Source: a virus. From it: a stretch of 47,433 nucleotides of DNA. The stretch is taken from the IMG/VR virus record IMGVR_UViG_3300028654_000026, positions 1 to 47,433 of that record, one strand, 5' to 3'. Positions 1-47,433 of the stretch are shown one piece after another. The notes beneath the pieces are model-generated. The model was not told the origin of the DNA, did no database searches, and saw only the letters and a list, made by a program, of their open reading frames with translations. Within the stretch, counting starts at the first letter, position 1. Each line of letters begins with the position of its first letter. The translations under genes were made by a program, and so were the position numbers.

Positions 1-42
1 CTTCGGACGCTCCCAGGACTGTTACCCCGGGGGTGCAATTGC

Positions 43-348
43 TCACCTATGCCCCACATTCGCGCCCAACGTGCTCACAACGGTGCCTGCGTATTGCCTG
101 CCGCGAAACGGCTTAGTGTATTGCTGCTCAGGCTCACGCTGTGCCCATTGATTCGGCAGGTACGCCTCGCCCTCGCTGGACACTCGGCACCCCCAAGGCC
201 TGGCCACCTCGAGTCCGGACACACACGCCACGGTTCGAGACCAACTTAGGCCAATGGCTCGGCTTAGCCTGTACAGACCAGTCGGCCCGTGTGCGGTCAG
301 GTAGTCAGTAATCAACTGTCGGTCTGATAGGTTTACGTTCGCCCTCAT
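43..348 (-). CDS. Small winged-helix-like DNA-binding protein
   Basis: A 101-residue protein. Residues about 7-45 (LSDRQLITDYL, then RLSRAIGLSWSRTVACVSGL) look like a MarR-type winged helix-turn-helix; the rest is Pro/Gln/Arg-rich without a recognised domain. It is the last leftward gene before the window edge, and its start overlaps the stop of the preceding frame by 4 bases (ATGA), the junction style used throughout this operon. If the genome is circular, the terminase gene follows next in the same direction. A regulatory role for late genes is possible but only inferred. No specific family is recognised. Confidence 0.55.
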   Translation of the reverse strand: MRANVNLSDRQLITDYLTAHGPTGLYRLSRAIGLSWSRTVACVSGLEVARPWGCRVSSEGEAYLPNQWAQREPEQQYTKPFRGRQYAGTVVSTLGANVGHR

Positions 349-692
349 GCGGCCTCTCTTCCAGATTGTTCACGCAAAAACTGACTGAATAGCCGCAGCC
401 AAATTAGTGTCGTTCCCGTCGTTCCCGTTCGGGAACGACATATGTTTTTGGCTCTAACATTTTCTCGGTCTAACGACCAAGCACTGAGATGCCTGTTTTC
501 GCTAAAACACCCTCTATCAAAAAACCAGCCAAATATAGGGGTATTCAGTCGTTCCCGTCGTCTCTCTCTCTTACAGAGAGAGAGAGAGACAACGACGGGA
601 AACGACTCGGAGTATCCACCTGTATTGGTCGATTGACTCGTTCCCAAAGCGTGCGGGAACGACGGGAACGACCTAAATAAAGAACTATTCAT
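345..692 (-). CDS. Doubtful ORF running through the repeat region
   Basis: A 115-codon frame from ATG at 692 to a stop that overlaps the next gene's start by 4 bases; it overlaps the helicase stop by 8 bases. Those overlaps match real junctions elsewhere in this genome, which is the only support for it. The sequence is dictated largely by the TCGTTCCC repeats and the CT/GA hairpin (SFP-type and RERRRERL-type runs), the DNA is more AT-rich than its neighbours, and no domain is recognisable. It may equally be a non-coding origin region that is open by chance. Confidence 0.28.
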   Translation of the reverse strand: MNSSLFRSFPSFPHALGTSQSTNTGGYSESFPVVVSLSLCKRERRRERLNTPIFGWFFDRGCFSENRHLSAWSLDRENVRAKNICRSRTGTTGTTLIWLRLFSQFLREQSGREAA

Positions 693-728
693 CGTTCCCA
701 CCTTCCACCGGGAACGACTCGGGAACGA
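410..728. repeat. TCGTTCCC/GGGAACGA iteron cluster, candidate replication origin
   Basis: Ten exact copies of an 8-mer lie in about 320 bases: TCGTTCCC at 410, 419, 549, 638 and 692, and its complement GGGAACGA at 431, 655, 664, 710 and 721. Several pair up; 418-439 is a 22-base palindrome with 10-bp arms around TT. The cluster begins inside the last codons of the helicase gene and extends past it into AT-richer DNA. Iterons next to a replicative helicase gene are a common origin arrangement, so an origin is inferred. Regulatory sites or a mobile repeat family are alternatives. Confidence 0.6.
548..606. repeat. Large imperfect hairpin with CT/GA arms
   Basis: The left arm reads GTCGTTCCCGTCG followed by a CT run; the right arm is a GA run followed by an ACAACGACGGGAAACGAC stretch. 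The arms pair over roughly 24 positions with two small bulges around a short loop near 570-575. It sits in the middle of the iteron cluster and uses the same TCGTTCCC core. It could act as a strand-opening or protein-binding element of an origin. A terminator is less likely because no T tract follows on either strand. Confidence 0.55.
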
Positions 729-2388
729 CTTTTCGCTCGTTCAGTGGTAGGTCTGTCTGGCCGTTCTGCTCAACAAGCCTTATGCAGCCCCTGGCCGAAC
801 CAGACCGGTCGATGGTTATCTCGTTCTGGGCAAGAAGCGCGTCGTAAGCAAACCAAACGTCCGACTTACGGAACCCGGATAGGTGGGTGTCGAAGAGCCA
901 GTTGCGCGACTTTGCGGTTCCCCCGATCTCGCGCAGCTTGAGAACGATTGCGTCGTGCAGGTTTGGGCGCTCAGGGGCAGTTGCGGACGTGGCCGATTGC
1001 GACCGCTTGCGCTTGCCGTTCGCCTTTTGCCACTCCTCACCGAGTGCAGCGGCCTCGGGCTCGGTAGCGAGTCGCAACGTGCCGCCCAAGCCCTTCTCAG
1101 TCTGCTGAATCAGCCACCGGTCGCCAAAGTGGGGCGCCATGTTGTTTTTGACATTGCTCATCAGGATGCCTCGCAGTGTCTCGAACTGGAAAGCGGTCAG
1201 GCTCGTGTTCGACCTGAAACCGTCCTGAATGCCCGTCACGCCTCGCGCGTCACTGCGACCGTTCTGTCCACTGGTCTTGCTCGAGTGGTGAGCATTGATG
1301 ACGGTGGGCGTGCCCGGTAGCGCGCACAGCGTCTCGACTGCAGCAACGTAGGAGGTGGCCGCGCTGTTGTCCTTCTCGACGTCGGGCCCAGCGAATCGTG
1401 AGAGGGGATCCATCACAACGAGGGCAAAACCCGCCTTGCTCCTTTCCGAGACTTTAGTGAGTTCTTGCCGGAATTGAGTGAGAAACGGCATGCGTTGGAA
1501 ATCGTTGCGCGTGCCGTTACCAATGACGTTGACGACCTGACCCATCAGCGGCTTGGTGTAGATGTTATGCGCGGCGTCGCGTCTTGCCTCGTCACTCAAC
1601 CCAAACGAGTTGTAGGCGCGCCATAGGTGGATCTGCATCAGCTGCTTGTCGGACTCGCCACAGCACAGAGCAACGCAGCCCGGAGTTTGAACCTTGAAAC
1701 CGCACCAGGGCAGACCGAGTGCGACCGCAACCGCAAGCTGACATAGCATGGTCGTTTTGCCGGTGCCGCCACCAGCAGAGAGCAGGGCAGCGCGTCCGAG
1801 CGGTATTGCACCGTGATTGCCATCGCACATATCGTCTCGCAGCAACCACTCTATTGGAGGCGGCTCCACTATCGGGTCGCACATGTCGTCTGCCCATTCA
1901 CCGATAGCGATTGCAGGGCTGGGTCGATAGAGCTCCACACGTTGCGAGGTGTTCTCAACGGCCGCAAATGCATCCTCGACCGAGTTAGTCTCGAGCGTCG
2001 CAACGAGCATGCGCGCTTCGGCCAGCAGTGCGCGCTTTTGCCAGAGCTCACGTACTTGCTCAGCCCACGAGACCGCGCCCTGGATGAGTGAAGCAGGCGT
2101 TTCTAGCTCGAGTTCGAGTATAAACTTGGTTCCTCCCACCTCCTCGAGCTTGCCCATCTGCTTGAGCTTGCGGGCTACGTTTGGGCTGTTCACATCGTTG
2201 TCATGGCTGACTAACTGGATGGCTTGTGCGACCGTTTGATGGGCAGCAAAGCCAAAGTGGTTCGGTGTGATGATCTCGAATATGGGCTCAACGAACGTCG
2301 CATGGTCCAGCAACGAACCGAGCAACGCACGCTCGATTCCTGCGTCGATGAGCAGCTCGCGTGCAATGGGTCCGGGTTCGTCACTCAT
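685..2388 (-). CDS. Replicative helicase-like ATPase (DnaB-N domain plus RecA fold)
   Basis: 567 residues. Residues about 10-130 resemble the DnaB N-terminal domain (IERALLGSLLD, VARKLKQMGKLEEVGG). The second half is a RecA/RepA-type ATPase with Walker A AGGGTGKT at about 205-212, Walker B LVVMDPLSRF near 320 and a NAHHSSK sensor-like segment near 360. The C-terminal part (from about 470) resembles a winged helix. It probably unwinds the replication fork or loads the primosome. No primase domain is seen in the window, so host primase is presumably used. The start overlaps the previous stop by 4 bases (ATGA). Its last codons lie inside the iteron cluster, giving a C-terminus coded partly by repeats. 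Confidence 0.85.
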   Translation of the reverse strand: MSDEPGPIARELLIDAGIERALLGSLLDHATFVEPIFEIITPNHFGFAAHQTVAQAIQLVSHDNDVNSPNVARKLKQMGKLEEVGGTKFILELELETPASLIQGAVSWAEQVRELWQKRALLAEARMLVATLETNSVEDAFAAVENTSQRVELYRPSPAIAIGEWADDMCDPIVEPPPIEWLLRDDMCDGNHGAIPLGRAALLSAGGGTGKTTMLCQLAVAVALGLPWCGFKVQTPGCVALCCGESDKQLMQIHLWRAYNSFGLSDEARRDAAHNIYTKPLMGQVVNVIGNGTRNDFQRMPFLTQFRQELTKVSERSKAGFALVVMDPLSRFAGPDVEKDNSAATSYVAAVETLCALPGTPTVINAHHSSKTSGQNGRSDARGVTGIQDGFRSNTSLTAFQFETLRGILMSNVKNNMAPHFGDRWLIQQTEKGLGGTLRLATEPEAAALGEEWQKANGKRKRSQSATSATAPERPNLHDAIVLKLREIGGTAKSRNWLFDTHLSGFRKSDVWFAYDALLAQNEITIDRSGSARGCIRLVEQNGQTDLPLNERKVVPESFPVEGGNDE

Positions 2389-2822
2389 CGGGTAAGCCTC
2401 AATTCATCCACAACTTCGGCAGGTGGCCTAAAGAATCGCTCTTGCCCTCGACACTTCACGAAGGGGCACATGCGACGGTTCGCGAGCACGAAGCCGTAGC
2501 GCAGGTGATTGCGCCACGGTGAGCACTGGTCGGTTACGCAGTCCACGATATCGACTGCTCCAATAATTCCGCCGCACAGCATCGACTTCAGCGGCGGGAT
2601 TTGAATCAGCTCGGTTCTCCCGAGCTCTCGAGTCGCGTCGTAAATGTCAAACACCGCGCCGTTGTGCTCCGACACGGTGCACGAGCTCGACACATGGATC
2701 AGCACGGGCCCGCGATACTCGGTGGACCACGACCGGTTCTCGCAGCACTTCCACCACGCGTCGGGCAGCTCGAATACTGCCCATGCCCATGGTGCTTTGA
2801 CGGACAGGGCCAGAATGCTCAT
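2385..2822 (-). CDS. ASCH-domain-like protein
   Basis: 145 residues. The N-terminus (SILALSVKAPWAWAVFELP, then CENRSWSTEYRGPVLIHVSS) is typical of ASCH folds: an ALS...PWAW strand, an ENR.W..YRGP motif and LIHVS. ASCH domains are PUA-like RNA- or nucleotide-binding modules, so binding of RNA or modified nucleotides is the best guess. ATG at 2822 is chosen because the homology starts there and the upstream gene's stop overlaps it as ATGA; a longer frame exists but adds residues without homology. A near-copy of its first 48 codons opens the neighbouring gene. Confidence 0.7.
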   Translation of the reverse strand: MSILALSVKAPWAWAVFELPDAWWKCCENRSWSTEYRGPVLIHVSSSCTVSEHNGAVFDIYDATRELGRTELIQIPPLKSMLCGGIIGAVDIVDCVTDQCSPWRNHLRYGFVLANRRMCPFVKCRGQERFFRPPAEVVDELRLTR

Positions 2823-3490
2823 TCTTCGGGCTCCCATTCGCAGCCATCCCAGCCCAGCGCCGCGAGTTCTTCGGGCGACCACATAAATGCACCTTGCCAG
2901 TGCGCCATCGACCAGCACTCGTACTCAGCGCACTCGGCTGGTTTCACTTCGTGAACTTTGCAACCATCGATTGAACTGAAGAACACGCAAGGCGAATCGG
3001 CTGACCATGTCTCTTCGGCTATGAGCCACTTACCAGCAAATTCTTCGACTTGATGGTGGCGCAACAATACCGGGTGATTCGTCCCTCGACCGTCAACCAC
3101 TGTGCAGTACTTGAGAAAGAACTCACGAGGGCCGAGACCGAAGTGCACCGCAAGCCTAAGCAGGTCCGCTTGAGTCAATGCGCCCGGTCCCTTCAGGCAG
3201 CAGTTACCCGACTTGCAGCATTCGTTTTTGAGTTGCTTGAGCGCCGGCGGATGCTCTTCCTCGTACAGACGCAACCGACGTCGCTGATTCTCTCGCCAAA
3301 GCACCGACTGATACGCGCTCACGGCTTGGTTCTGCACGGCAGCTGGGCACGAGCTCGAAACGTGAATCAACACGGGCCCACGGTATTCGGTGGGCCAATC
3401 GCGGTTCTCGCAGCACTTCCACCACGCGTCGGGTAGCTCGAAGATTGCCCACGCCCACGGTGCTTTGACGGAGAGAGCAAGGATGGTCAC
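2679..3490. repeat. 144-bp direct duplication (copies 2679-2822 and 3347-3490)
   Basis: The two segments align base for base without gaps; about 120 of 144 positions match by hand count, including a run of 29 identical bases around TTCTCGCAGCACTTCCACC. Each copy encodes the first 48 residues of an ASCH-like protein. The divergence is partly synonymous, which indicates selection after an older duplication rather than an assembly artefact. Confidence 0.85.
2819..3490 (-). CDS. ASCH N-terminal segment fused to a YkgJ-like cysteine-cluster protein
   Basis: 223 residues, GTG start. Residues 1-48 repeat the ASCH N-terminus of the next gene almost exactly. From about residue 88 the protein has the layout of the YkgJ/UPF0153 zinc- or iron-chelating family: CCKSGNCCLKGPGALTQAD, RLAVHFGLGPREFF, CVFFSSIDGCKVHEVKPAEC and an AEYECW end. 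An ASCH core is therefore missing, and a metal-cluster domain is attached instead. It probably arose by duplication of the ASCH 5' end onto a YkgJ gene, or the reverse. Function is unknown; metal-dependent chemistry on nucleic acid is only a guess. Confidence 0.65.
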   Translation of the reverse strand: MTILALSVKAPWAWAIFELPDAWWKCCENRDWPTEYRGPVLIHVSSSCPAAVQNQAVSAYQSVLWRENQRRRLRLYEEEHPPALKQLKNECCKSGNCCLKGPGALTQADLLRLAVHFGLGPREFFLKYCTVVDGRGTNHPVLLRHHQVEEFAGKWLIAEETWSADSPCVFFSSIDGCKVHEVKPAECAEYECWSMAHWQGAFMWSPEELAALGWDGCEWEPEE

Positions 3491-3909
3491 AGGGCGGCCC
3501 TCCCGTCTTCAGGACACCACACGATCCGAAGCGTATCGAGCATGCTCAATGGCAGCCACCGTCGCGCGTGAGCATCAATGACCCGACATAGCTCATTGAA
3601 CCCCTCGTCGATGCCCTGTGCGTCAAACTCGCCAGTCTCTCGGCAGACCACATACAGAGGCCCCCATGGTTTCGTCATGCGTGCTTGACGCAACTTCTGC
3701 TCGGTCTTCAGTTGTCCGCGCCGTGTCTTGTTCTCAATCTCGATGTGTAGTGGCCCAAGCCATCCCACGAGGTCAGCACCACCCTTGCCACCGAAGGGTG
3801 CGTGATAAGACTCGCCGTATCCCGTCTTGTTATTCTCCCACTGCCCAAACGGGAAGTAGCGCTTATGCAGCCACAAGCGGACGTTTGCATCGAATGCGCG
3901 CTCGCTCAT
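3487..3909 (-). CDS. VRR-NUC-like PD-(D/E)XK nuclease
   Basis: 140 residues. The segment GGKGGADLVGWLGPLHIEIE, continuing NKTRRGQLKTEQ, matches the VRR-NUC pattern: G..D.....g...iE.K...g.....Q. Asp of GADL, the second Glu of IEIE and Lys of NK are the likely metal and catalytic residues. Phage VRR-NUC proteins are structure-specific endonucleases, often Holliday-junction resolvases, so a role in resolving replication or recombination intermediates fits the block. ATG at 3909 is chosen because it overlaps the previous stop as ATGA; the upstream in-frame extension is Arg/Cys-rich and looks non-coding. Confidence 0.75.
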   Translation of the reverse strand: MSERAFDANVRLWLHKRYFPFGQWENNKTGYGESYHAPFGGKGGADLVGWLGPLHIEIENKTRRGQLKTEQKLRQARMTKPWGPLYVVCRETGEFDAQGIDEGFNELCRVIDAHARRWLPLSMLDTLRIVWCPEDGRAAL

Positions 3910-4292
3910 GGTGTCGGGTCCCAATCTCGAATCAGTTTGCAAACGTGGTTGATTGCAGCGACATTGCGAGCCCATACGGTTGACACTGGGGTATCGCAGA
4001 ACAAGTCGTTTGGTTTTAGCTCCAAGTACCAGTAGTGCCCGACGGGTTCGATCTCCTTTTGGACGCGTGGTAAGTACCCAACCGCTAGGGGTCGCAGATA
4101 CCGCAATAGGTGCTCGAGTTGCGCATCGGGAACGTTGCCGCTGACAATGACGTACGGATCGCAGCCGTGACCCGCACATGAGCCTTCCGTCGTGAAACCC
4201 TGGTCGTTCAGTACGTCGCAGAGCTCTATGATTTCAGGGTCGATCTTCTCTTCCCAGTTCGTATCGAACCGCACTGTTTTCCAGTCGCTCAT
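3906..4292 (-). CDS. Conserved-type phage protein with a TEGSCAGHG motif
   Basis: 128 residues from ATG at 4292, which overlaps the upstream stop as ATGA. The central motif is IIELCDVLNDQGFTTEGSCA followed by GHG. This 'lN..Gf.T..SC.GHg' pattern is familiar from small phage and bacterial hypothetical proteins and superficially resembles the motif of Taw3-like tRNA-modifying proteins. No catalytic assignment can be made. It sits in an unbroken chain of overlapping genes between the nuclease and a zinc-motif protein. Confidence 0.6.
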   Translation of the reverse strand: MSDWKTVRFDTNWEEKIDPEIIELCDVLNDQGFTTEGSCAGHGCDPYVIVSGNVPDAQLEHLLRYLRPLAVGYLPRVQKEIEPVGHYWYLELKPNDLFCDTPVSTVWARNVAAINHVCKLIRDWDPTP

Positions 4293-4534
4293 AGCGTCCG
4301 CTCCACGTGGTAGCTGCAAAAGCTGGTTCCGTCTTGCTTTACCGTTCCGAGTCCGTGGATGCTATTACACACGTACTCACCGACAGGACGAATAAACTTA
4401 TCGCACGTAATGCACACGGGTGGCTTCGGAGAGTAGGCCACATCAGTCTCACGCACGGCCCGCAACGTGAAGTACTGGCGCTGCATCATCATGTCGGGTC
4501 GAACGTAGATAACCGGTAATTGTCGCGGATTCAT
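4289..4534 (-). CDS. Small protein with a possible zinc-binding site
   Basis: 81 residues. Start at 4534 (MNPRQLPVIYVRP) is preferred because it overlaps the upstream stop as ATGA. Cysteines in CITCDKF, EYVCNS and FCSYH could form a small zinc-binding site of the C-X2-C...C...C/H kind. No family is recognised. Its place in the early operon suggests an accessory role. Confidence 0.5.
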   Translation of the reverse strand: MNPRQLPVIYVRPDMMMQRQYFTLRAVRETDVAYSPKPPVCITCDKFIRPVGEYVCNSIHGLGTVKQDGTSFCSYHVERTL

Positions 4535-4713
4535 GATGGTGCTCCCTGTGCGTTCTTGCTTCCGCGCTTCTGCGATCGACGACAGCCATCGTCGAAAGGA
4601 TGCGCGTCCCAAAATGGCGTTTCTTTCGCTTGCCCATAGATAGGCTCGAGTCCAAGGACGGCGCGAATTGCGTCAACCAATGCATGGTCGGAAGCAATGT
4701 AGCGGTCACTCAT
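4531..4713 (-). CDS. Small hypothetical protein
   Basis: 60 residues from ATG at 4713, overlapping the helicase stop as ATGA, and ending in a 4-base overlap with the next gene. The N-terminal half (DHALVDAIRAVLGLEPIY) looks helical and the C-terminus is basic. No domain recognised. The overlap pattern at both ends is the main support. Confidence 0.5.
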   Translation of the reverse strand: MSDRYIASDHALVDAIRAVLGLEPIYGQAKETPFWDAHPFDDGCRRSQKRGSKNAQGAPS

Positions 4714-6089
4714 CTTCGCACCTGGCCCCACGACATACCGTCAGGCATGCACCCAAAACGCGCCTTGTACTGAGCCACGGCCCATCCAATTCGAAACCGC
4801 TTCACATTGGCAATCGCCTTGACTCGTGCCCACTCCGCACATTTCTCTTCGGGCGTTGCGTCGCGAACAATCGGATTGATGCCGAATTGCGACTTGTACG
4901 TTTTGACGAGCCACCAGAGCGGTTTGCCCTCGGCTACCTGTTGCGCGCGCATGCGAGCAAGGGCAGCATCTTTCGCGTGCTGAACCGTCTCGCGACCGTC
5001 GAACACCTGCTCGAGCTCCTCGTCGAACACCTGCACGGGTAGGCTACGTCGCTCTGTCACGAAGCCACAGATCGGACACTTGCCAACCCACGACTTGCAG
5101 ACGCCGCCACATGCGATGCACTGGCGCAGCTTGAGCACGTTTGCGCGCCTGATTGCCTTGCCCTCGATAGAGTAGGCTCGGTCCTCGGTGGGCAGCCCAA
5201 ACTTGCGATAAGCTCCCGCAAGGTCAATGAGCACGCAGTCGGTCTTGCTCCGATGCATGCGCAGGCCTCGACCGACGATCTGAAGGTAGAGCGCCATTGA
5301 CTCGAGAGAGCGCGCCAGCAAGAGGCACGACACCTGCGGAATGTCCACGCCCTCGGTCAACAGGTGGACGTTCCACAACACCGTAATATCTCCGCGCGCG
5401 AAGGCTTCGAGCTTGCCTCGTCGCACGGTGGGCTCGTCCTCGCCCGTGATGTAGTCGCATCGAATGCCGGCCGCTTGGAACTGCTCGGCCCAAATGCGCG
5501 CTTGCTCGATGCTTGGTGCATAGGCGAGCGTGAGTCTCTTGGTTCCGTGGTCCTTCCAGGCTTTGAGCGGATCGACTGCTAGTCCACCAGTATCGGGTCC
5601 ACCGAACACCTTACACTGACAGATGTGACCCTGCTCTATCAGTTGCGAGTACTGCGCGGCCACCACGATGCGATCGAATAGGCCCTTGAGTGCCTTACCG
5701 TCTGCTCGTGCCGGTGTCGCCGTGAGACCGATTCGACGCTTGTGCCTGATCGTCTTTCGGATCTCGTTCCACTTGTCCGCAGCATAGTGGTGGCACTCGT
5801 CGATGAACAGCCAGTCGCAATCATAGGGCTTGAGTGACTGGATAGTGGTGACAACGAGCTCCTGGAGGCCACCCCAGCCGTGCTCATTGAATGCACAATC
5901 TAGGGTGGCCTTTGCTTGCGCTACCAATTCCTCACGATGCGCGACCCAGCAGATACGCCCGCCGAGTCTTGCCGCGAGCTCGGCGCCCATGGTCGTCTTT
6001 CCGCTGCCGGTCGGCGAAACCAAGCACACGTTCAACTCGTCGGACAGAATGTCAGTAACGGCCGCCGTCTGGTAGTCGCGGAGCTGCAT
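4710..6089 (-). CDS. SF2 DEAD/DEAH-like helicase with C-terminal zinc ribbon
   Basis: 459 residues. The SF2 motifs appear in order: YQTAAV (Q-like), Walker A SPTGSGKTT near 25-33, CWVAHREEL (Ia), TTIQSL, DECHH (II) near 110, GLTATPARADG (III), LTEGVDIPQV (V) and QIVGRGLRMHR (VI). A four-cysteine zinc ribbon (CIACGGVC ... CPICG) follows near residue 345. The architecture is that of phage RAD25/SSL2-type helicases, plausibly acting in replication restart, recombination or branch migration like T4 UvsW. Motif II reads DECH rather than DEAH, as in several phage members. The next gene begins after a 3-base gap. Confidence 0.88.
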   Translation of the reverse strand: MQLRDYQTAAVTDILSDELNVCLVSPTGSGKTTMGAELAARLGGRICWVAHREELVAQAKATLDCAFNEHGWGGLQELVVTTIQSLKPYDCDWLFIDECHHYAADKWNEIRKTIRHKRRIGLTATPARADGKALKGLFDRIVVAAQYSQLIEQGHICQCKVFGGPDTGGLAVDPLKAWKDHGTKRLTLAYAPSIEQARIWAEQFQAAGIRCDYITGEDEPTVRRGKLEAFARGDITVLWNVHLLTEGVDIPQVSCLLLARSLESMALYLQIVGRGLRMHRSKTDCVLIDLAGAYRKFGLPTEDRAYSIEGKAIRRANVLKLRQCIACGGVCKSWVGKCPICGFVTERRSLPVQVFDEELEQVFDGRETVQHAKDAALARMRAQQVAEGKPLWWLVKTYKSQFGINPIVRDATPEEKCAEWARVKAIANVKRFRIGWAVAQYKARFGCMPDGMSWGQVRR

Positions 6090-6092
6090 CGG

Positions 6093-6374
6093 TTATTCCT
6101 TGGTATCGGCAAACAACGGCAGTGAATCGGAAGAGCGGTGTTGCTTCGTGTTTGGGCAAGTCGCGAAGTGGGACGTGTACTTGCGACCACCTAGGCGCCG
6201 ACATTGACTCGCGAGCTCTATAGGACTCTCCACGTGCACGGCTCTAGCGTCTTCCGTAACGTAGAATTTACCGTCAGAGTCCGGCACCGCATCGAACGGC
6301 ATCGACTTACCCGTGGACTGTATCGTGGCGAACACGATTGCCGCCTTGCAGCTGGTGCATTGAGTGACCTTCAT
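6093..6374 (-). CDS. Small zinc-ribbon-like protein
   Basis: 93 residues. The start MKVTQCTSCKAAIVFATI, then GKSMPFDAVPDSDG, matches a widespread small phage and bacterial protein with a CxxC knuckle, a 'tGk.mP.D' strand and a distal HFATCPN that supplies another Cys. It probably binds zinc. Partner or substrate is unknown. It follows the 108-residue protein by a 4-base overlap and precedes the SF2 helicase. Confidence 0.6.
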   Translation of the reverse strand: MKVTQCTSCKAAIVFATIQSTGKSMPFDAVPDSDGKFYVTEDARAVHVESPIELASQCRRLGGRKYTSHFATCPNTKQHRSSDSLPLFADTKE

Positions 6375-6697
6375 AGCTCTGGCTCCTCGCCATCAGTATT
6401 CCGATCGTCCTCGCTGTCCGTGCTCTCAGGTAGCCCAATACCAATCGTTGAATAGTAGTGAGCCCATAGCCCACCGATGCGCGTGCGTACCTTATCTTCG
6501 GTCTCTTCGTGCAGCCCATAGAACGCACTGGGCGAGTAAAGATGCGTTTCCGCGTACAACTCAACGCCGTCAGCATCGGTCGACTTTTTCGGGTGCGGCA
6601 CCTGCACCCGAATCATCTGCACGCCAGCAAATGATACCTCAGTCACGAGACCATGGTGCTGTCGGTGCCCCATGAGCTCGATAGTTCCCCATGTCAC
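6371..6697 (-). CDS. Conserved-type phage protein (WGTIELMGHR family)
   Basis: 108 residues. The N-terminal pattern GTIELMGHRQHHGLVTEVSF, followed by RVQVPHP and a later LYSPSAFYGLHEET, is familiar from short phage proteins of unknown function in early operons. The C-terminus is acidic and probably disordered. No enzymatic motif is seen. It overlaps both neighbours by 4 bases. Confidence 0.6.
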   Translation of the reverse strand: MTWGTIELMGHRQHHGLVTEVSFAGVQMIRVQVPHPKKSTDADGVELYAETHLYSPSAFYGLHEETEDKVRTRIGGLWAHYYSTIGIGLPESTDSEDDRNTDGEEPEL

Positions 6698-7419
6698 GGC
6701 TCACCCCACGAGACGCCGACGAGCTTTCCGTCCTTGACTTCGACGCTCGTGGGTTTCTCGAGTACGATCACGTGACCGGGCAGAACCCAGAGCGCGAATG
6801 CGTACTGACCGAATTCAGCAAACGCTTTGATGCGCGCAGCCTTGTCGGCATCAACTTCGACGATCCCGATCTCAACTGGGAACAGATAAAACGCCATCCA
6901 GTCAGTGTCCCCGAGTGAGTCCCAGAGTGAGTCCTCGAGTGAGTCCCCGAGTGAGTCCCAGAGTGAGGCCCAGAGTGAGGCCCCGAGTGAGGCCCAGTCA
7001 GTGTCCCCGAGTGAGGCCCCGAGTGAGGCCCCGAGTGAGGCCCCGAGTGAGGCCCCGAGTGAGTCCCAGAGTGAAACCCCGAGTGAGGCCCTGAGTGAGT
7101 CCCCGAGTGAGGCCCTGAGTGAAACCCCGAGTGAGGCCCTGAGTGAGTCCCAGAGTGAGGCCCAGAGTGAGGCCCAGGGTGAGGCCCAGAGTGAGGCCCC
7201 GAGTGAGGCCCCGAGTGAGGCCCAGAGTGAGGCCGCCTCTTTCGGCGTCTTTACCCAATGGATCTCATACTTGACCAGTGCCGGGGCCACTATCACCGAG
7301 ATCGCCGACTCTGCCGCTGTCTTGTCAGTGACGGTACTAGTGGCCGCGTCGAACATCCGCTGACGGAACTGCTCGAGGGTAAGTTGCTGCTCGTCGGTTA
7401 GCTTATCGAGTTTGGCCAT
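6694..7419 (-). CDS. Tetrapeptide-repeat protein with DUF6745-like C-terminus
   Basis: 241 residues in three parts. Residues 1-60 are a mixed helical N-terminus. Residues about 62-173 are 28 tandem tetrapeptides of the form (A/D/V)SL(G/W/R), with two DTDW units at positions 20 and 28. Residues about 174-241 ([13 protein letters not shown] ... [20 protein letters not shown]) are a conserved-looking end resembling DUF6745 proteins, which also carry W/D-S-V/L repeats. Gly/Trp/Arg alternation gives a regular surface, perhaps a solenoid. Because unit number can change by slippage in multiples of 12 bp, length could vary without frameshift. Function unknown; start overlaps the previous stop as TAATG. 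Confidence 0.75.
6898..7238. repeat. 12-bp minisatellite, about 28 units
   Basis: On the + strand the unit is close to CCCCGAGTGAGG with CAG/CCG and GGCC/GTCC variants, repeated without interruption. GTCAGTGTCCCCGAGTGAG recurs at about 6901 and 6998, marking an internal higher-order duplication. Since 12 is a multiple of three, every frame on both strands stays open through it, producing long spurious ORFs. Confidence 0.92.
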
Positions 7420-8117
7420 TACGCGAAGTCCTCGGGGCGAGTGTTGAGATCTTGGTTTTTCTCGTTCGACGATCCGTAATTGTCATCGACGATGCCCGAG
7501 CCGTCATCGTCATCAGATTGCGGCTGAGCTACCGGGGCTACCTCTCGCTCACCGTCGGCCAACGTGTACCCTTCTTCACACTCGCGAGCCGTCATTGCGC
7601 GAGGTTCTTGGAGCTGCTTCGGGGGGCTAGTGTCCGTGCGTACTTCACGCACCTGCATCAGCTTGTAATCGAACACCCGCTGGCACCTAACATCGCGGTA
7701 TTCAGCTTCGTCACCAATCTCGTCCGCTAGATTGTTGATGTCCGCACTTGCCCTCGCAATGTCGGTCTCGATCGACTTCTTCTTCTTGTCCCATTCCTCC
7801 TTTTCAGTCGTCAGCATCGCTTCACTGAGCTTGACCGTGCGTCGCAATTCCTTCATTCGGCGCCCGCGATCGGTGACTTGGGCATGCGTCAACGTGCAAG
7901 GCAGACGACGATCAAAGTTGATAACTTGAACCTCGTTTGCCGGTCGCGCTCCCTTGGCCATGAGGGCTTCACCGATGGTCGCCTGCAGTGGCTTCGGTGT
8001 GTCGTTCTCTTCGTTCGGCTCCTGCTCAGCGATCGACTTCTTTTTGCCCTTGCTTGGCTTGGGCTTTTGCGTGCCGTCTTTTTTGTTGGTGGGTGTGGTG
8101 GTCTTCGTTCGTGCCAT
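7419..8117 (-). CDS. Lys-rich, coiled-coil hypothetical phage protein
   Basis: 232 residues. The N-terminus is strongly basic and probably disordered (residues 1-45, Lys/Thr/Pro-rich). Residues about 85-140 form a likely coiled coil (KELRRTVKLSEAML ... EEWDKKKKSIETDIARASAD), and the tail is acidic. ATG at 8117 has a good upstream AAGGAGA. No family is recognised. The charge pattern would fit a nucleic-acid- or partner-binding scaffold, but this is inference. Its first 92 bases overlap the end of the upstream gene in another frame. Confidence 0.6.
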   Translation of the reverse strand: MARTKTTTPTNKKDGTQKPKPSKGKKKSIAEQEPNEENDTPKPLQATIGEALMAKGARPANEVQVINFDRRLPCTLTHAQVTDRGRRMKELRRTVKLSEAMLTTEKEEWDKKKKSIETDIARASADINNLADEIGDEAEYRDVRCQRVFDYKLMQVREVRTDTSPPKQLQEPRAMTARECEEGYTLADGEREVAPVAQPQSDDDDGSGIVDDNYGSSNEKNQDLNTRPEDFA

Positions 8118-8358
8118 TGGTGTCAGGTCTCCTTAGTTTCAGTTTTTCGGACAATAAGCGCGCAAAATGGGTCTCAGTCGGAGTAACGAGCGACATTCCG
8201 TCCGGTGTCACACAGTCAGCAGCCATCGACTCGACTTGTACAGTTTCGACAAATCCGTGACGTCGGCAGAACGCGAGCGCGTCAGCGTCCCACGCCGGAT
8301 CTGACTCGAGTATGTCTTCCAGCGTGCGCAGGATGCGACGGTTCGTCATGGGTTTCAC
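8026..8358 (-). CDS. Small hypothetical protein with long 3' overlap
   Basis: 110 residues from GTG at 8358 (GTGA overlap with the upstream stop; ATG at 8349 is an alternative). The N-terminal 80 residues (LRTLEDILESDPAWDADALA, FCRRHGF) look like a genuine helical protein. The last 30 residues, His/Lys/Gln-rich, are coded in the stretch that also encodes the start of the next gene. This 92-base overlap is longer than the 4-8 bases usual here. No domain recognised. Confidence 0.5.
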   Translation of the reverse strand: MKPMTNRRILRTLEDILESDPAWDADALAFCRRHGFVETVQVESMAADCVTPDGMSLVTPTETHFARLLSEKLKLRRPDTNGTNEDHHTHQQKRRHAKAQAKQGQKEVDR

Positions 8359-9176
8359 TGCAGCACCGCCAGTCGTGCTCGTTCGCTCACTTCACGCTTG
8401 CGCAGACCATGAGCACGGAATCCGATGATTGAGCGCCCTGTGGTGCGCGCGCATAGGCCGCACCGTGAGCAGTTGATACTCGAGTCGCGCTCGGCAGCAC
8501 ATACAACCACGCGCCTGTCTTCGGGCGTGCGCAGCTCGTTCAGCGCATCAACGGGCAGCACCACCGCGACGGGCCCGTACTGCGAGAGGTCGTCAGCTTG
8601 CGCCAGATTGTCCGCGGATAGGTTGATCGTCAGCCCGTGCCGAGTCGCATCAATCGCCGCCTCGAGGCCGATCGAAGTGGTCCACTTGTGAGTGAATCCG
8701 AATCCGCGTTTGCCATGGTTGGCGTCAACGAGGCAATCGAGCGCGACATGGTCGATATCGTCACCAACACCAGGCAGATCGCCAACCTCGGCGTATCTCC
8801 ACAGCTGGCGGTGCGGCAACTGAGCAATGAAGCAGCAGAGCTCAATCCAGTCGACCCCGAGCCGCTCAACGTCGCGCCACTTGTTGCGCAATATGTGTGA
8901 CTCACCGAAGCAACCCGCGTTGAAGTGTGAACAGCTCGGTGGGCAGGTGGACGCCGTGACGGCCACCGACGGAATCGGCCCAAGCTTCGAATTCTTCGAC
9001 CGCTCGTTGATGATCACCCGTAGCGGGCTGGCGGTCGGAAGTCCTTTGCGATGGTCGGTGACCGGTGACTTACCCTTAGTCCGACAGGTGACGCAGTCCT
9101 GGTACAAGTGGCCGGGACTGCGCCCCGTGAACTCGACCATGGGCTGCTTGCGCCAGCACTGGTTGCAGCGCCTCAC
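8355..9176 (-). CDS. GP88-like cysteine-motif phage protein
   Basis: 273 residues, GTG start with GGTGGAG five bases upstream. An N-terminal zinc knuckle (CNQCWRKQ ... DCVTCRTKG) is followed by SKNSKLGPIPSVAV, then TCPPSCSHFNAGCFGES, the layout of phage GP88/DUF7227-type proteins. A second Cys cluster (INCSRCGLC) lies near residue 237. Function of the family is unsettled; the Cys-rich core suggests metal or cluster binding. It is the first leftward gene after attP, so it could be left of the integration site in a prophage and transcribed from its own promoter. Confidence 0.65.
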   Translation of the reverse strand: MRRCNQCWRKQPMVEFTGRSPGHLYQDCVTCRTKGKSPVTDHRKGLPTASPLRVIINERSKNSKLGPIPSVAVTASTCPPSCSHFNAGCFGESHILRNKWRDVERLGVDWIELCCFIAQLPHRQLWRYAEVGDLPGVGDDIDHVALDCLVDANHGKRGFGFTHKWTTSIGLEAAIDATRHGLTINLSADNLAQADDLSQYGPVAVVLPVDALNELRTPEDRRVVVCAAERDSSINCSRCGLCARTTGRSIIGFRAHGLRKREVSERARLAVLQ

Positions 9177-9200
9177 AGCTCCACCCCGCCGACCAATAAA

Positions 9201-9398
9201 CTGGACCGTCCAGAATACTCAGTCCAAAGCAGTCCAATCGAGACCCCGGCGCTAGAACCGGCGCAGTATAAATGCCGCTTGAATTCACTGCATGAGAACC
9301 GGGTGCCGCATTCAGGTTCTAGTGGGCTAACGCTCTTGGGGGTTCGATTCCCCCTCTTCGCACCACCCTGGACGGGTTGTCCAGGAAACTTGTCCAGG
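9201..9398. repeat. GTCCAG/CTGGAC repeats flanking the att core (candidate arm sites)
   Basis: Left of the core: the palindrome CTGGACCGTCCAG at 9201-9213, then GTCCA at 9222 and 9232. Right of the core: CCTGGAC-GGGTT-GTCCAGG at 9367-9385 and a further GTCCAGG at 9392-9398, inside the direct repeat TTGTCCAGGAAACT. AGAACCGG also occurs twice on the left (9254 and 9295). Repeats on both sides of an attP core are what integrase arm-type or excisionase sites look like. The right-hand copies reach the integrase stop codon. Confidence 0.5.
9311..9365 (+). other. attP core: 3' part of tRNA-Leu(CAG) from anticodon loop to CCA
   Basis: The segment reads as anticodon loop TTCAGGT (CAG), 3' anticodon strand TCTAG, a 15-base leucine-type variable arm, T-arm GGGGG-TTCGATT-CCCCC, acceptor TCTTCGC, discriminator A and encoded CCA. 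The bases before it (GGTGCCGCA) do not pair with TCTAG, and no GCGAAGA acceptor start lies upstream, so the 5' half is absent. A tRNA 3' end next to an integrase gene is the classical attP arrangement: recombination restores the host tRNA-Leu. The 9177-9402 stretch holds no gene besides this. Confidence 0.85.
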
Positions 9399-9402
9399 AA
9401 AC

Positions 9403-10527
9403 TCAGACAGCCGCGGCGCGCTTGGCAGCAGCCTTGGCCATTGCCCTCGAGCCCGCCCGAGCACTGGTCCGCATGTAGCGAGCCGTGGTGGACATGTGCA
9501 GGTGCCCCAGTACGTACTGAACGCCCGTGATGTCCCCGTCGCTTTGCTCGAGTAGGTGGGTACCACCCGCCGAGCGCATGTGTTGTGGGCAAAGCCGGTT
9601 GGCCTTGTGCTTCGGCATCTTGGCCTCGAGCGCAGCCGTCAGCAGAACCCGCTTGTACCGGTGTCGGCCGAAGATGAGGCCATCGCCCTCGAGATGCAGA
9701 GCCTCCAAGGCCCGCACGCACTCCGGTGGCAGGTCGATCATGCGTTCGATCCCGATCTTGTCGTGCTCCTTGGGGATCCACCAGTCGGTGCGCCCTGGTG
9801 ACCACGTGACGCCGAGCTTGGCCACGTTCAGCACTTCGGGCCGCAGAGCGAGATAGTAGCCGAGCACAAAGCGAGCTCGTATCGGGTAGCGATTGCCGAG
9901 AGCATCGCGCCTCGACCATTCGGGAAGCGCGGCAATCAAACGAAGTATTTCCTCGGGGCTGTGCTCGTCCGCAGCGCACCGACGAGCCTTCGAGTAGCGC
10001 GTGCCCTTCGCGCGCACTGGCACACTCGGCACAGCGAACGGTGCAGATATGTGACCATGCTTGTGCGCATAGGCCACCAGCTGCCGGTAGCACGAGAATT
10101 CTTTGCGCACGGTCTTGGCCTGCACCTTTGCCAATCGTTTCGCAAGCAGGCGTTCGAAGGCTTCGACAGACCACGCCGCGGTCGTCGGCATCTCGGTTTC
10201 GAGTGCGTAGATGTAGAGCTCGCACGTCTCGCGAGTGGTCGCGCGCAGCACGCCCACCGTTGACGCTAGCCATTGCGCACCAACCTTAGAGGTTGACTTG
10301 CCTTCAATGACTGGTGAGCGCCCTGCTTGGTGTTCGCGTTCTGGCTCAAGTGTGCCAGCGAGGGCTGCGAGGTATTTCTCGAGCGCTTTGCTTTGAGCCT
10401 CGCTTCTATCGTACGTGCCAAGTCCGAGGTCGAAATCCCGTCCGTCGTCGAGCGTGAAGAGCACCTCGTACGGTCTGTCTCGTCGTTGTCTGATGCGGTA
10501 CGGCGTATCGAGTTTCGGGCGACCCAT
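9403..10527 (-). CDS. int: Tyrosine recombinase, phage integrase
   Basis: 374 residues. An N-terminal arm-binding-like domain (MGRPKLDTPYRI..., about 1-60), a SAM-like core-binding domain (about 80-175) and the catalytic domain follow. Catalytic residues: Arg229 (LALRPEV), Lys253 or Lys257 (IPKEHDK), Arg318 (CPQHMRSAGGTHLL), His342 (VLGHLHM) and Tyr351 (TARYM). Aligning on R..GGTHLL, the usual His of HxxR is Gln315, with a His one residue later. The 3' end faces attP 38 bases away, and the 5' end overlaps the excisionase-like gene by 262 bases. It should integrate the genome into a tRNA-Leu(CAG) gene. Confidence 0.93.
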   Translation of the reverse strand: MGRPKLDTPYRIRQRRDRPYEVLFTLDDGRDFDLGLGTYDRSEAQSKALEKYLAALAGTLEPEREHQAGRSPVIEGKSTSKVGAQWLASTVGVLRATTRETCELYIYALETEMPTTAAWSVEAFERLLAKRLAKVQAKTVRKEFSCYRQLVAYAHKHGHISAPFAVPSVPVRAKGTRYSKARRCAADEHSPEEILRLIAALPEWSRRDALGNRYPIRARFVLGYYLALRPEVLNVAKLGVTWSPGRTDWWIPKEHDKIGIERMIDLPPECVRALEALHLEGDGLIFGRHRYKRVLLTAALEAKMPKHKANRLCPQHMRSAGGTHLLEQSDGDITGVQYVLGHLHMSTTARYMRTSARAGSRAMAKAAAKRAAAV

Positions 10528-10661
10528 TGCTCAAGCTCCTCGACGGCAAACAGCAAACGACCGATCTGATACTCGGTCAAGTGACCGCGCACGAGTCGCT
10601 TGAAGGTGCGGACACTGACGCCGCACATGCTGGCAGCGTCCGTCTGATTGACCAGTTTCAT
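10266..10661 (-). CDS. Excisionase/AlpA-like HTH protein
   Basis: 131 residues. The first 50 (MKLVNQTDAASMCGVSVRTF, then RLLFAVEELEQWVARN) form a MerR/excisionase-type helix-turn-helix with wing. The remaining 80 are Ser/Arg/Thr-rich and are encoded in the region that also encodes the integrase N-terminus in another frame, a 262-base overlap. It is a good candidate recombination directionality factor: small, basic and directly upstream of int. ATG at 10661 overlaps the previous stop (ATGA). The C-terminal extension could be translated without being functional. Confidence 0.65.
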   Translation of the reverse strand: MKLVNQTDAASMCGVSVRTFKRLVRGHLTEYQIGRLLFAVEELEQWVARNSIRRTASDNDETDRTRCSSRSTTDGISTSDLARTIEARLKAKRSRNTSQPSLAHLSQNANTKQGAHQSLKASQPLRLVRNG

Positions 10662-10909
10662 AGCTTGGCAACCCTGCGCAGCTGAGCAGGGGTTGCTGGT
10701 TGTTCAAACCAGTCCGGATCGATCTGAAGGCGCTCTTCGTAAATCTTGCGCCACTGGTACACCGGAAGTCGGTTGCCACCGATATGCCGAGTAATTGTGC
10801 CCTGTTGCGATTGCTTGGCGATTCTACGAGCCAGCGCACGGATGCCACCGTAGCGCACCGCAATCAACAGCAGCTCAGTGGCGCCTCTGCTGGGGGTTGA
10901 TGCCGTCAT
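10658..10909 (-). CDS. Cro-like XRE-type regulator
   Basis: 83 residues from ATG at 10909; a TTG extension to 10930 exists but would start inside the operator. ATELLLIAVRYGGIRALARR, ITRHIGGNRLPVYQWRKIYE and IDPDWFEQ follow the pattern of short Cro/CI DNA-binding proteins. It is the first gene of the leftward transcript that continues into the excisionase-like gene and integrase, and it lies divergent to the XRE repressor across an operator array, the usual Cro position. Role inferred from position and HTH character. Confidence 0.65.
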   Translation of the reverse strand: MTASTPSRGATELLLIAVRYGGIRALARRIAKQSQQGTITRHIGGNRLPVYQWRKIYEERLQIDPDWFEQPATPAQLRRVAKL

Positions 10910-10922
10910 GGGTGGCGAGGCT

Positions 10923-10992
10923 GATACCAATTGGTAATCTTGTCAATTGGTAATTCGCAATTGGCGACTGGCGGTTGGCAATCTACAATTGG
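10923..10992. promoter_or_regulatory. Tandem operators and leftward promoter region
   Basis: Perfect palindrome TACCAATTGGTA at 10925-10936. CAATTGG cores occur at 10928, 10944, 10958 and 10986. Read leftward, TTACCAATTG occurs twice with a 16-base period, the upstream copy merging into TTGACA, a consensus -35. The same arrangement recurs rightward at 11603-11633. This is the likely binding array for the repressor and the Cro-like protein. A canonical -10 at 17-base spacing is not obvious. Confidence 0.7.
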
Positions 10993-11048
10993 GCCATGAG
11001 GTTCCCAACCCTTGACGCCGATACCAGCTGTCATCATGATTGCGCAAC

Positions 11049-11408
11049 ATGGTACGGGGCAAAACAGCTGCATTGGATTGCGCAGACGCGTTTGGGGCGA
11101 ACCTTTCAGCCGCGCGACGCGCAAGAGGTATTAGCCAGCGCGATTTGTCCAGCATGTCTGGTATCAGCTCAGCCGCGATATCTCGATACGAAAGCCATGA
11201 TCGAAAGTCGGCCATCTCGTTATCTGTCGTGTTGACGCTGGCGCGTGCATTACGCGTGCACATAGCGTGGTTGCTGCTCAACGAGGGTCCGCGCGATCTA
11301 GACGCACCCATGATCGCGATTCAGATCGACGCCACCACGCCCAAGCGACTCCGTGAGCTTGCCGATCAACTCGAGTCCGGTTTCGTTACCCCGAAGAGCG
11401 ACGGCTGA
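11049..11408 (+). CDS. XRE-family repressor, CI-like
   Basis: 119 residues from ATG at 11049 (TTG at 11040 is an alternative; no strong ribosome site is visible for either). The HTH spans about residues 17-65: FGANLSAARRARGISQRDLS, then SGISSAAISRYES. A short C-terminal segment (IQIDATTPKRLRELADQLES) is probably for dimerisation; no LexA-type peptidase domain is present, so induction by RecA self-cleavage is unlikely. It lies divergent to the Cro-like gene with the operator array between them. Probably maintains lysogeny by repressing both operator sets. Confidence 0.75.
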   Translation: MVRGKTAALDCADAFGANLSAARRARGISQRDLSSMSGISSAAISRYESHDRKSAISLSVVLTLARALRVHIAWLLLNEGPRDLDAPMIAIQIDATTPKRLRELADQLESGFVTPKSDG

Positions 11409-11543
11409 TAGCTCGTTAGCCGCCGCGGCGCAGTACTCGGCGGTCCCGAGCACATAAAGCACGATCCGTTGTCGGATGGTAGCCGTGAGCAAGCTACCAG
11501 TCTGCAATTGTACAGTGGTCAGGGACAAGTCAGGGTAATCCAT
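11298..11543 (-). CDS. Possible small antisense ORF
   Basis: An 81-residue frame with GGAG eight bases before ATG (11543). It fills an otherwise gene-free stretch (11409-11680) but overlaps the last 111 bases of the repressor on the opposite strand. The product (TIRQRIVLYVLGTAEYCAAA) looks moderately protein-like; no domain is recognised. It could modulate repressor expression as antisense, or be a chance frame. Confidence 0.3.
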   Translation of the reverse strand: MDYPDLSLTTVQLQTGSLLTATIRQRIVLYVLGTAEYCAAAANELSAVALRGNETGLELIGKLTESLGRGGVDLNRDHGCV

Positions 11544-11602
11544 AGTTGCACTCCGGACGGCACAGGCGCGTCCAACATAACCACAATTCGATCGATCGAT
11601 CG

Positions 11603-11633
11603 ATACCAGTTGACAGAGTTACCAATTGGTATC
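11603..11633 (+). promoter_or_regulatory. Rightward promoter/operator pair
   Basis: ATACCAGTTG at 11603 and TTACCAATTGGTATC at 11619-11633 are spaced 16 bases apart, the same order and period as the leftward array near 10940. TTGACA at 11610-11615 would be the -35. Directly upstream, 11589-11604 is a CGATCGAT run with three GATC sites. It precedes the 76-residue gene at 11681 and presumably drives the recombination operon under the same repressor. Confidence 0.65.
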
Positions 11634-11680
11634 ACCGTGGTGACCGGGTCCGGGAGAAGTCCAGGCCCAGAAAGGTCACC

Positions 11681-11911
11681 ATGAGATCACCCGATAAACC
11701 CCCTTCACCGGTGCTCGTTATTGCATCGGACTTACTCGCGCAACGTGCCAAGAGGCTCTTAGACCAGCTCGCCTGCGGTACCTGGCAAGCCGGTGCCGAC
11801 CTGCGCGCCGCACTCGACGCTTACTACGCGGTGCGCGAAAACGGCATTGTCACAGACGCCATCAACTCGTCAGACGAAGCGGCCCCAGAGACTATGCGGG
11901 GCGCATCATGA
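11681..11911 (+). CDS. Small hypothetical protein, first gene of the recombination operon
   Basis: 76 residues from ATG at 11681 with GAAAGG eight bases upstream. The core (LLAQRAKRLLDQLACGTWQA, GADLRAALDAYYAV) is helical. No domain recognised. Its stop overlaps the next start as ATGA, so it is translationally coupled to the coiled-coil protein. Confidence 0.6.
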   Translation: MRSPDKPPSPVLVIASDLLAQRAKRLLDQLACGTWQAGADLRAALDAYYAVRENGIVTDAINSSDEAAPETMRGAS

Positions 11912-13359
11912 CCGTGTCCACCTCACCGCTCACGGATCTAGAGCAACAACAGATGGGCGAAGAATTACGCGCAGCATGGCCGCAGGTATCAGCGCCCAAT
12001 ATCTCAGTACTCGCCGAGTCGAAGATCGCTGAACAGTTCGCTGTTGACACGGCCGCGATCGAATCGGCTAAGGCTCGTTACTCGACCGTCGATGCTAACA
12101 CCAAAGACGGGTACGCTCTGGCCATTGAGGGGCGTGCACTTTTTCGTGACACGCGCATCGGCATCGACAAGCGACGGAAGGAACTCAACGCTGACGCGAA
12201 CGCGTACACGAAGCGCGTCAACAGTGTCGCGAAGCAACTGACCGAACTTGTAGCGCCGACTGAAGATGCACTGAACGACAAGATCCACAAGGTGGACGAG
12301 GCCAAGGCCCTGACCAAGCAAGCCGAGCGTGAAGCCGCCGAAGCTGCCGAGCGTGCGCGTCTACGTGAAGAGCAGGAAGCCGAGCGCGCCCGCATGGCAG
12401 AAGAGCGCGAGGCTATCGAGCTCGAAAAGAAGGCCCTCGCAGACCTACGCGCGAAGCAAGAAGCCGAGCAGCAGGCACGACAGGAAGCCGAGGAGCTCGA
12501 GCGCAAGGGCAGGGAAGAGGCCGAGCGCAAGAGGCTGCAGGAATACGCCGCCCGCATGACACTGCTGGCGCGTCTGCACAACACCGGCATGCCCGGGTGT
12601 GCCTACGACGACACGTGCGCCGCCACTGCCGAGCTCACACGCGCACCGATCCCAGAGTTTGCGGACATGCCCCTGCAACGCCTCGAGTCGCTGACAGTGA
12701 CGAAGGAGCTTGCCGCAAAGGAGCTACGCGACGCCAGGGCACGACGCGAGCAGACCGAACGCGAGCAAGCCGAAGCCGAAGAACTCAGGAAGGCACAGGC
12801 GCGAGCCGAAGAGCAACGACGGCTCAACGCAGAGCGCGCCGAGCTCGACAAGCAACGTGCGCAGCTCGAGACCGAAAAGCGACGGCAGAGGGAGCACCGA
12901 TTCGGTCTGCTCATTCGCTTAGTGAACCTCACACCCGACTATCCGCCGGAAGTACTGTGGACCAACACCACGAGCAACAACGTCGAGGTTGACGACGAGG
13001 TCAAGGAACCGTTCGCATCGATGGCAATCAGCGAACTCGAATCGCTTGTCGGTCGCCTCGAACTGGCGTGGAAGCAAGAGCTAGAAGCACGCAGGGCGAG
13101 CGAAACCGAAGAGCGCCGTGTTGCCGAGCTCGAGCGCAAAGCGGCACTCGAAAAGCGGCGCGAAGCACTGCGCCCAGATTGCGAGAAGCTCCGTATCTAC
13201 GCGGAGTCAATTCGCACCGTGCCGATCCCCGAGTTCAGCGACGACGCGGACGTGACGGGCACTATCAACACAACGATCGACGCTTTGCTCAACATCGCAG
13301 AAGCACTTGATAAGGCTGCCGACGCTATTGACGGGAGCTCGAGCAATGCCGCTAGCTGA
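11908..13359 (+). CDS. Long coiled-coil protein of the recombination operon (DUF1351-like N-terminus)
   Basis: 483 residues. Residues about 30-115 (AIESAKARYSTVDANTKDGY ... KELNADANAYTKRVNSVAKQ) resemble the DUF1351-type start of phage proteins encoded beside RecT/RecE or ssDNA-binding proteins. Long Glu/Arg/Ala-rich coiled coils cover about 135-215, 270-325 and 395-430. Between them are two related globular segments (LLARLHNTGMPG...PIPEF and LLIRLVNLTPDY...). A third PIPEF lies near residue 440. It probably scaffolds the exonuclease and DNA-binding protein that follow; no ATPase motif is seen. Overlaps the next gene by 14 bases. Confidence 0.65.
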   Translation: MTVSTSPLTDLEQQQMGEELRAAWPQVSAPNISVLAESKIAEQFAVDTAAIESAKARYSTVDANTKDGYALAIEGRALFRDTRIGIDKRRKELNADANAYTKRVNSVAKQLTELVAPTEDALNDKIHKVDEAKALTKQAEREAAEAAERARLREEQEAERARMAEEREAIELEKKALADLRAKQEAEQQARQEAEELERKGREEAERKRLQEYAARMTLLARLHNTGMPGCAYDDTCAATAELTRAPIPEFADMPLQRLESLTVTKELAAKELRDARARREQTEREQAEAEELRKAQARAEEQRRLNAERAELDKQRAQLETEKRRQREHRFGLLIRLVNLTPDYPPEVLWTNTTSNNVEVDDEVKEPFASMAISELESLVGRLELAWKQELEARRASETEERRVAELERKAALEKRREALRPDCEKLRIYAESIRTVPIPEFSDDADVTGTINTTIDALLNIAEALDKAADAIDGSSSNAAS

Positions 13360-14227
13360 CGGAATCCACGAAGACATCACTTGGGACGAGTACAACGCCG
13401 AAGAGGCGATTCGCATCTCGTCACTGGTCAATATGTCGGTTTCCCCAAAGTACTACCGCTGGTGCCAGCTACACCCCAAGGACTCGGAGGCCCTGCGGTT
13501 CGGGCGCGCCGTGGATCTAGCCGTGTTCGAGCCTGAGTTGTTTGGCTCACAGTATGTGCGCTGGACCGGTCACGACGCGGCGGGAAATAAAGTCATCAAG
13601 CGCGGTCACTACTGGGAGGACTTGCAGGCGATTGCTGGCAACGACGGGCAAGAGATCATCGACGAAGACGACTATCAGTTGGCGCTCGAGATCCGCAAGG
13701 CCGTGTGGGGCGACCCGTTAGGCAAGACGTACCTGCACCAAGGGCACCAGCAAGTCTCACTCATCTGGCACGACACCGAGACGGGCTATCGGTGCAAGGC
13801 GCGGCTCGACTGGCTATCACTACGGGCGGCCCTGGTGGATCTCAAGACCGCGCGCAGTGTGTTGCCGCGTAAGTTCCAACGCGACGGCTCCGAGCTCGAG
13901 TATCACGTCAAAATGGCGTGGTACTCGGACGCCCTTGATATCCTCGGTAGGCCAGCGTCCGAAGTTGTGCTGCTTGCCGTGGAGAAGACCGGGCCGCTCG
14001 ACGTGGTGTGTTTCGATCTCGACGACGAAACGCTCGCCGTCGGTCGGTTCGAGTATCGACGCTGGCTCGATGAGTTGCGCGCGTGCATCGACACCGACAC
14101 GTGGCCAGGTATTGCGCGCGGCAAGAAAGTGCGATTCGAGATCCCGCGGTACAAGCGCCACGACTTCGACAACCTCGACATAGCCCAACTGAACAACGAG
14201 GCCCAAGGACTGGAGATGTTGACATGA
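13346..14227 (+). CDS. PD-(D/E)XK exonuclease, RecE/exo VIII-like
   Basis: 293 residues from ATG at 13346, with GGGAG ten bases upstream; an upstream in-frame extension inside the coiled-coil gene is less likely. The start resembles PDDEXK_1-like phage exonucleases (HEDITWDEYNAEEAIRISSL, SPKYYRWCQ, LRFGRAVDLAVFEPE). The catalytic core is GYRCKARLDWL followed by ALVDLKTA: Asp of RLD, Asp of VDL and Lys of LKT. It should resect double-stranded ends for phage recombination together with the DNA-binding protein downstream. No RecT or Erf annealing protein was recognised. Confidence 0.82.
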   Translation: MPLADGIHEDITWDEYNAEEAIRISSLVNMSVSPKYYRWCQLHPKDSEALRFGRAVDLAVFEPELFGSQYVRWTGHDAAGNKVIKRGHYWEDLQAIAGNDGQEIIDEDDYQLALEIRKAVWGDPLGKTYLHQGHQQVSLIWHDTETGYRCKARLDWLSLRAALVDLKTARSVLPRKFQRDGSELEYHVKMAWYSDALDILGRPASEVVLLAVEKTGPLDVVCFDLDDETLAVGRFEYRRWLDELRACIDTDTWPGIARGKKVRFEIPRYKRHDFDNLDIAQLNNEAQGLEMLT

Positions 14228-14424
14228 CCCACGACACACAACCGTGCCCACCACCTGACCACATAACGGCGGACAGGACGCTGGACGCGCTGCGGTCGCC
14301 TACGATGTCGCAACGGGCCGCGCTGGCCCTGCTGACGTTCGGGCAGGCTGACGCGTTTCCGCTCACCACCAACCACAAGACGACCATTGGTACACCGATT
14401 GCTGAGGAAACAGCACATGAGTGA
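14224..14424 (+). CDS. Small hypothetical protein
   Basis: 66 residues. The start overlaps the exonuclease stop as ATGA, and its stop lies 8 bases inside the next gene. The sequence (DALRSPTMSQRAALALLTFG) has one probable helix and otherwise a Thr/Pro-rich composition. No domain recognised; support comes from the tight coupling at both ends. Confidence 0.5.
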   Translation: MTHDTQPCPPPDHITADRTLDALRSPTMSQRAALALLTFGQADAFPLTTNHKTTIGTPIAEETAHE

Positions 14425-14944
14425 CCTCAAACTGAAACCGTGCCCCAAGGCCTTCGACGACTTCTACCGATCGAAGTTCTTCACCGGCGACGACCTCGTG
14501 GGCAAGAAACCGATTTACACCATCGTGCAGTTCTACCAGACCGAGTTGAAGCCCGAAGAAGACGGGGAGGCGCAAACGGTCATCGTGGCGAAGCTGAAGG
14601 AAACGCCACTGATGCTCAAAATAAACTACACCAACGCGTGCTGCTTGAAGGCCATGTTCGGAGCCGAGTTCCGCATGTGCGAGGGCAAGCGCATTGTCAT
14701 CACCGCAGAGCGTGAACGCGTAGGCAACGAGCAGCTGAACACCGTGCGCATCTACGGCAGTCCAGATCTGAAGGAAGACGTTCACGTTGAGATCAAGATG
14801 CCGTTTCGCAAGACCCCCGTGAAGCGCACGTTGAAGGCGCCGAATCAGCAGCAGGGTTCACAGCAACAGCCCGCGACGCAATCCTCACAGAAAGCGCCCA
14901 CCACACGCAACGACGACCCCGACAACTACGACCGGAGCGCATAG
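14417..14944 (+). CDS. OB-fold-like candidate ssDNA-binding protein
   Basis: 175 residues. The pattern FFTGDDLVGKKPIYTIVQFY ... MLKINYTNACCLKAMFGAEF ... CEGKRIVITAERERV ... NTVRIYGSPD matches a common phage protein (l.gkd..i.I......LN.TNa..i...fG...e.W.GK.I.l) found beside exonucleases and thought to be OB-fold. The C-terminal 35 residues are Gln/Ser/Asp-rich and disordered, ending acidic, like SSB tails. It probably coats single strands made by the exonuclease. The family assignment is by pattern only. Confidence 0.65.
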   Translation: MSDLKLKPCPKAFDDFYRSKFFTGDDLVGKKPIYTIVQFYQTELKPEEDGEAQTVIVAKLKETPLMLKINYTNACCLKAMFGAEFRMCEGKRIVITAERERVGNEQLNTVRIYGSPDLKEDVHVEIKMPFRKTPVKRTLKAPNQQQGSQQQPATQSSQKAPTTRNDDPDNYDRSA

Positions 14945-14951
14945 CACCCCC

Positions 14952-15197
14952 ATGGATCACCCATCATTTCCGCCCACATTGCTCACGTTCGAAAAGTGGC
15001 GCGTCTTTGAAGACCTGTCGGTTTGCCACGACGGTGAGCTGATACTGGACCGTGAAGGCGAGCCACTCAGGCAGATAGTGGGACGCGGCAAGGTCATCTT
15101 CGCCGTGCACCTACGAGACGCAGCTGTGGCCCTACGCAGGGAATCGCAGACCGTTGATACCCGCACTACAGCGCAGTCAGCGCCCAGCCCCCTCTGA
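14952..15197 (+). CDS. Small hypothetical protein, last gene of the recombination operon
   Basis: 81 residues. FEKWRVFEDLSVCHDGELIL ... GRGKVIFAVHLRDAAVALR suggests a small alpha/beta fold. The start at 14952 has no strong ribosome site (GGAG lies 15 bases upstream). A strong terminator follows 15 bases after the stop, marking the operon end. No family recognised. Confidence 0.5.
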   Translation: MDHPSFPPTLLTFEKWRVFEDLSVCHDGELILDREGEPLRQIVGRGKVIFAVHLRDAAVALRRESQTVDTRTTAQSAPSPL

Positions 15198-15212
15198 CAG
15201 CTGACCGCGCTC

Positions 15213-15253
15213 AACGCCCCGAGGTTTTCGAAGAGCTTCGGGGCGTTGTTTTA
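15213..15253 (+). terminator. Rho-independent terminator of the recombination operon
   Basis: A 12-bp stem AACGCCCCGAGG/CTTCGGGGCGTT (one G-T pair) with an 11-base loop, followed by GTTGTTTTAT. It separates the recombination operon from the promoter of the small-gene cassette. Confidence 0.85.
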
Positions 15254-15292
15254 TCCGGCCTCGCGAACAATCAACACGCGGATGTAAATAGT

Positions 15293-15326
15293 TTATTGTT
15301 TTTCTAAAAACTGTGCTATAACAGTT
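15293..15326 (+). promoter_or_regulatory. Promoter with palindromic operator over the -10
   Basis: The stretch is clearly AT-rich compared with its surroundings. Candidate -35 TTATTG at 15293-15298, 18-base spacer, -10 TATAAC at 15317-15322. The -10 sits inside the perfect inverted repeat AACTGT-GCTATA-ACAGTT at 15309-15326, so a repressor binding there would block polymerase. A good GGGAG ribosome site follows before ATG 15349. Confidence 0.65.
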
Positions 15327-15348
15327 GAGTCAGCAAGGGAGACACACC

Positions 15349-15606
15349 ATGGCAAACCAAAACACCGCACAGAAAATCGAATCAGAAGACGCACGGATCG
15401 ACGCATTCGAAAATGAGATCATCCAGACCGAGCCCACCTTAGACCAGCAAAAGGCTTTCAACAAGATGCTTGACGGCATGCAGTACACGACGACCCTGTT
15501 GCTTGCTCTCGAGACCTGGATGACGAACGTGGGAGACGAGGAGGGATCCCGCATGGTTGCGCAACTTACCAGCCGCATGGCTCGCCACGAGGCAGAGACG
15601 ATCTGA
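15349..15606 (+). CDS. Small acidic protein, first gene of the accessory cassette
   Basis: 85 residues; leader AAGGGAGACACACC before ATG at 15349. Acidic and helical throughout (AQKIESEDARIDAFENEIIQ, then KMLDGMQYTTTLLLALETW). It is the first gene behind the operator-controlled promoter. No family recognised. Its leader is nearly repeated before the next gene. Confidence 0.6.
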   Translation: MANQNTAQKIESEDARIDAFENEIIQTEPTLDQQKAFNKMLDGMQYTTTLLLALETWMTNVGDEEGSRMVAQLTSRMARHEAETI

Positions 15607-15689
15607 CCGTTAGTCGGCCCTTTCAGCTCGCGACAACGGTTGCGGGCTGTGGGGGCGCGATAAGCGCCGAGAAGCAGGGAGACAGACCA

Positions 15690-16004
15690 ATGACCAATTA
15701 CGCTTTAGTCAACACGATGAACCAAACCGAAGGCAGTTTTGGAAAGATCTACAGCAATCTTGCCCGAGAACATGAAGCTCAGCAAAAAGCAGCACTGCGA
15801 GCTCACGAGGCGAAGTCCGCCAACCTATATCCACCATGCCGTGACGAGGGAGCGGAATTGGACAGCAAAATCGTGTATGCCGACGACCACCCCGGTGACG
15901 CCGATGCGCGCCGGATAGCCGATGATGCCATCGACGCGTGGAACTCTACTCACCCGATCAACGAGCGCGTCGCATCGAGATCCGACAGGTTCTTGCGCAA
16001 ATAA
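15690..16004 (+). CDS. Small hypothetical protein of the accessory cassette
   Basis: 104 residues; GGGAGACAGACCA leader, almost the same as that of the previous gene. An N-terminal helix (IYSNLAREHEAQQKAALRAH) is followed by an acidic, His/Asp-rich middle. The 83-base gap before it carries two short hairpins (CAGCTCGC/GCGGGCTG and GGCGC-GATAA-GCGCC). No domain recognised. Confidence 0.55.
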   Translation: MTNYALVNTMNQTEGSFGKIYSNLAREHEAQQKAALRAHEAKSANLYPPCRDEGAELDSKIVYADDHPGDADARRIADDAIDAWNSTHPINERVASRSDRFLRK

Positions 16005-16073
16005 TTACCCGACATCCCGTCCAGGCTCGCCTCTGAAACAAGGGCGGGCTTGGGGCGTTAGGAGGACCGTGAC

Positions 16074-16316
16074 ATGACCCTATTGACGCTCCACTGGATC
16101 GCTAGCACCCGCACTACCGCATATGCCACGTATTTTCGCTGGTTTTTCAAGCGCGAGCGCGGGCAGTACTACCGGGTGCGAATTGCGGACGCGCTAAATA
16201 AAACTGACGCGCCCTGGGAGCTCCTAGACCACGCTGGCGTGCCGTCCTCTGATCCGGTGTCACACGTCACCATGAGACACACTCAACACACCCTATTTAT
16301 GAAAGCTGTGCCATGA
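16074..16316 (+). CDS. Small basic hypothetical protein
   Basis: 80 residues with a strong TAGGAGG nine bases before ATG. The N-terminal half is aromatic and basic (ATYFRWFFKRERGQYYRVRI). It might be membrane-associated or nucleic-acid-binding; no domain is recognised. The gap before it contains an 11-bp hairpin, CCAGGCTCGCC/GGCGGGCTTGG, with two G-T pairs. Its stop overlaps the next start as ATGA. Confidence 0.55.
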   Translation: MTLLTLHWIASTRTTAYATYFRWFFKRERGQYYRVRIADALNKTDAPWELLDHAGVPSSDPVSHVTMRHTQHTLFMKAVP

Positions 16317-16573
16317 ACGCTAATAACAACCAAATTGTGAGCACTACCGCAATAGAAATCCGAAACAACTGCTGTCTCATCAAGTACGGGCTCGACCGGA
16401 TCATCGAGCGACTAGATCGAGTCGCCAGTACCGATGACTTGGAGCTGTGCCTCGAGGCGACGAACGAGCTCCTGCAGGTCACGGTCATGGTCAAGGACAG
16501 CGTTGACCTGGCCAGTGGAGCGTCTGCTGTCACCTGCGCAAGTCCGACGTTGCGTCCAGAGGAAGCCCCATGA
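16313..16573 (+). CDS. Small helical hypothetical protein
   Basis: 86 residues, coupled at both ends by ATGA overlaps. Mostly helical (IIERLDRVASTDDLELCLEA, TNELLQVTVMVKDSV). The tail is Ser/Pro-rich. No family recognised. The arrangement suggests production in fixed ratio with its neighbours. Confidence 0.55.
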   Translation: MNANNNQIVSTTAIEIRNNCCLIKYGLDRIIERLDRVASTDDLELCLEATNELLQVTVMVKDSVDLASGASAVTCASPTLRPEEAP

Positions 16574-16737
16574 ACCTCCAATACACCCAGCCCGAAGCAG
16601 ACATCACTGAACTGGAATGCAAGGAACGCGGTGCGCGCCTCGAATGTGATCGACTTGAATCTCAAATTTTTGCATCGATAGAGAGACTATTGTCGGTACT
16701 CGAGCAAAATACAGGTAACCATGCCGATCAAGACTAA
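16570..16737 (+). CDS. Very small coiled-coil-like protein
   Basis: 55 residues, start overlapping the previous stop as ATGA and end overlapping the next gene by 17 bases. It reads MNLQYTQPEADITELE, then a Cys/Arg-rich helix (CDRLESQIFASIERLLSVLE) with heptad-like leucines. It fills an otherwise empty 150-base gap in the operon with coding-like sequence, which supports it. Function unknown. Confidence 0.5.
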   Translation: MNLQYTQPEADITELECKERGARLECDRLESQIFASIERLLSVLEQNTGNHADQD

Positions 16738-16939
16738 GAACCACATCCCCCGGGCCATCAGCGCGGCCCTGGACTGTCCCCCTGGTCACACCCTACAGGT
16801 AGACGCCGAGAATATCGTACGCTCATCCCTGGACCGACACCACACGCGCCGCGCTGCAGCTATCGAGCTCGGGTTCAGTGACGCGACGTTCAGCGAATTG
16901 CTCAAGCGTCACCCGGAACTGCTCAGTGAAGTAGAGTGA
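16721..16939 (+). CDS. Small HTH-like protein, last gene of the accessory cassette
   Basis: 72 residues. NIVRSSLDRHHTRRAAAIEL, then GFSDATFSELLKRHP, fits a Fis-type helix-turn-helix (h..R..AA..lG.S..t....l). A basic Lys-rich start precedes it. It could regulate its own cassette at the AACTGT/ACAGTT operator, which is inference only. Its 3' end overlaps the convergent late gene by 17 bases and no terminator lies between. Confidence 0.55.
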   Translation: MPIKTKNHIPRAISAALDCPPGHTLQVDAENIVRSSLDRHHTRRAAAIELGFSDATFSELLKRHPELLSEVE

Positions 16940-17345
16940 CGAGCATCGGTCGCAACACGACTGCGGCCGATGCCATCATTCCGAGCAGCACCACGACAGC
17001 AGCAATCATGATACCCGGACCTCGCACCGTGACCATGCCCGCGTGAACGCTGATTGGCCGCGTCACAACTGAGTTAGGCTCTTCATCGCTCATGCTGCTC
17101 AGCTTGTCCCGTCGCGAGTGAGGTGGGGGCATATCGGATAGCATTGCCGGGCAGTCCGGGTCAGTGTCAGCCTCTTTGTCGCCCGTCCCATCAATCATGC
17201 ACGGCAGACGACGGACCTGCTGAGTGAGTGACATGACTTGAGTCGCAAGGTGCAGGTTCGCTTTTTTCAACTCATGAAACGAGTCTTGCAGGTCAGTGAT
17301 CGCGCGCAACATCTTGCCTAAATCGACCATCTCATCTTGAGTCAT
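16923..17345 (-). CDS. Single-pass membrane protein with N-terminal coiled coil
   Basis: 140 residues. Residues 1-45 form a likely coiled coil (LGKMLRAITDLQDSFHELKK). A Pro/Asp-rich linker follows, then a C-terminal hydrophobic segment near 108-132 (GIMIAAVVVLLGMMASAAVV) and a short tail. It is the last late gene, coupled by 4 bases to the peptidase upstream. It may be a holin-like or spanin-like partner of that peptidase, or a virion-membrane anchor. Confidence 0.55.
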   Translation of the reverse strand: MTQDEMVDLGKMLRAITDLQDSFHELKKANLHLATQVMSLTQQVRRLPCMIDGTGDKEADTDPDCPAMLSDMPPPHSRRDKLSSMSDEEPNSVVTRPISVHAGMVTVRGPGIMIAAVVVLLGMMASAAVVLRPMLVTLLH

Positions 17346-17878
17346 ATCGAGCCTTTCATCAGCACGTCACAATCAATCACGTGTTGCAGTGGCCGCCCCC
17401 AGTTCCACGACCACGGCCCGCGCTTGCTCGTGATCTCGTTATCGTGAGCTCCACCGCCGGCGAGCTCGACTTGCTTGGTGTCATCGGGGTCACTGATGCA
17501 AAACGCTACATGGTCGTTCGGTTTGCCGTCGTTAGCCCAATGCAGCAATGAGCCAGCAGTAGGTGGGGTACCTGACGCTGAGTAACGCACGAGCGCCCCC
17601 TTATCGCGAGCAATCTGCAACACCCAAGCGATGGCCATCCCGCTCTTGTACGGGCACCGCAGCAGCTCGTGATCGACCCGGCAGTGACGCCAGACACCTA
17701 ACGCGAACATGCCGCAGTTCGTCGCGATTCGAACCGCCTGCTCAGGATCGTCACCCGGAGCGCACACGAGCGCGGCAAGCTCGTCACGTCGATTCGACAG
17801 CGAGCAACCAACGTAATCGCGCACGGTGCCGATGATGAGCCGTTGGTTCTCGCCCCAGATTTCGGACAGGTCGGTCAC
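17342..17878 (-). CDS. NlpC/P60-like cysteine peptidase, endolysin candidate
   Basis: 178 residues. A catalytic-type Cys55 in IATNCGMFALGVW and His123 in NDHVAFC, separated by a helix and a small-residue loop (AGSLLHWAN), follow the NlpC/P60/CHAP layout. The third polar residue is not obvious. There is no signal peptide or separate cell-wall-binding domain. Neighbours are a membrane protein downstream and the tail fibre upstream, so it is either the endolysin or a virion-associated wall peptidase. Assignment rests on motif spacing only. Confidence 0.55.
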   Translation of the reverse strand: MTDLSEIWGENQRLIIGTVRDYVGCSLSNRRDELAALVCAPGDDPEQAVRIATNCGMFALGVWRHCRVDHELLRCPYKSGMAIAWVLQIARDKGALVRYSASGTPPTAGSLLHWANDGKPNDHVAFCISDPDDTKQVELAGGGAHDNEITSKRGPWSWNWGRPLQHVIDCDVLMKGSI

Positions 17879-20382
17879 GCTAACCTCAGGGACAGATCAT
17901 CAAAGTACGCAGTTCCGCGCGCCGTTGCTGGGCAGTAGCAGGATATGGTTGCTTTGCCGTCTAGCGGCGCGATGAATTGCACGGACGACTGTGCGTACAC
18001 GGCGCCAATCGATAGAGTTGTGGGCCACGTTATCAGGTCGGTAGTAGCGGTGTTTTGCACGCGAAGTCGCCCCGCGTGCACGCCGTCGCCTCGCGCCCAA
18101 CCGCTTAGCTCATACACCTGATTTGGCACTAGCCCTAGTACCGTCTGGGTGATTCGAGTGTCTACCGACACGCCAGCAATGAGCTTGATCGCTACCCTAC
18201 GACTCGTGTCTTCGTGTACTTCTCGCGGTACGGTTGTGCGCGCCACCGCCCCGTCGCTGGCTGTGGCCGTCCAGTAGCATGTGAGCGTCGGGGATCCGAT
18301 CGGTATCGATTCAAAACTCCCGTTAGGCAGACACTCGAAGGACTGATCAAATATCAAACCCTCTTGCGTCAGTACTAGCTGGTCCATCGTGCCGTCGAAT
18401 GTAAACAGCTCATAGTGCAGTGTCGCCTGGTCAGGCAGGCCCGAGGCAAGCGCGTACACCCTCCCGTTATGCTCGCAGAGTGACCAGTCAGCAAGCTGCC
18501 CGATCGCTCCGCTGGTACCCGCAAAGGGTTTTCCGTTAATCTCACTGTACTGTTGCACACAAAAACCGTCCGTCGATTGATGCCACGGTCCGAACAAACT
18601 GTCAGCCTCGAACCTCCACATGTTATTATTTATGATCGTGTAGTAGCCAGCAGCATCGATGCGTGGCGTTGACCACGCATAATATTTGCCGCCCTTCGAC
18701 TTGTACAACATCGGTGCTGTCATGTTGTGTAGCAGTGGATTTGTTACACTCGGCAGCAGCGGATTTCCTTCGAAAGGAATCCAGGTGTGTCCGCCATCCA
18801 CGGATGTAGTCAGCCCGCACTGATAATGTACGTCGGTGTCCGGGTATCCGTCGTAGAATAGATACATCGTGCCCCGCTCGACATACAGAAATGAATTACC
18901 TCCGATATTATGATTCCACGCTCCGACGCCGCCCGCTATTGCAACGTGGCTCGCAAACTTGACCCAGAATAACCCATCCACCGATCGCCACAGATCCAGA
19001 TCTGCGTTGTTAAATGTGACGGACCAATAGTAATCTGTTTCGAGATCGTGCGCTAAGCACGGTCTGTAGTTCCAGCCATCGATAACTGGCCCTGGATATC
19101 TGACCCAATTTTTGCAATCGATCGACTCAGCATACCCGACGCCGTGCGTTCCGTCAGAGCCTGGGGCGGTGTCCCAAAGTTTGAACACCTTGTCTGCGCC
19201 GTGAATTAGCTTAGGGTTGCTCTCACACAGCAGATTGGGTTCCCCTCTCGCCTCCCCGCCGATTACATCCTCCAGCACCACACCCTCTGCACGCCAAACA
19301 CCGGGCGTTAGCCTGCTAGACTGTGATATCTGGAAGTCAGTAGCAGCCATATTCAGCACAAATGCGTGCGCTACGTATCCAGGCCACGCCCGCGCCGCCG
19401 TCGGGAAACTGATCGCACACTTTCCAGCATCTAGTGAGCTGTCTATGAGCGGCGAGGTACTTGCTTGAGCTTTCCGAAATCCGTCTAAATATACGATAAC
19501 TAGACCCGTCGTAACCGAAAATGTTGCACAGATGTAGTGCCAAGCATTGGTTGTAACGCCCGTGAGCGGCACCCTGGTCCCGCCGGTTGAGCCGAAATAG
19601 TAGATACTAATAGTGCCGTTATTCGCTGTCCCACCATCGTGACACAAGAAAACAGACTGTGTTCCGTTAGCATTTCCGAGCTGTAAAACGCACTCGTTTT
19701 TTCCGTTAGTCCAGATGCTATCATCAGTGATTTTGACCCAAGCGCCGATGGTTATTTCTGCCGGGTTGAATGCATCGCGCAATTTGTCGGAATAGATCGC
19801 CGTCGAGGCAATTGGCAACACGGTATAGAGAGCCGCTGTCTGCCCGTCGCCAATACCTGCCTGCGCCAGCGTGACATTGCTGTACGTGCCGTTTGAATTC
19901 GTCGGGCTGCTATCCGTTGCGGTGGTTCCTCCTGACGCTTCATTTTGCTGCCAATACCCGATCAGAGCATTGCCGAATAAGGCTTGAATCTTGTCAGAAT
20001 ACGTGCCGATTTGCAGCAGGAGACCTCGACTGAACTTCGTGCCAGCGCTATCGGTGACCGTGACCACTACCATACCAGTATTTCGCGCCGTCGGCGTGCC
20101 GCTGATGACACCGGTGGACGCGTTGATCGCGAGCCCAGCGGGAAGCCCCACCGCTGCAAACGTGAGTGGCGCGACGGCTCCCGTCATGGTGATTTGCTGC
20201 GTATACGTGAGCCCAATCGTGCCACCGGCGAGGACAGTCTGGTCGATGTTGGGAACTGCTTGCTGCACATTGCCACCGCCACCGCCACCGCCACCGCCAG
20301 TAGCCGACTTTCCAGGTGGACCAATCGGACCCCTGAGACCTCGTATCCCCTGTGGACCGCGCTCGCCTCTTAGATTCGCCAT
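17875..20382 (-). CDS. Multidomain tail fibre/receptor-binding protein with beta-propeller
   Basis: 835 residues. Residues 7-24 are a short collagen-like Gly-X-Y segment and 29-38 poly-Gly. An Ig-like He_PIG repeat (LPAGLAINASTGVISGTPT) spans about 45-125, and a LamG/concanavalin-like domain about 150-355 (ITIGAWVKI, NAWHYICATF). A five-bladed propeller of the GH43/GH32/sialidase type spans about 370-690, with Asp-box-like SVDGLFW and SVDGGHTW. A C-terminal jelly-roll (about 700-835) resembles a carbohydrate-binding module. It probably binds, and perhaps cleaves, surface polysaccharide; the catalytic acids were not identified with confidence. AGGAAGG precedes the ATG. Confidence 0.75.
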   Translation of the reverse strand: MANLRGERGPQGIRGLRGPIGPPGKSATGGGGGGGGGNVQQAVPNIDQTVLAGGTIGLTYTQQITMTGAVAPLTFAAVGLPAGLAINASTGVISGTPTARNTGMVVVTVTDSAGTKFSRGLLLQIGTYSDKIQALFGNALIGYWQQNEASGGTTATDSSPTNSNGTYSNVTLAQAGIGDGQTAALYTVLPIASTAIYSDKLRDAFNPAEITIGAWVKITDDSIWTNGKNECVLQLGNANGTQSVFLCHDGGTANNGTISIYYFGSTGGTRVPLTGVTTNAWHYICATFSVTTGLVIVYLDGFRKAQASTSPLIDSSLDAGKCAISFPTAARAWPGYVAHAFVLNMAATDFQISQSSRLTPGVWRAEGVVLEDVIGGEARGEPNLLCESNPKLIHGADKVFKLWDTAPGSDGTHGVGYAESIDCKNWVRYPGPVIDGWNYRPCLAHDLETDYYWSVTFNNADLDLWRSVDGLFWVKFASHVAIAGGVGAWNHNIGGNSFLYVERGTMYLFYDGYPDTDVHYQCGLTTSVDGGHTWIPFEGNPLLPSVTNPLLHNMTAPMLYKSKGGKYYAWSTPRIDAAGYYTIINNNMWRFEADSLFGPWHQSTDGFCVQQYSEINGKPFAGTSGAIGQLADWSLCEHNGRVYALASGLPDQATLHYELFTFDGTMDQLVLTQEGLIFDQSFECLPNGSFESIPIGSPTLTCYWTATASDGAVARTTVPREVHEDTSRRVAIKLIAGVSVDTRITQTVLGLVPNQVYELSGWARGDGVHAGRLRVQNTATTDLITWPTTLSIGAVYAQSSVQFIAPLDGKATISCYCPATARGTAYFDDLSLRLA

Positions 20383-20435
20383 TGCTGCTCGCCTTCCTAG
20401 TTACTGTTCGTATCTCGTTGAGTGTCTCGTATGGG

Positions 20436-21188
20436 TTAGGTAACGAGAGCCAGTGCCGCCTGCAGATCTGCAAGCTGGTAGCCCTGCAGTGTTTGCCCGT
20501 TGGTCTCGAGCCAACCGTTCGAAATCGTCACCCACCCAGCCTGCGCGCGCTGTGTGACTGCTGCTTGCGTAATAACGGGTGGAGGGTCTTCCGCCCATGT
20601 CTCCACATCGTAACCACCGTTGGCATTGACCGAGCCGAGCACGATCATGTGCCCACCCTCGGGCTCTTCGTCGGTCACATCCCAGTTCTTGGTTTTCTGC
20701 CAGCTCGCCGGGAAGTCCAGCGCGAGAGCAACACCACCGAAGTACTCAATGGCGCACGCCATGTGAATCGGATCAGTGACATCGACCTGACCAAATGCGA
20801 GGATTGTTCCCTGTTGTTGGTACCACTTCAGCGCAACAAGCGGGTCGGTGCCGTTGTCGGTTGCCTCCGTGTAGTCGAACCCGGTCAGAGCAGCATAGTC
20901 AGCTAGCGCCTGTGCCTTCGTGCAGGACAGCATAATGCCGGTCGAATTCGCCGCTTGCGTGCCGGGCAGGTTGCTCTTGAGGGCAACGATCACGCAGTCG
21001 CCCCACACGTCATTTCCCAACAATCCCAGCTTCACGAACTGCTTGCGCCACCGCGAATAGTAATCGGTCGTGCTAGCGATGAGAGGCAACGGAGCCGCGG
21101 CGCTCGCTGACAAGAAGCTCAGGGCAAACGGAACCTTGGCCAGGGTCTCTTTTGGTGTGTGGTTGCAGCCGTATTTACGATTAGTCAT
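20436..21188 (-). CDS. Papain-like cysteine peptidase-fold phage protein
   Basis: 250 residues from ATG at 21188, with AAGGAAC upstream. The layout GLLGNDVWGDCVIVALKSN, then AYFEYFGG-like AIEYFGGVALALDFP, then EGGHMIVLGSVNANGGYDVE and TWAED, is that of a widespread phage papain-fold protein. Cys65 and His180 would be catalytic, with an Asp or Asn near TWAED. Ala/Ser-rich residues 22-40 may be a weak signal or linker. It lies beside a lipoprotein and a holin-like gene, so it is a second endolysin candidate; a virion role is also possible. Confidence 0.6.
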   Translation of the reverse strand: MTNRKYGCNHTPKETLAKVPFALSFLSASAAAPLPLIASTTDYYSRWRKQFVKLGLLGNDVWGDCVIVALKSNLPGTQAANSTGIMLSCTKAQALADYAALTGFDYTEATDNGTDPLVALKWYQQQGTILAFGQVDVTDPIHMACAIEYFGGVALALDFPASWQKTKNWDVTDEEPEGGHMIVLGSVNANGGYDVETWAEDPPPVITQAAVTQRAQAGWVTISNGWLETNGQTLQGYQLADLQAALALVT

Positions 21189-21199
21189 GCTCGGGTTCC

Positions 21200-21625
21200 T
21201 TATGGGCACGCGACGGGACCGCATGCCGTTTGGGCTGCAGCTTTGGTGGTTTGGTTCATGAGACACGACATGTCTTGCGTGAACCGAGAATCAGTCGTGT
21301 GCAGTGCGCACAGTCGAACGCATGACGACTGGTCAACGTTGCAGGTCAAGGACTGCGCCCGCGCACAGTACGCTTGGCAGGCGGTCGCGGTGCTCGGGGC
21401 TGAAGATGAGCCGCCCGTTGCCGCTTTGCCACCTGTCGCGCTCTTGCCTCCGGTTGCTGCCTTGCCACCCGTGGCAGCTCTGCCCCCTGTGCCCGCGTTG
21501 CCGCCGGTAGAGCACGGGCACGGTGGGCACTTTTTCGAGGTGGCATCAGCACAGGAACCGGTTTGAGTTGTTGGGCACCCAAACAGACAGAGCGCCGTGA
21601 CAATAGCCAATAATAGGCGATTCAC
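21200..21625 (-). CDS. Phage-encoded lipoprotein with ATGGK repeats
   Basis: 141 residues. A lipoprotein signal (MNRLLLAIVTALCLFGC) is followed by a CPPCPC segment and repeats TGGNAGTGGRAATGGKAATG continuing to about residue 72. The Cys-rich C-terminus (ACQAYCARAQSLTCNVDQSS, CVRLC, ACGPVAC) is probably disulphide-bonded. This style is common in Myxococcota lipoproteins. Position next to the holin-like gene suggests an outer-membrane spanin or a host-surface (exclusion) protein. Overlaps the previous gene by 4 bases. Confidence 0.65.
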   Translation of the reverse strand: MNRLLLAIVTALCLFGCPTTQTGSCADATSKKCPPCPCSTGGNAGTGGRAATGGKAATGGKSATGGKAATGGSSSAPSTATACQAYCARAQSLTCNVDQSSCVRLCALHTTDSRFTQDMSCLMNQTTKAAAQTACGPVACP

Positions 21626-22074
21626 TGCGCCACCCGTTTCTGGGCAACGACCGAGTATGTGTTCTCGGGGTGGAGAGCGGTCTGCTTGGCCCGCTCTTTT
21701 TGGACGTCACTCAGCCCTGCACAGAACAGCGTGTCGGCCTGCAGTGGGTTCAGTTTGAATTTGACCTCGAGGCAGTACGGAAACTGATCGCCATTGCTCG
21801 CTGTCGCCGCCACGAGTTGCGGCGAAGAGCACCCAGCGAGCAACACCATTGACGCAAGAGTCATAATGGTTGACTTGACCGCGGTAGTCGCCGTCTTGCC
21901 GTTGCCGGTGACGTTGAAGTCTTTCATGACTAGCCCGAGAGCCATCACAACAATGCACATTGCGACCTGTAGCCATTGGATTGGCTTACCGTCTTGGTAC
22001 GCCGTGAGAGTGGTTTGTAGAATCCCCAACGCTCCGAGAACGATGGCGCCTAGTGTTGTTTTCCAATTGATCAT
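21622..22074 (-). CDS. Holin-like membrane protein with an internal lipobox
   Basis: 150 residues from ATG at 22074 with GAAGGAAA upstream. Two hydrophobic segments (about 8-24 and 37-52) end in LGLVMKDFNVTG, resembling phage holin-like proteins that finish in 'F.KD.nVTGG'. A third segment, STIMTLASMVLLAGCSSPQ at about 70-88, is a perfect lipoprotein signal (LLAGC) followed by a soluble tail. Either one polypeptide has three membrane segments, or a second product starts at an internal ATG and is lipidated, perhaps as a spanin. No clear ribosome site is seen before the internal ATGs. Confidence 0.55.
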   Translation of the reverse strand: MINWKTTLGAIVLGALGILQTTLTAYQDGKPIQWLQVAMCIVVMALGLVMKDFNVTGNGKTATTAVKSTIMTLASMVLLAGCSSPQLVAATASNGDQFPYCLEVKFKLNPLQADTLFCAGLSDVQKERAKQTALHPENTYSVVAQKRVAQ

Positions 22075-22142
22075 TTTGTTTTCCTTCCCTTTCAACTCGC
22101 ATAATTGCCGCCGCCGTCAATATCGACGAAGGCGAGCTGCTT

Positions 22143-23987
22143 TCACCAGTTGTCCAAACGACACGCGCTCAGCACGCGTATCCGTGACTTACCTAGAGCG
22201 GCATTACCGCCCGCTGACTTTACGACGTGGACGCTCACGCTCGTGGTGCCACCGGTAGCCATGTAGCAGTCCGAAAACGGCGGCAAACCGAGCTCGTTCG
22301 CTTGCGCCATGGTGGCGTCGTTGTTGTCACCAATCTGCGCAATGGTGGTCGGCACTCCGGAGCTGTTGTATTCGATGTTGAATTGCATAATTCGAGACAG
22401 TCGCCCGGATACCTTCGGATCGCTTGCTCTGCGCACGAGCACCTCGCACTCGAGTTCCACTTCCCACACCTGATTTGCTCGAGCAGCATTGGTCTGAGCG
22501 TACGAACCGAGCGCATAGTCTGTGCTACTGCCAATACTGACAGTTGCGCTCCACCCGCCAAATCCTGGCGTTTCCACCGTCCACGATAGGTTACCTAATG
22601 AGTCGCACTGAGCGCTCCCACCCGACGCGGCACCGGTTCGCACCCTCAGCGTAGGCGTATCGACATACGCGCTCGGATCTGTAATTCCGCCCCAGCCAGT
22701 GAACCCCGTGTAATCCATCCAGAAGCGCGGGTGGGTGGGGTCGGATTGATTCGCGAATACCAACGCGCCACGGATTCCTCCTGTAGTGGAGAGGCTGTTG
22801 GCGTGGATATCCCAGCTAGAGTAAAAACTACCGCCGGCATCACTGAGCACAATACTCGTGTTCCCCGAAGTCCCGTTGATCGTCAGTGCCGGAGTTGCGC
22901 TAGCCGCGTTCACACTAACTGGCTCGGCAACGGTAACTAGTGAACCGTTATCCGTGATCGACGAGTTACCTAGACCGCCAGAGGTGAACACGGCAACCTT
23001 GCCCGCTGTGCCACTAATGGCGTCAAGCTTGGTCTTGTCTGCCGCTGACATTGAGCCTGCGGCAGAGTCGGTGGCTGGCGAAAGATCTATTTCTGTTCCT
23101 GTCTTCGTGAGTGGCGCGGTTACTGTGACTTCTGTAGCCCCCGAAAGTTGCGCGAAATGCAGAGTATTGGTGCCCACCACATCTAAGCCGCTGGTGTTGG
23201 TGCAGTACCAACCTGTACCTACCGTGCGTACCATGAAATACGCGCCGGATGCAGAAGTCCCCACAGCCATATCAGCCGCAAGAGTCCAGGCACCAGAGCC
23301 CGTCAGATACAACCCATTCCCAGTGCTCGTTAGCTGAGCCGTGGCCAACACGCGCATGTTGGGGTTGCTCAGAACAACACCGTCGGAGCTAGTCTTATCT
23401 AGGCCAGTTAGTGCAAAGTTCGCAGTTAGTACGCCATCAATGACAGGGTGCGGCGCCAGCCCTTGACGGGAGGCATCGACGTACGCCTTATTGGTGGCAG
23501 CCGTCGGATCGGTAGGCGCACCGATCTGAGTAAGTACCTGACCATTCAAGCTCACCGATCCAGTCGCGCCAGCAAGCGCGCTGTGTACAGCGGAAAATGG
23601 CAATGCGTGTATATGATCCGCGCCAGCGAAGTCCGCGCTTGTCCCTGCCTCATTGGTTGTTCCGATGTCGGAAGGTGTGCCACGAGTGCAGGGGTGCAGA
23701 TGGTTCGCCAGCGCCACACTATCACCGGACCCCGTGTCACCAGCACTGCCAACGACAATCGCCACCGGATCGCCAGCGGTGAATGTGACATCGTCTAAAT
23801 TGACGACCGCAGTCCCATATTTCTCACCGCCTGCCGGAGGCTCGTACGTTGCTACCACGCTCCCGCCAAGTAAATTGATCTTGTCCACCGGAGCCGGCAG
23901 AGCCACGCCATTGCTTTCGACCTGTATCGCGCCGGCTCCGCCTTGCAGCAGTCGATCGAGATATCCCGCGCCAGATGATTCGCTCAT
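22143..23987 (-). CDS. Tail fibre protein
   Basis: 614 residues from ATG at 23987 (GGAGCAGGG upstream; ATGA overlap). The N-terminal third has the fibre signatures ALANHLHPC and AGADHIHALPF (HxH metal-stapling motifs), followed by DPTAATNKAYVDASRQGLAP, typical of phage fibre shafts. The rest is Ser/Thr/Gly/Ala-rich beta repeats, ending in a compact segment. It is probably a trimeric fibre attached to the baseplate. No chaperone or peptidase end domain is recognised. Confidence 0.75.
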   Translation of the reverse strand: MSESSGAGYLDRLLQGGAGAIQVESNGVALPAPVDKINLLGGSVVATYEPPAGGEKYGTAVVNLDDVTFTAGDPVAIVVGSAGDTGSGDSVALANHLHPCTRGTPSDIGTTNEAGTSADFAGADHIHALPFSAVHSALAGATGSVSLNGQVLTQIGAPTDPTAATNKAYVDASRQGLAPHPVIDGVLTANFALTGLDKTSSDGVVLSNPNMRVLATAQLTSTGNGLYLTGSGAWTLAADMAVGTSASGAYFMVRTVGTGWYCTNTSGLDVVGTNTLHFAQLSGATEVTVTAPLTKTGTEIDLSPATDSAAGSMSAADKTKLDAISGTAGKVAVFTSGGLGNSSITDNGSLVTVAEPVSVNAASATPALTINGTSGNTSIVLSDAGGSFYSSWDIHANSLSTTGGIRGALVFANQSDPTHPRFWMDYTGFTGWGGITDPSAYVDTPTLRVRTGAASGGSAQCDSLGNLSWTVETPGFGGWSATVSIGSSTDYALGSYAQTNAARANQVWEVELECEVLVRRASDPKVSGRLSRIMQFNIEYNSSGVPTTIAQIGDNNDATMAQANELGLPPFSDCYMATGGTTSVSVHVVKSAGGNAALGKSRIRVLSACRLDNW

Positions 23988-24658
23988 GTCCCTGCTCCAA
24001 AGTGGATGATGCTGCCCCACGCCTGGTTAGCCGTTCCCGTTGTTTCTTCGTTGGGCCAATTGTATTTAGGAGTCGGATCGACCAGTCCGTTACATACGCT
24101 GTAGATTGACAGATTCGAAGTGGTATTCGCCGACCACGCCCACAGACTCATTGGGACATTGTGCGCGGCGGGCGCAGTGAACAGTAACGACGCCTGGAAT
24201 TCGAACGGGACAGCGGTTCCTGACGTGTTGGCGATGGACTCAAAAACTCGAGTATAAGAGGCGCCTGCTATCCGCAGCTGCACGTACGTCAACGACAGGA
24301 CCGTATCGACCGACACAAGATTGATAGGTCCGACATTTACCAGCAGTTGATCGCCGATCTCTACATTCGGACCAACGACGGCTAACGGCGAGCCACTCAC
24401 GTCGAATATTTGGCGTGGGGTGTTGTTTACCGTCTGCGGAGACGGGCCCGTGTGAGTGTTGTCCGAGATGCTTTTGCTGAGCCCCGCATAGAAGCCCTTG
24501 GCCACTAACGCAGCGGTCAAGCGTGCATCAATATTAGCCGTTCGATCGGCGAGATCTTCGGTGGCTGCAGCAGAGTTCACTTCGCCGCGCACGTCACCGT
24601 CCTCAATCGCGCGAACGTTTGCGGGGTAGTTTGCTGGGTTGCCGGGTATATTGATCAT
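23984..24658 (-). CDS. Tail fibre/baseplate attachment protein
   Basis: 224 residues. The start (INIPGNPANYPANVRAIEDG, then TEDLADRTANIDARL) resembles the N-terminus of proteins linking the baseplate to fibres. The later part (about 90-224) looks like an all-beta domain with VGPNVEIGDQLLVNVGPINL. It overlaps both neighbouring genes by 4 bases and sits between the gpI-like protein and the long fibre. No specific family assigned. Confidence 0.6.
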   Translation of the reverse strand: MINIPGNPANYPANVRAIEDGDVRGEVNSAAATEDLADRTANIDARLTAALVAKGFYAGLSKSISDNTHTGPSPQTVNNTPRQIFDVSGSPLAVVGPNVEIGDQLLVNVGPINLVSVDTVLSLTYVQLRIAGASYTRVFESIANTSGTAVPFEFQASLLFTAPAAHNVPMSLWAWSANTTSNLSIYSVCNGLVDPTPKYNWPNEETTGTANQAWGSIIHFGAGT

Positions 24659-25410
24659 TGGTAGACCCTGTCTCCCGCCAGGTACGCAGCGTGCGGGTTA
24701 CGATGACTCATCACGTTCCACGTGCCGTCGGGCTGTTGCGCGTTCCACGTGGTTTCATTCCACACCACAATGGTGTGCATGTGCCGAATGTTGCCGGAGC
24801 CCTGCGAGCGAATCAGACTCGCGATGCCTTGCACCGTACCGTACACGGTACCCGTGAGAGCATCGCCAATCGGACCGATCCCCCACGTGCCGCCGTCTCC
24901 GCACCTTCCACCGGCGGAACCGAACACACCATCGTCGGTCCAGAACGGTGGCTCATAGATGATCAACCAGAACCGCGCAGGAAGATTCAATCCGTCCCAA
25001 TTCCACGCCATTGAGCCAATCGTTACCGTGCCGGAGTTCCAGTCCCAGTAGCGGCCACCGTTGAACACGACCCGCATGTGCAGCGGGAAGGGTGTACAGT
25101 ACGCCGCTACTTGCTGCATCTGTCCCAACGGGTGCCCGAGTAGTCGCTTAGAATCGAGCCACAGCAGCAGCCGGGCGACTATCTGATCGTCCGTCTCATT
25201 GGGACCGCGCAGCACGTCACGGTCACGGCACAGCTGCGGAATAGCGGTCGGATTGAACCCAGGGAAACGCGAGGTGAGCGCTTGCTTTGCTGCTTCGCCG
25301 AACGCGTCAGCCACCAGAATCATCGAGTAAATGAAGCGCGCGCCCCAAAACCCCTTGAGCCACCGAGGTAGGTCCTTGAAGATCGAATCGCGGAAGGTAA
25401 GGAGCTCCAT
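24655..25410 (-). CDS. Baseplate/tail protein at the gpI position
   Basis: 251 residues. The N-terminal half is helical (FRDSIFKDLPRWLKGFWGAR, ADAFGEAAKQAL). The rest is Trp/Gly-rich (WDWNSGTVTIGSMAWNWDG) and beta-like. Its place immediately after the J-like gene is that of P2 gpI-type proteins, which join J to the fibres, and helix-rich starts are common there. The assignment is mainly positional. Confidence 0.6.
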   Translation of the reverse strand: MELLTFRDSIFKDLPRWLKGFWGARFIYSMILVADAFGEAAKQALTSRFPGFNPTAIPQLCRDRDVLRGPNETDDQIVARLLLWLDSKRLLGHPLGQMQQVAAYCTPFPLHMRVVFNGGRYWDWNSGTVTIGSMAWNWDGLNLPARFWLIIYEPPFWTDDGVFGSAGGRCGDGGTWGIGPIGDALTGTVYGTVQGIASLIRSQGSGNIRHMHTIVVWNETTWNAQQPDGTWNVMSHRNPHAAYLAGDRVYQ

Positions 25411-26597
25411 TAAGTCCTCACCACGATATTGACCTGCGCAGTCACGTCACCGAGCACTGGGACCCCGTTGACAGGGCAAGACACATCGGCTGCAAGATTA
25501 CTGATCACAGTGTGGAACGTGTCATCGGGAAACACCGTCTTGATAGTGCCGCGAATGTCGTCCACAAATACCCAGCCAACATCGGGAGCGCTCGGTAGAC
25601 GGTCACCGCCAATTGTGCGAGTAGCAAACGACTCTTGAAGAGCCAGCAAGATGTCCGCCTGGCAATCGCGGCTAGACTTACCGACGCTCGAGTAAATCCA
25701 GACTTGGTATACGACATTGATCGCAATGTTGACCGTGCTGATGATGGCTATCGTGCCTCCTGGCGGAACAACGTGCGTATACAGGTAGTAGCTAAGCGCT
25801 CCGAGGTCGGTGCTCGTGTCGTTCACGTTGCCAGGGACATTCCCCGAATCGGTGGCGACATAGATATGACACGACGCATCCCCGGGACCCGCGACCACTC
25901 GAGTGCGGGTCACTCCGATGGGGCTGCCATCAAGACGCGTTGCAGCCTTCGCGTAGTATGAATAGGCGCCGAATGGTCCATTGTTAGACAGCGTCGCCAG
26001 CTTCTCTTTGCACCGGACCTCAAGCGCCGTATCGCTCTCAGCGTCGCTAGCCACGAGCGAACCGGCGTTGCTACAAGTGACCTTGAGCATCCTCGGACTG
26101 ACAATCGTGTCGATTGCGCCCGGGCCCGAGTTTGATGCGCTGCCCGCCTCGAGCGCCTTGAAGTTCAGTGACTGTGAACCCGCGCCACTCAATGACAGCG
26201 GCTCCGTGTTCACGTACTGCTTGCCCGTCGTAGAATTCTTGACGGTCACCTTGCCGGCGGCAAACGAGTACACGCCGCCGCCAGCATTGGTGAGCGTGAC
26301 GGGATTGCTCGCGAACGTCGCTGGGTTGCGGTCAACGTTGTAGACGTACAGAGCAACCGCGGTTTTCCACGAGCCTGAACTGAGCCCCAAGAACCCCAGG
26401 TTGCACAAGTTAGCAATCAGCATCGATAGCGGCGACAGGATGACAGCCACCGCAGCAACGATCGTTCGAACGACTGCGCCCGGCTTCCAGGTGGTCGTGT
26501 TGACTCCCACCCTTCCCATCAGGTTGTAGACGCACTGCTTGCACTGCGCGACCGTGAGACCCTGCGCTAGCTCGCTAAGAGGAATAAATGCACTCAT
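25410..26597 (-). CDS. Baseplate J-like protein
   Basis: 395 residues. Typical J-family features: an N-terminal helical part (YNLMGRVGVNTTTWKPGAVV) and VTLTNAGGGVYSFAAGKVTV. The central segment LVASDAESDTALEVRCKEKL and the later PIGVTRTRVVAGPGDASCHI are likewise J-like. It forms the baseplate wedge periphery in contractile tails. Stop and next start share a base (TAATG). Confidence 0.82.
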   Translation of the reverse strand: MSAFIPLSELAQGLTVAQCKQCVYNLMGRVGVNTTTWKPGAVVRTIVAAVAVILSPLSMLIANLCNLGFLGLSSGSWKTAVALYVYNVDRNPATFASNPVTLTNAGGGVYSFAAGKVTVKNSTTGKQYVNTEPLSLSGAGSQSLNFKALEAGSASNSGPGAIDTIVSPRMLKVTCSNAGSLVASDAESDTALEVRCKEKLATLSNNGPFGAYSYYAKAATRLDGSPIGVTRTRVVAGPGDASCHIYVATDSGNVPGNVNDTSTDLGALSYYLYTHVVPPGGTIAIISTVNIAINVVYQVWIYSSVGKSSRDCQADILLALQESFATRTIGGDRLPSAPDVGWVFVDDIRGTIKTVFPDDTFHTVISNLAADVSCPVNGVPVLGDVTAQVNIVVRT

Positions 26598-27130
26598 GAC
26601 GCCATGTCCTCCGCGAGCTGGCTCGCGCTCGTTAGTGTCTCGGTCAAACTGTAGGTCTTCCCGCTGTACAGCTCACCATCGATCGAAATGTCAAAGGCAT
26701 CGGTTCCGGTGTCGTCCTTGCCGAGGTACGTGATCACGCACTGACAGGACTTTACTCGGTCGTCTTTCAAACACTCCGCAGCGAGCAAGTCTTGCTCGGC
26801 CATGATCTCCACCATGGTCATGTCAGCGCTTAGAAACGCCATCACGTCACGGCCATAGTCCGGATCCTCACCGAGGTAGCTCAATGTCCCATGTTGCGTA
26901 GTGATGCGACGTAGCAGCGCTTGCGATACGCCCTCCGGAGAATTCTCGTCAACCTCGTCGAAGTTCGCCGTCAGATCCGTGTCACACGACAGATCGCGAC
27001 CGTAGCCGAGATCACCCGTGGGAGCAGCAACGATCACCGCTGGGACGCCATCAGGTTCGATGATGAGTCCCGCCTGCACGTCCGCGACGTACTGGTCAGT
27101 TGCCGCCTGGATGTCGTCGAGCAAAGTCAT
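26594..27130 (-). CDS. Baseplate wedge protein, gp25/W-like
   Basis: 178 residues. LGYGRDLSCDTDLTANFDEV, then GVSQALLRRITTQHGTLSYL and EDPDYGRDVMAFL, match gp25/GpW lysozyme-like wedge proteins (yG.Dl ... v...l..rl.T..G...y.p.yG.dl). It lies directly before J, the conserved order. Overlaps both neighbours by 4 bases. Confidence 0.78.
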   Translation of the reverse strand: MTLLDDIQAATDQYVADVQAGLIIEPDGVPAVIVAAPTGDLGYGRDLSCDTDLTANFDEVDENSPEGVSQALLRRITTQHGTLSYLGEDPDYGRDVMAFLSADMTMVEIMAEQDLLAAECLKDDRVKSCQCVITYLGKDDTGTDAFDISIDGELYSGKTYSLTETLTSASQLAEDMAS

Positions 27131-27606
27131 TTGACGAACACCTTTCCCATGGCGGTAAAAGTCCCAGGGTACCGCGTCGCGAACACGAGCGCGTTGATGT
27201 GGTCCGTCCCGCTCCCGCCTGGAAGACCAGCTCCAATTGCGCCGTTGAGTTCACCCGCGGCACTGGCGGCAGCGCCGTCGTACACGAAGGCCTCGACACC
27301 AGCCGCACCGAAAGCCGTTTGCAAGTCGAGAATGAGCTGCAACTGCGCCTGCAGCTGGGCAATGACGCTCGCGTTGGCCGCGACGTTGAACTTCACGCTG
27401 GGGGGCTGCAATGCGAGCGCCGCAGCAACGCGCCCCACAGCAGCAACGCGAGCGCCAAGACTTGGCAGCTTCACTGCCAGGGCACCGCTCACTCGCAGCG
27501 CGCCAGCAAGCTGACCTCGCAATCGTGGAATGACGCCTGCGAGCATCGACACCATGGTCGGCATCAGTCCACCAACAGAGTACGAGCCAAGGTAACGGAC
27601 GGTCAT
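27127..27606 (-). CDS. Conserved-type tail protein, Ala-rich
   Basis: 159 residues. Begins MTVRYLGSYSVGGLMPTMVS and ends PGGSGTDHINALVFATRYP with a FTAMGKVFV tail. The middle is Ala/Leu-rich helical repeats with LQAQLQLILDLQTAF. This 'lGsYtvG...P' protein is familiar in contractile-tail modules between the hub and the gp25-like gene, though its role is not established. It may belong to the baseplate hub or spike. Confidence 0.6.
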   Translation of the reverse strand: MTVRYLGSYSVGGLMPTMVSMLAGVIPRLRGQLAGALRVSGALAVKLPSLGARVAAVGRVAAALALQPPSVKFNVAANASVIAQLQAQLQLILDLQTAFGAAGVEAFVYDGAAASAAGELNGAIGAGLPGGSGTDHINALVFATRYPGTFTAMGKVFVK

Positions 27607-28892
27607 TCGATCGCCCCCTTGTCCGAGGCTGACAGAATGTAACCAAGCAGCGGATCGGCCTTTGGCGGCAAGATGGTCGGAGGGGTCGGATCATCCACAA
27701 TCGTCACGACGTCCGAGAATGAACACAAGTAAGGAACGCCAGCCATCACCACCGGAACCGTCCCCGTGGGTGACCCCAGTGCCAGCGCAGGAGCCGTGTA
27801 CGCGCCCGCCATTGGCCCCAGACTCAACGTGATAACAGTCCCCGGTCCACCTGAAGTGATCAGATCGGACATGCGCGCGATACCCGAGACCTTATCCGGG
27901 TCACCCGCTGGCCACCCCGACACATATGGCATCGTACAGTCGCCCTCGTCGAACGCGACGCGAACGATCGTCCCCTCGTCAGGAGTGGACACGGCACTGG
28001 CAATGCCAGCGACTTGAGAGACAGGCAGCACGTCCGGGAGACCCGAAATCGGACGTACCGCCTGAAGTTGTAACCGCTTATCCGAATCGACCGAAACGAC
28101 TCGGTAGCGGTAGGTGCCGTAGAGTCGCTTTGACTCCCGCTGCGCCAGCAACGCAGCAACGGCACGGCCCAGGCGCGACTGTGACAACTCATCGCCACCA
28201 GTCCACGCAAAGACGCGGCACTTGCCGGAGCCAGTCTCTTTATCCACCTCGACCGTCAGTCGCATCTCACGGACCGTTTGAGGCTCGGTGAGCCGGTCCT
28301 TGAGAATCGCACCGACCCACAGACTTGCCGGGTCATCGACCGCCAGCTCAGCTATCCGAGTGAGAGGCGAGTAGTTCAGCAGGTTGTACGAACCCGCGGT
28401 CGGTTCAAAAGTAGTGCGCTGCCCCGCCTGCGTGACGCCCTGCGTGTCCACCCACCAGATACGACCATCGCCAAGGGCCTGTTCTAGAACACTGCTTGCC
28501 GTGGCAATGCGGCGGACGAAGTGGGTTTCTAGGGTGGGCTCGGCAGGATCGAAGGAACCCAAGGTCTCGCCGGCAATCTGAGCCGCGTCGAGCGCCACCG
28601 CTTCGGCACTGACACCAGCGTCGTCCGCGTAGTCCTGCGGCTCACACGGGTTGCCCCAGCCACCAGCGCCGCCCACGATGCGCAGGGAGCGCGCCAGGGC
28701 AAACGAGCCCGTGTACGATGGCAGCACGGTGCCGTGGAGCTCGAGGGAGCCCAGCCGCACCACCACAGCGCCCGACAGGTCGTCCGTCGTATCGTCGAGC
28801 ACGGCATCAACGAACCACGCCCCGCCCCATGGCACGAACAGCTCAAGCCGCGTGCAGTGCTTCTCACCGATCGAAACGAAGAAGTCAGTCAT
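27603..28892 (-). CDS. Baseplate hub/spike candidate
   Basis: 429 residues. All-beta N-terminus with FVPWGGAWFVDAVLDD. The middle (TASSVLEQALGDGRIWWVDT, LLNYSPLTRIAELAVDDP) resembles phage late-control D or hub proteins. The region around 290-345 (DVLPVSQVAGIASAVSTPDE, GTIVRVAFDEGDCTMPYVSG) is OB-like as in gp5/V spikes. Probably the central hub carrying the spike; no lysozyme domain is present. Confidence 0.6.
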   Translation of the reverse strand: MTDFFVSIGEKHCTRLELFVPWGGAWFVDAVLDDTTDDLSGAVVVRLGSLELHGTVLPSYTGSFALARSLRIVGGAGGWGNPCEPQDYADDAGVSAEAVALDAAQIAGETLGSFDPAEPTLETHFVRRIATASSVLEQALGDGRIWWVDTQGVTQAGQRTTFEPTAGSYNLLNYSPLTRIAELAVDDPASLWVGAILKDRLTEPQTVREMRLTVEVDKETGSGKCRVFAWTGGDELSQSRLGRAVAALLAQRESKRLYGTYRYRVVSVDSDKRLQLQAVRPISGLPDVLPVSQVAGIASAVSTPDEGTIVRVAFDEGDCTMPYVSGWPAGDPDKVSGIARMSDLITSGGPGTVITLSLGPMAGAYTAPALALGSPTGTVPVVMAGVPYLCSFSDVVTIVDDPTPPTILPPKADPLLGYILSASDKGAIE

Positions 28893-29479
28893 CGCGGAGC
28901 CCCCGGTGCGCTGGGTGCGAGTTTTCCGACCTGGCCCGGGTCAAGTAACTGATCGGTCAAATCCTTGATGCGCTTGTCGAGCGGGTCGAGCGGGCTATCT
29001 TGCGAGGCCTCAAGCTTCGCAGACGCCGCACGAGGCTTAGTCACTATCTGCACGAACTCGATGGGCACGATGTAAACGCCCTTGGTACCCGCCGGCTCCT
29101 CTTGGGGTTCGTTCTCCACCATGCACGACGTAATGCCGAGCGGCACCAATTGCGGGTGCCAAATGGTCATCGCCAGCGCCGGATCGTAATTGGTGCTCGA
29201 TGCACTATTGACCGCACCACGACGCGGTACCGTGTTGATCAAGACTCGCCACGTCTGCCAATCTTCCCAGTCCTGAACGCTGGCAAGAATCAAGTTCGTC
29301 TTGAAGTGAGCCAGCTTGCGACCAAAAAACACCACGAACGCAAAGTCGATTCCGTACCCGCGACGCTCATCAATTGCGCGAGCGATAGAGGCGCCCACCG
29401 GTCCGACACACACGCCCGGGCTCCAATTGTTGGCCAGCTTGAACTTGTTGACCGGGTTGCGGATAGGGTCCCAGCTCAT
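28889..29479 (-). CDS. Tail/baseplate protein
   Basis: 196 residues. SWDPIRNPVNKFKLANNWSP ... RRGYGIDFAFVVFFGRKLAH ... DWQTWRVLINTVPRRG look like a compact beta-rich virion protein. The C-terminal 40 residues are helical and charged. It sits between tape measure and hub, where proteins that attach the tape measure to the baseplate occur. No family recognised. Confidence 0.55.
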   Translation of the reverse strand: MSWDPIRNPVNKFKLANNWSPGVCVGPVGASIARAIDERRGYGIDFAFVVFFGRKLAHFKTNLILASVQDWEDWQTWRVLINTVPRRGAVNSASSTNYDPALAMTIWHPQLVPLGITSCMVENEPQEEPAGTKGVYIVPIEFVQIVTKPRAASAKLEASQDSPLDPLDKRIKDLTDQLLDPGQVGKLAPSAPGAPR

Positions 29480-31410
29480 GCCGCTGCTCCCTGCTGAATC
29501 GTGAGACCCTCGAGTGCTTGCGCAATCAGATCAGTAAGTTCACCGATCGACAGCGTCACCTTATCCGACTTGCTCAATCCGTGCAGGTGCAGCTGACCGA
29601 TCGTCGGATGCGCTTGACCGCCACCGGATGACGCGCGTCCCCCACCTCCAAACGCGGCACCACGAGCGCCGAAGCCAGCAGCACCGCCAGCATCGAACGT
29701 AGCGCGCTGAATGTCGCGAGTCGTCCGCACGAGCTCCGGTTGACCCTTTTTCATGCCGATCCCCTGACCCGCAGTTAAGTTGAGCCCGAGACGTTCCCAT
29801 TTCTTCGAAGGGGAATGACTCTCTTGCTCTTTCTTCGCTGCATCATTGGCGGCACGTTGGGCAGCACGGGCAGCTTCGATTAGCGCTGGCTTTCCTTTTT
29901 CGATTCCGTCAATGAGCCCCTGGATCATGTTGAATCCAACGCCCATGGTGTCGCTACCATGTACGAGCTGCTTATAGGCTGCGTCCGCTGCATCATCCGC
30001 GGCTTGCCAAGCCTTGTCCTGATTACCGATCCCGCCGTGGAACGTGACCGCCTGCATCAACTTGCCAGCGACCTGTGCAAAACGAATCACAGTCGTAAGA
30101 CCGTCAGCAAGCACTAGCGTGGCCTGGCCAGCGCGAAGAATTCCCACCGCGAGGCTTGCTACACCGTTGATAGCCGTCTCGAGCAGCTGTCCAGCGTCCC
30201 CGAGTCCAAGGTTCTTGAATGACAGTACACCCTTGAGTGTCTTGAACTTGATCGCCGCCTCGAGGGCTACGATGGTCACGCCCTGCAGAAACCGCTTTAC
30301 CGTTAGCGATCCCTTTTCAGCACTGGACGACAGCGGGTCGAAGAACGTGCCAAAGATTGCGCGCCACGCCTTCGATGTCTCGGTGCCCTTGCTGAACAGC
30401 CCGAGCACGTTGTGCAGTCCGCGCAGCAGCGGCTCAACCTTCAGACCCGTGAATAGCTGCGTGAACCCATAACGGGCTTTGGCGATCTGCACAGGCAGCG
30501 CCAACATTTGCTGCTGCACAATCGGTCCGAACTTGGACTTCATGATCGCCGCGGCACCCGTCACACTGCGCCCGAACATGGCAGCGCCCGCTACCATGTT
30601 GATGCCCATCTGCCGTCCCTCGTCACCCGCAGCGGCCTCGCCTAGTGCCACGGCCTCTAGCGATTGCTTGAGCGCGTTGCCACGCAGTCCGAATCGATAA
30701 AGCTCGGCATTGAGTGCGACGACACGATCGCGCGTGATTGGCACCGCATTCGAAACATCGTCGATCGCGGTCTGCATCTGCGCAGCGTTACCCGGCGCGC
30801 GCTGCATGATGCCGAAGAACCCGCGCCACACTTTGGTCATGCCCTCGATCGAGAGCCGTTCAGAGCGGTACGCGTCCGCCGATGAGACAGCCATCTTGGC
30901 GAGTCCGATAACACTCTTCGCAACCGCCAAGTCGAACACGACCAAAGCAGCAACAGCGGCCAGTGTCACGCCGATAAGTCCAGCCCTACCGAGAGTGCCG
31001 ACAAGTGTTTGCGTCTTCGATGTCAGCCCAGAGACGGGACCACCAGCAATCGAAGCACCAGCTGCAAGTGCCGAGAGCCCCGACGACGCGCCTTTCGCGG
31101 CCGCCGTGGTTTTCTTCATCGCTTCGGTTGCAATGCCAAGTCCCCCCTTCATACCGAGCAAAGCAACTGTCTTCTGACCAATTACTTTCCTCTCTTCGAG
31201 CATGCGATTCTTCAGATCGACCCCCATCTTGGTCGTCTGCAGCCCGGCAGTCTTCAGGCCCTTGTAGGCCAGCTGCATCTTGTTGAGCGAGAGGAATTCC
31301 TTGTCGAGCTCACCGCGCAGTTTTTCGATCGTCTTGGCCTGAGCTTGCGTTTCAGGAACGCCCTCAGCCTTCAACTCGGTAACGAATACTGCGCGGTTTT
31401 CGTCAGCCAC
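29476..31410 (-). CDS. Tail tape measure protein
   Basis: 644 residues, GTG start inside the end of the frameshifted chaperone. The N-terminus is a coiled coil (KTIEKLRGELDKEFLSLNKM). Ala/Gly-rich hydrophobic helices lie about 145-175 and 390-450. The C-terminal signature ESHSPSKKWERLGLNLTAGQ is typical of tape measures. By the usual 0.15 nm per residue, the tail would be near 95 nm. It spans the tube lumen and sets length. Confidence 0.85.
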   Translation of the reverse strand: MADENRAVFVTELKAEGVPETQAQAKTIEKLRGELDKEFLSLNKMQLAYKGLKTAGLQTTKMGVDLKNRMLEERKVIGQKTVALLGMKGGLGIATEAMKKTTAAAKGASSGLSALAAGASIAGGPVSGLTSKTQTLVGTLGRAGLIGVTLAAVAALVVFDLAVAKSVIGLAKMAVSSADAYRSERLSIEGMTKVWRGFFGIMQRAPGNAAQMQTAIDDVSNAVPITRDRVVALNAELYRFGLRGNALKQSLEAVALGEAAAGDEGRQMGINMVAGAAMFGRSVTGAAAIMKSKFGPIVQQQMLALPVQIAKARYGFTQLFTGLKVEPLLRGLHNVLGLFSKGTETSKAWRAIFGTFFDPLSSSAEKGSLTVKRFLQGVTIVALEAAIKFKTLKGVLSFKNLGLGDAGQLLETAINGVASLAVGILRAGQATLVLADGLTTVIRFAQVAGKLMQAVTFHGGIGNQDKAWQAADDAADAAYKQLVHGSDTMGVGFNMIQGLIDGIEKGKPALIEAARAAQRAANDAAKKEQESHSPSKKWERLGLNLTAGQGIGMKKGQPELVRTTRDIQRATFDAGGAAGFGARGAAFGGGGRASSGGGQAHPTIGQLHLHGLSKSDKVTLSIGELTDLIAQALEGLTIQQGAAA

Positions 31411-31615
31411 GCAGCGCCCCCACAGCAGACGCCAGGCCTTGCATGCCTTCAGCGACCTTATGCAGTGATTGGATTGCGTCTGCCACGATTAGAGCTCCTA
31501 CCTGTTGCCGAACCCACCGCTCATCTTCTAACGACGGCTCGATGCCGAAGAATTCAAGCAGGTATTCGGCCGCTACCGATGCATTCTCAAACGCGTCCTG
31601 ACGAGCCTCCGCTAT
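31403..31615 (-). CDS. -1 frameshift extension of the tail assembly chaperone
   Basis: After AAA at 31617-31615 the -1 frame stays open for 70 codons to a TGA at 31403-31405. The reading is ATA GCG GAG..., giving IAEARQDAFENASVAAEYLL, then EFFGIEPSLEDERW and a helical end. There is no usable start of its own. The slippery heptamer GGGAAAA at 31615-31621 lies exactly before the zero-frame stop TAG. This is the gpG/gpGT arrangement: a minor 207-residue fusion made by -1 slippage. The extension ends 8 bases inside the tape measure gene. Confidence 0.85.
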   Translation of the reverse strand: MAEARQDAFENASVAAEYLLEFFGIEPSLEDERWVRQQVGALIVADAIQSLHKVAEGMQGLASAVGALRG

Positions 31616-32025
31616 TTTCCCAACAGGTTTGACTGGTCAACTGCAACGAGCAGACTCGCTGCGTTGATCACAGCGTCGCGAGCGTTCGGGAAATCCAGGT
31701 ACATCTTCTCAGCTTCAACCGCCGTCGGGTACTCAACTGCCACCGCGCTGAATTCCGACTGCAGCTCTTCGGTCAAGTTGCGATTCGACGTTGCGGTCGA
31801 AATCTTGTTGTACACGACTGCTGGCGCCTTCTTCACTGCGATGAAACGCCCATCAGGAAGGAACACAACAGCGAGGTTGATGCCGAGCGTCCTGCCCGTG
31901 CTCTCCTCAATCTCGCCCAGTTTGATCTCGCTGTCGATGCGCGTTTCCTTCACAGCCGCGTCATATGCCGCTAGCTTGTCCGCTCGCTTCTTCTTGATGT
32001 CTGCCAGTTGCTCTTGCTTGTTCAT
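31612..32025 (-). CDS. Tail assembly chaperone (gpG-like), zero-frame product
   Basis: 137 residues; AAAGGAG upstream of ATG. A helical basic N-terminus (MNKQEQLADIKKKRADKLAA) is followed by a small beta domain (LAVVFLPDGRFIAVKKAPAV) and helices with YPTAVEAEKMYLDFPNARDA. It ends LLGK-stop, with the slippery GGGAAAA coding the last two residues. It probably coats the tape measure during tail assembly. Position between tube and tape measure is the standard one. Confidence 0.8.
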   Translation of the reverse strand: MNKQEQLADIKKKRADKLAAYDAAVKETRIDSEIKLGEIEESTGRTLGINLAVVFLPDGRFIAVKKAPAVVYNKISTATSNRNLTEELQSEFSAVAVEYPTAVEAEKMYLDFPNARDAVINAASLLVAVDQSNLLGK

Positions 32026-32053
32026 CGGGGTCTCCTTTGCTCACACGCTTCTA

Positions 32054-32578
32054 TCAGCCGCCCTCTTCGCTCGAGTCGTAGAGGGTAAATCCGTTCACCT
32101 TCTTGCGAAGGCACTGGAAGCCAATCTCTTCGTAGAGACCAGCTGGGCCACGTTCCCACTGCCCAGAGGGTCCCTTGACGGTCACGTCTTCCCACTCATA
32201 GAAAGCCTGCAACGGACCTTCGACAACTTGCACCGTCCAGTACATGGTCACGTTGCCGTAGCTGCGCTTATCAGGAGCCGCGCGCCCTAGCATCGTGATG
32301 AGTGAGTCGAAACCGGCATTCACGCCAGCCGATGCAGCGTGTTGCAGAAACCGCACCTTGGGCTCACCGGGGTTGTACTCGCCCGCCGAATACCCCATGG
32401 GCGCTTGTGCACGGTTCTGACCGTAAATGAGCTCCCGTTCGCGTTGCTCGTCGCCGGTCTGGAAGTTGTTGAACCCGAACATTCGTTGGCCACCGCCGCC
32501 AAACTCCGGATTGATCTCGATAATGAAGATGATCGAACCCCAACTAACTAGGTTCGAATTGAACCGCTGCTTATCCAT
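32054..32578 (-). CDS. Tail tube protein
   Basis: 174 residues from ATG at 32578, overlapping the sheath stop by 8 bases. It has the alternating beta/loop character of myovirus tube proteins (MFGFNNFQTGDEQRE, YWTVQVVEGPLQAFYEWEDV, GFQCLRKKVNGFTLYD). Assigned from its place directly after the sheath and before the chaperone; sequence features agree but are not diagnostic. Confidence 0.7.
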   Translation of the reverse strand: MDKQRFNSNLVSWGSIIFIIEINPEFGGGGQRMFGFNNFQTGDEQRERELIYGQNRAQAPMGYSAGEYNPGEPKVRFLQHAASAGVNAGFDSLITMLGRAAPDKRSYGNVTMYWTVQVVEGPLQAFYEWEDVTVKGPSGQWERGPAGLYEEIGFQCLRKKVNGFTLYDSSEEGG

Positions 32579-34400
32579 TTGGCGCACCAATCTGCGAGAC
32601 CATCGCAACTGTGAGGTTGATCGTCTTCACGTAGATCTTTGTGACGAACTCCGCCTCGACCGTCAAAGGAGGAGCCGTGCCAGTCACCGGATCGATCGAC
32701 GTGAGGTTGTCGTCGGGCGAGATGGTTGTGAGTTGGTCACTCGCGTAACCCGGGCTCATGATCGCCCCGTTCGCTGCTTTATTCGCACCCTTCTCGAGCG
32801 CGTTACGGTCCGAGTCCCGCATCTTGCCCGTGGCTGAATTCGCAAAGAAGTCAGCGCTAAGGCGCCGTCGGAAGTACGTCCGCAGCGAGCGAGCGAGTAG
32901 ATTGCCCACCTCAAGATGCGGCATCATCGTCACGCCACTCGATCCGCCACCGTAAGCCGTGAACATGCGCGGGTTGTTGACATAGACGCCCGTCTCGTTC
33001 TCGTGCGTGCGCAGAACACCGGCGCGCAAATCATCGAGCCCCGGATCGTGCTGCTCGTCGTGGCAATCTGTGTTGCCGTTGTCGTCCTCGAGTGTGACTC
33101 CTGGAAGTGGCCCGAGCGTGACTTGCGCGATATCCGTTTGCGGATTGACGCTCGCCTCTCGAGGCGCCACCACAACCACCGGGCTCCACTTGTACGTGCG
33201 ACCACTGACCGCCGAGAGCACCTTGCAGTCGAAGCCCCAGATTGACCCGAACTCGAGTGCAATCGAATTCCACTCGGTCTTGAATGCTGCTTGGTAGTCC
33301 GCGTCAGACTCGGCAACGGACACCGTGGGACCGCCGACAATCGAGCGGCCCTGCATGCGCCAGCCGCCCATCCAACCGCGCTCTTTGCCGGTAAGGAACG
33401 CTTGCACGAACGCACTGTCGATGATCTGCGCCAGGCTCGCGGTAACTACGCCGCACACTGCAGCCCACTCCCAAGCGCCCGAGTAACGGAACGCCGCATC
33501 GAGAGCCGCCGTGATTGACTCCGCCGTGAACATGGGAGCGTTGAGCAGCACAGCAAGCTCAGCACCGGGCGCGATGGTCTGTCCCGCACTGCCAAGCGTA
33601 ACCGAGGCCCCACCAGAATCGGGGAACGTGATCTCGTGCGCCGTGCCCAAGTCCGTCACCTGTGACCAGGTTCGACCATCGTCGGTCGAGGTCTGATAGG
33701 TGATGCCGGCCGTGCCAAGTGTGCCACCGTCCACACAGCGCCACCTCGCTTGATAGTCGCCATCCGGATAGGTTGCAGCGTCAACGGTCGCAACCGCCGT
33801 GCAGGTCGAACCCGGGTACTGACTCGTGTCCAGCGTACCGAAGCTGCCAGCCGCAACAACGTTGGCAAACAGGCTAATGATCTCGCTCGCCGCAAGAGTG
33901 CCGGCTGCAAGAGACAACGTCAGGTTCTCGGTATCGCCCAAAGGAACCACGATCGAATTCGCAGTGCCTAGCGGAGTGAGCGCGCCATAGTTGTCACCGC
34001 CGTCTGTAGATATTCGGTAGGTGATGCCCGCTGTGCCAACGGTGCCACCCGAGGCAATCATCGCGATCACCTCCGCGTTCTGGCTCGTGGCGCTGCCCGT
34101 ATGCACGGTCACAACACTGCTGCCGTGCCCTGTCGTCCGAGTGACGTCAGAGAATGCTGACACGCTCGACGAGTCCACTCGGACGCACACGACCTGCAAC
34201 CGGTAATTCTTGATCGCGTAGCAAGCGGCCTCAACAAGAGGACCGCTAGCAAACGTCGAGATGACGTCACTGCCGCGAGTCTTAGCGATGGGCGTTGCGA
34301 TTGGGCCTGCATCGGCTGGACCGATGATCATCAGCTGTTTGCCGGGCAATGCCTGTATTGACAGCCCGTTTCGACGGAACACATTGACCGACGGAATCAT
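32571..34400 (-). CDS. Tail sheath protein
   Basis: 609 residues. The start MIPSVNVFRRNGLSIQALPG, then a P-loop-less alpha/beta domain (VISTFASGPLVEAACYAIKN), and the C-terminal part (RSLRTYFRRRLSADFFANSA) resemble contractile-tail sheaths. The middle (about 90-290) has two insertions of the kind GTVGTAGITYRISTDGGDNY / GTLGTAGITYQTSTDDGRTW, an internal duplication of a surface domain. It forms the contractile outer tube. Overlaps neighbours by 4 and 8 bases. Confidence 0.82.
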   Translation of the reverse strand: MIPSVNVFRRNGLSIQALPGKQLMIIGPADAGPIATPIAKTRGSDVISTFASGPLVEAACYAIKNYRLQVVCVRVDSSSVSAFSDVTRTTGHGSSVVTVHTGSATSQNAEVIAMIASGGTVGTAGITYRISTDGGDNYGALTPLGTANSIVVPLGDTENLTLSLAAGTLAASEIISLFANVVAAGSFGTLDTSQYPGSTCTAVATVDAATYPDGDYQARWRCVDGGTLGTAGITYQTSTDDGRTWSQVTDLGTAHEITFPDSGGASVTLGSAGQTIAPGAELAVLLNAPMFTAESITAALDAAFRYSGAWEWAAVCGVVTASLAQIIDSAFVQAFLTGKERGWMGGWRMQGRSIVGGPTVSVAESDADYQAAFKTEWNSIALEFGSIWGFDCKVLSAVSGRTYKWSPVVVVAPREASVNPQTDIAQVTLGPLPGVTLEDDNGNTDCHDEQHDPGLDDLRAGVLRTHENETGVYVNNPRMFTAYGGGSSGVTMMPHLEVGNLLARSLRTYFRRRLSADFFANSATGKMRDSDRNALEKGANKAANGAIMSPGYASDQLTTISPDDNLTSIDPVTGTAPPLTVEAEFVTKIYVKTINLTVAMVSQIGAPNG

Positions 34401-35119
34401 GTATCAGCCTCCACTGTGAAAGGGTTCGTATCGTTGACCGTGACTCTCGCGGTCGGATGAACCTGAACGAACTCCGCCAAATCATCGAACTGATCGACGA
34501 TTGCGGATTGAACAGTTGCGGGGATTTGGTACTCGACGCCGTTCGGTAGCTGCTGAGACGGCTTGAGCACCTTTGGCTCACCGAGCTCAACGGGCGAGGT
34601 GACCTGGTCGTCTCCGTAGTGGTGGCAGGCCAGATACACGTTGCGCGCCAGCTCGTGCATCAGCGACTCAACGATGTGATCGTTAGCGCGAGCGCTACTG
34701 ATGCGCGTTTCGTCCCGCCCGTAAACGAACCACTGAAACTTACGTGGCTGACTGAACAGCGGCCTCGGATAACGTCCAGGCTGCTCGGCATCCTCGAACG
34801 CACCGACGGAACCGTCTGCAGCATTCGGCACCAACACAATGCGTCCGTGAGTGCCAACGTTGGTTGCTTTCTGCGGCTCGAGTCGTCCCCACACGACGGT
34901 AACCGGAAACTTGACCGGCGCCCACGTAACCAGGTCGGTACCGAGCTGCCAACACGTGTCGAGGTTGCTGTCTGTCAGAACCACCACACGCATGCCGGCG
35001 ACTTTTGGCAGTGCGTCACGAGCTGCAGTACTGAGCACGCCCGTAAACGCGCCGAGCCAGTCCGTGTACGTGAGCCGTCGAATCTCGTCGAACAGACCCT
35101 CGAGTGCAAAGGTAGTCAC
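34397..35119 (-). CDS. Tail completion/terminator candidate
   Basis: 240 residues. Helical start (ALEGLFDEIRRLTYTDWLGA), then beta strands with DLVTWAPVKFPVTVVWGRLE and a helical segment SLMHELARNVYLACHHYG. Position between the HK97-gp10/virion-morphogenesis-like gene and the sheath is where tail terminator proteins lie. Assignment positional. Confidence 0.6.
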   Translation of the reverse strand: MTTFALEGLFDEIRRLTYTDWLGAFTGVLSTAARDALPKVAGMRVVVLTDSNLDTCWQLGTDLVTWAPVKFPVTVVWGRLEPQKATNVGTHGRIVLVPNAADGSVGAFEDAEQPGRYPRPLFSQPRKFQWFVYGRDETRISSARANDHIVESLMHELARNVYLACHHYGDDQVTSPVELGEPKVLKPSQQLPNGVEYQIPATVQSAIVDQFDDLAEFVQVHPTARVTVNDTNPFTVEADT

Positions 35120-35550
35120 TTGCCCCCCTTGATCTCGTTGAATCGCTTTTGCAGACGCTCACGGATGACACCCTTGAACGGGCCCGGGAGCTTCGAAAAT
35201 GGAATGATTGAACGACGGAACCCGCCGAGCTTTGCCGAGCCACCTCGGTAACCGCGCGCACTGCCAACATGGTGGCGGACGTCCACGGCATTGTTCAGTG
35301 ACGTCTCGATGGTCGTGCCCTTTGCAACGTTCGTCACGTGGCTCGCCGAATTGATAAGCACGGGCAAACCGTCTTGCCCCGGGCGCCACGCGTGACCGTA
35401 GGGATCAACCTGGTTTGCGACGTTCTCCTCGACCTTTTGCTGAAAGCCCTCAGCGACGTCACGCGAGCAGTCCTCGTTGATCGTCTCGACTTTTTTGAGA
35501 AGTTCAAGTTCTGCGTCGAGCGCGGCGAATGCGGCGGAGTTGTCAGCCAT
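35116..35550 (-). CDS. Virion morphogenesis/HK97 gp10-like protein
   Basis: 144 residues from ATG at 35550, overlapping the upstream stop by 8 bases. The pattern NQVDPYGHAWRPGQDGLPVL, then INSASHVTNVAK, matches phage virion-morphogenesis proteins of the Mu gpG/P2 gpS type (DP.G..W.p......L..sG.L...). The C-terminal tail is basic. It probably completes the head-tail joint or tail. Confidence 0.72.
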   Translation of the reverse strand: MADNSAAFAALDAELELLKKVETINEDCSRDVAEGFQQKVEENVANQVDPYGHAWRPGQDGLPVLINSASHVTNVAKGTTIETSLNNAVDVRHHVGSARGYRGGSAKLGGFRRSIIPFSKLPGPFKGVIRERLQKRFNEIKGGK

Positions 35551-36022
35551 AGCGACGATTCCCCGCGACTGCATCGTACTGCTTGTGCCGCGATGTATAA
35601 GGACTCTGCTCGGAGTAACCAAGCGTTACCGGTGCAACGATGCCGCTTGAGTCATCGTTCGCACTCAGTGGTAGATCGTAGAGACCGTCTTTTGCGTCGG
35701 CGATCTCTTTGAGTTGCTCGTGTACAAACTCGAAGTGCTTCTCAACTAGCGTCCACTGTTCATCCGATGGCCGAATCCCCAGGGCCATAAAAGCTTCGGG
35801 CTCCACGAGCCACGCCGTCAGCTTTCGGATAATGTCCGGGGGATTCGGTACCGGTCGCACGTAGCGTTTACCAATCCTCGAATCGACCCACCCGCTAGCA
35901 GCAGAGCACAAGGCTTGTAGCTTTCCGGGCCACTTCGCGTCTAGCTCCGCCGCGTTTTGCGGGTTGAAAGCACTGAAGTAACTCAGCGCTTTCTCGTCGG
36001 TGTCGAGGTAGTTCGATGACAT
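35543..36022 (-). CDS. Head-tail connector, DUF1320-like
   Basis: 159 residues. NAAELDAKWPGKLQALCSAA, SGWVDSRIGKRYVRPVPNPP and IIRKLTAWLVEPEAFMALG match DUF1320 (Mu gp36-like) connectors: a helical bundle whose 'iDs.l..RY..P....P..l......ia.y.l' signature is clear. It follows the capsid gene, as in Mu-like heads. Confidence 0.78.
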   Translation of the reverse strand: MSSNYLDTDEKALSYFSAFNPQNAAELDAKWPGKLQALCSAASGWVDSRIGKRYVRPVPNPPDIIRKLTAWLVEPEAFMALGIRPSDEQWTLVEKHFEFVHEQLKEIADAKDGLYDLPLSANDDSSGIVAPVTLGYSEQSPYTSRHKQYDAVAGNRRYG

Positions 36023-36042
36023 TGGCTGCTCAGATTGGCTGC

Positions 36043-37245
36043 TCAGGTTACCGTTGCGCGCGGCGCTTCGAACTTGTCGATAAACGACGGCTCACCAACG
36101 CCGACAAAGATTCGAGTCTGCCCAACAGCGGCCACGGCATCTTTCCTCGCGAGCTCGTATTGCGGCGAACCACTGCCGGTTGCATCGCCGTAGATCTGGA
36201 CCTGCCATGGCTCACGCATGCCGATATTGATTGCGCCTAGCTCTGACTCTGCGTTGTCGCCCTCGCACTCGAGGTACCAGTCCCACGGCTCGATCGCTAC
36301 TGTCCCACCCGTATAGGTGGCGAGGTCCTTTGCGGAGTCGAGCTCTTGAAGAATCACGGGACCCTTGAAGCCAAGACGCTTGATTGACCCTTCAATGTCC
36401 ATCGAGCCGCCGCCGGTTGAACCGCTACCCGCATGAGCAGCAATCACCTTAGCGTCAAGGATTCGGTCGATTTGCTTCTGCAATCGCTTGCTAGCAACAA
36501 TCGTTGTCGGATCCATGTAGCGAGGGGTTTCCCCGTCTGCCATGACCATCGTTGCCTTCTGGGCGATGGCGAGCCAAAGGTTATTCCAACCGTCTTCAAT
36601 CGACACATCAGCACTAGCGCTGTATTGCCAGATCCCGTTACCGTCCTTCGCGAATGGTCCACCGAGAGGCAGGAACCCACAATCCGTCGTAGATGCCTTA
36701 CCTTTGTGGTAATTCGAGTAGGTACCGAGACCGGTTGCTTTGTAGTTGAACGGATGCGCCGTGCTGAACAGGGCTTGACCGTCAAAGCACTTCAGTGGGT
36801 ACGAGTTACCGTTGGTGGTGTTGAGTACCAACGTTGTACCTTGACGAAGTGCGCCGACTGCCAATTCTTGGGGTAGACGAGCAACTTTTGCCGTTGCCTG
36901 TGAGACTGCCTCACTCATCAGGTTGATCCCCTGAATGACGTTGCCTCCCGACTGCGTATCCTTGAATTTGCCTTCAGAAATCTCAATTCCCCACTTGTGA
37001 AAGTGGTTGACGAAGATACTTTCAGCCAACACAAGGTCACTCAGATCGACGCCGCCGCCATCGGGGCCCCAATCTCGCAGCTTCTGCGCCTCAAGCAGGT
37101 GGAAGAAGTGCTCTTCCAAAGTGTCGCTCTCGAGCACCTTGACGAAACGTTGGTAGTTGAGATTGCGTGCAATCTTCGCGTACGTGTTGATCCGCTTGAA
37201 GTGGCAGGCGGTTCGAATCTTGTTGATTGTGATCTGCTCTAGCAT
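36043..37245 (-). CDS. Major capsid protein, Mu gpT-like
   Basis: 400 residues; AAAGGGATCGGG upstream. An N-terminal segment MLEQITINKIRTACHFKRIN and the hallmark CFDGQALFSTAHPFNYKATG, with VASKRLQKQIDRIL, place it in the Mu-like major head subunit (gpT) group with HK97 fold. No long delta domain precedes it; scaffolding is probably supplied by the protease gene product. Forms the icosahedral shell. Confidence 0.85.
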   Translation of the reverse strand: MLEQITINKIRTACHFKRINTYAKIARNLNYQRFVKVLESDTLEEHFFHLLEAQKLRDWGPDGGGVDLSDLVLAESIFVNHFHKWGIEISEGKFKDTQSGGNVIQGINLMSEAVSQATAKVARLPQELAVGALRQGTTLVLNTTNGNSYPLKCFDGQALFSTAHPFNYKATGLGTYSNYHKGKASTTDCGFLPLGGPFAKDGNGIWQYSASADVSIEDGWNNLWLAIAQKATMVMADGETPRYMDPTTIVASKRLQKQIDRILDAKVIAAHAGSGSTGGGSMDIEGSIKRLGFKGPVILQELDSAKDLATYTGGTVAIEPWDWYLECEGDNAESELGAINIGMREPWQVQIYGDATGSGSPQYELARKDAVAAVGQTRIFVGVGEPSFIDKFEAPRATVT

Positions 37246-37258
37246 TGCCCGATCCCTT

Positions 37259-37696
37259 TCAGCTCATCAAGTCCGCAGACTCGACTGCAGTCACTCGGAC
37301 GCCTACGCCACGGGTCGAATCAACGGCCCAGATTACCCCGGCGAATGCGCGGTTGATTCCGCCGCTCGTCTTGGTTTTGCTCACAGTGTCGCCGTCAACG
37401 AGGTAACACTTTGCAAGAAAGTCCGTTGCAATGGCGATGTTCCCGTCATTGGCGAACCACTCTAGATCAACAGGTCGATACAGCTGCGCTTGCACAGTCG
37501 TATCACCAGCGGTCTGGCTGTAGTCCTCGCATGCAGCACCAATGACGAACTCATTGGTCGCGCCGCTTGCAGGGCCAGCAGTGTACGTGCCTCGGATATT
37601 GGCGACGGCTTGATTTTGGCCACCAACCGCACCGGTCGCCAAGGCTAGCGTCATCGTGTAGATCGTCGAACGGTCTCGCGTTCTCGCGGTGCTCAT
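37259..37696 (-). CDS. Head decoration protein candidate
   Basis: 145 residues, Ala/Gly/Thr-rich beta sequence (TMTLALATGAVGGQNQAVAN, DTTVQAQLYRPVDLEWFAND, AFAGVIWAVDSTRGVGV). DUF2190 or decoration proteins lie in this position between protease and capsid. Overlaps the protease stop region by 4 bases. Probably stabilises the capsid surface. Confidence 0.62.
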   Translation of the reverse strand: MSTARTRDRSTIYTMTLALATGAVGGQNQAVANIRGTYTAGPASGATNEFVIGAACEDYSQTAGDTTVQAQLYRPVDLEWFANDGNIAIATDFLAKCYLVDGDTVSKTKTSGGINRAFAGVIWAVDSTRGVGVRVTAVESADLMS

Positions 37697-39402
37697 TGCT
37701 TGCCCCCGCGCAGTGAAGCGACGCGCGCCTCGGTTGCGTTGACAATCGCGTTAGCTTGCTCTGGAGAGAGCAAACCAAGTTCCTTCTTGCCACCGCCGAT
37801 ATCGATAAGGCCCGTGCTCTTGTTTCCAAGATTTAGGGATTTCAGCTCGGACTCGCTGAAGATAGACAAGTCAGGAGTTTCAGCGCCCGGATTGATGTCA
37901 ATCACCTTTGCGCCGGTGCCTTCGGTACGGCCGCGAGTGCCGGTTGCACCGATTGCCGCAACGCTGGGGTTCGGTGTGCCGAGCTTTGCAACTCGCCTGG
38001 ACAGCGTATCGATGGCTTGCGCTTGCTGCACGATGACAGCGTTCTGCGCAGCTAGCCGGCGATACGACGTGGCTTCACGCCGCAGACGTGCAGCGCTCGC
38101 ACGAAGTGAACGCGCGTGCAACATGTGCGTCTTGGCAGTTTTCGCCGCGTCCTTGGCGCCGCTTGTGACAGCAGCGAGGGCCTTTGCATCCTCGTCACCG
38201 GCTTCAGCTTCCGCCTTCTTCGCGTCGGTTTCGCACTTCTTCGCGTCCTCGTCGGACTCGGCAGAGCTCGAAGCGTCGTCGTCGGTTTCAGCCGCCGAAG
38301 CGTCGTCGCCGCCTTCGTCTTCACCCTCGTCACCGTCGGGCTCTTCCTTAGGCTTGTCCTTTGGTTCGTCCTTTGGTTCGTCTTTGGGCTCGTCGTCGCC
38401 CTCGGCCGAGTCGTCCTCAGCCATCTTTTTGAGCATGCCAGCAGCGCGCGCGGCTTTCTTCGCGTCGCTCCCAGATGCAATTTTCGCGAGCCCCTTTTTC
38501 ACGGCGTCAAAGTCGCCGCCATCGTCGGCCCGACTAATCACGCTCGCTTCTGGAGCTGGCAAACCTAGCGCCGCTCGCGCGGACGCTGCCAATGTCTTTT
38601 TTGGCTTCATGTCTGCGTCACTTTCCGCGCCTGTTGGCGCTTCGGTTAGTTCAGCTCCCACCACCATGGCAAGCGCTGCAGATTCACCGGCTACTTCGTC
38701 AGCGAGGCCAATATCCACAGCCTGTTGCCCGTGGAAGATGCCAGCCTGCCAGCTGCGAATGGTTTCGACGTCAATGCCGCGCCGTTCCGAAACCCACTGA
38801 AAGAATATCTCTGACTCGTAGTCAACGGAGGCTTGTATGGCCGCCTCGGTCTCGTCACTGATCTCGTTGCACGGATGGCCGTCAGCTTTGCGCAAACCAG
38901 ACGTAATGAGGCGAACATCCTCGCCCATAGCGTCGAGCATCTTCTTGACTGAGTGCACCTCGGCAATCACACCAATTGAACCGAAGCGCCCCTCTTCAGG
39001 CACCACGATGACATCGGCAGCCACCGCCAAAGCGAGACCCGCCGAGCACGTCTGACCATCGACGTACCAAACGAACAGCTTGCCACTCTCGTCAGCAAGC
39101 CGTCGAAGTTCGCGCGCGGTGTCGAAGCAACCGGACACGTCGCCGCCGGGCGTGTCACCGGAAACAAACACAACCTTCGCCGAGCTCGCGAACGCCTCAC
39201 GCATTCGGACAGTGATCTGGTCGTAAGACTCAAACCACCACTCATCGTGATGTGACAGCGGGCCACGAATCGCAACGTACGCTACGTCATCCGTAAACAG
39301 CTCCGCCTCTTGCTGTGGCTCGTCGGTGAACGCGTAGTCGATGCCGTAAGCGCCAGACGCACGAGGCTCGATTGCGACGGCGCCCTTGCGAATAAACTTC
39401 AC
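37693..39402 (-). CDS. S49-type capsid maturation protease fused to an acidic/scaffold tail
   Basis: 569 residues. Residues about 35-235 are an SppA/S49-type protease: VAYVAIRGPLS, VVFVSGDTPGGDVSG, QTCSAGLALAVAADVIVVP (likely nucleophile Ser120) and EGRFGSIGVIAEV. About 300-400 is Ala/Lys-rich then strongly acidic, with tandem EPKD units (38345-38395) and Asp/Glu/Ser runs. A coiled coil (about 425-470, RASAARLRREATSYRRLAAQ) and a C-terminal segment follow. The C-terminal half is likely the scaffold that is degraded on maturation. Overlaps portal by 4 bases. Confidence 0.82.
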   Translation of the reverse strand: MKFIRKGAVAIEPRASGAYGIDYAFTDEPQQEAELFTDDVAYVAIRGPLSHHDEWWFESYDQITVRMREAFASSAKVVFVSGDTPGGDVSGCFDTARELRRLADESGKLFVWYVDGQTCSAGLALAVAADVIVVPEEGRFGSIGVIAEVHSVKKMLDAMGEDVRLITSGLRKADGHPCNEISDETEAAIQASVDYESEIFFQWVSERRGIDVETIRSWQAGIFHGQQAVDIGLADEVAGESAALAMVVGAELTEAPTGAESDADMKPKKTLAASARAALGLPAPEASVISRADDGGDFDAVKKGLAKIASGSDAKKAARAAGMLKKMAEDDSAEGDDEPKDEPKDEPKDKPKEEPDGDEGEDEGGDDASAAETDDDASSSAESDEDAKKCETDAKKAEAEAGDEDAKALAAVTSGAKDAAKTAKTHMLHARSLRASAARLRREATSYRRLAAQNAVIVQQAQAIDTLSRRVAKLGTPNPSVAAIGATGTRGRTEGTGAKVIDINPGAETPDLSIFSESELKSLNLGNKSTGLIDIGGGKKELGLLSPEQANAIVNATEARVASLRGGKQ

Positions 39403-40817
39403 GCCGCCACCTTCCCCTCAGCCAGCGCCTTGCCGAGCGTGTACAGAATGGCCTTAGCCTCTTGCGACTTCTGGCCATCGTTGTCGTTCGACTTCGCCGA
39501 CTTGCCGATCTTCTCGATGGCCTCGAGAATCTTGCGGGATTCCTCTGGCGTGGCGGGCTCGGACGAAATTCCGAACTTGCGGAAGATCTCGCCCACCGGG
39601 AACTTGATGCCCATGACAGCGGCAACGCGCAGCATTGACTCGAGTCCGGACCCGAGCGCTGTGTAGATCGAAGCCTCGGCACTGAGGTCAGTCGGGCGCC
39701 GAACGTCGTAGCGGAACCCGGGCGAGTCTTCGATCTCGTCGGGGAACATCCACGCCGTAAACCAGGGGAGCACCTGCGTAGAAATTGTGTGCGCTAGCGG
39801 GACCGCACTGTCTTCGATCAGGTCGTAACGTACCGAGGCGTAAAGATCCTCGCTCGAGAACCCGGTGCCACCAGTGACGCTCACGAGTTGCCCCGCGAAC
39901 TGAATCATGAACGCCTCGTTGCACTCTTTTATCGAGCTATCGAAGCCTTCCCAGCCGCGACCGTTGGACTCGACCAGCTTGACGTCCCACCCTGGTTTGA
40001 CGCCGAATACGGTGTTGATTCCCCACGAGGCCACTTGCTGAAAGAAGCCGTTGGTCATCTTCTCGCTGGCACCCTGCGGACTGACCGCAACGCGTGCAGC
40101 GTTAGCCAGGTGATAAGACCAATTATCCTTGAGCGCCTGATTCGAGTCCTTGCGAACCCAACATCGACCAGCAGGGTGCCATTTGCCGTACTGCCACGGG
40201 GCCACACGAGGCCCCGTCAGATGTAACGCCCACCGCCCGTTACCTGGTTCAATCGGCACAATTCCGGCAGCAGTGCGCAAAATCCAGCAATTGAAAGGCC
40301 AGAGATAGAACAGGTCCTTTGGGTCTTTCCGCTCGAGTACGGGGTAGGGTCGGCCCTGAACGGGCACGAGCTCCCACAGTGCGACGTTCAGAAAGTCGGC
40401 ATCGTCCGCGCCCTGGCGAAGTTCCTGGGGGGGGCAGAGCAGGTCGAACACGGTAAACGCGCCGTCTGCACGCTGCAGCTCTTCCTGCACCCGTTGCGAG
40501 CCTGACCAGACTTTGGGCAAGCGCATCATTCCGCCGTTCTTCGTCGTCTGCAGTCCCGAGATCACCGAGTCCCGGCGCATCGCACGGCAAAGGTGCGACA
40601 CCATCGACAGGTCGCCCCAGTCGGCAGCCTGCGAGGCGATGTCCACATCTTCCAACATCCACTCGAGCCGCGTGCCCGAAAGTGTCTGTAAATTGCCGCC
40701 AAAAAGCTTTCGAATCGTTTCGACGACGCTTGTATCAACTCCAAAACCGGGGGGCGTTACGAAGCCTTCGTAGACCGTCTTGCCGATGAGTTGTGCTGCA
40801 CGTGAAACAATGCTCAC
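39399..40817 (-). CDS. Portal protein, DUF935 (Mu gp29-like)
   Basis: 472 residues, GTG start with weak ribosome site. DLSMVSHLCRAMRRDSVISG, then LWPFNCWILRTAAGIVPIEP, GFFQQVASWGINTVFGVKPG and FMIQFAGQLVSVTGGTGFSS match the DUF935 portal family (early 'D..i......R...v', late 'G.t.tt......s' segments). It forms the dodecameric vertex. Being first of the structural operon downstream of a terminator, it needs its own promoter in 40818-40973. Confidence 0.82.
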   Translation of the reverse strand: MSIVSRAAQLIGKTVYEGFVTPPGFGVDTSVVETIRKLFGGNLQTLSGTRLEWMLEDVDIASQAADWGDLSMVSHLCRAMRRDSVISGLQTTKNGGMMRLPKVWSGSQRVQEELQRADGAFTVFDLLCPPQELRQGADDADFLNVALWELVPVQGRPYPVLERKDPKDLFYLWPFNCWILRTAAGIVPIEPGNGRWALHLTGPRVAPWQYGKWHPAGRCWVRKDSNQALKDNWSYHLANAARVAVSPQGASEKMTNGFFQQVASWGINTVFGVKPGWDVKLVESNGRGWEGFDSSIKECNEAFMIQFAGQLVSVTGGTGFSSEDLYASVRYDLIEDSAVPLAHTISTQVLPWFTAWMFPDEIEDSPGFRYDVRRPTDLSAEASIYTALGSGLESMLRVAAVMGIKFPVGEIFRKFGISSEPATPEESRKILEAIEKIGKSAKSNDNDGQKSQEAKAILYTLGKALAEGKVAA

Positions 40818-40973
40818 GGGTCAACAACTGCATTGCAATTCCTACGCGCTCAAGTAACCTAACGAGATTGAAGCAGTCTTTGCCCAGCCAGTGAACACTA
40901 AGTTGCTATCAGGTTTTCACGCCGTGCGCACACAGTTGCAAACAATACAAACAGTTTCCAGGGAGTACAGATC
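40818..40973. promoter_or_regulatory. Divergent control region between portal and HTH island
   Basis: No gene. It contains an inverted repeat GTGAACAC (40891-40898) / GTTTTCAC (40913-40920), one mismatch, and two direct ACAGTT sites (40932, 40951) in an A-rich stretch. It probably carries the leftward promoter of the structural operon and the rightward promoter of the HTH gene; exact -35/-10 boxes could not be fixed. Confidence 0.5.
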
Positions 40974-41192
40974 GTGACCAAACACATCGACAACCAAACG
41001 ACACTAAAGATAGCGTCCACGGCGGGCTGTGCACCATCATCCGTCAGGAAGTACATTAGAGGTGAGCAGATGCAAGCCGCTACCAAGATGCACATTGTAG
41101 GAGCTCTGCGACGACTACGACGGCAGGATCTACTAGTGAACACAACGCCGTCAAGCTTGGCCGTGACGAGCATGCCGGGGTCGAAGGCGTGA
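40974..41192 (+). CDS. Small HTH protein, rightward island in the late region
   Basis: 72 residues, GTG start with AGGGAG upstream. TTLKIASTAGCAPSSVRKYI, then RGEQMQAATKMHIVGALRRL, is a classic helix-turn-helix of the Mor/XRE-like small type. It is transcribed opposite to all surrounding late genes and shares a control region with the portal operon, so it is a good candidate regulator of structural gene expression (inference). Confidence 0.6.
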   Translation: MTKHIDNQTTLKIASTAGCAPSSVRKYIRGEQMQAATKMHIVGALRRLRRQDLLVNTTPSSLAVTSMPGSKA

Positions 41193-41416
41193 GCGTCAAG
41201 CAGGCAGAAGTTGGCCTTGCGCGTGCTATCGATGACGCTGAGCAATATCGAGCGCTGGCAGGTGGAGGTCCGCTATTAATACCTCAGCCGATCACGCCAT
41301 CACCGGGGACCCTCGAAGTCGTTATCTCGATTCCGACGATCGAGGCCTGGGAAGAGTTCCAATCGAACTTCCAAGAGCTCGACAAGCAAATCAGAAAAGC
41401 ACTAGGAGGTCAGTGA
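41189..41416 (+). CDS. Small hypothetical partner of the HTH protein
   Basis: 75 residues; GTG start overlapping the HTH stop as GTGA. Middle Pro-rich (PLLIPQPITPSPGTLEVVIS), then a helical end (EEFQSNFQELDKQIRKALGG). No domain recognised. Coupling suggests joint function with the HTH protein. Confidence 0.5.
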   Translation: MSVKQAEVGLARAIDDAEQYRALAGGGPLLIPQPITPSPGTLEVVISIPTIEAWEEFQSNFQELDKQIRKALGGQ

Positions 41417-41424
41417 AATAGAAA

Positions 41425-41460
41425 GAGCCCCGGCCTCCACTAGGGACAGTTCCGGGGCTC
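41425..41460 (-). terminator. Terminator, leftward (possibly bidirectional)
   Basis: Perfect 9-bp stem GAGCCCCGG/CCGGGGCTC. Read leftward it is followed by TTTCTATTT, so it ends the terminase-glycosyltransferase-lipoprotein transcript. Read rightward it lies just behind the HTH island and may end that too, but without a T tract. Confidence 0.75.
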
Positions 41461-41464
41461 CAAG

Positions 41465-41665
41465 TCAACACGAGCATTTAGAGAAAACTGACGCTGAATC
41501 GCTCCCGCCACACCCCAGCCCCTTCATACACCCGCGCAACACACCATCCGCTTGGTACCAGTGGCTCGACTTCTTGACGGCGCACGCGCTTGGGCAACAG
41601 TAAGTCTTCACGTCAGCCTGGAAGCACGTCGAGAGCATGAGCCACGAGGCAACAAGGTAGCTCAC
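41465..41665 (-). CDS. Small Cys-rich, possibly exported protein
   Basis: 66 residues. A short hydrophobic start (MSYLVASWLMLSTCF) resembles a signal with a non-ideal lipobox (LSTC). Ten cysteines lie mostly in CCPSAC, GCMKGLGC and KCSC. Last gene before the terminator, coupled by 4 bases upstream. Could be a small surface or periplasmic protein; function unknown. Confidence 0.45.
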   Translation of the reverse strand: MSYLVASWLMLSTCFQADVKTYCCPSACAVKKSSHWYQADGVLRGCMKGLGCGGSDSASVFSKCSC

Positions 41666-41922
41666 GATTCGCCCCGCATTCTAGACAGCGCACCGATCCC
41701 CCAGCCCACGCGCTCTGACATCTCGCGACGCTTCCTTGGATCAGCCATCTCAAGAGCAAACCTCGAACGCTCAGCTCCACCAGCGCCGTCATCGCTCCAC
41801 GTGGACTTTCCCCAATCACTCTCATGGTAATGCTCACCCTCGTGTCCGTGCTCGAGCATGCAGAGCGTCGGGTGTTCGCGGTCAAGTTGAAACGGCGACA
41901 CCGCACAGCAAAAGCTAGACAT
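41662..41922 (-). CDS. Small hypothetical protein with CxxH-rich N-terminus
   Basis: 86 residues from ATG at 41922, overlapping the upstream stop by 8 bases. FCCAVSPFQLDREHPTLCML, then EHGHEGEHYHESDWGK, is rich in Cys and His and resembles short phage zinc-binding proteins (C......H..H). The C-terminus is basic and helical. Function unknown. Confidence 0.5.
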   Translation of the reverse strand: MSSFCCAVSPFQLDREHPTLCMLEHGHEGEHYHESDWGKSTWSDDGAGGAERSRFALEMADPRKRREMSERVGWGIGALSRMRGES

Positions 41923-42064
41923 TCGGTCCACCGCGATCGAGCTTCTTGCTGATTGCCTTCAGCTCCGCCAAGATGGCGTCAATCTTCCAGTACCAAAGCA
42001 CCCACGCGCGAGCGGCGAGGAAGATGACGAGCGCAACGATTAGAACTCCAAGTGCAGCGGTCAT
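41915..42064 (-). CDS. 49-residue single-pass membrane protein
   Basis: Starts MTAALGVLIVALVIFLAARA, a clear N-terminal membrane helix, followed by an amphipathic segment (WKIDAILAELKAISKKLDRG). It overlaps the lipoprotein stop by 4 bases and the next gene by 8. Together with the lipoprotein it may form a two-component envelope unit such as a miniature spanin-like or exclusion pair; that is inference. Confidence 0.55.
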   Translation of the reverse strand: MTAALGVLIVALVIFLAARAWVLWYWKIDAILAELKAISKKLDRGGPNV

Positions 42065-42501
42065 ATCTTCGGCTCACACATGTTGCAGGCATCGCACAAC
42101 AACCCCGTAGCGCACGACGTCACCTGCGAGACCGAGTTGAAGATGCAAGGACAGTAAAGCTCACCGAGCTGGGGGCACGACGTGTGCGGTCCGACGTAGT
42201 TGGTCGATGTAGCGGTCACCACGCAGATCGCAGTAGCCATCGACGACCCGCCAGTTGCGTTGGCTCCACCCGTTGCAGCGACGCGCCCACCAGTCGCGAG
42301 CGCGCCTCCCGTTGCTTTCATTCCACCGGTTGCGAGTGCGCCACCGGTTGCCGCTCCACCCGTGGACGAGGCAGAGTCGCCACCCGTGGCGATACTGGAC
42401 TGGAAAACTTCCGCGTTCACCTCGCCACCGTCCACGATAATATTCGTGGTCGAAGTACTCGAGCAAGCCACCAAACACAGTGCAATCGCCATAATCCTCA
42501 T
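42061..42501 (-). CDS. Second ATGG-repeat lipoprotein
   Basis: 146 residues from ATG at 42501. Lipoprotein signal MRIMAIALCLVACSS; then repeats (SSTGGAATGGALATGGMKAT and onwards, to about residue 92) and a Cys-rich C-terminus (CPQLGELYCPC, CATGLLCDACNMCEP). Same architecture as the 21200-21625 protein with little sequence identity outside the repeats. It is coupled to a small membrane protein. Candidate outer-membrane-anchored surface protein. Confidence 0.62.
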   Translation of the reverse strand: MRIMAIALCLVACSSTSTTNIIVDGGEVNAEVFQSSIATGGDSASSTGGAATGGALATGGMKATGGALATGGRVAATGGANATGGSSMATAICVVTATSTNYVGPHTSCPQLGELYCPCIFNSVSQVTSCATGLLCDACNMCEPKI

Positions 42502-42573
42502 AACCCAAGTATCCACGCCAAACTGCCGCGACACCAGCGGTTTTTGAACCACCCGCGCAACCACCCGGTATCA

Positions 42574-42861
42574 CTACTCATCTAGCTTGCGCTCCTGCCG
42601 CTTGAGCATCTCGATGGTTGCCTTGGTCCCATGTAGCGCCTCAAAATATTTGAGCGAATCGGGCACCTTCACTTCGCCCGGCCTGTGGTGGTACCAGGGG
42701 GTTCTGGATGCGCGACGGCCCGCACGGTTTTGACGCTTAGCTCGCTCCAATAGCTCGTTTTCGTCGGGGAGCTTTTCTGGCTCTGCCGTTGCGCTGTCAA
42801 TTGCACCGAGCACACGAACGAGGCCTCGACGCAGAGCGAGCAGCAAAGGGCGCGCGTTCAT
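42574..42861 (-). CDS. Small basic hypothetical protein
   Basis: 95 residues, Arg/Lys-rich and helical (PDENELLERAKRQNRAGRRA, LKYFEALHGTKATIEMLKRQ). It overlaps the glycosyltransferase stop as ATGA. No family recognised. Possibly a DNA- or capsid-associated small protein. Confidence 0.5.
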   Translation of the reverse strand: MNARPLLLALRRGLVRVLGAIDSATAEPEKLPDENELLERAKRQNRAGRRASRTPWYHHRPGEVKVPDSLKYFEALHGTKATIEMLKRQERKLDE

Positions 42862-44945
42862 GGCGCCTCAACTGTTGCCGTGAGCTCTTCGTACAGTAGG
42901 CAATAGTTTAGTGCACATTCGTGCATAGTAGAACCGGTCCAGCTCACCACAATTCTACTGCTCGGCGGTCGCAACGCTCCAAGCTCACACGCTAGAGACG
43001 AAGCGTTTCCCCACTGGTACCAACCAACGCCGACGACAACATCGTCTAGCCGCTCGCGCATTGTCGGCACGCTCGCAACCATCACAGGGCAACCGGCGGC
43101 CAGGCACTCGTCCACCGCCATTCCGTACGCCTCCTTTCGCGCCACTGCGGGCACAGCCACGTCAACGCTCTGCAGCAGCTGCGGCAATTCTTCTGGCGAA
43201 TAACGACCATGAAACCTCACGTGTTCAAGCTTGCTACGATCTGCAAACTCCACCCACTCACCGAGCACCGAGAATTCAAAACGGTTATCGTACTTGAGTA
43301 CTCGAGCGGCATCAGCAAACGCGTCCCACCCCTTCTCGGGCAGCACGCCGCCGACCCATGCCACCCTAACCCTATCCGTTGGGCGGTACGTATCAGCAAA
43401 CGGGTAGCTCGGTACGCCATGGGGGATCAACACTGTCTGAAGTTTTGCCCCGTCAATTCGATGACAACTCACATTTCGCTCGTAGCGCTCACGTAGAGAT
43501 TCACTCGGGAACACGATGCGGTCGACGTAACCCAACATCGACCCCACCTCGAGCGGTCGACGCTCAAGAAGCATCGGAAAGCTATCCGAGTGTCTCCCCT
43601 CCACTCGCACGGTCCACTCTTGCTCGACGCACTCTCGGCATTGCTGACAATCCTCGGCCGCGTCGCGTCCGCAGCTCCACCCCGCTGTCAGGTACGACGG
43701 GCAAAGGTAGAAGTCGTCGTGCACCGATAGGACCGTTGGGCAATATGCTCGCGCGATCTCGGGCAAACGAAACGTGCCAAAACCGCCGAGGTGTTGGAAG
43801 TGCACCACCTCCGGAGCCAGCGACTCGAGGCAATCGCAAAACCACTTCTCCACGTGCTCGGCGCGCAGCTGGAAAGGGAAGATTCCAAGGTCGATTTGCG
43901 ACTGCACCAGATGCGGCGCCATCACGATGTGAAGCTCACCGAACTCACCGACATGAGTTGAGGATTCGAGCGCCGCCTCCCGTGTCGGGTACATCACCAC
44001 GACGTCGAGCGACTCGCACAGTTCTTTGACGAGTCGCCGCTGAAACACCTCGAGCCCACCGAGCTTGCCCCAATGGTGGCAGACGAAGAGCACGCGCTTA
44101 CGATTACCGGTGCGACGTTGCCACAATCGAATTGCGATACTGACACGGTGTTGTGTCTGTTTGCCCTCGAGACACCAGTTATCAACGACCTTGTCGAATC
44201 CTGGATACTGCTCCAGAAACATCGCCTGGTGTTCTTCGCGTAGCTTTCGGGCGCGCCACCCAAATGACGCATGGTGTTCGTGCCACACGAAGAGGTTGTC
44301 AGCGAGAATACACGAGAACCCGGCAGCCTTGGCGCGCACGCTCCAATCGGTTTCTTCACCGTAACCCTTGCCCCACTTCGGATCGAAGCTCCCGACGGCC
44401 TCGAGCGCTTCACGAGTCAGCATCATGCAAAAACCGACGGCGCAAGGAATCTCGGGGAAAGACTCGCCTGAGGTCTCTTCGACGATGTGATCCATAGCCT
44501 CGGGGTCAAGCCAGTCAGGAAGGTCATTGTCGTAAGCGTTCGGTACCGAGTAGTGGCTGGCGTTATTCGACAGTGGAGATATCGCACCGACGCGCACCCC
44601 GCGTTCAGTCCCTTGCGCTCGCGCCTCGTCGATACGCTCGACCCACCTCGGAGGCACTATCGTGTCCGAGTTGAGCAAGATGGGCTCGGTACCAGTCGCC
44701 AGCGCTTCACGAATTCCCTCGTTCGCAGTCTTGACGAAGCCCAGATTCTTCGAATGAAACGTCACGATCATTCGCTCGCTCCAAGTAAAGTCTTGCAAAT
44801 AGCGAATGACGTCGCCCTCTCGACTGCAATCGTCAATCACTAGGATGCGATGCTCTTTCGGTGTATTCCTCAGCACCGAATCGATGCACTTCTTGACGTG
44901 CTCGAGCGCTCCAAAAACTGGGATGATGATGGTGTACTTGTTCAT
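42858..44945 (-). CDS. Two-domain glycosyltransferase (GT2-type plus GT4-type)
   Basis: 695 residues. Residues about 1-270 are a GT-A family 2 domain: YTIIIPVFGALEHVKKCIDS, ILVIDDCS, NLGFVKTANEG, ILLNSDTIVP (the DxD-like NSD) and KGYGEETDWSVRAKAAGF. Residues about 285-695 are a GT-B domain: VLFVCHHWGKLGGLEVFQRR, VAWVGGVLPEKGWDAFADAA and, near 630, KEAYGMAVDECLAAGCPV (E-x7-E, GT4). It should make or extend a glycan with two linkages. In a phage late operon it may glycosylate virion proteins, DNA or host surface glycan. Overlaps terminase by 4 bases. Confidence 0.85.
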   Translation of the reverse strand: MNKYTIIIPVFGALEHVKKCIDSVLRNTPKEHRILVIDDCSREGDVIRYLQDFTWSERMIVTFHSKNLGFVKTANEGIREALATGTEPILLNSDTIVPPRWVERIDEARAQGTERGVRVGAISPLSNNASHYSVPNAYDNDLPDWLDPEAMDHIVEETSGESFPEIPCAVGFCMMLTREALEAVGSFDPKWGKGYGEETDWSVRAKAAGFSCILADNLFVWHEHHASFGWRARKLREEHQAMFLEQYPGFDKVVDNWCLEGKQTQHRVSIAIRLWQRRTGNRKRVLFVCHHWGKLGGLEVFQRRLVKELCESLDVVVMYPTREAALESSTHVGEFGELHIVMAPHLVQSQIDLGIFPFQLRAEHVEKWFCDCLESLAPEVVHFQHLGGFGTFRLPEIARAYCPTVLSVHDDFYLCPSYLTAGWSCGRDAAEDCQQCRECVEQEWTVRVEGRHSDSFPMLLERRPLEVGSMLGYVDRIVFPSESLRERYERNVSCHRIDGAKLQTVLIPHGVPSYPFADTYRPTDRVRVAWVGGVLPEKGWDAFADAARVLKYDNRFEFSVLGEWVEFADRSKLEHVRFHGRYSPEELPQLLQSVDVAVPAVARKEAYGMAVDECLAAGCPVMVASVPTMRERLDDVVVGVGWYQWGNASSLACELGALRPPSSRIVVSWTGSTMHECALNYCLLYEELTATVEAP

Positions 44946-47335
44946 TGGTGTCTGCCTTTCTTGATATTCCTCATGTACGTGTTGAACGCGTCTCGCGGGT
45001 TGACCGCTTTCACTTGTGACTCTGCATCTTGCTGCTCAGCTTCTGTCGTATCCTCAGCCACCGGGAACGCGTGGTGCATGTACGCCGCATAGGCAAACAC
45101 GCGCAGCATATCCAGGCGGTCTGGGCTTCGGTGCAGAACCTTGCGGTATCCTTCGGGGCCATCCTTGCGCGTCGCAGATCGAATCGAGTCGTACCAGACA
45201 CCATCAACACGACGACGAACGAAGTACCACTTTGAGTGATTCATCTCTTGGCGCAACTTGTCATCGTGCGGGACGGCCCCACCTCGAGCAAGCCACCGTG
45301 CCAAGTGATAATGCGCCTCGTCGCCCACGAGCTCGAAGTCAAACTTCGCGGGTGCCTGCTGACCGAAGTACACCGGCACGACCTCGAACAACACCTTCTC
45401 GTGAGCAGCCAAGCGCGTCGTTGCCAAGTAGTCCTCGAGGCGATTCACCACCTTGTGTCCAACGCCGTCAGCATCCACGGCAACGATTGCCACCTCGTTG
45501 CGGTGCTCGCGGTGTCGCTCGATGAGCTCAATGACTAGGTCCAGATAATCTTCTTTCGTCCACGCGCGACCGACGCGCTTCTCAAGTAACTTGAAACCAC
45601 GCACGGCACCCGCACACGCCTCGTCGCCCTCGCCACTCTCGCCCGCTGGATCGATAGGAATTACGAGCCGTCCGCGCGCTTCGGTTGCGGAGTAGTTATC
45701 GACGTCTTGCGAGCGCAGTATATGCTGCGGTTGGTAGATACACAGCTCGTCAAACTTCGGGTACAGCCCGCGGTTGTTGATGAGGTAGATCGGGTTCTCT
45801 CGGCCACGGTCGTCAGACAGCTCATCCGCTTTCAGCTCGGCAGCATCGGGTAGGTAAGGCAGCTTAGTGCGTGCTGCAACCTCACCGCTCAAGTTCACGA
45901 CGTTCCAACCGTACAACGCTCGAGTCTTCTCGTCGTTGACCGCGTCCCACATCGGATGTTCTGCACTGTCGAGGCAGTTACCTGGCCCAAAGAAACGCGC
46001 TTCGGGTCCCGCGATATTTCCCTTCCATGCGTTGAACAGCTCGTAACTCAGCCCCGAAAACTCGTCGCAAATAACGAGGATATGAATGCCGTGGTACCCA
46101 CCGAGCGACGTTGCCTCTTTGCCAGTGATGCCGATGATGAAGCGTTCCTTGTCATCGCTCCAGATCCCCTTGGTCGGCGTTTCGCATGGCTCCGCATCAA
46201 TCACCTGAGAGTGCGGGCAAGGTCGAGCGGTGACACCAGCGCGCCTGCAGTCGAGACAGATCCCTGATCGGCTCAGGCATCGAAGAATCTCCGCCCAGTC
46301 CTGGGTTCGCAGCTGCACGCCCGTGAAGTTGGAAACACATACGCGACCATCCTCCCAGCAGCAGTAACGCCACCATGACAGCCAACCAACGCCCTTAGTC
46401 TTACCAACACCACGTGCACTGGGTCCCACTGTGCGCTTGTGGTCTCGCACCGATTCAAGCAGCGTCACCTGGTCGTCGTCGGTACCGTCCGGATCTTCCC
46501 ACGGGTCCTCGCCAAGGATGGTGCGCACGAAGCCCACCGGGTCGTTTTGAAATTCGGTGCAAGGGAACGATATCGATCGAACGCACTCGAGGGAGCGCGC
46601 CAGGCGATCTGCAAATGGACCGCTACCAGTGAGCGCACCGATGACGAGCAAACGGTCGTGAGGCAACGGCTTGAGCAGCGCGCACACCGTCGTCTCGGTG
46701 GACGCCCAAGCTCCCGTGCGCATGAGGTCCTCAGGCTCGTCGCGCCGCTCGTACTTTTCGATCACGCGCGCAGTCGACCGTCTGAACTGCGAGTGACGAC
46801 GGTAGAGCTCGGACTGGACGTCGGGGTCGATGCTCGTTTGACGCTCGACGGACTCAGGCAGCAGCTCTCGCATCGTCGCCAATGACTTGGAAATCTCGAC
46901 GGCTGGTCCAGACGTTGGCGGCTCGAGAAGCACCGAGCGCAACTCGGGGTGAGTGCAGGCACCGAGCACACACGAGCGCATTGCCTGGTACTGCATGTGC
47001 CCAACGAGGCGGTCGATCTCGTTGAGAGCCCCAACGTGGGACTCGATGACGCCCGTGCAGTCGGCCACCGTCGCCAGCGCGCGAGATAGCCATGCGACCT
47101 CGGGGTTCGTCTTTAGGTCGCTCGACCCGCGACGAGGTGACGGCGCTTCCTGCTCGGCTACCGGGTAAGCCCTAGCCAGTCTCGCTAGGAAGTCCGCAGA
47201 CGGGGGCCGCTTCCCGTTGCGCACTAGGGAAGCCGCGGTGCGCGAAACCCCCATTGCCGTGGCGACGGTGGCTATTCCCCAGCGGTCGCAGAGGGTGGCG
47301 AGGCGTTCGAGGGCTACCGAAATCTCAGGACTCAT
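44942..47335 (-). CDS. terL: Terminase large subunit with N-terminal HTH domain
   Basis: 797 residues. Residues 1-60 are an XRE/Cro-like HTH (LATLCDRWGIATVATAMGVS, RTAASLVRNGKRPPSADFLA). Residues about 75-290 are mostly helical. The ATPase has Walker A GPSARGVGKT (304-313) and Walker B HILVICDEFSG (418-428), with a Cys/His insertion C360-C363-C373-H375. The RNase-H-like nuclease shows VIPIDPAGESGEGDE and IVAVDADGVGH. No separate small subunit gene was found, so the N-terminal part may recognise DNA. It packages the genome; upstream GTAACG repeats are a possible target. Confidence 0.85.
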   Translation of the reverse strand: MSPEISVALERLATLCDRWGIATVATAMGVSRTAASLVRNGKRPPSADFLARLARAYPVAEQEAPSPRRGSSDLKTNPEVAWLSRALATVADCTGVIESHVGALNEIDRLVGHMQYQAMRSCVLGACTHPELRSVLLEPPTSGPAVEISKSLATMRELLPESVERQTSIDPDVQSELYRRHSQFRRSTARVIEKYERRDEPEDLMRTGAWASTETTVCALLKPLPHDRLLVIGALTGSGPFADRLARSLECVRSISFPCTEFQNDPVGFVRTILGEDPWEDPDGTDDDQVTLLESVRDHKRTVGPSARGVGKTKGVGWLSWWRYCCWEDGRVCVSNFTGVQLRTQDWAEILRCLSRSGICLDCRRAGVTARPCPHSQVIDAEPCETPTKGIWSDDKERFIIGITGKEATSLGGYHGIHILVICDEFSGLSYELFNAWKGNIAGPEARFFGPGNCLDSAEHPMWDAVNDEKTRALYGWNVVNLSGEVAARTKLPYLPDAAELKADELSDDRGRENPIYLINNRGLYPKFDELCIYQPQHILRSQDVDNYSATEARGRLVIPIDPAGESGEGDEACAGAVRGFKLLEKRVGRAWTKEDYLDLVIELIERHREHRNEVAIVAVDADGVGHKVVNRLEDYLATTRLAAHEKVLFEVVPVYFGQQAPAKFDFELVGDEAHYHLARWLARGGAVPHDDKLRQEMNHSKWYFVRRRVDGVWYDSIRSATRKDGPEGYRKVLHRSPDRLDMLRVFAYAAYMHHAFPVAEDTTEAEQQDAESQVKAVNPRDAFNTYMRNIKKGRHQ

Positions 47336-47433
47336 GGCGTAACGCCCCCGTTACAGGTTCGTGATTTGGTGACCGGTGGACCGTTTTCGTTACTGGCTGT
47401 AAATTTTGAAAGTCCGCGCAGGGAAAATCTGAG
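47336..47433. promoter_or_regulatory. Region upstream of terminase with GTAACG repeats
   Basis: No gene. Contains the hairpin GTAACG-CCCC-CGTTAC at 47339-47354, directly before the terminase ATG, and a third CGTTAC at 47388-47393. Presumably holds the late promoter; clear -35/-10 boxes were not found. The sites could be bound by the HTH of the terminase or mark a packaging site. Confidence 0.45.

Follow-up and report, generated by a model that had tools for sequence, protein, structure and literature searches.

Xu, Hendrix and Duda are said to have described a conserved tail-gene frameshift in 2004. Frameshifting of the tail chaperone is familiar in phages: among long-tailed phages the G-T frameshift is widely conserved (PMC5009743), 6-7% frameshifting has been measured in an HK97-like chaperone cluster (PMC3711429), and the corresponding shift in phage Mu is quoted as −2 in PMC2628397. 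Published tail-chaperone slip sites lie at a mean distance of 26 nt (SEA-PHAGES) or 36 nt (Xu set) from the stop codon (PMC10885494), while 'shifty stops', in which the slippery codon stands immediately 5′ of a stop codon, have long been known in other settings (Weiss 1987, as cited in PMC5009743).

The locus described here comes from an IMG/VR virus record of an uncultured phage, analysed over 47,433 nt (hereafter, the window). As in the lambda gpG/gpGT system, a chaperone gene directly precedes the tape measure gene, a −1 heptamer of the GGGAAA class lies near the 3′ end of the chaperone gene, a −1 ORF without a start codon ends at the tape measure, and two products are predicted. Unlike lambda, the phage would carry a contractile tail, and its slip site is flush with the stop codon. 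With the gp41 region of Mu it shares a Mu-like portal, a gpT capsid protein, a contractile tail module and a frame change in the chaperone that precedes the tape measure, although the shift would be −1 rather than −2. What sets it apart is the flush placement of the slip site, shared by diverse relatives.

The tail module and its relatives

The features under discussion all lie on the minus strand:

32571..34400, minus: contractile tail sheath, DUF2586-like, 609 aa (PF10758, 4e-5; phrog_907 tail sheath, 0.003)
32054..32608, minus: putative tail tube gene, assigned purely by position and size
31612..32025, minus: predicted gpG analogue, the zero-frame tail assembly chaperone of 137 aa, from an ATG to a TAG
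31615..31621, minus: slippery heptamer G_GGA_AAA (GGGAAAA), identified by sequence and phase, conserved in relatives
31612..31614, minus: TAG stop of the zero frame, immediately next to the heptamer
31403..31618, minus: extension in the −1 frame (gpT analogue); AAA 31618-31616 is the first of its 71 codons, TGA 31405-31403 its stop
29476..31410, minus: tape measure protein, 644 aa, GTG start 31410-31408 (PHROG phrog_1686, 6e-13; phrog_1272, 3e-9)

The gene order is thus sheath, putative tube, chaperone, −1 ORF and tape measure, the tube being a positional call; this gene matches no Pfam or PHROG family, and its real start probably lies downstream of the longest-ORF start. The sheath resembles annotated sheaths of Meiothermus phage MMP17 and Myxococcus phage Mx4, and its PF10758 score of 4e-5 falls under that family's curated cut-off. 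The Mu-like module also includes a portal (PF06074), an S49 protease, a gpT-like capsid protein and baseplate J. Because a sheath gene is present, we regard this as a contractile-tailed phage whose gpG/gpGT arrangement belongs to a Mu-like myovirus module. The initial annotation had named the pair known from long-tailed phages; that arrangement stands, and the refinement concerns its setting, a contractile module in which no sequence similarity to lambda is detectable. Elsewhere in the window, a two-domain glycosyltransferase (GT2 + GT1-type; 42858-44945) lies between the portal and terminase-like genes, and a putative terminase ORF of 797 aa (44942-47335), assigned by sequence reading and position, carries a fused N-terminal helix-turn-helix domain (PF13560/PF01381). 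Twenty-seven copies of a 12-bp tandem repeat (6909-7234) encode S-L-W/G-A/D-S repeats within an ORF at 6694-7419 (minus strand) that has no Pfam match.

Searching isolated phages by tblastn with the chaperone and tape measure gave no meaningful matches. Single-protein scans of viral contigs returned near-identical relatives only, and an alignment of sheaths was needed; it found 49 viral-contig loci with 23-100% identity to the window sheath over the best segment. Sheath relatives also occur in Myxococcota MAGs and genomes. A scan of genome contigs gave three loci only, and loci from Myxococcota genomes that share the chaperone arrangement are L090/L091 (with GGGAAAG before TAG), L097, L098 and L102. 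Two lipoprotein-like ORFs of the window (42061-42564 and 21200-21625) are rich in ATGG/TGG repeats, a style of lipoprotein seen in myxobacteria. Given the Myxococcota sheath relatives and these TGG-rich ORFs, the host is probably a myxobacterium (Myxococcota).

Two reading frames at the end of the chaperone gene

Read on the minus strand, the final zero-frame codons are TTG (31623-31621), GGA (31620-31618), AAA (31617-31615) and TAG (31614-31612), with GGGAAAA in the X_XXY_YYZ phase that −1 tandem slippage requires. This is the gene end, with its heptamer at the stop, that the initial annotation had described; its coordinates were correct, and the strand, left unstated there, is minus. The two strands of the 47 kb together contain GGGAAAA twice. 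The −1 frame has a stop a little way before the TAG and then none until the TGA at 31405-31403, where its end overlaps the GTG start of the tape measure by 8 nt (GTGGCTGA). The 70 stop-free codons previously said to run to just inside the tape measure are those beyond the AAA read after the slip, which brings the count to 71. In the close relatives L001/L006 and L002/L005, whose chaperones are 96% and 94% identical to that of the window, both frames and the exact slip site are kept and the tape measure starts with ATG; the slip site and about 17 nt on each side are nearly or fully identical in these two relatives, which vary elsewhere.

The arrangement extends well beyond this clade. Some 40 loci have an ORF of chaperone size, mostly 104-170 aa, that stops about 150-220 nt short of the tape measure, with another frame filling the gap; in nearly all of them that frame is −1 and is open to about the tape-measure start, and most of the roughly 40 readable relatives have both frames. 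It had been anticipated that alignment with related phages would show both frames and the heptamer conserved, and homologues do retain a slippery site together with both frames. The MMP7 clade (L009, L050, L051, L058, L059; e.g., L009:7800-7990) has the same layout of chaperone and extension, but its open frame is +1 (or −2) and a conserved TTT_CG stands upstream; the direction of the shift thus varies inside one sheath family.

Translations of the −1 frame from different lineages align as one conserved domain, K-I-x-E-L-R ... C-L-L-A-A-L-G ... V-G-A-L-L-V-A-E ... I-R-K. Substitutions in this frame fall 29/13/87 by codon position (87/129, or 67%, at third positions), and codon changes are 74 synonymous versus 36 nonsynonymous; these counts summarize selected close pairs, with no formal test. 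Together they indicate that the −1 domain is under purifying selection, as judged by sequence comparison. In the AlphaFold2 model (pLDDT 94) the domain consists of three helices. Foldseek against BFVD gave nothing significant for it and comparison with Pfam and PHROG no convincing match; we therefore claim no known fold or family, and these missing matches are no evidence of a new fold.

Such a domain could also be the product of a separate gene, translated from a start codon of its own or by ribosomes that re-initiate after the stop. A GGAGG just past the stop might be read in this light, and short ORFs at this position are annotated as genes in their own right in MMP7 and Mx4. However, in the clade of the window, and in many others, no ATG, GTG or TTG occurs in the −1 frame at 90 nt or less from the stop, and no start codon in this frame is conserved across relatives; the first residues of the conserved domain (KIxEL) coincide with the slip site, and the GGAGG itself codes conserved A-E-A/L residues of the −1 frame. 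We consider a separate gene highly unlikely.

The predicted fold of the zero-frame product is that of a tail assembly chaperone. The window protein itself matches no Pfam or PHROG family, while its relatives weakly match DUF6848 (eleven in Pfam, best 4e-6), phrog_5128 or phrog_20303, and one matches PF10109 at E 0.08. For the AlphaFold2 model (pLDDT 88), the first three PDB rows of Foldseek are the HK97 tail chaperone 2ob9 and YqbN 3klu (E 0.01-0.2), the best solved-structure matches, at just 8-14% identity; unlike either, the window chaperone would have an extra long N-terminal helix. Viral structure matches include several annotated tail assembly chaperones, none individually significant. 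VIA-align gives Z 9.3 for 3fgx, 5.4 for 2ob9 and 5.3 for 3klu, against Z of 2.8 or less for rows of other proteins, with the exception of 5ir0, a PICI protein, at Z 4.4. A Z of about 5 is modest, and the specificity of the structural matches makes the stronger argument for a chaperone fold.

Slip sites and flush stops across the relatives

To compare slip sites, chaperones were clustered at 70% identity into 27 clusters, with 355 other ORFs from these loci as background; outside these counts are L055, where the chaperone was not identified, and L017, whose contig ends within the −1 frame. AAAA directly followed by a stop ends 15 of the 27 chaperone clusters and none of the 355 other ORFs (Fisher 6e-20); the full GGGAAAA in this position ends 9/27, the window included, again versus 0/355 (Fisher 1e-11). 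Because the clusters share ancestry, these p-values exclude chance but give no count of independent origins. Slippery heptamers of the X_XXY_YYZ form do arise randomly in any genome, but coincidence is hardly credible for a motif confined in this way to one gene end and paired with a conserved −1 protein that shows third-position bias.

Variant sites occupy the same position in other members (a slash marks the start of the stop codon): GGGAAAG/TAA, GGAAAAA/TAG (with GGAAAAA in L022, L026 and L027), GCAAAA/TAG (GCAAAA in L018, L021 and L023), TCAAAA/TAA (TCAAAA in L030 and L040) and runs of seven or eight A. Those runs, found in Mx4-like relatives (L010, L052, L053), would suit transcriptional slippage as the source of the second frame; the window, however, has just four A, and most relatives have four or five, making this very unlikely as an explanation of the locus. 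Separate starts, re-initiation, transcriptional slippage and chance were all rejected, on conservation, the missing start and the short A run. The heptamer reported as canonical is indeed in phase in the window, but strict conservation did not hold among relatives, where A_AAA before UAA or UAG is steadier.

Published means of 26-36 nt to the stop (PMC10885494) make a flush site an unusual habit for a group of phages, and sequence comparison indicates that diverse relatives retain it. It suggests a refinement, rather than a contradiction, of programmed −1 frameshifting: with AAA in the P site and UAR waiting in the A site, a single tRNA-Lys may slip back on A_AAA before a release factor engages. 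GGG upstream would then help without being required, and the G:GT ratio would be set by competition with release factor 1. We regard this as a tentative reading, not the one we favor. In its support, A_AAA before UAR is retained in several relatives that have lost the X_XX half (those with GCAAAA, TCAAAA and GGAAAAA listed above). On the sheath tree, the three states, GGG at a flush stop, a flush stop without GGG and a non-flush stop, require 9 changes, and the upstream GGG changes at least 5 times on well-supported branches. Within one pair with nearly identical sheaths, L029 has GGGAAAA/TAG but L030 (2464-2476) has TCAAAA/TAG, having naturally lost the first half of the heptamer.

The choice of stop codon bears on the same reading. 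Flush stops comprise 8 UAG, 8 UAA and 0 UGA, whereas UGA makes up 72% of the stops of other genes (Fisher 6e-9). With flush stops limited to UAA and UAG, every flush site has ATA as the codon after the slip, yet ATA accounts for 2.6% of Ile codons in these loci. There is, however, another possible cause for the absence of UGA: a flush UGA would put ATG into the −1 frame and give K-M in place of K-I. In L031, L034 and L036, where the stop is not flush, the same K-I is encoded by AAA ATC. The flush stop may thus be retained either for a role in recoding or as the simplest termination that fits K-I without ATG, two options that sequence alone cannot separate. Also against the single-tRNA reading are the full heptamer in 9 of 27 clusters, the window among them, and the 1-3 sense codons that separate slip site from stop in L031, L034, L036, L037, L047 and L010.

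Strong Shine-Dalgarno-like or stem-loop elements may instead aid the A_AAA sites. Upstream pairing with the anti-Shine-Dalgarno sequence averages −7.7 kcal/mol across clusters versus −3.9 in background windows (Wilcoxon 8e-6), and AAGGAGGT or AGGAGGT ends 6 nt before A_AAA in L016, L021, L023 and L025. Downstream folding across relatives likewise averages z −1.6 versus −0.4 at control positions (p 5e-4). At the window's own site, a Shine-Dalgarno-like element upstream is not detectable (duplex −2.0 kcal/mol, no better than background) and downstream structure is no stronger than in shuffles (z about −0.5 to +1). The correctly anchored values for this clade come from the near-identical L005, and window folds tried at several offsets and lengths, anchored 2 nt downstream of the true site, also gave z near 0; we therefore claim no stimulator there. 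A GGCTCG/CGAGCC stem lies a few nucleotides downstream of the slip site in the window and both close relatives.

A probable programmed −1 frameshift in a contractile-tailed phage

Programmed −1 ribosomal frameshifting of the tail assembly chaperone in a contractile-tailed, Mu-like phage is our preferred reading, with a probability of roughly 93%. It is well supported by sequence comparison, namely by both frames, the site and its conservation, selection on the −1 frame and the predicted fold; the occurrence of slippage, its rate and the roles of the products in assembly are inferred. The gpG/gpGT-type frameshift first proposed for this locus gains support from the conserved −1 domain under purifying selection and from the predicted tail-chaperone fold.

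Most ribosomes would terminate at the TAG and yield the short gpG-like chaperone. In a minority, both tRNAs would re-pair one base back, tRNA-Gly on GGG instead of GGA and tRNA-Lys again on AAA, and these ribosomes would bypass the TAG, read AAA ATA GCG and onward, and produce a gpGT-like fusion with a 71-residue helical C-terminal domain. GGGAAAA is no more than a moderate slippery motif in E. coli (PMC4066793). By analogy with lambda (PMC5009743), the chaperone part may form a coat on the tape measure, and the −1 domain may recruit tube subunits, with both products leaving before the tail is completed.

An active part for the flush UAA/UAG stop in the recoding signal of this phage group, with GGG as an optional aid, is possible but doubtful. 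As in shifty stops, the slippery codon stands immediately 5′ of the stop. The +1 case of shifty-stop frameshifting is prfB; unlike that type, the sites described here would shift in the −1 direction, use only UAA or UAG, and serve a structural rather than an autoregulatory role.

These observations extend the tail-chaperone frameshift to poorly known contractile phages, probably of Myxococcota. They also offer about 27 natural sites at one homologous position (GGGAAAA, GGGAAAG, GGAAAAA, GCAAAA, TCAAAA and A7-A8 runs), many of them flush, a series that makes the A-site stop codon directly testable as a pausing element of programmed −1 frameshifting. If the stop does play such a part, the speed of termination would set the chaperone ratio and, hence, tail assembly.

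Follow-up and report, generated by a model that had tools for sequence, protein, structure and literature searches.

A two-domain glycosyltransferase gene coupled to the terminase gene in a lineage of uncultured phages

The terminase-glycosyltransferase gene run

The DNA analysed here (the window) is the whole of IMG/VR virus record IMGVR_UViG_3300028654_000026, 47,433 bases from an uncultured phage, in which a gene for a two-domain glycosyltransferase (GT) lies next to the terminase gene. The genes, domains and motifs concerned are as follows.

44942..47335, minus strand: terminase large subunit with an N-terminal helix-turn-helix (HTH, TerS-like) region, 797 aa (PHROG 2 terminase, 4.4e-10; HTH_31/HTH_3)
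42858..44945, minus strand: two-domain GT, 695 aa (open reading frame, Pfam, purifying selection, homologues in the same slot in 3 other phages)
44163..44945, minus strand: GT-A (GT2-like) domain, residues 1-261 (Pfam PF00535, AlphaFold, VIA-align)
44664..44672, minus strand: N92-S93-D94, DXD-equivalent metal/donor motif of the GT-A domain
44343..44366, minus strand: GYGEETDW motif, presumed catalytic acid (E197/E198/D200)
42981..44105, minus strand: GT-B (GT4-like) domain, residues about 281-655 (Pfam PF13439/PF13692, VIA-align)
43107..43133, minus strand: E605-x7-E613, donor-binding motif of the GT-B domain
42574..42861, minus strand: conserved partner, a 95-aa protein with a basic amphipathic N-terminus, overlapping the GT gene
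42061..42501, minus strand: lipoprotein with lipobox LVAC and Thr-Gly-Gly repeats (open reading frame; start chosen by alignment to the L007 homologue, at an ATG)
41915..42064, minus strand: 49-aa membrane protein, overlapping the lipoprotein gene (hydrophobic segment, Kyte-Doolittle 2.58)
40974..41416, plus strand: two small overlapping genes that separate the GT cassette from the portal gene; the first is HTH-like (open reading frames)
9403-10527: probable tyrosine recombinase (integrase; weak Phage_integrase match, selection)

The plus strand across 42858-44945 is broken by stop codons and the GT frame reads on the minus strand, a point on which the preliminary description was silent. In the minus-strand direction the order is HTH-terminase (47335-44942), GT (44945-42858), the 95-aa protein, the lipoprotein and the small membrane protein. 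The GT start at 44945 and the terminase end at 44942 overlap by four bases, which agrees with the translational coupling to terminase proposed in that description, and the GT stop is overlapped by another four bases by the gene for the 95-aa protein. Beyond the plus-strand pair at 40974-41416 lie the genes for the portal (PF06074), an S49 protease, a Mu-like head protein (PF10124), a sheath-like protein and the baseplate. The "late operon" of the preliminary description thus stands in so far as the GT gene belongs to the terminase gene run, but this run is split from the portal-capsid-tail run by the plus-strand pair. Late expression of the GT gene is predicted. Promoters and terminators around the GT cassette did not rise above chance expectation, and no RNA families were found.

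As for the genes behind the GT, a homologue of the 95-aa protein occupies the same position in the related phage contig L060 (E 2.5e-9, 14.6 sd above shuffled sequences), while L028 contains a weak candidate (p ~0.01). Lipoproteins occur in the corresponding place in the window, L007 and L060; the style of this lipoprotein presumably resembles that of Myxococcota; the papers searched included none on Myxococcus phages with a GT and terminase. Opposite-strand genes comparable to the plus-strand pair precede the portal gene in L007, L009 and L060. Since the first gene of the pair has no Pfam HTH match, "HTH-like" is a reading from its sequence. A CRISPR-like mini-array was observed at the contig end of L009 (1-271; the same as L064, contig IMGVR_UViG_3300031240_000179), immediately before the HTH-like gene that precedes portal. 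It comprises four exact copies of a 36-bp repeat, separated by spacers of 35-36 bp, of which two are identical; the repeat is absent from other IMG/VR contigs and the spacers match none of the loci examined. The array may be carried by the phage, or the contig end may be chimeric.

The close relative G002 (L004/L007) allowed selection to be measured. Over the C-terminal 229 codons of the GT gene, the part seen in G002, dN was 0.10 and dS 0.58 (dN/dS 0.17) with no stops, and the GT gene is thus maintained under purifying selection. A chance open reading frame is ruled out by this selection together with the synteny described below. The GT block is 85% identical between the two genomes at the nucleotide level, compared with 98% for the flanking structural genes (a single change in the portal, 98.9% in the sheath). 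Hence, the GT block has either been exchanged or evolved faster than its surroundings.

Elsewhere in the window, the frame at 9403-10527 scored 23.6 bits against Phage_integrase, under the cut-off of 27.1. Because this frame is under selection (dN/dS 0.07 against G002) despite the weak Pfam match, a temperate lifestyle appears likely, and the lysogens presupposed in the preliminary description gain support. A 366-aa frame overlapping it (9173-10273) was rejected as a gene on its dN/dS of 3.7 versus 0.07. Two further features were observed: a 12-bp unit repeated in tandem about 27 times at 6909-7234, within the open reading frame 6694-7419, and an 835-aa tail protein (17875-20382) with a collagen-like start and Ig, lectin-like Laminin_G_3 and carbohydrate-binding domains, which is likely a sugar-binding receptor protein.

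Domains, catalytic residues and bacterial homologues

The preliminary description had recognised a GT-A (GT2) and a GT-B (GT4) domain in one chain, and both Pfam and structure prediction agree (folds at Z 21 and 30). Pfam identified Glycos_transf_2 (PF00535) at residues 5-184 (3.8e-15) and Glyco_trans_1_4 (PF13692) at residues 527-639 (7.3e-11, passing the cut-off), with Glyco_transf_4 (PF13439) at residues 296-493 slightly below the cut-off (3e-6). The GT-A part of the AlphaFold model reached a pLDDT of about 90 for most of residues 1-210. Its best fold match was GalNAc-T2 (VIA-align Z 21.2, 235 residues aligned, rmsd 3.4), followed by WrtF (Z 18.5); GalNAc-T2 belongs to GT27, polypeptide GalNAc-transferases that pair a catalytic with a lectin domain and act on proteins, yet the Pfam class here is GT2, with no match to a lectin domain. 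Modelled on its own, the second half gave a mean pLDDT of 74 and a pTM of 0.78, and was closest to MshA (Z 30.1, 355 aligned, rmsd 3.2) and PglA (Z 27.9), with WaaG likewise close in fold. The first half therefore combines a Glycos_transf_2 domain, a DXD equivalent, an acidic catalytic residue and a fold at Z 18-21, as in the GT-A/GT2 superfamily, and the second the double Rossmann GT-B fold and E-x7-E of the GT-B/GT4 superfamily. No transmembrane segment was found in the GT (highest 19-residue hydropathy 1.39).

Thirteen bacterial two-domain homologues were aligned with the GT, for example WP_347100755.1 (Sagittula stellata) and WP_011387755.1 (Rhodospirillum rubrum). They share its collinear GT-A and GT-B domains and its catalytic residues at 24-29% identity over ~630 residues. 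Invariant between the GT and all 13 are N92, D94, E197, E198, D200, H409, K538 and E605. N92-S93-D94, E605 and E613 are invariant in the four phage homologues, and G194, Y195, E197, E198 and D200 of the GYGEETDW motif in the bacterial and phage alignments alike. Loss of NSD or E-x7-E in relatives, which the preliminary description would have counted against its reading, was thus not seen. The NXD motif has been identified as a DXD equivalent in the GT2 module of Klebsiella O7 ORF6 and tested there by mutation (PMC11231755). The GT is an intact two-domain enzyme with conserved catalytic residues, and these residues and the modelled folds predict that it is catalytically active.

Most of the 13 homologues lie in surface-polysaccharide clusters with rfb genes, ABC exporters and nucleotide-sugar enzymes, in keeping with the link to polysaccharide synthesis drawn earlier for this enzyme type. 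Whereas the bacterial enzymes belong to glycan operons and frequently have additional domains, the phage GTs occupy a terminase-portal slot and form their own clade. Two GT modules per chain are also found in E. coli O9 WbdA and Klebsiella O7 ORF6, O-antigen polymerases of ABC-transporter systems, the latter again with NXD in its GT2 module (PMC11231755). However, WbdA and ORF6 work within complete systems for glycan assembly that include an exporter and a terminator, none of which was found in the window phage.

The glycosyltransferase slot across the phage lineage

GT homologues were located in three diverged phages: L028 (37% identity to the window GT) and L029 (35%) by profile search, and L060 (41%) via a portal search. 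In all four phages, the window included, the GT gene follows the HTH-terminase gene, with the portal next after the slot in L028 and L060. In L029 one small open reading frame separates terminase from GT, and the contig ends inside the GT gene. Among the four, the terminases are 38-55% and the GTs 33-41% identical, as compared with 59-72% for the portal and 45-55% for the capsid where these are present. In L028, a 267-bp piece of portal (4526-4792 and 5828-6094) recurs, in frame and at 99.6% identity, within the 3' end of the GT gene; this is either an assembly artefact or a recent duplication.

The outgroup phages L041, L042 and L043 have no GT between terminase and portal. Their terminases (25-33% identity) and portal genes are more distant, and the terminase-portal gap spans only ~70-260 bases and holds no more than a single small HTH gene. 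Their terminase is preceded by an HTH gene in its own right (211-221 aa), while the terminases of all four GT-bearing phages carry an N-terminal HTH region of ~240 residues, which looks like a fusion of the small and large terminase subunits. The window (47336-47433), L003 (1-98) and L029 (1-98) all end exactly 98 bp before the terminase start, and one of these three contigs is only 55% identical in terminase. This common 98-bp end suggests a genome end there, probably a real terminus, although the records may be incomplete.

In a maximum-likelihood tree of three phage GTs (window, L028 and L029; L060 was not included) and 14 other sequences, the phage GTs formed one clade with a support of 100/100. 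A single GT gain before the four lineages diverged, followed by retention, would be the simplest history. The best matches of the GT outside these phage contigs are bacterial, and 50,697 annotated phage records contained no full-length relative of the window or L060 GT; a single scan of GTDB contigs with a 65-residue piece returned only a 41% match, to a 303-aa GT2 protein in a Bacteroidota genome. Bacterial best matches and annotated isolate phages devoid of the GT would fit passive cargo recently acquired from a bacterial polysaccharide cluster and having no phage role. The purifying selection on the gene, its shared slot in 4/4 diverged phages and the separate phage clade speak against such cargo, which the synteny largely refutes and which we regard as scarcely credible. 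As four lineages are a small sample, "core gene" is to be read as a strong lead, short of proof.

Possible acceptors of the glycan

Sequence cannot separate a virion acceptor from a host-envelope acceptor. Tentatively, and with confidence falling somewhat short of even, we favour virion glycosylation, in which the GT puts a glycan on a phage structural protein. A soluble bifunctional GT would be produced together with the terminase and would draw on host nucleotide sugars; one domain would add the first sugar and the other extend it, so that the glycan would comprise two sugars or more. Glycosylation of the likeliest acceptor, a structural protein of the phage, would take place in the cytoplasm during head and tail assembly, and the progeny particles would thereby bear a sugar coat. 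The two-step transfer, the order of its steps and the acceptor are what we infer for this enzyme. In general, core lytic genes are retained in one slot, while seroconversion genes are usually sporadic cargo. Virion glycosylation is supported by retention of the GT with terminase in 4/4 lineages, by the lack of a membrane segment and by the mycobacteriophage precedent; the mostly polysaccharide-cluster homologues, the envelope-type neighbours and the differing architecture in Che8 count against it.

That precedent comes from Che8, Corndog and Myrna, whose glycosylated proteins are made with their own GTs (PMC12363180). Likewise, phage-encoded GTs such as Che8 gp108-110 and Corndog gp38 are reported to act on the particle of the phage that encodes them (PMC12363180, PMC11256854). 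In Che8, the one mycobacteriophage whose GT architecture was compared, separate single-GT proteins (GT2 plus methyltransferase, GT2-like and GT25) lie at the genome end, with no GT-A/GT-B fusion beside terminase. Given this difference in architecture, the Che8-type enzymes are ruled out as members of the same family.

Alternatively, the GT may add sugars to lipid-linked precursors of a host surface polysaccharide, blocking adsorption of sibling or rival phages late in infection or in lysogens, a reading we hold to be nearly as likely as virion glycosylation. Most of the aligned bacterial homologues sit in polysaccharide contexts, and the GT-B half folds much like PglA and WaaG, enzymes whose substrates are lipid-linked or LPS glycans. 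The lipoprotein, the membrane protein and the 95-aa protein with its basic amphipathic N-terminus point, as far as their sequences go, to an envelope link; the 95-aa partner would perhaps dock the GT to the inner membrane. The lipoprotein and membrane protein could, however, serve lysis instead. The likely temperate lifestyle (integrase at 9403-10527) suits an envelope target as well, and so does a GT block exchanged or diverging faster than the structural genes (85% versus 98%), a pattern that an arms race over the host surface would also produce. On the other hand, exclusion genes would not usually be retained in every lineage (4/4) or coupled to terminase, and no Gtr cluster is present.

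The Gtr seroconversion system consists of GtrA, membrane GtrB and polytopic Gtr. Temperate phages with such systems resemble the window phage in encoding a GT that may change host glycans, but a Gtr cluster is ruled out here, since the GT has no transmembrane segment and no GtrA or Gtr(type) neighbours. The match of the GT to the GtrB PHROG reached only E 0.025. Among the window proteins scanned, lipid-carrier, flippase and sugar-nucleotide families gave no match, a result that favours a virion acceptor.

T-even phages glucosylate their DNA, so a GT acting on phage DNA against restriction has a known counterpart, and coupling to the gene of the packaging enzyme would suit it too. Modification of packaged DNA, also raised in the preliminary description, is nevertheless disfavoured because no base-premodifying enzyme was found: the thymidylate synthase/dCMP-hydroxymethylase family (PF00303) was absent at E <= 1 in the window (G000), G002 and G003, records that may be incomplete, by a search that detects 9 of 14 controls. 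Furthermore, the homologues come from glycan clusters and no Pfam match is a DNA glycosyltransferase family. We consider a DNA acceptor very improbable.

Phage GTs as such are already known, and PHROGs places them under morons. What is new here is a two-domain GT tied to the terminase slot across a deep phage lineage. Phage GTs are usually described as cargo, whereas the window GT looks like a core gene. Because it is tied to terminase across this lineage and absent just outside it, the GT probably serves the phage's own cycle. If, as is conceivable yet rather doubtful, a two-step GT with a dedicated small partner is core throughout the lineage, every particle would bear a glycan of two or more sugars specified by the phage, making virion glycosylation obligatory outside the mycobacteriophages. 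Should a virion coat prove true, particle glycosylation would reach beyond mycobacteriophages; should the acceptor lie in the host envelope, superinfection control would be wired into the packaging gene run.

Follow-up and report, generated by a model that had tools for sequence, protein, structure and literature searches.

Comparison with described terminases

The small terminase subunit (TerS) binds the packaging site and passes the DNA to the large subunit (TerL). The two subunits normally differ in oligomeric form, TerS assembling into rings of approximately 8-11 subunits and TerL into pentamers, and the way in which TerS engages the packaging motor is still debated. In phage lambda, the DNA-binding small subunit gpNu1, whose gene is next to the genome end, recruits gpA. 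These are separate proteins, the small subunit outnumbering the large one in each complex, and the helix-turn-helix (HTH) of gpNu1 is winged and not of the XRE type.

We analysed a whole IMG/VR record of 47,433 bases, classed as linear and referred to here as the window. It contains an open reading frame (ORF) in which an XRE/Cro-type HTH and a helical segment precede a TerL. The ATPase/nuclease core is shared with PacB of phage P1 (phrog_2; 28% identity to PacB over residues 385-527). However, PacA and PacB are separate proteins, and PacB has no HTH extension. In RcGTA, the C terminus of the small terminase gp1 contacts the TerL ATPase domain, and DNA binding by gp1 is weak and shows no clear specificity (PMC6854486). 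The polarity of this contact, from the TerS C terminus to TerL, is the one that a TerS-TerL fusion would keep, although the RcGTA subunits are separate proteins.

Prophages of Myxococcota and IMG/VR contigs (for example L234, L238, L337, L356) resemble the window in the TerL motif CxxC...CPHS, in the Mu-like portal and head genes, and in having an XRE-type HTH and a helical segment upstream of TerL. However, there these are two genes, often overlapping or abutting and never in one frame (0/74). We consider it probable that the window ORF is a derived in-frame fusion of TerS (residues 1 to about 235) and TerL (from about 236 to 797), encoded by a temperate phage with a contractile tail whose host is probably a myxobacterium. 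In the open-access literature, no paper describing a TerS-TerL fusion ("fused terminase") was found.

The probable fused terminase gene

The features of the gene and of the adjoining record end are as follows.

44942..47335, minus strand: fused terminase ORF, 797 amino acids with an ATG start, stop included; the same ORF occurs in an independent contig
47147..47284, minus strand: XRE/Cro-type HTH, residues 18-63 (Pfam HTH_31/HTH_3, phrog_3642, AlphaFold with most pLDDT values over 90, fold matches to XRE repressors)
46907..47146, minus strand: loop and long helix (78-126), residues 64-143; a gap in the alignment, modelled with low confidence (pLDDT about 44-72)
46631..46906, minus strand: residues 144-235, helical, aligned with the C-terminal hairpin of separate TerS; statistically marginal
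46553..46630, minus strand: junction, residues 236-261, equivalent to the beginning and leader of free-standing TerL in relatives
45056..46552, minus strand: TerL core (ATPase and predicted nuclease), residues 262-760 (phrog_2 match, alignments)
46397..46420, minus strand: Walker A, residues 306-313 (SARGVGKT), with S306, G309, G311 and K312 invariant
46208..46258, minus strand: cysteine motif CxxC...CPHS, residues ~360-376, typical of Myxococcota-type TerLs (alignment)
46061..46081, minus strand: Walker B, residues 419-425, ending in D424-E425, both invariant
45650..45652, minus strand: predicted nuclease acid D562, invariant in both TerL alignments
45473..45475, minus strand: predicted nuclease acid D621, invariant in both TerL alignments
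45119..45121, minus strand: predicted nuclease acid D739 (RSPDR motif), invariant in both TerL alignments
46721..46723, minus strand: in-frame ATG at residue 205, a speculative internal start, with GAGG upstream
47336..47433: 98 bases from the ORF to the record end, a possible physical genome end and candidate site for the HTH

The profile phrog_2 "terminase large subunit" matches residues 241-755 (E=4e-10), and alignment with four known TerLs, including P1 PacB, places the start of the core near residue 262. The Walker residues K312, D424 and E425 are invariant across four other TerLs and seven Myxococcota TerLs. The same alignments show D562, D621 and D739, the acids of a predicted RNase H-like nuclease, to be invariant. 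As expected for a TerL gene, it lies upstream of the portal, protease and major head genes. The sequence-only reading had taken 44942-47335 for a TerL carrying its own HTH and helical N-terminal region; its ORF is exact and the TerL motifs are intact.

The HTH, which that reading had assigned to the first 60 residues, is placed at about residues 18-63. HTH_31 matches residues 18-63 (E=1.3e-5; 25.8 bits, just below the cut-off of 27), HTH_3 scores at its cut-off (E=8e-5, 23.0 bits), and phrog_3642 "HTH DNA binding protein" matches the fused ORF with E=6e-5. The AlphaFold model has pLDDT 94-97 across residues 11-50, and the best structural matches of the extension model are XRE/Cro-type repressors; these fill the lists, with no TerS entry among the PDB fold matches listed. 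The HTH is situated inside the 797-residue TerL ORF and not in a free-standing gene, as it would be in an XRE regulator.

The stretch between the HTH and TerL has about 190-200 residues and is predicted to form a loop at 62-77 and then mainly helices (78-254). The earlier reading had proposed about 215 helical residues here; the TerL core starts from about residue 262 rather than 275-290. The structure prediction that had been suggested as a check was made with AlphaFold for residues 1-262 (pLDDT 74, pTM 0.35). It contains a confident HTH followed by helices 144-165, 171-197, 208-221 and 225-235, with an additional uncertain helix 78-126. The model of a separate TerS (pLDDT 92) consists of an HTH, a hairpin 105-120/127-161 and two short helices, and the order of the elements is the same in both. 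However, the input comprised 52 TerS sequences, and the 1-262 model, for which the TerS alignment served as a guide, is not independent proof.

The G+C content at the third codon position is uniform throughout the extension, at about 0.74-0.80. At the junction, the start of the L239 TerL, MSTLTG...RRGFPCLEFADDPVGF, is aligned with ALTGSG...SFPCTEFQNDPVGF of the window. A metagenome contig from 3300028666 (IMG/VR) contains the identical full ORF, with 99.93% identity over 11,959 bases of the window, and thus the fused ORF is not due to chance. In searches with the whole protein or with residues 1-289, close relatives were found only among same-population contigs of IMG/VR, and none in genome contigs.

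One could suppose an assembly or sequencing artefact, an indel within a terS/terL overlap having joined two separate genes. Indeed, in many relatives the genes overlap in different frames, and so a single indel would suffice. However, the ORF is open and identical in two contigs of different metagenome assemblies, and the TerS-like C-terminal and TerL N-terminal segments share one frame, while both other frames have stops around the junction. This makes an artefact very improbable.

Another possibility is that the fusion is only partly obligate, with the internal ATG205 also yielding a TerL of about 593 amino acids and restoring an unequal TerS:TerL ratio. This is the sole start codon within the first 330 codons that has a Shine-Dalgarno-like sequence at a suitable spacing. 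On the other hand, the four-base match is weak, the annotated start itself has no such sequence, and ATG205 lies inside the TerS-like hairpin rather than at the junction. We consider such internal initiation unlikely.

Separate terminase genes in related phages and prophages

Relatives were found by a protein search of 379 Myxococcota genomes followed by a profile search of 184 genomes of one order. The Myxococcota TerLs found have 30-36% identity to the window TerL and share the CxxC...CPHS motif with it. They are of normal size, about 550 amino acids, and are preceded by a separate gene of about 190-230 amino acids encoding an XRE-like HTH, a low-complexity linker and a C-terminal helical hairpin. 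The C-terminal segment ends in a motif close to HPAWxRLxxaIxxALxPHPxAAxAVxxAL. In several Myxococcota prophages the stop codon of this gene overlaps the TerL start (GTGA or ATGA).

The same arrangement is seen in viruses. A profile of four Myxococcota-type TerLs retrieved 80 IMG/VR loci, and with a TerS profile that excluded the window a separate TerS-like gene was found upstream of TerL in 74 of them, in no case in the TerL frame. It abuts or overlaps TerL in about half of the loci; in the others, 0.1-4 kb lie between. The TerS profile had no match in the remaining six loci, five of which have less than 200 bases upstream of TerL; in the sixth, L313, no match was found in about 1.3 kb. The window portal matches 87 of 91 related loci (best identity about 40%), the protease 81 and the major head protein 71. 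The relatives also share the gene order of the window. An earlier set of 80 distant TerL relatives was too distant for the TerS comparison; their TerL frames start near the core, at most 85 residues ahead of it.

These separate genes are called TerS here by position and architecture. The family has at best weak matches to known TerS families, its members are named in databases only as HTH proteins, and it had no matches in the phage records searched. Their role as terminase small subunits is probable.

In the TerL tree, the window falls inside the separate-gene clade with branch support 100/97, although its exact place there is unsure because its branch is long (4.4 against a median of 0.8). 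Since the relatives have separate genes and the window TerL is inside their clade, the fused state is rare and probably derived. It is carried by two near-identical contigs only. The sequence-only reading had called such a fusion unusual, and indeed none of the 80 viral relatives is fused.

Several candidate fusions were rejected. The long frame of L365 reads arginine-rich sequence out of frame, ahead of an ordinary TerL, and the extended frames of up to 931 amino acids in Myxococcota TerLs are either out-of-frame readings over an overlapping TerS gene or contain an intein. The TerLs of L235 (G347:C530) and L357 have an intein-like insertion of about 310-350 amino acids exactly in Walker A, with the borders GRKTGK|LLHDDTP...VPTHN|S and HKIGK|LLADDTP...VPTHN|S, respectively. 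The small subunits themselves are modular. The TerS-like gene of L275 encodes about 107 amino acids and no HTH; in L276 the same C-terminal segment is joined to a different N-terminal domain, and a 310-residue protein of L235 contains this segment twice.

Origin of the N-terminal extension

A TerS profile built without the window was compared with the 710 six-frame ORFs of the window. The top match was the fused ORF (E=8e-4), the next having E=0.13. Within it, two segments are matched, residues 22-63 and 150-235, and their order is correct. Most of the score comes from the HTH, and this part of the match is generic, as alignment would be expected with any XRE protein. The extension scores 14-21 bits, compared with 31-144 for true family members in leave-one-out tests. 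It lacks the WRxG tryptophan common in the HTH of separate TerS, and residues 64-143, about 80 extra residues, have no counterpart in the separate genes.

For the C-terminal part alone, the HMM score was equalled by 4 of 5000 shuffles, and when ranked against 394 gene-like decoys other than true members, the segment came first by a small margin. The profile-profile score was 11.5, which is not significant, some shuffles reaching 19.7. The best local alignment spans 70 columns without long gaps and stops three residues short of the TerS C terminus, where TerL begins. Since the C-terminal similarity is statistically marginal, homology to TerS beyond the HTH is likely but not proven. The claim of a fusion is carried by position and architecture.

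No separate small terminase was found in the 47,433-base linear record, either by the TerS profile among the 710 ORFs or by a PHROG search of 40 window proteins, in agreement with the earlier reading. The only TerS-family match in the latter search was 10266-10661 (phrog_57, E=7e-6). It was rejected, as excisionases match this gene better (9e-9) and it adjoins the integrase.

The extension could instead be an unrelated XRE regulator-like domain attached to TerL, serving autoregulation or other DNA binding, with the real TerS unrecognised or beyond the record ends. The HTH does score higher with generic XRE families than with the TerS profile (25.8 bits with Pfam versus about 14), the C-terminal likeness is marginal, and a linear record may be incomplete. 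However, in the relatives this very slot is taken by a separate TerS gene that itself encodes an XRE-HTH protein, the record has no other TerS candidate, and the best C-terminal alignment is colinear, lacks long gaps and stops where TerL begins. We judge an unrelated domain to be rather improbable and a TerS origin of the extension likely. The TerS-TerL fusion proposed from the sequence alone is thus supported, the slot occupied by TerS in relatives being filled here by an in-frame extension.

Genome end

The window and the 3300028666 contig (L090) end at the same base, 47433, 98 bases upstream of the fused gene. Among relatives, TerS lies at most about 1.2 kb from the contig end in 13 of 21 contigs longer than 41 kb. 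This suggests a fixed genome end. In many relatives of 41-48 kb, too, the contig stops no more than about 1.2 kb ahead of TerS. Because the TerS genes of relatives are near contig ends and both fusion contigs end 98 bases upstream of the gene, it is plausible that recognition takes place near a physical, cos-like end.

The last 98 bases contain GTAACG three times and an inverted repeat beside the ATG. These were rejected as evidence of a terminase-binding site, as the hexamers were equalled in 555 of 5000 random phage windows and the inverted repeat in 16%.

Phage context and host

The fused gene is followed downstream by genes for a glycosyltransferase, a TGG-repeat lipoprotein, a Mu-type portal and an S49-type head protease, then by a virion structural protein, a gpT-like major head protein and a tail-sheath candidate. 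The positions of the head genes are as follows.

39399-40817: portal (Mu-type)
37693-39402: head protease (S49-type)
36043-37245: major head protein (gpT-like)

The window also contains genes for a tyrosine integrase, an excisionase-like MerR protein, a replicative helicase and exonuclease VIII. These genes, together with the tail-sheath candidate, indicate a temperate contractile-tailed phage.

Lipoprotein-like genes with TGGxxA repeats are found at 42061-42564 and 21200-21625, and the genomes retrieved with this pattern are mostly Myxococcota/Polyangia. Since, in addition, relatives in this phage family occur as prophages there, we infer that this soil-type phage is likely to have a myxobacterial host.

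A two-domain glycosyltransferase (42858-44945) is encoded directly after the fused terminase. It had no match in 91 related-phage loci and is therefore a cargo gene of the lineage of the window. The sister phage L091 (G003, 42304 bases) has head genes 97% identical to those of the window and is 81-93% identical in pieces near both ends; it breaks off inside the glycosyltransferase, so that the terminase is outside the sequence. A protein of 241 amino acids with a long run of four-residue repeats is encoded at 6694-7419. The adjacent genes 2385-2918 and 2819-3490 have nearly identical N-terminal stretches of about 45 amino acids (LALSVKAPWAWA...VLIHVSSSC), followed in 2819-3490 by a cysteine-rich domain. 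The pair is a recent partial duplication.

Implications

The ancestral terS and terL genes may have shared a few bases in different frames, as they do in several relatives, and a small frameshift at this overlap would have joined them. In the fused protein, the HTH would recognise a site close to the genome end that lies just before the gene, bringing the tethered ATPase/nuclease there in cis to cut the DNA and start packaging into the Mu-like head. TerS and TerL would then act in a 1:1 ratio and a separate TerS ring would be absent, unless free TerL is also supplied by internal initiation or by cleavage; a pentameric motor would carry five HTHs. Tentatively, this may be a natural single-polypeptide terminase, 1:1 and without a free TerS ring, whose motor carries its own site-recognition domains.

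If this is true, a natural 1:1 fusion would mean that a terminase can do without a separate TerS ring. The polarity of contact would be fixed, from the TerS C terminus to the TerL N terminus, and a single protein would be available for structural work on packaging initiation. Finally, the separate TerS genes of the relatives provide a probable function for HTH genes that the profile libraries searched miss as terminases.
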